NCBI GenBank assembly: GCA_938074445.1
Contig: CALJEK010000022.1
Span: 1-33,443 of the forward strand
DNA length: 33,443 nucleotides
Direction of reading: 5' to 3'
Source of the DNA: Candidatus Kryptoniota bacterium
Lineage (GTDB): Bacteria; Bacteroidota; Ignavibacteria; Kryptoniales; Kryptoniaceae
Each line of letters starts with the position of its first letter. Positions within the stretch are counted from its first letter, which is position 1. A program made the position numbers and the translations under genes. Below, piece after piece: positions 1 through 33,443 of this stretch. The notes beneath the pieces are model-generated. The model worked only from the letters and a program-made list of their open reading frames with translations. It was not told the DNA's origin and searched no databases.

Positions 1-159
1 TGAACCAACATCAACCCATACCCCCAAGGAAACACTTTTAACATGAGGTATTGACTCAGACACAACCTTGACTCCATTAGCGAGAACGGTTTTATTGTAA
101 TTCGAAATTACTTTTTGAACCTTTTCTCTCTCAACCAAAACCAGTCTTGACTTTTTCAT
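1..159 (-). CDS. M16 family metallopeptidase, N-terminal fragment
   Basis: Only the first 53 codons lie in the window; the gene runs off the left edge on the minus strand. Translating back from the ATG at 159 gives a short polar leader and then TVLANGVKVVSESIPHVKSV followed by SLGVWVDVGS. This is the typical opening strand of M16 zinc proteases of the processing-protease/insulinase type, whose next segment usually carries HXXEH (outside the window). Members degrade or process peptides in the cytoplasm or periplasm. There is no signal peptide in the visible part, so a cytoplasmic location is more likely. A good promoter lies 46 bases upstream. Family assignment is by recognition of the N-terminal motif only; the catalytic site cannot be seen. 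Confidence 0.8.
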   Translation of the reverse strand, partial: MKKSRLVLVEREKVQKVISNYNKTVLANGVKVVSESIPHVKSVSLGVWVDVGS

Positions 160-204
160 TTCAAAGCTTGAATCTTTCGAAATTTATCTTTGCGATTTAC
201 TCAA

Positions 205-233
205 AATATACCAATACAATCTCAAATAATCAA
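205..233 (-). promoter_or_regulatory. Sigma-70-type promoter for the M16 peptidase gene
   Basis: On the minus strand, TTGATT (233-228), a 17-base spacer and TATATT (210-205) lie upstream of the ATG at 159. The predicted transcript would start near 198, leaving a leader of about 40 bases. The match and spacing are good, but it is a prediction in AT-rich DNA. Confidence 0.5.
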
Positions 234-304
234 GCAAAAGCCCCCTTTATTTCCATTTGCGATAAACTCACCCCCCATCAACATAAAAAATGTTAGTTAA
301 ACCC

Positions 305-1111
305 TCACTTCACCAAAACCATCTTCTTAACACTTGAAAACTTGCTCGTCGTCAAACTGTAAAAATACACACCACTTGGCAAATCAACCGCGTCAAACCT
401 TATCACCTTTCCAAAACCAGCGCTCATAAACCCATCATAAAGCGTCGTGATTTTTTCTCCAAGTGAGTTAAAAATTTCGACCTTAACATTTCCATTCTCG
501 GGCAAGTCAAAAACTATTTGTGTGGCAGGGTTAAATGGGTTTGGGTAATTCTGATAAACTGTAAATGTTTTTGGAATTTCATTTCCTTTATTTTCAACAA
601 ATGTTACAACATCGATTTTAAAATCTGGCGCAAAATTCCATGCATCACCTGAAGTTGAACCATTGGAATTAACCGAGTTACCAACTGCATAAATTGTAAT
701 CGGTCCTGGGGTATCTGGGGCTTTAAATTTAAATTCAAAAGTCACAGCCCCACTCACTGGTTCTTTTGGCGATGTATGAGTTAATTCGTCGCCAATCTTT
801 TGTAAATCCGACTCTACGGGAGATAGCGTTCCCGAGCTCGCTGCTATGTTCACCCCAGCTCTATCCAGCGGTCCACCGCTGATTGAAACTCTATAAGTAG
901 CCTCTTGCCCCGGGGATAATGAATTTGGTCCAGAAATAGAGACATTTACAGAGGGTGTCGGGGAATTTCCATGTCAAGTGCAACCATTCCCGTTTTTTCT
1001 TGTTTTTCCGGTTATCCCCGTTGAATAGGCGTAAAATAGAAAAGAGACTAAAACGATCAAATAGACTATTAAATTGGGTTTGAAAGATTTATTGTTTAAT
1101 GATTGACGCAT
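305..1111 (-). CDS. Secreted choice-of-anchor V-like protein with T9SS type A sorting domain and an in-frame TGA at a CXXCH motif
   Basis: From ATG at 1111 (an in-frame ATG at 1123 is also possible) the frame encodes a basic start, a membrane/signal segment at about residues 13-30, then GITGKTRKNGNGCT, a TGA codon at codon 46 (976-974), and HGNSPTPSVNV. The frame then stays open to a TGA stop at 305. Cys44-Thr-TGA-His47 reads as a c-type heme motif CXXCH with the second Cys replaced by TGA. After it come a beta-rich domain (SISGPNSLSPGQEATYRVSI) and, in the last 80 or so residues, a classic T9SS type A C-terminal domain opening with NYPNPFNPATQI. Proteins of this kind are exported by the Sec and T9SS systems and attached to the surface. 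The region on both sides of the TGA is clearly coding and has no frameshift, so the lesion, if it is one, is a single base. Options: selenocysteine, recent nonsense mutation, or sequence error. A gene caller would start it falsely at a GTG at 853. Confidence 0.75.
931..971 (-). promoter_or_regulatory. Stem-loop directly downstream of the in-frame TGA (possible SECIS-like element)
   Basis: Counting the U of UGA as 1, mRNA bases 6-12 pair with 40-46 (7 pairs, two of them G-U) and bases 18-21 pair with 33-36 (GACA/UGUC). This leaves an 11-base apical loop and an asymmetric internal loop. The position is what bacterial SECIS elements require, immediately 3' of the UGA with the loop starting about 20 bases away. 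The loop does not start with the G usually seen, and weak hairpins are common in such DNA. Function unproven. Confidence 0.3.
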
Positions 1112-1163
1112 AACAGCACCCATGCTTTGTTTTTAAAATTAATAACCAAATGCAGTTAGAAGT

Positions 1164-1189
1164 TAGTTCCATATCTTCAGATGGAACTA
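1164..1189. other. 9-bp perfect inverted repeat between nfi and the T9SS protein gene
   Basis: TAGTTCCAT (1164-1172) and ATGGAACTA (1181-1189) enclose an 8-base loop, just downstream of the nfi stop. No T-run follows the hairpin on the minus strand, so it is not a standard intrinsic terminator. It may protect the nfi 3' end or act as a weak terminator. Confidence 0.5.
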
Positions 1190-1195
1190 CCAAAA

Positions 1196-1921
1196 CTAAG
1201 AAAATAATCTGTCTTGTTCTGGTTTTGTTTTAGTTCCCGGTTCTATTTCACCTCGGCGGAGTGCGTTGACAAGCATATGGGCTTGGCGAGTTGGCTCCGG
1301 AATTCTATAACCGCGGATTGTGGACAAAATTATTTTTATTGAATTTTCAAGTGTAATTTTATGACCTATTGAGACAAAAACAGGTTGAACTTCGTCACGG
1401 GTTCTTAAAACAGCTCCAATTATTTCCCCCGAGTCATATAGATAAGAATAAGCTCCAGCCTTTGGAGAAGGTTCTTCATATCTTCCAACGAGCAGGCTTT
1501 TTGCGCATCCAATGGTTGGTTTATCAATTAACACCCCAAAATGTGAAGCGATACCAAATCTTCGTGGATGTGCGATGCCTTGACCATCGATGATTACAAC
1601 GTCGGGCTCAATTTTAATTTTTTCCCACGCTTTTATCAAAGCAGGGGATTCTCGAAATGACAAAAGTCCAGGTATGTATGGAAAATTTACCTCGGTTATC
1701 AAAAGGGACCTTTCAACTTCTTCAAGTTCTGGAAATTTTAAAATGACAATCCCAGCATAGACCACATTTGAACCTTTATCAAATGATATATCCGCCCCAG
1801 CAATGTAGCGGATTTTCCCCTCCAGAGGCTCAATCCTTACGAGATTTCTAAGTTCATTTTGTATCTTTACGGCTTCTTCTGGGGTCACATCCCAGCGGTG
1901 TAAAATTCTGTAATTTGGCAT
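1196..1921 (-). CDS. nfi: Endonuclease V (deoxyinosine 3'-endonuclease)
   Basis: Cuts DNA at the second phosphodiester bond 3' to deoxyinosine and so starts repair of deaminated adenine; it acts in the cytoplasm with Mg2+. The 241-residue product is a little longer than the usual 220-230. Family residues are visible with constant spacing to the Thermotoga enzyme: Asp44 in AGADISF, Tyr82 in PYIPGLLSFRE, Glu91, Asp112 in IDGQGIAHPR with His118, Lys141, and His215 in TRQAH. The start is the ATG at 1921; no clear ribosome site precedes it. The last 15 or so residues (Lys/Gln/Asp-rich) are an unconserved tail. The gene is divergent from the M28 lipoprotein gene and faces the T9SS gene across a hairpin. 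Inosine repair would be useful in an organism living at high temperature, where deamination is faster (inference). Confidence 0.95.
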   Translation of the reverse strand: MPNYRILHRWDVTPEEAVKIQNELRNLVRIEPLEGKIRYIAGADISFDKGSNVVYAGIVILKFPELEEVERSLLITEVNFPYIPGLLSFRESPALIKAWEKIKIEPDVVIIDGQGIAHPRRFGIASHFGVLIDKPTIGCAKSLLVGRYEEPSPKAGAYSYLYDSGEIIGAVLRTRDEVQPVFVSIGHKITLENSIKIILSTIRGYRIPEPTRQAHMLVNALRRGEIEPGTKTKPEQDRLFS

Positions 1922-1940
1922 TTGGGAGTTGATTTCTTAA

Positions 1941-1976
1941 TTTAAGATTGCATTCTTAATTAAAAACAATCTTAAA
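1941..1976. promoter_or_regulatory. 10-bp inverted repeat in the divergent nfi / M28 intergenic region
   Basis: TTTAAGATTG (1941-1950) and CAATCTTAAA (1967-1976) are perfect inverted arms with a 16-base spacer, filling most of the 56-base gap and ending one base before the ATG at 1978. Inside it, TTCTTAATT is also repeated directly (1934-1942 and 1953-1961). It could be a shared operator or a hairpin hiding the translation start. AT richness makes chance a real alternative. Confidence 0.45.
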
Positions 1977-1977
1977 G

Positions 1978-2928
1978 ATGCACAGGATTCTACCTTTTAT
2001 TTTGCTAATTTTTATCTTAAGTTGCAACTCTGGAAAAAGACCTGAACAAGCAGATGTTAAACCCAAAACCCCTGTAATTGTTCCAGATTTTGATGAAAAT
2101 TTGGCTTTTGAATATTTAACTAAACAAGTTTCTTTTGGACCACGCGTCCCAAATTCAAAGGCACATGAAGAATGCAGAAATTTTCTCATCTCAGAAATTT
2201 CAAAGTATGCGGATGCGGTAAATGTGCAGGATTTTATACATTCGTATTTGGGGAAAAATTTTAAACTTTCAAATATAATTGCTTCGTTTAATTTAAAATC
2301 GGGTTTTAGAATCTTGTTATGCGCTCATTGGGATTCAAGACCGTATGCGGACGAAGAAAAAGAAACTTCCAAGAGAATTCAACCTGTTCCGGGAGCTAAT
2401 GATGGAGCAAGTGGTGTTGCTGTATTGCTTGAGGTTGCCCGAATTTTGAAAGATAATCCACCACCAATTGGGGTGGATATCGTTTTCTTTGACGGTGAAG
2501 ATTTGGGGATTGCTGGAGATCTTGACAATTTTTGCGTAGGTTCAAAATATTTCGCAAAGAATAAACCATTAAATTATTTGCCACAATTTGGAATTCTGCT
2601 TGATATGGTGGGGGATAAGGATTTAGAAATTTTTAAAGAAAGAAATTCGGTAAAATATGCACCCGACCTCGTTGATTATGTTTGGGGCATCGCTCGGGAA
2701 CTTGGGATTTCAGAATTTAGAAACGAAGTAAAATATGATGTTTATGATGACCATATCCCACTTAATGAAGCTGGGATAAGAACGATTGATATAATTGACT
2801 TTGATTATCCATATTGGCATACAACTGAAGATACGCCTGATAAATGTTCGCCACAGTCGCTTAAGAAAGTTGGAAGTGTCGTTTTGAACTTAATTTACAG
2901 GTATAAATCAAATGTCGCCGAAAGATAG
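1978..2928 (+). CDS. M28-fold lipoprotein, probable glutaminyl-peptide cyclotransferase
   Basis: A lipoprotein signal peptide (hydrophobic residues 5-15, lipobox LILSC, Cys16) is followed by an M28/glutaminyl cyclase domain from about residue 40 to the end. Metal and active-site residues are in the family order: His117 in CAHWDSRP, Asp142 in GANDGASG, Glu173/Glu174 in FFDGEDLG, Asp209 in LLDMVG, and His281 in YWHTTEDTPDK. The pattern VSFGPRVPNSKAHE plus DSRP, FFDGED and LLDMVG matches bacterial glutaminyl cyclases, which turn an N-terminal Gln into pyroglutamate, better than aminopeptidases of the same fold. It would be anchored in the periplasm or outer membrane. Predicted exported proteins elsewhere in this window start with Gln after signal cleavage, which supports the role. 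No strong ribosome site is seen before the ATG. It is followed after 30 bases by the mutase gene. An aminopeptidase activity remains possible. Confidence 0.85.
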   Translation: MHRILPFILLIFILSCNSGKRPEQADVKPKTPVIVPDFDENLAFEYLTKQVSFGPRVPNSKAHEECRNFLISEISKYADAVNVQDFIHSYLGKNFKLSNIIASFNLKSGFRILLCAHWDSRPYADEEKETSKRIQPVPGANDGASGVAVLLEVARILKDNPPPIGVDIVFFDGEDLGIAGDLDNFCVGSKYFAKNKPLNYLPQFGILLDMVGDKDLEIFKERNSVKYAPDLVDYVWGIARELGISEFRNEVKYDVYDDHIPLNEAGIRTIDIIDFDYPYWHTTEDTPDKCSPQSLKKVGSVVLNLIYRYKSNVAER

Positions 2929-2958
2929 AGAAACTTTAACAAAGGTGAAAAGGGGATT

Positions 2959-4602
2959 ATGTCAGTGAATTTAAAAGAAATGAAGAAGGAATGGGAGAAC
3001 AAATTTATTAACTTGGGTAAGTTTAAAGAAAGGAAGGAAACATTTAAGACTGATTCAGGAATTGAGATAGAAAGAATTTATCTCCCTGACGAAAATTTTG
3101 ATTACGTTGCGAAACTTGGATTTCCCGGCGAATATCCTTACACACGTGGGGTTTATCCGACGATGTATAGGGGAAGAATATGGACTATGAGGCAATACGC
3201 AGGTTTTGGAACCGCCGAGGAGACAAACAAAAGATTTAAATATCTTCTTGAACATGGGCAAACTGGGCTTTCTGTTGCCTTTGATCTGCCGACGCAGATG
3301 GGATACGATTCAGATCACCCGATGGCGGAGGGAGAGGTTGGACGAGTTGGAGTTGCAATAGACTCGCTTCAGGATATGGAGATTTTATTTGATGGGATAA
3401 ACCTTGAAAAGATAACCACCTCTATGACTATAAATGCAACTGCTGCGATTTTGCTGGCGATGTATGTTGCGGTTGCGAAAAAGCAAGGTGCAGATTTGAG
3501 AAAAATTTCTGGGACAATTCAGAATGATATTTTAAAAGAATATATCGCAAGGGGGACATACATTTATCCGCCTGAACAATCTATGAAATTGATCGTCGAT
3601 GTTTTCCAGTGGTGTAACGAGAACTTGCCGAGGTGGAATGTTATATCAATCAGTGGTTATCATATTCGAGAGGCGGGTGCAAATGCGGTCCAGGAGCTTG
3701 CTTTTACATTTGCCAATGCGATTGAATATGTTAGATCCGCTATAAAAGCAGGGCTTGATGTAAATAAATTTGGCGAACAACTTTCGTTCTTTTTCAATGC
3801 TCATAATAATTTTTTTGAAGAAATTGCGAAGTTCAGAGCAGCTCGGAGAATTTGGGCTAAAATTATGCGTGAGAAATTTGGCGTGACAAATGAAGAAGCG
3901 ATGAAACTCAGATTTCATGTGCAAACTGGTGGATCAACTTTGACCGCACAACAAATTGAAAATAATATTGTTCGTGTGACAATCCAAGCCCTTGCTGCTG
4001 TTCTCGGAGGTTGTCAATCTTTACATACGAACGCAAAAGATGAAGCTCTCGCTCTCCCGACCGAAGAATCGGCAAGACTTGCTTTAAGAACTCAACAAAT
4101 AATTGCATACGAAAGCGGTGTAACTGATACAATTGACCCTTTGGCTGGAAGCTACTTCATTGAGCATTTGACGGATGAAATCGAAAAAAGGGTTTGGGAA
4201 TATATTGATAGAATTGAATCGATGGGCGGGGCTATAAAAGCAATTGAGCTGGGATATGTTCAAAACGAGATAGCAAAAAGCGCATACGAGTATCAAATGC
4301 AAATTGAACGAAAAGAAAAGATAATCGTCGGAGTGAATGAGTTTAAAACGGAGGAAAAACAGAAGATAGAAATTTTTAAACTAAATGAGTCCGCCATTAG
4401 AAATCAAATTGAAAGATTGAAGAAACTAAAAAAGGAAAGAGATAACGATAAAGTTATGACAGCGCTTAAAAAATTACGCGAGAGCGCATTGCTTGGGGAA
4501 AATCTAATCCCGCCGATCATAGAGTGTGTTGAGGCTTACGCTACGGTTGGAGAAATTTCAGATACTTTAAGAGAAATTTGGGGAGAGTATAGAGAAAGAT
4601 GA
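2959..4602 (+). CDS. Methylmalonyl-CoA mutase large chain (catalytic barrel only)
   Basis: Adenosylcobalamin-dependent mutase barrel that interconverts (R)-methylmalonyl-CoA and succinyl-CoA. The 547 residues cover the substrate-binding barrel but contain no DXHXXG cobalamin domain, as in archaeal and many bacterial two-part enzymes where a small separate chain of about 130 residues binds B12. That chain is not in the window. Residues that set specificity fit methylmalonyl-CoA mutase rather than isobutyryl-CoA mutase: Tyr80 in RQYAGF, Arg198 in [12 protein letters not shown], and Tyr234-His235 in ISISGYH, each nine positions below its Propionibacterium counterpart. Other hallmarks are [20 protein letters not shown] and [18 protein letters not shown] good ribosome site (AAGGGG) precedes the ATG. 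The 3' end overlaps rlmB by four bases (ATGA), suggesting coupled translation. It would act in propionate metabolism with the biotin carboxylase nearby. Confidence 0.93.
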
Positions 4603-5402
4603 AAATAAGCAAACATAAATTTTCGCAGCTTCAACTTTTAAAAAACAAAAAATACAGATATAGAACAGGACTTTTCATCTTGGAGGGTGAAAGGCTCATA
4701 AAAGATGCGGTTAAATTTGGGGCTGAAATACTGTATGTGGCACATTCGGAAAGATTTTTAAAGGGTCAACAATCTCAGGAGTTTCTAAACCATTTGAAAA
4801 ATAGGAAAATTGAAATTTACGAGATAGGGGAAAGCGAACTTGAAAGGGTTTCTGAAGTTGAAACATCCCAAGGAATTATAGCTGTTGCGAAAATGTTTGA
4901 ATATAGTTGGGAGGACGTTATAAAAAATGTTAAACAAAAGAAATACGCAACCGTTGTTGCGCTTGATGAAATTTCAGACCCTGGAAACCTCGGGGCTATC
5001 TTTAGGGTCTGCGATTGGTTCAAATCTGATCTTATTCTTATCTCGGATATGAGCGTTGATGTTTTTAACCCCAAAACGCTTCGCGCCACAATGGGTTCGG
5101 TCTTTAATGTCCCATTCCTGCAAAATGTCGATCTTAAAAATTATCTTGTCGAATTAAAAAATTTAGGATTTAAAATTTTCTCGACATCCCCCTCTGGTAA
5201 AGTTGATTTTCACGATTTGAAAGATGAGGATAAAGTTGTGTTTGTCTTTGGCAGTGAAGCACACGGGATTAGGAATGAGTTTTTAAAGATTTCAGACGCA
5301 GTGATTAAGATAAGAAAATTTGGGAAAGCTGAATCGCTAAATGTCGCTGTTTCAACAGGGATAATTCTATCCGAAAGAGCTTATTCTATTTTCGAGCGAT
5401 GA
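4599..5402 (+). CDS. SpoU/TrmH-family RNA 2'-O-methyltransferase (RlmB-like)
   Basis: SPOUT-class enzyme that puts a methyl group on a ribose 2'-OH of rRNA or tRNA using SAM, working as a knotted dimer in the cytoplasm. The N-terminal 90 or so residues are the substrate-binding domain with the usual [13 protein letters not shown]. The three SpoU motifs follow: [20 protein letters not shown] (motif 1), [13 protein letters not shown] (motif 2) and [14 protein letters not shown] (motif 3). Length (267) is normal. It starts inside the stop of the mutase gene, and its last 17 bases overlap the tail of the convergent methyltransferase gene on the other strand. The exact target nucleotide (for example 23S G2251) cannot be deduced from sequence. 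Confidence 0.9.
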
Positions 5403-6045
5403 TGAAAATTCCGGGATAAATAAATTGGTTCTCTGGAATTAAATTGATGATATTAAAGCCTGTTTCAGTTAAAATTTTGGCGAACTCATCCGGGGTGATA
5501 TAATTGAGTTCCGACTTTACATCCCTTCCGTAAACTTTTAACTTTAATTTCAACCTTTCTTCAAAATATGTGTATTTGAACCTGAGTGAGTTTGATTTCA
5601 GAGTGTCCTTTATGAAGACAATTCCATCGGTTGCGAGTGATGTGTAGATTTTCTCGAGCAATTCAATTTTTTCCTTACGATTTAGGAAAATAAGGACATC
5701 AATAAGAAGGACAAGTTTTAAATTATCAAATTTGAAATCATCCAATCTATCCACGAATTCAACTCCAGTTTTAGCCGAGGTTTTTTTCGCTTCGTTTATC
5801 CTCTGTTTTGAGATATCAAAGCCAATCACTTTTAATTTTTCGTTCTTCGTCTTAATATAATTTGCAAAAATTCCGTAACCGCAACCGTAGTCAAGGACAG
5901 TGCCCGAGTTTGGTATGTAGGGATCAAGATGTTTTTTTATCGGCTGGAAATTAAAAATTATTCGCGCGTAAATTTTGGGTTTTTCTGAAGGTTTGGCATT
6001 TTTGTAGAGTTTAAATAAAGCAAGTTGTTCATCTGAAATTTTCAT
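5386..6045 (-). CDS. Class I SAM-dependent methyltransferase
   Basis: Rossmann-fold methyltransferase of 219 residues. Motif I is VLDYGCGYG (about 50-58), the acidic end of strand 2 is GFDIS, and the later LIDVLIFLNRKEKIELLEKI matches the motif around strand 4. The C-terminal part (ELNYITPDEFAKILTETGF) resembles small-molecule or lipid methyltransferases of the Methyltransf_11/23 kind. The substrate is not identifiable. The ATG at 6045 lies inside the end of accC (17-base same-strand overlap), so the two are probably co-translated. Its 3' end overlaps rlmB on the opposite strand by 17 bases. Confidence 0.85.
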   Translation of the reverse strand: MKISDEQLALFKLYKNAKPSEKPKIYARIIFNFQPIKKHLDPYIPNSGTVLDYGCGYGIFANYIKTKNEKLKVIGFDISKQRINEAKKTSAKTGVEFVDRLDDFKFDNLKLVLLIDVLIFLNRKEKIELLEKIYTSLATDGIVFIKDTLKSNSLRFKYTYFEERLKLKLKVYGRDVKSELNYITPDEFAKILTETGFNIINLIPENQFIYPGIFIIARK

Positions 6046-7552
6046 ATCGTTTGGATTTCCATCTGTTTACAGTTTTTCTTGAATTTAAAGTTTTCGTCGA
6101 ACTTTGCGTTATTTGATCTTTTTTATCCAAGCTCAGTATCCCAGAAGCGATGGCAGCAACAATTTGTAAAGATGGGGTATTGTCTGTTGTTATTTCGGAT
6201 AAGTTCTTCAGATAAGATGGCTTGAAGTGATTTTTAATAAAATGGGTATCATACTTTCCCATTCGGAAAAGTTCATTTCCCATAACCCATAGACAAAATG
6301 GAATTGTGGTTCTTACGCCATTTATTTTATACTCGCTTAATGCTGCTTTCATCCTGTCAATCGCCTCAATTCTATTTCTTCCCCAAGTGATTATCTTTGA
6401 AATCATCGGGTCATAGTGGATGGTTATTTCATTTCCGGGCTCAATTCCAGCGTCGACCCTTACCCATGGACCGCTTGGTTGTTTAATCTCTGTGATTTTC
6501 CCAGTTGATGGGAGAAAGTCATTAAACGGGTCTTCGGCGTATATTCTGCATTCGATCGCATGACCATTTGGTTTTATATCTTTCTGTGAGAAGTTTAACT
6601 TATTGCCAAATGCAATTTTTATTTGTTCAGCTACGATGTCAATTCCTGTTACCATCTCAGTGACTGGATGTTCAACTTGGAGCCGTGTGTTCATTTCAAG
6701 AAAATAGAAGTTACGGTTTTTATCAACTATAAACTCAACTGTTCCCGCGTTTTCATAATTAACTGCTTTTGCAATTTTGATGGCTGACTCAAAAAGTTTT
6801 TCTCTTAATTCCGTTGTCACAATTGGGGAAGGTGTTTCTTCTATGACCTTTTGATGTCTCCTTTGAATTGAACATTCCCTTTCACCAAGTGCGACGATAT
6901 TTCCAAATTTATCAGCAAGGATTTGAACTTCTATATGGTGAGGTTCCTCAACATATTTTTCAATGTAAACTCTATCATCACCGAAGGCAAACATCGCTTC
7001 ATTTTTTGCTCCTCTTATTGCGGATTCAAGCTCTTTTTCTTCGTACACAATCCTCATTCCTTTGCCACCTCCACCAGCTGCTGCCTTAATCAAAATTGGG
7101 AAGCCAATTTCTTTTGCTATTTCAATTGCTTCATCTACATCTGTTATCGGTTTTTCTGAACCCGGAACTATTGGGACTCCGACTTTCTTTGCAATTTCTC
7201 TGGCTTCAAGCTTATCGCCCATCTTTTTAATAGCCTCTGGGGATGGTCCAATGAAGATTATATCATTGTCTCTTACAAGTTTCGCAAATTCTTCATTTTC
7301 GGAGAGGAAACCATATCCGGGGTGAATGGCGTCAGCCTTTAAATCCTTTGCCACCTTTATTATCTTTTCCATGTTAAGATATGTCTCGGCTGGATTTGCC
7401 TCACCAATGCACTCGGCATAATCAGCTATAGCAACGAAAGGTTTATCTTTATCAACTTCCGAATAAACAGCTATAGTTTCAAATCCAAGCATCTTACAGG
7501 TTCGCATAATTCTTACGGCTATCTCCCCGCGATTTGCTATGAGAATTTTCAT
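6029..7552 (-). CDS. accC: Biotin carboxylase subunit of acetyl-/propionyl-CoA carboxylase
   Basis: Carboxylates biotin on its carrier protein using ATP and bicarbonate. The product opens with MKILIANRGEIAVRIMR. The glycine-rich ATP-grasp loop AAAGGGGKGM is at 157-166, HHIEVQ at 205-210, the catalytic region FLEMNTRLQVEHPVTE at 284-299, and RIYAEDP at 337-342. At 507 residues it is about 55 longer than the single-function E. coli AccC; the extra C-terminal part has no biotin attachment motif (AMKM). Extended subunits like this often belong to propionyl-CoA carboxylases, which would fit the methylmalonyl-CoA mutase 1.5 kb away (inference). No carboxyltransferase or biotin carrier gene is in the window. 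The 3' end overlaps the methyltransferase start by 17 bases. Confidence 0.93.
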   Translation of the reverse strand: MKILIANRGEIAVRIMRTCKMLGFETIAVYSEVDKDKPFVAIADYAECIGEANPAETYLNMEKIIKVAKDLKADAIHPGYGFLSENEEFAKLVRDNDIIFIGPSPEAIKKMGDKLEAREIAKKVGVPIVPGSEKPITDVDEAIEIAKEIGFPILIKAAAGGGGKGMRIVYEEKELESAIRGAKNEAMFAFGDDRVYIEKYVEEPHHIEVQILADKFGNIVALGERECSIQRRHQKVIEETPSPIVTTELREKLFESAIKIAKAVNYENAGTVEFIVDKNRNFYFLEMNTRLQVEHPVTEMVTGIDIVAEQIKIAFGNKLNFSQKDIKPNGHAIECRIYAEDPFNDFLPSTGKITEIKQPSGPWVRVDAGIEPGNEITIHYDPMISKIITWGRNRIEAIDRMKAALSEYKINGVRTTIPFCLWVMGNELFRMGKYDTHFIKNHFKPSYLKNLSEITTDNTPSLQIVAAIASGILSLDKKDQITQSSTKTLNSRKTVNRWKSKRYENFR

Positions 7553-7579
7553 CTTCGAGTTTTAATTTTGTTTGATTAC

Positions 7580-9922
7580 TTAGTCAACATTGAGTTCAAC
7601 TATTGTCACACCATCTCCGCCTTCTTCCCAATTGCCAATTCGAAATGATTTAACATTTGGATGGCGCTTCAAAAACTCAGCAATTTCCTGTCTTAGTTTT
7701 CCAGTTCCCTTGCCGTGAATTATTTCAATTTTCTTTAACCCATGCAGAAAGCTCGTGTCAATGAATTTGTCAACAGCGCTTATAGCTTCGTCTGCGCGCA
7801 TTCCCCTTACATCAATTTTTGTTGATACCGAAGCGAAAAGGTCAGTTGCTAAAGATAGCTTTTTTGCTTCCTTTTGTTCCGTTTTTTCAATCTCATTTGT
7901 TTTAAGGACCATTTTCACCGCTCCAAACGCCACGATCACATTTGAGCCGTTGATTTGTAAAACTTCGCCTATCTGTGTTCCATTTTTCATCTTGACAAAG
8001 TCGCCGGGTTTAATTTCCACCGTTTGAACTTCCTGTTCCTCAAGTTGCTTTGAAATTTTGTTAAATTGATTTTCAATTTGTTCAGCGACTTTGTGTGCTT
8101 CTTTTATGCTTTCTTTTGATGCCTCTGTTTCTCTTATCTTTCTTATTGCCCCTTCGATTTTTGCTCTTGCGCTCTCGACTATTTCGCGAAACTCATTTAT
8201 CGCTTCACGTTTTGCTTTCTTTTTTTCTCTTTCGATTTCTATAAGTTTTTGTTGATACTCAGAAATCATTTTGCTAAGTTTTTCGTCCTTCTCCCTTAAT
8301 TCATTTACAAGTTTTCTGTACTCAACCTCAAGAGATTCAAGTTGGGTTAAAATTTCTTCAATTTTAACCTGTGATTTGTCAAGATGTTCTTTTGCGCTAT
8401 TTACAACTTCCTCATCTAACCCAAGGCGTTTTGCTATCTCAAACGCATAACTGCTTCCTGGAACGCCAATTCTCAATCTATAAGTCGGTGCAAGCGTTTG
8501 ATGGTCAAATTCCATCGCCCCACATTCAATATGGGGATTATTATAAGCGTAAAATTTAATGGCGCTGTTGTGAGTTGTGACGATCACAAACGAACCTTTG
8601 CTCTTGAGTTTTTCAATTATAGCTATTCCAAGTGCACCACCTTCTGCTGGATCAGTTCCAGAACCGAGTTCATCAAGCAGGACAAGTGTTTTATCATCAG
8701 CTTCAGAAATTATTTTCTTCAAATTTTTTATATGTGAACCGAACGAAGAAAGGTCTTTTTCCACGGACTGCTCATCGCCAATGTCAATAAAAATCTTCTT
8801 AAAAATTTTCAATTTACTTGACTCCTTTAACGGCACTAAAATTCCAGCTTGAGCCATTAGAGTGAGCAAGCCGACGGTTTTTAAGACAACCGTTTTACCG
8901 CCTGAATTTGGTCCCGAGATCACAAAAATTGAAGATTTATCTCCGAGCTTAAAGTCAAGGGGGACAACTTTATTCTTCCCATGCTTTAACAAAAGAATGG
9001 GATGACGTGCGGAGTTTAGAACAATTGGACCTTCCTCTGAGATTTCGGGAGCATAGCCATCTATTTGAAGCGAAAATTTTGCTTTAGCGTAAATGAAATC
9101 TAATTTGCCAAGTATATTTATGTTTGTCTGGAGATATTTTAAGTTTTCTCTCACTTTGTCCGTTAATTCGCGTAATATTCGCTCGATTTCTTTTTGTTCT
9201 TGGAATTGAAGTTGTAAGATTTCGTTATTTAGTTCAACTATTTCCGCTGGCTCAATGAAGACTGTTAACCCCGTTGAAGAGGTTCCGTGAACAACGCCCG
9301 CTACATGTTTTTTATGCTCAACTTTAACAGGTATCACAAGTCGTCCATCTCTTTGCGGGATGATGTCATCTTGCGTGTAATCTTTTTCTGAAATTTGTTT
9401 CAAAATTGAATACAACCTCCTTCTCACATAATCTTGCTTTTTCAAAATCTCCTCACGGATTTGCCTTAACTCAGGGCTTGCGTTATCTTTGACATTTCCA
9501 GATTCATCTATAACCTCATCTATATTGTATTCAAGAACTCTGTTCACAAATATATTTTTCGCGAGGTCCCAAAGGTTTGGATATTTATGACTTCTCTTGT
9601 TAAGATATTCTCTTATCAATCTTGAGACCGCAAGCACTGATTTTATATCAAGAAAATCCGAAGGCGTTAGAAAACTTCCCTCAATTTCGCACCTTCTCAG
9701 AGCAATTCGTATATCTTTAATTCCATCAATAGGGAAGGGATCGTCATAAGCGAGTATATCTTTCATCTCAATTGTTAATTTGAGCTCTCTTTCGATAATT
9801 TTTGGATTAGTATAGGGCGAGAGGTTTTCTATGAGTTCAATCCCCATTTGCGAGGTCGCAAATGACAAGATTTGCTGTTTGATTTTATCAAATTCAAGTT
9901 TATTTAATGTCTCAGCCCTCAC
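7580..9922 (-). CDS. mutS2: MutS2 ATPase/endonuclease
   Basis: MutS-family ATPase of 780 residues, a normal length. In other bacteria it limits homologous recombination and, in Bacillus, binds collided ribosomes. The N-terminal core/lever part is followed by Walker A GPNSGGKT (337-344), Walker B LVLLDELGSGTDP (Asp417-Glu418), a long charged coiled coil (about 500-640), a KOW-like segment (KPGDFVKMKNGTQIGEV), and a C-terminal Smr nuclease domain with IDVRGMRADEA and IIHGKGTGKLR. No mismatch-recognition domain is present, as expected for MutS2. The start is a GTG at 9922, inside the last codons of cvpA (11-base overlap); no upstream ATG fits. It is the last gene of a yqeY-cvpA-mutS2 unit, and CvpA-MutS2 adjacency is common in bacteria. 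Confidence 0.95.
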   Translation of the reverse strand: MRAETLNKLEFDKIKQQILSFATSQMGIELIENLSPYTNPKIIERELKLTIEMKDILAYDDPFPIDGIKDIRIALRRCEIEGSFLTPSDFLDIKSVLAVSRLIREYLNKRSHKYPNLWDLAKNIFVNRVLEYNIDEVIDESGNVKDNASPELRQIREEILKKQDYVRRRLYSILKQISEKDYTQDDIIPQRDGRLVIPVKVEHKKHVAGVVHGTSSTGLTVFIEPAEIVELNNEILQLQFQEQKEIERILRELTDKVRENLKYLQTNINILGKLDFIYAKAKFSLQIDGYAPEISEEGPIVLNSARHPILLLKHGKNKVVPLDFKLGDKSSIFVISGPNSGGKTVVLKTVGLLTLMAQAGILVPLKESSKLKIFKKIFIDIGDEQSVEKDLSSFGSHIKNLKKIISEADDKTLVLLDELGSGTDPAEGGALGIAIIEKLKSKGSFVIVTTHNSAIKFYAYNNPHIECGAMEFDHQTLAPTYRLRIGVPGSSYAFEIAKRLGLDEEVVNSAKEHLDKSQVKIEEILTQLESLEVEYRKLVNELREKDEKLSKMISEYQQKLIEIEREKKKAKREAINEFREIVESARAKIEGAIRKIRETEASKESIKEAHKVAEQIENQFNKISKQLEEQEVQTVEIKPGDFVKMKNGTQIGEVLQINGSNVIVAFGAVKMVLKTNEIEKTEQKEAKKLSLATDLFASVSTKIDVRGMRADEAISAVDKFIDTSFLHGLKKIEIIHGKGTGKLRQEIAEFLKRHPNVKSFRIGNWEEGGDGVTIVELNVD

Positions 9923-10439
9923 TTTTTATTGTTTCAATTGTTTTTTGAATTTGCTCTTTAAACTTTATTTTTGAGCCGAAATTTTTCTCAATGAAATCGT
10001 AAATTCCAACGGTCGCTTTTATGACGGGCTTATAAAATTTTGAAGAATTTCTAATTTTTTCAGAGGGAAAATTCAAGGAACCAAGGAATATCAACAAAAT
10101 GCCAATTATTAGCAGACCCTCAAGAAATCCAAGAACAGCTCCAAGAAGATTATCCGTCAATTCGACGAAAATTGAGACGTTTCTTAAAAACCTTGCGAGC
10201 AGCGTGGCGGTTAAGATGCATGCGACGAAAATTATAAACATAGCAAGATAGGTAGAAAATTCGGCAGATATGCCCATATCTTTTAAAATCTGTGCAACTT
10301 TTAAGTTATGTTTCACGCCGAGCCATATGCCGAAAACAACGCCAGCAAGTCCTAAAACCCTTGTAATAAAGCCCTTTCTGAAACCGCGATAGACAAAGAT
10401 CGCTATAAAGCCAAGTATTATGTAATCAAGCCAATTCAT
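9912..10439 (-). CDS. CvpA family inner-membrane protein
   Basis: A 175-residue membrane protein with four predicted helices: about residues 2-22 (WLDYIILGFIAIFVYRGFR), 27-45, 60-85 (TYLAMFIIFVACILTATLLA) and 100-125 (LGAVLGFLEGLLIIGILLIF). The opening MNWLDYIIL and the RGFRKGF pattern are typical of CvpA, named for colicin V production in E. coli. Its molecular function is unsettled; envelope homeostasis is suggested in other organisms. The start is the ATG at 10439 rather than the TTG one codon upstream, because the ATG overlaps the yqeY stop as TGATG. The 3' end overlaps mutS2 by 11 bases. Confidence 0.85.
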   Translation of the reverse strand: MNWLDYIILGFIAIFVYRGFRKGFITRVLGLAGVVFGIWLGVKHNLKVAQILKDMGISAEFSTYLAMFIIFVACILTATLLARFLRNVSIFVELTDNLLGAVLGFLEGLLIIGILLIFLGSLNFPSEKIRNSSKFYKPVIKATVGIYDFIEKNFGSKIKFKEQIQKTIETIKSEG

Positions 10440-10894
10440 CAAGGCTGAAGTTTTTCTTTGACGATTTTTTGAACCGTTGCGCCGTCGGCTTTTCCACGTA
10501 GTTCTTTCATCACTGCGCCCATGACCTTACCAAGGTCTTTTGGTCCACTTGCCCCAATTTCTTTAATAACTTTTTCAACAAATTTTGCTATTTCTTCCTC
10601 AGACATTTGTTCGGGTAGGTATTCGTTTAAAATTTCAAGTTCTTTCTTCTCCTTTTCAGCGAGGTCAGTTCTGCCACCTTTTTCAAAAAGTTCAATGGCT
10701 TCTTTTCTTTTTTTGATTTCAGATTTTATAACTTGGATTTCATCTTCTTCTGTTAATTCTTTACCTTCGCCTTTTCTTTCAATTTCTCTTCTTTTGAGCA
10801 TAGTTTGAAGCATCCTTATAACCTCAAGCCGAATTTTATCACCAGATTTCATGGCGTTTTTGAGGTCGTTGCCAAGTTTTTCTTTCAATCCCAT
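10439..10894 (-). CDS. GatB/YqeY domain protein
   Basis: A 151-residue all-helical cytoplasmic protein of the YqeY family, related to the C-terminal domain of the GatB subunit of tRNA amidotransferase. Diagnostic stretches are DKIRLEVIRMLQTMLKRREI, KKRKEAIELFEKGGRTDLAE, ILNEYLPEQMSEEEI and DLGKVMGAVMKELRGKADG. A role in tRNA or RNA binding is inferred from the GatB link but not shown. The gene begins 27 bases below the terminator of the ExbB/D operon, so it should have its own promoter; I do not see a clear one. It heads the yqeY-cvpA-mutS2 unit. Confidence 0.92.
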   Translation of the reverse strand: MGLKEKLGNDLKNAMKSGDKIRLEVIRMLQTMLKRREIERKGEGKELTEEDEIQVIKSEIKKRKEAIELFEKGGRTDLAEKEKKELEILNEYLPEQMSEEEIAKFVEKVIKEIGASGPKDLGKVMGAVMKELRGKADGATVQKIVKEKLQP

Positions 10895-10920
10895 TTTGTC
10901 ACGCTAAAATTTTGTTTGAA

Positions 10921-10949
10921 AAATAAAAAGGCAGGACAACGCCTGCCTT
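10921..10949 (-). terminator. Intrinsic terminator of the exbB-exbD-exbD operon
   Basis: Read on the minus strand, an 8-bp perfect stem (AAGGCAGG/CCTGCCTT), a 6-base loop and a following T-run TTTTTATTT. It lies between the last exbD stop (11007) and the yqeY start (10894), so it separates the two units. Confidence 0.85.
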
Positions 10950-11006
10950 GTGTTTATCTTGATCTTACATTTGATACTTCCAAAAAGTTTTCACATAAAG
11001 ACAACA

Positions 11007-11420
11007 TTACAACTTTTGTAAGGTTGAATAGTTTATTCTCAGAGCGTCTGCTTTCCTCAGTCTCTGCTGAATATCCATCACGATCCCCATTCTTGAATCT
11101 TTGTCAATTCTGAGTGAAACTATAACATTTGGATTTTCTTGACGCTTTCTATACATAATATCGGTGATATCGTCAAGTTGGACTATGTTATCGTCAATTT
11201 GAATTCTCCCATCTCTTCCAACCCAGATATAAGAGATCAAACGCTTGTTTTCGATTTTTTCAATAGCAGCAGCTTCTGGCAGGATATATCTTACCTTGAC
11301 ATCAAAAACTTTGATTGTTGTCGTAACCATAAAAAACAGTATCAACTGGAAAATTACATCCGGTAGCGATGCGGTTGGGACTGTCGGTTTAGTTTGCCCA
11401 AATTTTTTCTGAAATTTCAT
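11007..11420 (-). CDS. ExbD/TolR family biopolymer transport protein
   Basis: A 137-residue single-pass inner-membrane protein: short cytoplasmic N-terminus, one helix at about residues 21-40 (LPDVIFQLILFFMVTTTIKV) and a periplasmic domain. Asp in LPDVIFQ is the membrane aspartate that carries protons in ExbD/TolR. With ExbB it would form a proton-driven motor powering TonB-type outer-membrane transport or Tol function. This is the second of two ExbD genes in tandem, with a 20-base gap. A ribosome site (AGGTGAT) precedes the ATG. No tonB gene is visible in the window. Confidence 0.88.
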   Translation of the reverse strand: MKFQKKFGQTKPTVPTASLPDVIFQLILFFMVTTTIKVFDVKVRYILPEAAAIEKIENKRLISYIWVGRDGRIQIDDNIVQLDDITDIMYRKRQENPNVIVSLRIDKDSRMGIVMDIQQRLRKADALRINYSTLQKL

Positions 11421-11440
11421 TCTTTATCACCTCTATAGTT

Positions 11441-11947
11441 TTATTTAACCTCTTCCGGCTCAGCGATTGAGATACGAATTGGAATTTCTTTTTTGACCTC
11501 TTCCTGCTGATCTTTTGTTAAATTCTTAAATTCTTTGCCGAATGTTTTAAGTGAGTACTCCTCTCGCAGGTCGTTATAAGCAAGTTTCAATTCATCAAGA
11601 ACCTCAATATATCGACTGTAGCTTGTTTCGCGATCCGTCTTAATGGAAACGATAAGTTTGGGATTTGCTTTGATTTTGTTCTTTATCGTTTCCCTAATTT
11701 GCGGCACAGTTATAAGTTCACCATCTAATAGAACCTCACCCGCTGCGTTAACTAAAAGCTTCGCAATATCGCTCTGTTTAACTTTTACTTGTTCAGTTGT
11801 TTCAGCTGCTGGGGGAAGTACCAATCCTATACCTGTATCAACATCAAATGTTGTCGCGACAAGGAAGAAGATCATCAATTCAAAGGCAATATCCGCCATT
11901 GAAGCGGAAGGAATTTCTGGTCCGCCCTTTTTTCTTCTTTTAAACAT
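11441..11947 (-). CDS. ExbD/TolR family biopolymer transport protein
   Basis: A 168-residue ExbD-type protein with the basic N-terminus MFKRRKKGGPEIP, one membrane helix at about 17-38 (SMADIAFELMIFFLVATTF) carrying the proton-relay Asp of MADIAFE, and a periplasmic domain ending in a Glu/Lys-rich tail. It differs clearly from the other ExbD, so the pair is not a recent duplication. Two different ExbD chains beside one ExbB is a common arrangement in the Bacteroidota/Chlorobiota group. The gene lies 11 bases after exbB and 20 bases before the second exbD. Confidence 0.88.
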   Translation of the reverse strand: MFKRRKKGGPEIPSASMADIAFELMIFFLVATTFDVDTGIGLVLPPAAETTEQVKVKQSDIAKLLVNAAGEVLLDGELITVPQIRETIKNKIKANPKLIVSIKTDRETSYSRYIEVLDELKLAYNDLREEYSLKTFGKEFKNLTKDQQEEVKKEIPIRISIAEPEEVK

Positions 11948-11958
11948 GGTTAGAAAAT

Positions 11959-12687
11959 TTATTTTGTTGGGTTTTTAATTTCGGTCTCGCCTACTTTTTT
12001 ATCTGACTGCATCTCTGCAAGCGCGTCGATCAACTCAATTGAGCTTTCCTCCATATCAATAACTATTCTGTCAACTTTTGAAACGAAGTAGTTATAGAAT
12101 GTTTGAAGTATAATAGCAGCAACAAGTCCAAAAAGCGTTGTTAAAAGGGCTATTGAGATACCACCCGCGACAATTTCAGGTGAGATATTCTTTGCTTCTT
12201 TAATTGAGTCGAACGCGACAATCATTCCCTGGACCGTCCCAGTAAATCCGAGAAGTGGAGCAAGTGAGATGAACAACGAAAGCCATACAAGCCCTCTTTC
12301 AAGAAAAGCCATTTCTATTCCGCCATACGCTATTATTGCTTTTTCGGCTGCTTCGATTCCTTCTTTTGCTCTTAGGAGTCCAGCCTGGAAGATGCTTGCA
12401 ACAGGTCCTGGGGTCTTCTGGCAAACCTCAAGCGCCTTCTCAACCCCTCCCTCGTTAAGGGCTTTCTTAACCTCTTCAAGAAATTTCCTCGTGTTGATGC
12501 TGGCTTTCTTGAGCGAAATCCACTTTGCGATGGAGAGAGCTATACCGATAATTAAGATTGCAAGTATTGGATGCATGAAAAATCCGCCCTGAATATACTT
12601 CTCAACAAGGATATTGACTATTTCTTCCACCGGTCCTTTCTTCTCTACCTGAAACAAGAAAGCTAATACGCCTTGTGATAAGACCAT
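11959..12687 (-). CDS. ExbB/TolQ/MotA family proton channel protein
   Basis: A 242-residue inner-membrane protein with three helices: about 38-56 (HPILAILIIGIALSIAKWI), 130-150 (GLVWLSLFISLAPLLGFTGT) and 175-200 (ISIALLTTLFGLVAAIILQT). The signature APLLGFTGTVQGMI and the GISIALLTTLFGL segment mark the ExbB/TolQ proton channel, which works as a pentamer around an ExbD dimer. The start is the ATG at 12687: a strong ribosome site GGAGG lies eight bases upstream, whereas the TTG at 12702 overlaps that site. First gene of the three-gene operon, driven by a probable promoter at 12738-12766. Confidence 0.9.
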   Translation of the reverse strand: MVLSQGVLAFLFQVEKKGPVEEIVNILVEKYIQGGFFMHPILAILIIGIALSIAKWISLKKASINTRKFLEEVKKALNEGGVEKALEVCQKTPGPVASIFQAGLLRAKEGIEAAEKAIIAYGGIEMAFLERGLVWLSLFISLAPLLGFTGTVQGMIVAFDSIKEAKNISPEIVAGGISIALLTTLFGLVAAIILQTFYNYFVSKVDRIVIDMEESSIELIDALAEMQSDKKVGETEIKNPTK

Positions 12688-12737
12688 ATTTTTAACCTCC
12701 AAAATTTTTTAGTTTTAAAAATAATGCATTTGCACAA

Positions 12738-12766
12738 ATAATAATAAATAAATTTGACAAAATCAA
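12738..12766 (-). promoter_or_regulatory. Promoter for the exbB-exbD-exbD operon
   Basis: Minus strand TTGATT (12766-12761), 17-base spacer, TATTAT (12743-12738), about 50 bases above the exbB ATG and its GGAGG ribosome site. Confidence 0.5.
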
Positions 12767-12801
12767 GAAATTAAACGTGCTTACCCCAAAATCAAAGAAA
12801 T

Positions 12802-12822
12802 TTGCGATCGCTGTGATTGCAA
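12802..12822. other. 8-bp hairpin in the exbB / histidine kinase intergenic region
   Basis: TTGCGATC (12802-12809) and GATTGCAA (12815-12822) pair with one G-T pair around a 5-base loop. It sits between the two divergent promoters and may be an operator half-site pair or chance. The 210-base region holds nothing else I can name. Confidence 0.3.
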
Positions 12823-12853
12823 CCGCGGAAGGGTTTTTGTGAGCGAGTGGAAA

Positions 12854-12882
12854 TTGATTTTTACTTAACTTATTAGTAACTT
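12854..12882 (+). promoter_or_regulatory. Possible promoter for the histidine kinase operon
   Basis: TTGATT (12854-12859), 17-base spacer, TAACTT (12877-12882), 30 bases before the ATG. The -10 box is only a moderate match. TTACT/AGTAA half-sites fall within the spacer. Confidence 0.35.
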
Positions 12883-12912
12883 TAAGACTGAAAATTTAAA
12901 ATTCGCCCTGCG

Positions 12913-14196
12913 ATGGAGCAAAGAATTTTTAGCAAAATTGACGAATTTCTCAGTCAGATAGATGAATTACTCAAAGAAGAGCTATCCGCTAATTTTACTT
13001 CCATAAAGCAGGATGATGTTCAAAAAATCCATCAAATTTTAATTAAATATATCTACCAAGTAATAGACCTTGCTAAAAAAGGGCGCTCTATACATGAAAG
13101 AGTTTTACATTCAATCATACAAAATTATTCCGATGCGGTGATAGCGCTTGACAACGACTATAAAATTTTCTTCTGGAATAAAGGTGCGGAGAGAATTTTT
13201 GGATATACCTCGGATGAAATGTTAGGTAAAACTGTGGACCCCATTATTCCATCCGAACTGAAAGAAAAAGGTGAGCTACAGTGGCTGTTTGAGGAAACTT
13301 TAAAGAAGGGATATATTGATAACTACGAGACTGAGAGGATCACAAAAGATGGTAGACGAATTATTGTGAATTTGTCCAGAAGTTTAATAAGGGATGAGAA
13401 TGGCGAAATCTTAGGGAGTCTTGCTATTGTTAAAGATATTACAAGAATTAAAGAACTTGAAAAGCAAATACAACATTCTGATAAACTCGCTCTAATTGGG
13501 CAAATTGCTGCTGGAATTGCCCACGAAATAGGAACCCCTCTTAATGTGATCTCTGGAAATGCTGAGTATATAATGATGGAGATGGGCGAGGATAATCCGT
13601 ATAAGGAAGAACTTGAAACAATTATTTCGCAAGCAGAAAGGATAGCAAACCTTATAAAACAACTTTTGGAATTTGCAAGACCGAAAAAACCTAACTATAC
13701 TAAGGTAAATGTAAATCATGAACTTTCCCATGTTGTTGAACTATTGAAGCGTCAGTTTGAAAAGTCAAATATAAAATTAAGTTTGAAATTTGATGAAGAT
13801 ATCCCAAGTATCTATGCCGATTGTTCTCAAATTCATCAAGTTTTCTTAAACATAATTATGAATGCGATTCAAGCGATAACCCGAGATGGCTTGATAGAGA
13901 TTGAAACGTTTTTAAGGGATGGGTATGTGAATATAAAATTTAAGGATAATGGTGTTGGCATCTTGCCTGAACATATTGACAAGATTTTCGAGCCTTTTTT
14001 TACAACTAAAGAAGCCGGTAAAGGCACAGGGCTTGGGCTTGCGGTGAGCAAAAGGATAGTTGACGAACATAATGGGAAAATAGAAGTTGAGAGTACCCCA
14101 GGTAAAGGGACAATATTCACTGTTAAGTTTCCAGCATATATAACAAAAGAAAATAAAGAAGATGATGGACGATCTTTCAAAAGCACAAAACATTAA
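12913..14196 (+). CDS. PAS-domain sensor histidine kinase
   Basis: A 427-residue kinase without membrane helices, so a cytoplasmic sensor. A helical N-terminus (1-60) precedes a PAS domain (about 65-180: SIIQNYSDAVIALDNDYKIF through GSLAIVKDITRIKELEK). The HisKA dimerisation box GIAHEIGTPLN has phospho-acceptor His204. The HATPase_c domain has N-box FLNIIMNAIQA (Asn313, Asn317), G1 DNGVGI (345-350), F-box FEPFFTTK and G2 GTGLGL (371-376). It should phosphorylate Asp61 of the sigma-54 regulator encoded next, whose gene begins 35 bases before this one ends. The PAS ligand is unknown; no heme or FAD residue can be assigned with confidence. The architecture resembles NtrB/AtoS-type kinases. Confidence 0.93.
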   Translation: MEQRIFSKIDEFLSQIDELLKEELSANFTSIKQDDVQKIHQILIKYIYQVIDLAKKGRSIHERVLHSIIQNYSDAVIALDNDYKIFFWNKGAERIFGYTSDEMLGKTVDPIIPSELKEKGELQWLFEETLKKGYIDNYETERITKDGRRIIVNLSRSLIRDENGEILGSLAIVKDITRIKELEKQIQHSDKLALIGQIAAGIAHEIGTPLNVISGNAEYIMMEMGEDNPYKEELETIISQAERIANLIKQLLEFARPKKPNYTKVNVNHELSHVVELLKRQFEKSNIKLSLKFDEDIPSIYADCSQIHQVFLNIIMNAIQAITRDGLIEIETFLRDGYVNIKFKDNGVGILPEHIDKIFEPFFTTKEAGKGTGLGLAVSKRIVDEHNGKIEVESTPGKGTIFTVKFPAYITKENKEDDGRSFKSTKH

Positions 14197-15580
14197 AATT
14201 CTCATAATTGACGATGACGTTAAAATGCTTGAGCTTTTGGAAAAAGTGCTTTTGAGAAAGGGATATCTCGTTGAGGTAACTTCAAAACCAAGGGAAGCAC
14301 TTGAGAAATTTGAATCCGATGGGTTTGATATAGTTGTCACTGATATAAATATGCCTGAGATAAATGGACTTGAAATTTTAAGACAAATAAAATCGATTTC
14401 CCCAAATATAATTGTCATTATGATAACCGCGTTTGCTACGGTGAGCTCGGCTGTCGAATCTATGAAGCTTGGTGCGTATGATTATATCATAAAACCTTTC
14501 AACATGGAGGAATTTGTTCTGATAATTCAGCGAGCAGCTGAGCAGGTCGAACTGAAAAAAGAAGTTGAATTTTTAAGGAAAGAAATTCAGCAGAGATATT
14601 CTTTCGGAAATATCATTGGAAAAAGTCCGCAGATGCAAAGGGTATTTAATTTGATAAAGCAAGTCGCAAATACGAATAGCAATGTGATAATTTACGGCAA
14701 AAGCGGAACTGGCAAAGAACTCGTTGCTAAAGCAATTCATTACAATAGCCCGAGAAAAGATAAACCTTTTATCGCTGTTAATTGTAGCGCAATTCCTGAA
14801 AGTTTGCTTGAGTCGGAACTTTTCGGGCACGAAAAAGGTGCATTCACGGGAGCGGTTAGCTCAAGGAAAGGGCTTTTTGAGGAGGCAAACGGTGGAACAA
14901 TTTTCCTTGATGAAATTGGGGATATGTCGCTTGCGATGCAGGCTAAACTTTTAAGAGTACTCGAGGAAAAAGAAATAAGAGCAGTCGGAAGTGATAAACC
15001 TAAAAAAGTTGATGTTAGGGTTATAGCCGCAACACATAAGGACCTTGAAAAAGCAGTTAAGGAAGGGACATTCCGTGAGGACTTGTTCTATAGATTAAAT
15101 GTTATACCAATTTATCTGCCTGAACTAAGGGAAAGGGTTGAGGATATACCTTTGTTGGTTGAATATTTTTTGAAAAAATACAATGAAGAGGCAAAGAAAA
15201 ATGTAAGGATTTCTAAAGAGGCGCTCGCATGTATGATGAAGTATTCGTGGCCTGGAAATGTTAGAGAACTTGAAAATTTAATTGAGAGGCTTGTGGTTCT
15301 TTCAACGGGAGATGAAATAAGGGTTGAAGATCTGCCTGAACATATAAGGGTATGCAAAGCAGAAACCATAGTTGAAGAACTCACTTTGGGTGATAAGATA
15401 ACCCTTGAGGAGCTTGAAAAAAGATATATTTTGAAGGTTCTCCGAGAGACAGGTTGGCATAAATCAAACGCAGCAAAAATTCTTGGAATTGATAGGCGTA
15501 CGCTTTACAGAAAAATAGAAGAATACAAACTTGAAGAACCTGAAAATGCGATCGATGATGAGTCTGAGGGTAGCGATTGA
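14162..15580 (+). CDS. Sigma-54-dependent response regulator (NtrC family)
   Basis: A 472-residue activator with a receiver domain (about 10-125; acidic pair in LIIDDDVKM, phospho-site Asp61 in VVTDINMP, Lys111 in KPF), a central AAA+ domain (Walker A GKSGTGKE 179-186, GAFTGA 226-231 which contacts sigma-54, Walker B GTIFLDEIGD 245-254, arginine-finger region FREDLFYRLNV) and a C-terminal Fis-type helix-turn-helix (about 432-457, SNAAKILGIDRRTLYRKIEE). When phosphorylated it should open sigma-54 (RpoN) promoters. The ATG at 14162 (a second follows at 14165) gives a 35-base overlap with the kinase gene in another frame. No -24/-12 GG-GC promoter stands out in the window, so its targets probably lie elsewhere. 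Confidence 0.95.
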   Translation: MMDDLSKAQNIKILIIDDDVKMLELLEKVLLRKGYLVEVTSKPREALEKFESDGFDIVVTDINMPEINGLEILRQIKSISPNIIVIMITAFATVSSAVESMKLGAYDYIIKPFNMEEFVLIIQRAAEQVELKKEVEFLRKEIQQRYSFGNIIGKSPQMQRVFNLIKQVANTNSNVIIYGKSGTGKELVAKAIHYNSPRKDKPFIAVNCSAIPESLLESELFGHEKGAFTGAVSSRKGLFEEANGGTIFLDEIGDMSLAMQAKLLRVLEEKEIRAVGSDKPKKVDVRVIAATHKDLEKAVKEGTFREDLFYRLNVIPIYLPELRERVEDIPLLVEYFLKKYNEEAKKNVRISKEALACMMKYSWPGNVRELENLIERLVVLSTGDEIRVEDLPEHIRVCKAETIVEELTLGDKITLEELEKRYILKVLRETGWHKSNAAKILGIDRRTLYRKIEEYKLEEPENAIDDESEGSD

Positions 15581-16427
15581 TAAGGTTCGGACTTATGGCA
15601 AAATGATAAAATTTTCTCATACTATTTTTGCTCTCCCTTTTGCGCTCTCCAGCGTTGTCTTTTCCGCACTCTTTTATAGAGTTACACTTGAAAAAATATT
15701 CTGGATTTTGATCGCGATGCTTGGGGCGAGGAGCTCAGCTATGGGTTTCAACAGAATAGTTGATCGTAAAATCGATGCGTTAAATCCAAGAACTAACTTA
15801 AGAGAACTACCGACGGGGAAGATATCAACCTTTGAAGCAAGTGTTTTTGTGATTTTTTTCTCTGCACTTTTTATTTACGCATCTTATAAACTTAACAGTC
15901 TTTGCTTTTACCTTTCACCTGTTGCGCTTGCTGTAATATTTTTTTACTCATTCACAAAAAGATTTACATGGCTTTCACATCTTTTCCTCGGTCTATCTCT
16001 TGGACTTGCACCGATTGGGGCATGGCTTGCTATTGCAGGTAGATTTGATCTACCCCCAATTATACTTGGTTTCGGTGTTTTAACATGGATTGGAGCTTCA
16101 GATATAATTTATGCGTGCCAAGATTATGATTTCGATGTAAAACACGGTCTTTATTCAATCCCTCAAAAATTTGGAATTGAAAATGCGTTAAAAATCTCAT
16201 CCTTGATTCACCTGTTAACCTTTGCGTCTTTTGTTTCGTTAAAATTCGTTCTAAATCTCGGTTGGATTTATACTATTGGGTTAATTTTAATCGGCGTACT
16301 TTTAATTTATCAGCATAGAATAGTTAAGCCAAACGATTTATCAAGAGTAAATTTTGCGTTTAATAACATAAATAGTTTGGTAAGCACCTTATACTTCGTT
16401 TTTTCGTCGCTTGAGTTTATTCTTTAA
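15555..16427 (+). CDS. UbiA-family prenyltransferase (quinone biosynthesis)
   Basis: Integral membrane enzyme that joins a polyprenyl chain to an aromatic acid or quinone precursor. The first Asp-rich motif is NRIVDRKIDALNPRT (Asn66, Asp70, Asp74 counting from the start chosen here); the second is YDFDVKHGLYSIP. Seven to nine hydrophobic helices follow one another, as usual. The segment MIKFSHTIFALPFAL is typical of the subgroup annotated as 4-hydroxybenzoate prenyltransferase or futalosine-pathway MqnP, so menaquinone synthesis is likely, but the acceptor cannot be fixed from sequence. In-frame starts run from a TTG at 15531 through ATGs at 15546, 15555, 15558 and 15603. I chose 15555, giving about 290 residues and a 26-base overlap with the regulator gene. 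It is the last gene of the kinase-regulator unit. Confidence 0.88.
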   Translation: MMSLRVAIDKVRTYGKMIKFSHTIFALPFALSSVVFSALFYRVTLEKIFWILIAMLGARSSAMGFNRIVDRKIDALNPRTNLRELPTGKISTFEASVFVIFFSALFIYASYKLNSLCFYLSPVALAVIFFYSFTKRFTWLSHLFLGLSLGLAPIGAWLAIAGRFDLPPIILGFGVLTWIGASDIIYACQDYDFDVKHGLYSIPQKFGIENALKISSLIHLLTFASFVSLKFVLNLGWIYTIGLILIGVLLIYQHRIVKPNDLSRVNFAFNNINSLVSTLYFVFSSLEFIL

Positions 16428-16434
16428 AAACACT

Positions 16435-17001
16435 TTAGGATTCGGTTTTCTTCCGTTCGGTATCGGGGTTTTGTTTTGCTTTCTTTTGTAACAATTTTAT
16501 CTCTTTTGGGTCGTAAACCTCGCCTTTGAACTCTCTTTTTAGCGCTATGACCCCTGTTCTTGCAAGCTCAACTATACCATATGGGGCAAGCATTTTTATC
16601 ATTGCGGTTATCTTATCGCTTTTGCCAGTTACTTCAACAGTCAGCGTTGTTGGTCCGATATCAACAACTTTTGCTCTGAATATATCTGAAATTTCAATCA
16701 CATCACTTCTCGTGTGAGGATTTACCTTTACCTTAATTAGCGCAAGTTCCCTTTCAACAAACGGTTCATTCGTCAGGTCGACAACTTTTAAAATGTCCAC
16801 AAGTTTATTCAGCTGTTTTATTATTTGTTCGATTTGGTCATCATCTCCATTTGTTACTATTGTCATTCTTGAGATAGTTGGGTCTTCCGTTGGACCAACA
16901 GAGATACTCTCAATGTTATAACCTTTTGCGCTGAAAAGCCCTGAAATTCTTGCCAAGACTCCGAACTTATTTTCCACCAATATTGATATCGTGTGTTTCA
17001 T
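16435..17001 (-). CDS. ilvN: Acetolactate synthase small (regulatory) subunit
   Basis: A 188-residue regulatory chain of acetolactate synthase. The N-terminal ACT domain (about 1-75) starts with [20 protein letters not shown] and continues [20 protein letters not shown]; a second ACT-like domain fills the C-terminal half. It binds the end product valine and activates the large chain. The start is the ATG at 17001, which has AGAGGT five to six bases upstream, instead of the TTG at 17007. The gene lies 14 bases after ilvB and ends seven bases from the convergent prenyltransferase gene. Sequence conservation here looks normal, unlike that of the large subunit. Confidence 0.93.
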
Positions 17002-17015
17002 TTTCAACCTCTATT

Positions 17016-18734
17016 TTAATGTTCGATTATATCTCTTACCGTAGCTCCGAGGGGAATATACGGATAAACATTTTCTTCATAGATTGTTTTAAATTCGATC
17101 ATAACTGGTTTATCTCTTAATGCAAGCGCCTTTTTTAAAACAGGTTCAACATCTAAAGTTGACTCGGCTTGAAAGAAGTGAATTTTGTAGGCTTCAGCAA
17201 TTTTCATAAAATCCGGGCATGCTTTATCGATCAAAAGTTCATCAAAAGATTTTTTCCAATGTAATTCCTGCCATTGTCTTGTGATATCAATATGTCCATC
17301 GTTAAAGATTATAATTTTTATCGGGAGATTGTATAAAACAACCGTCGCAAGTTCTTGAAGATTCTTTTGAAAGCCCCTATTTCCGTTCAGTGATATGACG
17401 GGTCTATCCTTGATGCTCATTGCCACGCCGATTGAGGCTGGTATAGAGAAACCCATTGTGCCAAGTCCACCGCTTGTAATGTGAGTTCTTGGATAAAGGA
17501 ATTTAAAAAATTGTGCTGTCCACATTTGAAATTGCCCCACATCCGTGACGATGATGGCATTTCCTCCAGTTAATTCACGCAGTTTTTCTATGACATATTG
17601 AACATGAATTTTCTCCCCTTGTTCATATTTTAATTGATACTTTTCTTTCCATATCTTGATCTGGCGAAGCCATTCTTCTGTGTTTAAGTTTTTTACAAGT
17701 GGGATTAATTTTTTAAGAGCATCTTTGACATCACCAACGATTGGGACATCAACTTTGATATTTTTGCTTATTGAAGCGGGGTCGATATCAATGTGAATCT
17801 TTTTTGCGTTTGGAGCAAATTTATCCGCTTCTCCAGCGGTCTTTTCGCTTAACCTTGAACCAATTATGAGTATGCAGTCGGATTCGCTGACCGCGATGTT
17901 GGCATACAATGTCCCATGCGTTCCGAGCATCCCAAGGGATAACGGGTCATCCTCGGGATAAACACCTTGTCCCATTAAGGTTGTTGCAACAGGAGAGTTT
18001 ATCTTTCTTGCAAGCTCGCGAAGTTCGCCTGAAGCGTTACTTAATGTAACACCACCACCTGCGATTATTACTGGCTTTGACGATTTATTTATTATCTCCG
18101 CTGCCCTTTTTATTTGACCTGTGTGAGCAGAATGGACAGGGTTGTAACCACGAAGATTTACGGTTTCGGGATATTCAAACGTAAATTTTTCTAACATCAC
18201 ATCTTTAGGCAAGTCAATAAGAACTGGACCAGGTCTACCTGTCGTCGCGATGTAAAAGGCTGACTTTATTGTATTTGAGAGTTCGCTTATTTTTGTGACG
18301 AGAAAATTATGTTTAGTTATAGGTCTTGTAATTCCGACTATATCGACTTCTTGAAATGCTTCATTCCCGATTAGCTTAGTGGGGACCTGTGCTGTGAAAA
18401 CTACAAGTGGGATTGAATCAGCGTTCGCGTCAGCTATTCCAGTGACGAGATTTGAAGCACTTGGACCGGATGAGACAATTACAACGCCGGGTTTTCCACT
18501 TGCTCTTGCGTATCCGCTTGCTGATAAAATAGCTCCAGCTTCGTGTCGTGTGAATATGACCTTTATATTTCCAGCGATGTCAAGCAAGGCGTCAAATATC
18601 CCAAGCACAGCATTTCCCGGGCAACCGAAAACAACCTCGACATTTTCTTCGATGAGTGAGCGGATTAAAATTTCGATGCCAGATAAATTTTTGCCGTAAA
18701 AGTCTTTGTTTGGGTTATGTTTTGATTTTTCCAT
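17016..18734 (-). CDS. ilvB: Acetolactate synthase large subunit homologue with altered ThDP/Mg motif
   Basis: A 572-residue ThDP enzyme aligned along its length with acetolactate synthase, which condenses two pyruvates (or pyruvate and 2-oxobutyrate) in branched-chain amino acid synthesis. Pyr domain: catalytic Glu65 in FTRHEAGA is kept; FQEVDIVGITRPITKHNFLV is classic. The central domain is at about 195-345. PP domain: ITSGGLGTMGFSIPA is normal, but the metal motif, usually GDG(G/S)F with NN 25-27 residues later, reads GNRGF (Asn452, Arg453) with NDG (Asn478-Asp479). The following LGMVRQWQ is IDITRQWQ. Other family positions also differ: CPGNAVLG for YPGGAVLP, SGPSASN for SGPGATN, and GSRLSEKTAG for GARFDDRVTG. 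The reading frame is intact and it is followed by a normal ilvN. It could be an acetolactate synthase with a rearranged metal site, a changed-function paralogue, or an inactive copy. The operon order is SDR-ilvB-ilvN. Confidence 0.85.
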   Translation of the reverse strand: MEKSKHNPNKDFYGKNLSGIEILIRSLIEENVEVVFGCPGNAVLGIFDALLDIAGNIKVIFTRHEAGAILSASGYARASGKPGVVIVSSGPSASNLVTGIADANADSIPLVVFTAQVPTKLIGNEAFQEVDIVGITRPITKHNFLVTKISELSNTIKSAFYIATTGRPGPVLIDLPKDVMLEKFTFEYPETVNLRGYNPVHSAHTGQIKRAAEIINKSSKPVIIAGGGVTLSNASGELRELARKINSPVATTLMGQGVYPEDDPLSLGMLGTHGTLYANIAVSESDCILIIGSRLSEKTAGEADKFAPNAKKIHIDIDPASISKNIKVDVPIVGDVKDALKKLIPLVKNLNTEEWLRQIKIWKEKYQLKYEQGEKIHVQYVIEKLRELTGGNAIIVTDVGQFQMWTAQFFKFLYPRTHITSGGLGTMGFSIPASIGVAMSIKDRPVISLNGNRGFQKNLQELATVVLYNLPIKIIIFNDGHIDITRQWQELHWKKSFDELLIDKACPDFMKIAEAYKIHFFQAESTLDVEPVLKKALALRDKPVMIEFKTIYEENVYPYIPLGATVRDIIEH

Positions 18735-18753
18735 TTTTTAATCTATTTAGTTT

Positions 18754-19512
18754 TTACCCACATAGGACTGAACCTCCGTTTACGCTTATAACTGCTCCAG
18801 TTATCCAGTTTGCAAGCTCCGATGCAAGAAAGAGAATCGGTCCGGCAATTTCTTTGGGCTCAGGTATTCTTCCCAGTGGTATTGTGCTTTTAACCTGTTC
18901 AACGAAGGCTGGGTCTTTGAAAACTTCAGCGCACATATCAGTATTTACCCATCCCGGGGCGACGCAATTTACAAGAATGTTATACTTTGCAAGTTCAACT
19001 GCGAGAGATTTGGTAAATGCTATTATCGCCCCCTTGGAAGCAGCATAATGCGAGTGAAAGGCTTCACCGCGTTGTCCTGCGGTGGATGAAATATTTATAA
19101 TTCTGCCCCATCTTTGCTCTTTCATTATCGGCACAACTTCATTCGTGAAAAGATAAACACTCTTTAAGTTAACATCCATCGTTTCATCCCAAACTTCCTC
19201 TGGCATTTCCCCTATAGCTCCATACGTCCATATCCCTGCATTGTTAACAAGTATATCAATTTTGCCAAAATGCTCAACAACTTCTTTTACCATTCTTTGT
19301 ACATCTGGTTTTTTGGAGACATCACCTTTAACAGCTATTGCCCTTTGTCCCATACTTTTAATTTGTTCTATCACTGAATTCGCTGCATCATCGTTGGCTC
19401 GATATACAATTGCTACATCTGCATTTGCCTTTGCAAACAATATTGCTGTTTCTTTTCCAATTCCCCTTGAACCACCCGTGATAAGCGCTATGCGACCTTT
19501 AAGGTTGATCAT
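18754..19512 (-). CDS. Short-chain dehydrogenase/reductase (FabG-like)
   Basis: A classical NAD(P)H-dependent SDR of 252 residues with the nucleotide-binding motif TGGSRGIG (12-19), NNAG (90-93), and catalytic Ser142/Ser143, Tyr156 and Lys160 in HYAASKGAI; the C-terminal GGS is typical. It resembles 3-oxoacyl-ACP reductase FabG, but many ketoreductases share this signature, so the substrate is open. The start is the ATG at 19512 because AAAGGAAAC lies just upstream; the 16-residue upstream extension would contain that site. It leads the ilvBN operon with a 19-base gap to ilvB, which hints at, but does not prove, a role linked to 2-aceto-2-hydroxy acids. The TTGACA promoter region at 19531-19560 should drive it. 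Confidence 0.88.
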   Translation of the reverse strand: MINLKGRIALITGGSRGIGKETAILFAKANADVAIVYRANDDAANSVIEQIKSMGQRAIAVKGDVSKKPDVQRMVKEVVEHFGKIDILVNNAGIWTYGAIGEMPEEVWDETMDVNLKSVYLFTNEVVPIMKEQRWGRIINISSTAGQRGEAFHSHYAASKGAIIAFTKSLAVELAKYNILVNCVAPGWVNTDMCAEVFKDPAFVEQVKSTIPLGRIPEPKEIAGPILFLASELANWITGAVISVNGGSVLCG

Positions 19513-19530
19513 AAGTTTCCTTTTTGATTT

Positions 19531-19560
19531 AAAATAAAAATTTTTACGGGCAAATGTCAA
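19531..19560 (-). promoter_or_regulatory. Promoter for the SDR-ilvB-ilvN operon
   Basis: Minus strand consensus TTGACA (19560-19555) followed after 17-18 bases by TTATTT/TATTTT (19537-19531). The leader before the ATG at 19512 would be very short, under 15 bases, yet includes the AAAGGA ribosome site. Confidence 0.4.
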
Positions 19561-19579
19561 GAAAAAGATGGCGAATCTC

Positions 19580-19608
19580 TTGCTTTTGATTATTTCAAGA
19601 GTTATATT
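19580..19608 (+). promoter_or_regulatory. Promoter for the crp-PHP-ribH-porZ operon
   Basis: TTGCTT (19580-19585), 17-base spacer, TATATT (19603-19608), about 26 bases upstream of the ATG at 19635. It is back to back with the ilv promoter, so a regulator bound between them could affect both. Confidence 0.45.
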
Positions 19609-19634
19609 ATTAAAAAATCAATCTTTGCTTGCCT

Positions 19635-20318
19635 ATGAGTGAGGATATAAACTTTCTCAGGAACGTTTCAATTTTTGAGGAACTTCCAGAAAGAGATCTG
19701 GCAAAGATAGCAAGCCTTGGGACTCGGAAAACGTTTTCAAAAGGAAGTGTAATTTTGATGGAGGATGAGATTGGGAGTGCGCTTTTTATTATAGTTAATG
19801 GAAAAGTTAAGGTTTCAAGATTGGATGAAACGGGGAGGGAAGTTATACTTTCTATACTTGGTCCAGGCGAGGTTTTTGGGGAAATGTCTCTATTGGACGG
19901 AATGAAAAGGTCAGCGACTGTTTCTGCGCTTACCGATACAGAAGTTTTGATAATTTATAGGGATGACTTTTTGAATTTGCTTAATAAGCATCCGCAAATT
20001 GCGATTTCATTGTTAAGGGAATTAACGCAAAGATTAAGAAAGGCTGATATGCAGATCAAAAGCTTGTCGCTAAAAGATGCACAAGGGCGTGTGGGATGTG
20101 TTTTAATTATGCTCGCAGATGACCTTGGGAAGATGTATAAAGGTCATGTTATAATTGATGGGCTTCCGACACAACAAGATTTGGCTAACATGGCAGGGAC
20201 ATCAAGAGAAACGGTATCAAGAATTTTGTCGAAATTTGAGAAAATGGGATTGATTAAGATTGAGGGGAGGAAGCTCATAATTCTTGAATATGAAAAAATG
20301 AAACAGATGTTTAAATGA
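19635..20318 (+). CDS. Crp/Fnr family transcriptional regulator
   Basis: A 227-residue regulator with a cyclic-nucleotide-binding beta roll (about 1-120), a dimer helix, and a C-terminal winged helix-turn-helix (PTQQDLANMAGTSRETVSRI). The binding pocket keeps Glu and Arg-Ser in FGEMSLLDGMKRSATVSAL, the residues that hold the phosphate in CRP, so a cyclic nucleotide ligand is plausible. The four-Cys iron-sulfur pattern of FNR is absent. No clear ribosome site precedes the ATG at 19635; a TTG two codons upstream is less likely. It is divergent from the SDR-ilvBN operon and may regulate it (inference). Its stop overlaps the PHP gene start as ATGA. Confidence 0.92.
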   Translation: MSEDINFLRNVSIFEELPERDLAKIASLGTRKTFSKGSVILMEDEIGSALFIIVNGKVKVSRLDETGREVILSILGPGEVFGEMSLLDGMKRSATVSALTDTEVLIIYRDDFLNLLNKHPQIAISLLRELTQRLRKADMQIKSLSLKDAQGRVGCVLIMLADDLGKMYKGHVIIDGLPTQQDLANMAGTSRETVSRILSKFEKMGLIKIEGRKLIILEYEKMKQMFK

Positions 20319-21139
20319 AAGTTGATTTGCATTTGCACACATATTATTCAGATGGGATTTACTCGCCAGCACAAGTGGTGATGAAAGCAAAAGAAAATGG
20401 TCTTAACATAATAAGTATAACCGACCATGATACGACAGATGGACTTGAAGAGGCGATTGAAGTAGGCAAAGAGCTTGGTGTTGAGGTGATTCCAGGGATT
20501 GAGTTGAGCTCAAGTATAAATGGAACAGATATTCATATACTTGGGTATTTTATAGATTGGAAAAACGAGAATTTTCAAGTTTATCTAAAAATTTTTCGCG
20601 AACTAAGAATTCAACGAGCGAAAAGAATAGTTGAAAAGTTAAATGCTCTTGATATACCCGTTAAATTCGAAAGCGTGGTCGAAATAGCGAAAAATTCAGT
20701 CATAAGCAGAGTCCATATAGCAAGTGCGCTTGTTAAATATGGTTTTGTGAATGATTTTTATGAGGCGTTTAATAAGTATCTCGGCGTCGGTTGCCCGGCT
20801 TATGAAAAAAATATCGATCTTTCACCTCGCAAAGCCATAAGGTTAATTTCAGAAGTTGGAGGCTTATCTTTTATTGCTCACCCAGCGAAATCAATTAGCG
20901 AAATTGAACTTGCAGCTTTAATTGAACTTGGAATTGATGGGATAGAAGTCATACATCCATCGCACAATGAAGAGTTAATTGAATACTACCGCTCAATAGC
21001 TGATGAATATTTTTTGCTTGAGAGCGGAGGTTCTGATTTTCACGGTGGGTTGAGGAATGACGAGCATCATATCGGCGTCTATACCGTGCCTTACAAGTTT
21101 GTAAAGACGATGGAACAAAGATTAAATTTGAAAATTTAA
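20315..21139 (+). CDS. PHP domain metal-dependent phosphoesterase
   Basis: A 274-residue PHP protein of the TrpH/YciV type; known members are 3',5'-nucleoside bisphosphate phosphatases or the 5'-3' exonuclease RNase AM. Metal ligands are visible: DLHLHTYYSDG (Asp4, His6, His8, Asp13), ITDHDTTDG (Asp37, His38, Asp39), Glu in PGIELSS, His in RVHIA, HPAK, and GSDFHG with the final Asp-His. The insert after DIHILGYF is usual for the group. Translation is probably coupled to the Crp-like gene by the ATGA overlap. The substrate (RNA 5' ends or pAp) cannot be decided from sequence alone. Confidence 0.9.
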   Translation: MKVDLHLHTYYSDGIYSPAQVVMKAKENGLNIISITDHDTTDGLEEAIEVGKELGVEVIPGIELSSSINGTDIHILGYFIDWKNENFQVYLKIFRELRIQRAKRIVEKLNALDIPVKFESVVEIAKNSVISRVHIASALVKYGFVNDFYEAFNKYLGVGCPAYEKNIDLSPRKAIRLISEVGGLSFIAHPAKSISEIELAALIELGIDGIEVIHPSHNEELIEYYRSIADEYFLLESGGSDFHGGLRNDEHHIGVYTVPYKFVKTMEQRLNLKI

Positions 21140-21159
21140 AACAAAAAGTATCTTGATAA

Positions 21160-21627
21160 GTGAAAATTTTTAAAGGAAATCTCATAGCTCAAGGGTTAAA
21201 ATTCGGCATAGTTGTTAGCAGGTTTAATGAACTCGTCACATCAAAATTGCTTGACGGTGCAATCGATTGCCTTAAAAGGCATGGAACGAACGAAGAGGAT
21301 ATAGAAATTTTTTATTCACCTGGTTCGTTTGAAATGCCTCTCATCGCTAAAAAAATCGCTCAAACAGGAAAGTACAACGCGGTGATTTGTCTTGGAGCCA
21401 TAATTCGCGGGGAGACTCCACATTTTGATTATATCGCCTCGGAGGTTTCAAAAGGTATAGCTCAGGTTCAACTTGAAACAGGTATCCCAGTCGCGTTTGG
21501 AGTTATAACAACTGATGATGTTGAACAAGCGTTGAACAGAGCGGGGATGAAAAATGGGAATAAAGGTTGGGACGCTGCTCTTACGGCAATTGAAATGGCA
21601 AACCTCATAAATCAGATAAAAAAGTAA
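21160..21627 (+). CDS. ribH: 6,7-dimethyl-8-ribityllumazine synthase
   Basis: Makes the penultimate riboflavin intermediate from 5-amino-6-ribitylamino-uracil and 3,4-dihydroxy-2-butanone 4-phosphate; it assembles into pentamers or 60-subunit shells. Length (155) is standard. Landmarks are [39 protein letters not shown] with His88 near the active site, GVITTDD and NKGWDAA. The start is a GTG at 21160; the following [17 protein letters not shown] aligns with normal N-termini and no ATG is available. No FMN riboswitch is upstream, and the other rib genes are not in the window. It sits 20 bases after the PHP gene and 3 bases before the porZ-like gene. Confidence 0.96.
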
Positions 21628-21630
21628 ATT

Positions 21631-23892
21631 ATGCGTTTTTTGTCGCCTCACCTTTGTATCACTTCAAATTTTTCCAAAGAGATTAGAATTATAAACTCAC
21701 ACCTTCGCTTCGTAATTCTGTTGTCCATTTTGATAACCGTCAACCTTCCAGCTCAATTCAGGGAATGGAGAAATTACACGGATATGAAAAATGTAAGAAA
21801 AGTTTTTGTGTTTGGGGATACAGTTATAGCCGGGACAGAAGGAGGGATTTTTATATTTTATCCGAATGAAAAAAGGTTTGAAAAGATTTTGAAAGTTGAT
21901 GGGCTTTTCGAGGTTGATGTTAAATCAATGGCTGTAATACCAAGTAAGAATATTATCGTTGGATTTGGAAGTGGAGTTATTGACATTTTGAGTTACTCGT
22001 CAAAGGGTTACAAAATTAGACATATCTTTGATATACAAAATTCTCCAGAGCCCGACAAAACGATAAATTTTCTGAAACCGTACGGCGATACCCTTTTTAT
22101 TGGGACAAATTTTGGACTTTTGACATACAGAATTTCCAAGCAAGAGTTTGTCGATACTTATAGGAGGATATTCCCAGAGTTTGAAAGAATTAAGGTTTTT
22201 GATGTTCAGATTTTGAACGACACAATTTATGTCGCGACATCGGAAGGGATTGGTAAGGGTTATCGGTTTAGTCAAATTCTTGTTTCACCAGCAGGGTGGA
22301 AGACAGTCAGGATTCCAGATGGAATTAAAAGCATTGGGGTTTTGAACGATAAAATTTATACTGGGAACGCAAGCGGTCTTTTTTTACTTGATGGAGATAG
22401 CGTAACGAAAGTTTCTTCTTTGGCTGTTAATTTAATTTACAGCGCTGGGGATTCGCTTTTAATCTCAACCGGTAGAGAGATTTTTTCATATAGGGATAAT
22501 CAATTGCGAAATGTAGCTCAATTAGTCTCTGGTAATATAAGTGATATTTCAATATGGCGTGGCAAAATCGTGGCTGGTGTTTCATCAAATGGCGTTGGAA
22601 TTTTTGAAAACGGCGAATGGGAGTTTCATTATCCAGATGGACCAAATGGCAATCAATTTTCGAATATGGCTGTTGATAGGGAAGGGAACCTTTGGGTTGC
22701 GTCATCAAAGTTTTTAGGTAAAGGACTTTACAAGTTTAAACCTGAAACTTTTGGTGATGGTGGAAAATGGAAAAATTTTACAAGGGAGCAGTTTAACAGA
22801 ATGTCAAACGATTGCTACAGGGTGAGAATTGGGAAAAATCATGTTTGGGTTGGGACTTGGGGTGGGGGATTGATACAAATTGATAAAAGTGACTCTTTGA
22901 AGTTTTTTTCAAAAAGTGAAGGGATAATGGGCGTAACTGAAGATACAAATTTTGTAGTCATAACTGATATCGCTGAACAAGGCGATTTCGTTTGGATTTT
23001 AAATTACAAGCCGAGGAATTCAAATATAATTTATCTTATGCGCAATGATTCTTTGATTTATTCTTTTGTTAACGCTTATAATCCGTCACATTACCTTAAC
23101 ATTCAGCTTGAGATAGATGAAAAAGGTAGGAAATGGATTGTTTCTGAACATGGATATATTTTTGTTTTCGACGACAATGGAACAGTTTTCGATAAGAATG
23201 ACGATAAATGGATTGCAATTTCAAAAGCGGATGGTTTAAATGGGAATCCGACGGTGATAAGATTTGACAATCGAGGCGATCTTTGGGTTGGGACAACCTA
23301 CGGACTTAATGTGATTGTAAATCCCGATGACCCGTTAAAGGGTGGGAGCATAAGAAATGTTTTTGCGCTTCGTGATTTTTATATAAATGACATAGCTGTT
23401 GATGGAGCAAATAATAAGTGGGTTGCGACGAAAAACGGCGTATGGGTTCTATCACCGGACGGGACAAATGTCCTCGCCCAATATGATGCGAGTAATTCTC
23501 CGATTTTAAGCGATGATGTTAAATCAATTGCTTTTGATCTTAACTCAGGGATAGTTTATTTTGGAACCGATAAAGGGTTAACGAGTTTAAAAACGGAATT
23601 TGGAAAACCCGCCGAGAATTTTACCACTATGAAAATTTACCCAAATCCTTTTCGCCCGGGAAAAGATTTAAATGTTGTAATTGATGGAATCGTTGCAAAT
23701 TCAACAATAAAAATTTTTACAATTAGTGGTGACCTTGTAAAAACAATTATAACCCCCGGCGGTAAAATAGGTCTTTGGGATGGCAAGGACGAAAAAGGAC
23801 AGTATGTTCCCACCGGGATTTATATTGTCGTTGTCTACAACGAAGACGGAACACAAGTTGGGATTGGGAAGATAGCGGTATTAAAAGATTAA
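21631..23892 (+). CDS. PorZ-like secreted beta-propeller protein with C-terminal sorting domain
   Basis: A 753-residue exported protein. The signal peptide is a hydrophobic run ending ITVNLPA with predicted cleavage before QFREW, so the mature chain starts with Gln. The 24 or so residues before the hydrophobic run are unusually long, so a later start is possible. Two-component-regulator-type propeller repeats follow ([53 protein letters not shown]) and then a C-terminal domain starting [13 protein letters not shown] and ending in a FlgD-like beta sandwich ([20 protein letters not shown]). This layout and size match PorZ, a surface component that helps the type IX secretion sortase attach cargo. 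The alternative is an ordinary T9SS cargo protein with a propeller. The stop codon overlaps the rho stop on the other strand. Confidence 0.75.
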
Positions 23893-25187
23893 GTACTCAT
23901 TGACCTCAAAAATTCTTTATTGTTCTTTGTTCCCCTCATATTCTCAAGTAGAAATTCCATCGCTTCAACTGGAGACATTTCGCTTAAGAGTTTTCTAAGT
24001 ATCCAAACTCTGTTCAACTCTTCTGGTTCCAAGAGCAATTCTTCTTTTCTCGTTCCTGTTTTATTAATATCAATTGCTGGGAATATTCTTCTGTCGGCAA
24101 GTTCTCTTGTAAGGACAACTTCCATATTGCCTGTTCCTTTAAATTCTTCAAAAATAACCTCATCCATTCGGCTTCCGGTCTCAATTAAGGCTGTTGCTAC
24201 TATTGTTAAACTTCCTGCTTCTTCTGTGTCTCTTGCTGCTCCGAAAAATTTCTTCGGTTTTATCAACGCGCTTGCGTCGATTCCGCCGGAGAGAATTCTT
24301 CCACTGTGCGGTGTTACAAGGTTGCTAGCTCTCGCAAGTCGTGTTAAGCTATCAAGAAGTATTACAACATCTTTCCCTGATTCAACAAGGCGTTTCGCTT
24401 TCTCAAGAACCATGTCAGCAACCTGCATATGTCTTTCGGGTGGCTCGTCGAAAGTTGAACTTATAACTTCAACATCCGGACCAACAGAACGCTCCATATC
24501 AGTGACCTCTTCTGGGCGTTCATCAATTAAAAGGATGATAAGTTTTATCTCCGGATGATTTCTCATTATGCTATTTGCCATCTTCTGCAAAAGAACAGTT
24601 TTACCAGCTTTTGGTGGCGATACGATTAAACCACGCTGTCCTTTCCCAATCGGCGCGAACAGATCAAGTATTCTCATTGAGTATTCCCCTGGGACTGTTT
24701 CAAGGCGTATTCTCTTGGTTGGATAAAGTGGGGTTAGATTTTCGAAGAGAATTCTCTCCTGAGCTTTTTCAGGAGCGAGACCATTTACTGTTTCAATCCT
24801 AAGCAATGCGTAAAATCTTTCGCCCTCTTTTGGCGGTCTAACTCGACCAGCAATCGTATCGCCGGTCTTAAGATTAAATTTTTTAATTTGAGATGGCGAA
24901 ACATAAATATCATCCGGAGAGGGAAGGTAATTATAATTTGCTGACCTTAAAAAACCATATCCATCAGGTAAAATTTCAAGAACTCCCTTGCTGAATATAA
25001 TTCCATTTTGTTCTTCACCCTCTTCAACCTCTCCTGCAACAGCCCTTTGCTCTTGCATCTTCTCAAGGATTTTCATTATCAATTCTTGTTTTTTCAAGTC
25101 ACTATAGCCAGAGATTCCTATCTCCCTGGCAATTTTTTGAAGCTCCGCTACCTTCTTCGACTGAAGCTCTGTAATGTCCATTACCAT
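23889..25187 (-). CDS. rho: Transcription termination factor Rho
   Basis: Hexameric RNA-dependent ATPase that ends transcription. The 432-residue chain carries a Rho_N helix domain (about 3-45, [20 protein letters not shown]), a short acidic linker (VEEGEEQ), a cold-shock RNA-binding domain with DGYGFLRS (75-82), Walker A SPPKAGKT (190-197), [10 protein letters not shown], Walker B VVILLDS (274-280) and the R-loop region [19 protein letters not shown]. The start is the ATG at 25187; upstream AAGGAGGA sits about ten bases away in the gap after folC, whereas the longer frame to 25232 would run into folC. Last gene of the pyrK-pyrD-folC-rho run. Confidence 0.96.
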
Positions 25188-25219
25188 TTTTAATTTGTCC
25201 TCCTTTTTATTTTTGATTT

Positions 25220-26545
25220 TTAAATTAAACATTCAATTTTTCGCTTTTCAATGTGAGCAATTATCTCGCCAGCCAAATAGTGGGAACCCGTTATCAAGAT
25301 CAGATCCCCCTCTTTAGATTCGTTTACAATAAAATCAAATGCTTTGTCAGAATCTTGAATATAAACGGAGTTAACCCCATTTTGTTTAAAAATTTCGGAA
25401 ATTATTTTTGCATCGAGGGCACGCCCAATTTTGGGCTGTGTCGCAACAGCAAAATCAGCTACTTCAGATAGTTTTTTGATCATTTTTTCGTATTCCTTAT
25501 CGCGCATCACGCCGAATAAAAGTAAAAGCCTATTTCGTTTGAAAATTTCAAGTTCTGTAACGAGCTGACTTACAGCAGGGTAGTTATGAGCCACATCAAT
25601 TACAATTTTCGGGTTTTTATGATAATTAGTTAAGGGTTTTAAAACCTCAAGGCGCCCTCTCAACCCTGAAAATTCTTTAACCTTTAAAAGACCCTCATAT
25701 ACATTTTCAGTTTTATAACTTACAAAACCAAGCTCCGAGAGCAGTTCAAAGGTTAAAACCGCAAGTTGAGCATTTCTTGTTTGGAATTTTCCAGCAACCC
25801 CAGCAGTTAAATCAATGTAATGATTTTTTCCAGTTTCCAAGTCAAACTTCACCTTATGCTCATCCGCTTCTTTAAACACCACCCTTGAAACGTTGTCAGC
25901 TACGACAAGTTTTGAGTTTTTTTCATCTGCAACTTTTTTGATAACCTCTAAAGCCTTACCATCACATCCGGTTATGCAAGGGGTCTTTTCTTTGATTATC
26001 CCCGCTTTTTCAAAGGCAATTTCTTCAATCGTATCACCAAGGACATCCATATGGTCGTATGAGACTGTCGTAATTACAGAGACAGCGGGTGAAATGATAT
26101 TCGTCGAGTCAAGTCTCCCACCAAGACCAGTCTCAATTACAGCAATATCAACTCTTTCATCAGCAAAGTGTTTAAATGCAACTGCTGTAGTTACTTCAAA
26201 AAATGTAGCTTTTAAAAGATCAATTTCAGTTTGCAGAGATTTTACATATTCAACAACTTTTTCCCTCGAAATTGGGATACCATTGATTCTTATTCTCTCG
26301 GTGAAATCAACTAAGTGCGGTGAAGTGTAAAGACCTACTTTATAACCACTCGCTTTTAAAATTGAAGCTATAAAAGATGAAGTTGAACCTTTGCCGTTCG
26401 TTCCGGCAATGTGAACTGAAATAAAATTTTTCTCAGGGTTCTGAAAAAATTTAAGTAATTTTTCTATATTTTGCAAGCCAAATTTAATCCCAAAGCGTTG
26501 CAGAGAATAAAGGTAGTTTATAACCTCAAGATATCCTTGTCTCAC
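25220..26545 (-). CDS. folC: Folylpolyglutamate synthase / dihydrofolate synthase
   Basis: Adds glutamate to dihydropteroate and to folates using ATP, in the cytoplasm. The 441-residue Mur-ligase-type protein has P-loop [12 protein letters not shown] (47-58), [13 protein letters not shown], the central [12 protein letters not shown] typical of Fol[21 protein letters not shown] and the C-terminal DVAHNYPA, where folate ligases usually have DGAHNP. The start is a GTG at 26545; no ATG in frame is available and no clear ribosome site is seen. It follows pyrD by 32 bases. DVAHNYPA rather than DGAHNP is a mild departure seen in some relatives. Confidence 0.94.
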
Positions 26546-26577
26546 TGGTTTTTCACATTGTGTTTTTGTTTTGCCCG

Positions 26578-27504
26578 TTAGTGTGGAAAAGTTTCAACAA
26601 TTATTGAACCGACGATATCGTTAATGTCTTCAATTTTATTTTCCTCGCAATATCTGATTATGCCTGAGATGATATTAATCGGGGTGTTCGGGTCAATAAA
26701 GTTTGCTGTTCCGACTTGTATCGCTTTTGCCCCTGCTATCATAAATTCAATTGCGTCTTCCCATGTTGTTATTCCGCCAATTCCAATGATGGGTATATCG
26801 ACGTTTTGGAAAACCTCAAAAACTTTTGCGAGCGCAATTGGTTTTATCGCGGGACCTGAAAGCCCACCTGTGATAGTTGATATTTTAGGCTTCCTTGTTT
26901 TTATGTCAATCGCCATCCCAACAACTGTATTTATCAAAGATACCGCATCTGCTCCTTCCTCTTTACAAACTTTAGCAAATTCAGAAATCCTTGTGACATT
27001 GGGTGTAAGTTTAATTATCAATGTTTTGCTCGTAAGTTTTCTCGTTGCGTTGACGATTTTAGCCGTCATTTCTATGTTCGTTCCAAATTCAAGTCCGCCT
27101 TCCTTTACATTTGGACAGGAGATATTGATTTCGTATGCGCTCACCCCTTCTGTGTCTTCTAATCGTTTTATTATTTCACAGTAATCTTCAATTCTTTTCG
27201 CTGCGATGTTTACAATTATTGCGGTATCAAAGTTTCTCAGCAAGGGTAATTTTTCGTTTATAAATTTATCAACCCCAATATTGGCAAGTCCAATTGAGTT
27301 TAGCATTCCACACGGTGTCTCAGCAACTCGCGGTGGTGGGTTGCCAACTTTAGGTTTAAGTGTCAATGATTTTGTAACTATACCACCGAGTTTGTTAATA
27401 TCAATTGTCCCAATTAATTCATCCCCATATCCAAAAGTTCCTGAGGCAACAAGGACTGGATTTTTAAGTCTTAGCTTACCAACTATAACTTCCGTTTTGA
27501 TCAT
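26578..27504 (-). CDS. pyrD: Dihydroorotate dehydrogenase, catalytic subunit (class 1B)
   Basis: Oxidises dihydroorotate to orotate in pyrimidine synthesis. The 308-residue FMN barrel has LVASGTFGYGDE, the TPCGMLNSIGLANIG segment, catalytic Cys130 in YEINISCPNVKEGG, KLTPNVTRI, GLSGPAIKPIAL and GIGGITTWEDAIEFMIAGA. Class 1B is supported by the neighbouring electron-transfer subunit PyrK, whose stop overlaps this start (TTATGA). The pair forms an NAD-linked heterotetramer. Confidence 0.96.
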   Translation of the reverse strand: MIKTEVIVGKLRLKNPVLVASGTFGYGDELIGTIDINKLGGIVTKSLTLKPKVGNPPPRVAETPCGMLNSIGLANIGVDKFINEKLPLLRNFDTAIIVNIAAKRIEDYCEIIKRLEDTEGVSAYEINISCPNVKEGGLEFGTNIEMTAKIVNATRKLTSKTLIIKLTPNVTRISEFAKVCKEEGADAVSLINTVVGMAIDIKTRKPKISTITGGLSGPAIKPIALAKVFEVFQNVDIPIIGIGGITTWEDAIEFMIAGAKAIQVGTANFIDPNTPINIISGIIRYCEENKIEDINDIVGSIIVETFPH

Positions 27505-28274
27505 AACAAGATATCTTTTGAGTTAAAAATGGGACCATCTTTGCAAGCTAACTTGTATTTCCCATCCCTTGTTTTCACGGCGCATCCTTGACATAATCCC
27601 GTTCCGCATGCCATTGGGGCTTCAACGGAGACTTCACAATTAAGATTTAGTTTATCGCATAGTTCGATAATTGCTTTAAGCATTGGGATTGGACCACAGG
27701 CGAAAACTTTAAATGCAGAAGGGGTTTTTACTATATCGTTATTCATTACCTTTAACTTAAAAAGTTCAACAACCGTTCCTTTGTGCCCATACGAGCCGTC
27801 ATCCGTTGCGGTATTTACATTTACAAATCCATCAAGAACAAGTTGTGACTTCGTCCTTGCTCCTACAAGTGAAATTATATTTTTATTTTTTTCTTTCAAA
27901 ATTTTCGTCAAAAACGGAAAAGGTGCAATCCCAAGCCCTCCAGCAACTATTAAAGCTGTGTCGAAATCGTCGTTCAAGTTAAATCCATTCCCAAGCGGTC
28001 CGATTATATCTATTTTTTCGCCAACCTTTTTGCTTGATAAAATTTTTGTCGCTTTTCCAACAACATTAAAAATTATCTGAATTCTGTCATCAATTACGTT
28101 GTAAACGCTGAAAGGTCTGCGCAAAAGTGGATCGAGGTTTTCTGAAACTTTTATATTTATAAATTGCCCTGGTTTTGAAGCCGTTGAAATTTCTGGGGAC
28201 AAAAGTTCAATTCGATAGATATTTTCACCTACAGGTTCATTTGAAAGGATGGTCGAGATTGTCTTGATTATCAT
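27501..28274 (-). CDS. pyrK: Dihydroorotate dehydrogenase electron-transfer subunit
   Basis: Iron-sulfur flavoprotein that passes electrons from PyrD to NAD+. The FAD-binding domain has LLRRPFSVYNV (51-61), the NAD-binding part IVAGGLGIAPFPFL (109-122), and ACGPIPML (192-199). The C-terminal [2Fe-2S] site has Cys223, Cys228, Cys231 and Cys244 (CGTGLCQGC, then LACKDGPIF). Length 257 is normal. The ATG at 28274 lies inside the end of the TPR lipoprotein gene (38-base overlap), with AAGAAG as a likely ribosome site. Confidence 0.95.
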   Translation of the reverse strand: MIIKTISTILSNEPVGENIYRIELLSPEISTASKPGQFINIKVSENLDPLLRRPFSVYNVIDDRIQIIFNVVGKATKILSSKKVGEKIDIIGPLGNGFNLNDDFDTALIVAGGLGIAPFPFLTKILKEKNKNIISLVGARTKSQLVLDGFVNVNTATDDGSYGHKGTVVELFKLKVMNNDIVKTPSAFKVFACGPIPMLKAIIELCDKLNLNCEVSVEAPMACGTGLCQGCAVKTRDGKYKLACKDGPIFNSKDILL

Positions 28275-30153
28275 CTATTCTTCTTTTCTTTCTTTCCCGA
28301 ACTCTTTGAGTATCTTCTTCAAATTCATTTATTTTTGGCTTTGTTTCGTCAACTTGGTTTGTTTTTGTTTCTTTTGGAGGTTTAGGAGTTTGGGGTATTT
28401 CAATTTTTTCTGGATTTAATTTTACCTCTGCTATTCTGGCATATTCAGATTTTGGGAAATTGTTTACAACATTTCTGTAATATTCGCTCGCCTTTGTAAA
28501 ATTTTTAAGTTTATACTCGTTAATCCATGCGATTGCGAAAAATGCTCTTGCTTTTAAATCCGAGTTCGAGTTATGATTGCAGATTATTGAAAGCATTTTC
28601 ACCGCTGCTTCCGGGTCATCGTCGATCAATGATATTGCTTTGTTATAAATTTCATTTAATGTGTCTTTAACAAATTCAGGTTTAATTCCGAGAAATTTTA
28701 AGGCTTGTGTTGAAAATTCACTTTGGGGAAATTTTTCAATTAGTTCAAGGTTAATTTCTTTTGCCTTTGCTGTGTCGATTGTTTCGTAAATCGTTCCAAG
28801 AAGATAATAAGAACGCGGTGCGCTTGAGGTCTCGGGAAAGTTTTTGATTACATCAGTGAGATAATGAATTGCCGAATCAACGCGGTCGAGTGAGGTATAA
28901 AAAATCCAAGCAAGTGAGTATTTTGCTTGCGCGATTATATTTTTGAGTGAATCAATGTTTATTGGTGGTATCGAATCAGTGGAATTCATTGATTTTAAAA
29001 TGCTATCATTTCTTGATATTATCGAGTGATATCTGAAGTAGTCGTTCATCAACGTAGTTTTTTTCTGTGCTTGCTTAGCGATCTCAGCTTGTGGGAACTC
29101 AAACTGTGCTTTTTCGTAAAAGAATTTAGCTGAATCATATTTTCCAAATTTTGTTTCGTATATTTGACCAAGTTCGAAATAGCCAAATGCGGATTCTTGG
29201 GTTCTCTTGTAAGTTGTGTCAAGGTAAATATAAGTTTGAACGGCAAGATCTATTCTGTTGGATAAATAACGAGTGCGAGCAAGTTCAAGATAAACTCTCC
29301 TTTCGTAATCTTTATCCATTTTGGAATAGAGCAGGTCGTTTAGAACTCTTTCAGCAAGTTCATAGTCACCAAGTTCGCGTTGTTGTATGGCGTATTTTAT
29401 GAGGGCATATGTTTTAAGGTTTGTTCTTTTTGTTGTTTTAGAAGCGTTGTAATAAAATTTCGCGCTTTCGCTCGGGTTTCTTCCCTCGTTTATCTCACCA
29501 AGATAGAATAAAATTTCGGCTCTATCTTCACCTTTTGCTTGTTGAGATGCGAGATTAAGATAGTAAGATGCGCTGTCTATTTCACCAAGTTTATATTTTG
29601 CAAATCCGTAGATTTTGTAAAGATTCCATAGTTTTTTGTTTTTAGAATCACGATTTGTTTTGGTTTGAAATGTAATTATTGCGTCTTCATATTTTTTCCT
29701 CTTTGAGAGCGTTAGCATTAAAAGGTAAAGTGCTTCATCGTAAAGCTTGCTTTGAGGGAATGTTGAGATGAGTTCTGCAAATTTTCTTTCGGCGCTGAGG
29801 TAATTATCCTGATAAAGGTATGCTTTCCCAATCATCAGAATGGCGTCGTCCGCGACTGATGAGTTAAGGTAATATTGCAAAATCTTTGAGCATTTTTTTA
29901 TGACATCGTCAAGTTTGTTTTTCTCGGTTGGCGGGATTTTGAATTCAGAGTCGATTTTTTCAACGGATAGAAATTTTTCAGATGAGATTCTGCTTTGTAT
30001 GGAGTTCTCAACTTGTTCAAATATGGTTTTAGCGTTATAGTAGGTGTTAAAGTAAGCGTTAAATTCGCTTGCTATATTTTTCCATATACTGCAGCCGACG
30101 AGCACAATTGTTGATAGAATTAACAAGGGGATTATTTTGATCTTGCGGTTCAA
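28237..30153 (-). CDS. TPR-repeat lipoprotein, PorW/SprE-like
   Basis: A 638-residue exported lipoprotein: signal KIIPLLILSTIVLVGC with lipid-bearing Cys21, then a run of tetratricopeptide repeats through about residue 590 (for example DDAILMIGKAYLYQDNYLSA, EILFYLGEINEGRNPSESAK, RSYYLLGTIYETIDTAKAKE), and a Lys/Glu/Asp-rich tail. The sequence after the lipobox, NAYFNTYYNAKTIFEQVE, resembles the N-terminal segment of PorW/SprE, the periplasmic TPR lipoprotein of type IX secretion. BamD-like or general TPR scaffold proteins are alternatives. The start appears to be a TTG at 30153: an in-frame stop lies upstream and no ATG precedes the signal peptide. The 3' end overlaps pyrK by 38 bases. Confidence 0.8.
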   Translation of the reverse strand: MNRKIKIIPLLILSTIVLVGCSIWKNIASEFNAYFNTYYNAKTIFEQVENSIQSRISSEKFLSVEKIDSEFKIPPTEKNKLDDVIKKCSKILQYYLNSSVADDAILMIGKAYLYQDNYLSAERKFAELISTFPQSKLYDEALYLLMLTLSKRKKYEDAIITFQTKTNRDSKNKKLWNLYKIYGFAKYKLGEIDSASYYLNLASQQAKGEDRAEILFYLGEINEGRNPSESAKFYYNASKTTKRTNLKTYALIKYAIQQRELGDYELAERVLNDLLYSKMDKDYERRVYLELARTRYLSNRIDLAVQTYIYLDTTYKRTQESAFGYFELGQIYETKFGKYDSAKFFYEKAQFEFPQAEIAKQAQKKTTLMNDYFRYHSIISRNDSILKSMNSTDSIPPINIDSLKNIIAQAKYSLAWIFYTSLDRVDSAIHYLTDVIKNFPETSSAPRSYYLLGTIYETIDTAKAKEINLELIEKFPQSEFSTQALKFLGIKPEFVKDTLNEIYNKAISLIDDDPEAAVKMLSIICNHNSNSDLKARAFFAIAWINEYKLKNFTKASEYYRNVVNNFPKSEYARIAEVKLNPEKIEIPQTPKPPKETKTNQVDETKPKINEFEEDTQRVRERKKRRIDDNQDNLDHPFK

Positions 30154-30186
30154 GGTTGAATTTAGATATTGAGTTTAGCCTGTGCT

Positions 30187-30215
30187 AATTTAAGGTAAAT
30201 GTTTTCAATTTGCAA
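30187..30215 (-). promoter_or_regulatory. Possible promoter for the TPR lipoprotein-pyrK-pyrD-folC-rho run
   Basis: Minus strand TTGCAA (30215-30210), 17-base spacer, TAAATT (30192-30187), about 33 bases above the TTG start. Confidence 0.35.
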
Positions 30216-30257
30216 ATTATGAAGCGTTTGAAAGTTGAGCTGTGGGGTCAAAAGTTA

Positions 30258-30286
30258 TTGTTTTTTTGGTCTGCAGTTTTTAAATT
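30258..30286 (+). promoter_or_regulatory. Possible promoter for the gap operon
   Basis: TTGTTT (30258-30263), 17-base spacer, TAAATT (30281-30286); the leader to the ATG at 30362 would be about 70 bases and ends with a strong ribosome site GGGAGGT. This 208-base divergent region shows nothing else clear. Confidence 0.35.
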
Positions 30287-30340
30287 TAAAAAAACTTTTC
30301 AATCTAAATTCATTTATTCGCAAAGTTAACAGCAAACTAA

Positions 30341-31375
<1,035 letters not shown>

Positions 31376-31393
31376 TCGTTTTTGAATTTTTAT

Positions 31394-31414
31394 CCCCTCC
31401 GTCACTTGGAGGGG
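31394..31414 (+). terminator. GC-rich hairpin after gap (partial terminator or processing site)
   Basis: CCCCTCC (31394-31400) and GGAGGGG (31408-31414) pair perfectly around a 7-base loop; GCATTTT follows, a short T-run interrupted by GCA. It may reduce transcription into the next two genes or protect the gap mRNA end. Confidence 0.5.
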
Positions 31415-31440
31415 GCATTTTAAATAAATTGGGATTAAAT

Positions 31441-32160
31441 ATGCGTATTTTAATTTTTATTTTGCTTATCAATTTTTCATTCGCTCAAAATGCCGATGAG
31501 ATCATCAACAGGACAATTGAAGTAGTTGAGGAAAATGATAAGAAACTTGAAAACATTTCGGGCGAGTTCAAACTTAAGGTTGTGTTAGATTATAATTTGA
31601 CCGTTAAGAAGGGAAATTATGAATTTTTATACGATGTGAAATTTGAGAATGGCGTGATAAAGGATAGAAAATTAGTTTCAACTCCAAGCGATGTAGATTC
31701 GTCAAGTTTGATGATAGCGAAGCAAATTGAGAAGGTCAGAAGAGAGGAAAGTTTAAAAATAAAAAATCTTGTTTTTCCCTTCCTTCGCGTTGGAAGTGAT
31801 TTGACCGAGAAGAAGATAAATTTCAAATTTAACGGCACGGAGAAACTTTCGGGTAAAAATTGTTTCGTGATAAAGGTTGATTATAAAGTTAAAAGTGACA
31901 CATCCAGCTCTGAAGGCACAGGGAAAATATGGATTGATCAGCGAAGCTATCTCCCCGTCAGGTGTGAGTATGATGTGACATATAATTCCAAGAGATTCGG
32001 AAAAAATCAAAGCAAGCAATTTCTTGATGTCTCAAGTTTTAATGGGATTCTTTTGCCAGCCAGAAATGAGGTTCAGGTTTTTCCAAAGATTTTATTTGTT
32101 AAGTTCGGGACAGTTAAAATAGTTTATGAAGCAATTAATGTTACATTTTTTTTAAAATAA
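31441..32160 (+). CDS. Secreted LolA-like (outer-membrane lipoprotein-sorting fold) protein
   Basis: A 239-residue exported protein. The signal peptide MRILIFILLINFSFA is followed by predicted cleavage before QNADE, giving an N-terminal Gln. The mature part starts with an amphipathic helix (ADEIINRTIEVVEENDKKLE) and continues as repeated beta strands (ISGEFKLKVVL, GKIWIDQRSYLPVRCEYDVT, DVSSFNGILLPARNEVQVFP). This resembles the half-barrel of LolA/LolB/MucB-type lipid-binding proteins, but no residue proves lipid binding; the call rests on the helix plus the IWID...LPVR...G..LP pattern. The ATG at 31441 is preferred over the TTG at 31429. It sits between gap and pgk with no obvious metabolic reason. 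Confidence 0.65.
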   Translation: MRILIFILLINFSFAQNADEIINRTIEVVEENDKKLENISGEFKLKVVLDYNLTVKKGNYEFLYDVKFENGVIKDRKLVSTPSDVDSSSLMIAKQIEKVRREESLKIKNLVFPFLRVGSDLTEKKINFKFNGTEKLSGKNCFVIKVDYKVKSDTSSSEGTGKIWIDQRSYLPVRCEYDVTYNSKRFGKNQSKQFLDVSSFNGILLPARNEVQVFPKILFVKFGTVKIVYEAINVTFFLK

Positions 32161-32175
32161 ATTTGGCGAAGCACC

Positions 32176-33369
32176 ATGAGAAAAGTAACAATTGATGATT
32201 TGCACCTTAAAGGGAAAAGAGTTCTTGTTAGAGTTGATTTTAACGTCCCAATTGAAGGTGGTAAAGTTGGAGATGATACAAGAATAAGGGAAGCGTTGCC
32301 TACGATAAGGAAAATTATCGCTGAGGGTGGCAAAGCAATTTTGATGAGTCATCTCGGAAGACCAAAAGGTGGATTTGATCCAAAGTATAGTTTGAAACCA
32401 ATTGCGGAGCACCTTTCAAATCTTCTCGGGATGCCCGTTAAATTTGCACCCGATTGCGTTGGTGACGAAGTTAGAAAAATGGTTAACGAATTAAATGAAG
32501 GCGAGATTTTACTACTTGAGAATGTTAGATTTCATCCTGAGGAGGAGAAAAACGATGAAAATTTTGCGCGCGAACTTGCCTCTTTGGCTGATGTTTATAT
32601 AAATGATGCCTTTGGAAGTGCGCATCGGGCACATGCTTCAACTGAAGGTGTAGCAAGATTTGTGAATGAGACCGCAATAGGTTATTTAATGCAAAAGGAG
32701 ATTGAATATTTATCTAAAGCAACTTCAAATCCAGAGAAGCCGTATGTGGCAATTCTTGGTGGGGCGAAAGTTTCGGATAAAATTCAAGTTATAAAGAACT
32801 TAATTGAAAAAGTCGATGCGTTTTTGATCGGTGGTGGAATGGCAAATACATTTTTGAAAGCCAAGGGATATGAAGTTGGGAAATCACTTGTTGAGGAAGA
32901 CAAACTTAAACTTGCGGAGGAAATTTTAAGTGAGGCTGAGAAGAAAAATGTAAAATTTCTTTTGCCGGTTGATTGCGTAATTGCCAATAAATTTGCCAAT
33001 GACGCTGATTTTGAGATCGTTGCTGTTGATAAAGTTAAACAGGATTGGATGATACTTGATATTGGTCCAGAAACTGTAAAAAAGTTTGAGGAGGTTTTGA
33101 AAGATGCAAAGACAGTTGTTTGGAACGGACCGATGGGTGTTTTTGAATTTGATAACTTTGCGAGGGGAACATTTGAAATCGCTAAAATTTTGGCTGAATT
33201 GACGAAGAAGGGAACTATAACAATTGTCGGCGGTGGGGATTCAGCATCAGCGGTCTCAAAAGCAGGATTGTCTAACAGTGTTTCACATGTTTCAACTGGT
33301 GGCGGTGCTTCGCTTGAATTCCTTGAAGGAAAGGTTCTGCCAGGGATAGCTGCTATAAAAGATAAATAA
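32176..33369 (+). CDS. pgk: Phosphoglycerate kinase
   Basis: Makes ATP from 1,3-bisphosphoglycerate in glycolysis, or runs in reverse in gluconeogenesis. The 397-residue monomer is full length: VRVDFNVP near the start, [34 protein letters not shown] for the substrate side, [10 protein letters not shown], and the nucleotide side WNGPMGVFE and [10 protein letters not shown] ending with [15 protein letters not shown]. It follows the LolA-like gene by 15 bases. The 74 bases after the stop show no clear terminator inside the window. Confidence 0.97.
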
Positions 33370-33443
33370 ACCTGTCGGAGGGCACTTACCATATTTTTTA
33401 TTTATTGAGCAGTGTTTTATATTTTGTTTTGAAGTGCAAAAAT

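Follow-up and report, generated by a model that had tools for sequence, protein, structure and literature searches.

A single in-frame TGA at a conserved cysteine codon probably marks a recently disrupted choice-of-anchor V gene in Candidatus Kryptonium

An accessory gene of the genus Ca. Kryptonium, encoding a T9SS-exported choice-of-anchor V protein, has probably been hit by one recent opal stop in the genome described here, and the outcome is most likely a null allele. The gene lies on the minus strand at positions 305 to 1111 of the window, by which we mean the whole stretch of 33,443 nucleotides that was analysed. The TGA is present in a frame that is otherwise intact, the same codon specifies Cys in all aligned relatives, no selenocysteine (Sec) apparatus was detected and TGA is used as an ordinary stop. 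It appears that the TGA is a true allele rather than a base error. The source bacterium is one of hot springs, and the gene, which encodes an exported surface protein, most likely represents ordinary gene breakage within a known surface-protein family rather than a new selenoprotein.

On the minus strand, the frame begins with the ATG at 1111, runs for 45 codons, meets the TGA at 976-974 as codon 46 and continues for 222 sense codons to the TGA stop at 307-305; its 268 codons are otherwise open. With the base composition of the window, an open run of 222 codons would arise by chance with a probability of about 2e-7. The residues around the stop read Cys44-Thr45-(TGA)46-His47 (971..982, minus strand), so that a single residue separates the two motif positions of the C-X-C-H site of the family. 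Two of the 111 single-base paths to any stop land on a Cys codon, as do two of the 36 paths to TGA. The position of the TGA on a Cys codon is the one honest point in favor of recoding, and we weighed it lightly because the site was chosen on account of that coincidence.

When the TGA was read as a residue, the protein matched the choice_anch_V profile NF041895 over residues 19-162 (2.3e-52, 177 bits, cut-off 42), and the score of this domain ranged from 169 to 177 bits. The match covers 626..1057 on the minus strand with the one TGA inside it. Further along, residues 189-265 (317..547, minus strand) matched the T9SS type A sorting domain TIGR04183 (1.3e-10, 41.1 bits, cut-off 23). The read-through frame matches both profiles, so that it is a genuine coding frame before as well as after the TGA. 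These results bear out much of the preliminary description, which had reported the in-frame TGA with the frame open for 222 codons beyond it, a choice-of-anchor V-like identity, a T9SS sorting domain at the C-terminal end and a false GTG as the start that automatic annotation would take; a mechanical ORF does start at the GTG at 853. The window copy resembles the other NF041895 proteins with a T9SS type A tail in its domain, signal segment, C-X-C-H position and sorting tail, but it differs from them in carrying a TGA at the second Cys of C-X-C-H, which was found in no other among the matches listed. An AlphaFold model built with 6 sequences (mean pLDDT 74.7, pTM 0.54) consists of one N-terminal helix followed by beta strands. 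We claim no fold family for it: the 50 Foldseek rows listed are heterogeneous, with RbmA, transglutaminases and antibody fragments among them, and none has a TM-score above 0.32. In a profile search of solved structures, the best match was a T9SS sorting domain (E = 0.012).

At the position of the TGA, all 38 aligned relatives have Cys (22 TGC and 16 TGT), the nearest congener included, and in every one of them the following residue is His. The set consists of 29 loci from the class search, which gave 30 with the window copy counted, and nine from the relatives search; four more of the latter (L018-L021), which repeat genes already included, and matches to the T9SS tail alone were left out of the alignment. 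Four further relatives from the named collection (L047, L048, L050 and L051) have Cys and His there too. The spacing of the motif is CXCH in 35 of the 38 relatives, CXXCH in two and CX3CH in one, and two Cys were counted in the aligned stretches of 32 of the 39 rows. Also conserved are an E-L-T-H block, with its His in 35 of 39 rows, and D-x-W-N (36, 37 and 38 of 39). A Cys in the homologues is required of a Sec position, and a Cys codon hit by a nonsense mutation would show it just as well. A UGA shared by more than one species was not found, since the window copy was the sole family member with a TGA inside among the matches listed, with a match in at least 169 of 294 genomes in the class search and in at least 108 of 395 in the phylum search. 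In the available part of PMC1914089, pseudogenes and sequencing errors without an in-frame stop shared by homologues of other species were excluded as false positives, a rule that we followed here. Another choice_anch_V member of the class (G167:C5:63585-63986) has two TAA inside its match, so that this copy too may be disrupted, unless the TAA codons are a frame artefact.

The assembly measures 2.28 Mb in 53 contigs and is 93.99% complete, and the window is bases 1-33443 of its contig C22. SelA (TIGR00474) had no match in this genome. The best SelB match scored 192.5 bits, below the cut-off of 242.25, and was a 406-aa ORF that reads as EF-Tu and adjoins EF-G; the best SelD match scored 75.2 bits, below the cut-off of 125, and was a 356-aa ORF that reads as the thiamine-monophosphate kinase ThiL. 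SelB was above the cut-off in none of 61 genomes, the own genome included, and the searches for SelA, SelD and tRNA-Sec covered the own genome only. The tRNA-Sec model RF01852 gave 19 matches, one of them just above the cut-off. ARAGORN named the top eight as Arg, Ser, Ser, Leu, Gly, Tyr, Leu and Leu tRNAs, and the remaining eleven fall on tRNA genes of RF00005. With RF00005, 42 tRNA genes were found and all were named by ARAGORN, the tRNA-Trp having the anticodon CCA. None of the 42 has the anticodon TCA (150 of 190 and 150 of 228 first-look candidates were scored), in a tRNA set that has gaps, since the search also missed tRNA-Ile(GAT), Ala(TGC) and Ser(GCT). Among 14 control genomes, matches above the cut-off occurred in five for RF01852, two for selB, one for selA, two for selD and all 14 for RF00005, and E. 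coli is among the control genomes for each model. The set of selA, selB and selD that is expected of a bacterium with selenoproteins was thus not recovered from this assembly of 94% completeness.

By general folding against shuffled sequences, no stable SECIS-type hairpin was found directly after the TGA. The fold of the 60 bases from the TGA on had a z of +1.22, 188 of 200 shuffles being as stable or more so, and a 53-base variant gave +1.00 and 172 of 200. In the copy of the congener, which has Cys there, a fairly stable hairpin of -15.6 kcal/mol (z -1.75, 12 of 200 shuffles) was seen at L018:2111-2172 on the minus strand, and the window copy is without it. The 30 other ORFs of the window that were taken as genes end with TAA in 18 cases, TGA in nine and TAG in three. 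A different genetic code, with TGA read as Trp or Cys, was rejected because TGA ends these nine ORFs and no tRNA with the anticodon TCA was found among the 42.

The window copy and its orthologue in the congener are 76% identical, with a dN/dS of 0.162 before the TGA and 0.149 after it, and their alignment holds one gap of a single codon and no frameshift. The lesion would accordingly be young compared with the divergence of the two copies, or else an error. If it is an allele, the mutation appears to be of recent origin: neither a second stop nor a frameshift interrupts the remaining frame, and the mean dN/dS is about 0.15 on both sides. Where the outgroups agree, there are 17 private residue changes in the window copy and 17 in that of the congener. 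In residues 1-168, window-only changes number 16 and congener-only changes 7, in a split made after seeing the data, and this could be a weak hint of relaxed constraint. An old pseudogene is not supported overall, in view of the equal number of private changes.

Translation initiated at the ATG at 1111 would terminate after residue 45, yielding the signal or membrane segment only. The mechanical ORF of 182 aa from the GTG at 853 (851..853, minus strand) would start within the domain and without an export signal. Since neither product would amount to an exported domain, a null allele is most likely, and we infer that no useful product would be made. It is unlikely that this GTG is a functional start. 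In-frame GTG codons at 853, 757 and 745 lie within 330 bases of the TGA, but all come after the signal segment and no clear Shine-Dalgarno (SD) site was seen by eye, and an internal restart was rejected. NF041895 matches the genome once, so no second intact copy was found. The 20 bases before the ATG (1112..1131, minus strand) show weak SD-like pairing with the anti-SD string, at -4.2 kcal/mol, the weakest of nine, as the eight intact relatives range from -5.4 to -11.0. However, 24 of the 30 other ORFs in the window pair more weakly than this and 6 more strongly. The weak site proves little, because this genome uses SD sites sparingly.

The gene is accessory in the genus. Its upstream neighbor, an endonuclease V-like gene (1196..1921, minus strand; nfi, named by reading), was found in all seven genomes of the genus, and an intact orthologue of the interrupted gene lies beside nfi in one of the six congeners (G001), so that with the window genome (G000) two of seven have the gene there. 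In the other five, no match was found in the fetched flank of nfi, which reached up to 1.5 kb (687 bases in L201). Two of these assemblies are less complete (G002 78%, G005 71%), and their nfi neighborhoods were read directly. NF041895 has matches in four of the seven genomes, the own one included: in G001 the orthologue is accompanied by a second, divergent member, while G002 and G006 have divergent members only. The block of nfi and the gene is 81% identical between window and congener over 305-2594, and the downstream neighbors differ. In the five other congeners (L199-L203), a different convergent ORF follows nfi.

The TGA might instead be a consensus base error in the draft assembly, with an intact gene in the living population. 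We consider this the main rival reading, possible but rather unlikely. One changed codon in an otherwise intact and constrained frame is what such an error would leave, and the codon is about 1 kb from a contig end in a draft of 53 contigs. However, there is no homopolymer run at 974-976, and no disruption of other ORFs in the window was noticed by eye. The SD-like site that is weaker than in eight relatives and the accessory nature of the gene also speak for a true allele. Both a strain- or species-specific nonsense allele and an assembly error would show an in-frame stop in one genome with uninterrupted homologues, as observed; what sets this case apart is that the stop happens to fall on a Cys codon. 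The preliminary description had itself allowed for a base error or a nonsense mutation of very recent origin. Two of the three outcomes that it had named as refuting the Sec reading were observed, namely Cys in all 38 aligned relatives with the window genome alone disrupted, and no Sec machinery found in the genome; they support its alternative.

Its main proposal, that Cys-Thr-Sec-His forms a heme or redox motif of a new kind on an exported protein, found no support: the aligned relatives all have Cys, SelA, SelB and SelD gave nothing above the cut-off, and none of the tRNA genes found has a TCA anticodon. The motif, which had been named CXXCH, is of the C-X-C-H kind. A Sec at codon 46 would fit the usual pattern of Sec/Cys pairs, and the available part of PMC13188914 lists cytochrome families, such as the multiheme ExtKL, and the CXXCH-containing family GSU2204 among the selenoproteins of bacteria, which are alike in having an in-frame TGA at the Cys position of their relatives. 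They differ from the window copy, for which no Sec machinery, no stable hairpin and no second species with a TGA were found. Allowing for the gaps in the tRNA set and for an assembly completeness of 94%, we hold an exported Cys-Thr-Sec-His protein to be extremely improbable. The same is true of the wider idea that the UGA is decoded as an amino acid by a Sec system missing from the draft, or by some other route, which would give the choice-of-anchor V family its first exported protein with Cys-X-Sec-His. Very unlikely, too, if slightly less remote, is partial readthrough of the UGA by tRNA-Trp, which would yield small amounts of complete protein with Trp at residue 46. UGA followed by C is a leaky context in E. 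coli, the base after the in-frame TGA is C and a tRNA-Trp is present; however, TGA ends nine of the 30 other ORFs, and Trp would probably be no functional substitute for a Cys that all 38 aligned relatives have. A recent nonsense allele thus remains the reading that we prefer.

With this reading, a false selenoprotein candidate is removed, and the checks that settle such cases are the decoding machinery, the aligned column and the neighborhood in congeners. The available part of PMC4737851 makes no mention of stop codon, pseudogene, opal, cytochrome or genetic code, and that of PMC9039060, which has single-cell genomes of hot-spring Kryptonium, does not mention nonsense, pseudogene or stop codon.

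The mildly interesting remainder is the intact family itself, T9SS-exported proteins with a beta-rich domain and conserved C-X-C-H and E-L-T-H. In the literature searched, we found no experiment on the ligand of this domain, be it heme, metal or a disulfide. The CXXCH heme motif of c-type cytochromes is present in two of the 38 relatives, and CXCH, which 35 of them have, is among the heme-motif patterns of one pipeline quoted in the available part of PMC11218250. A single residue between the two Cys, as seen in most of the NF041895 proteins aligned (L018, L127-L156 and others), is atypical of c-type heme. All seven genomes of the genus have cytochrome c assembly proteins (PF01578), which only permits covalent heme. 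Two of the PF01578 matches (G006:C25:16678-17190 and G002:C2:96882-97388) have one TAA inside each, which may be an effect of the profile end.
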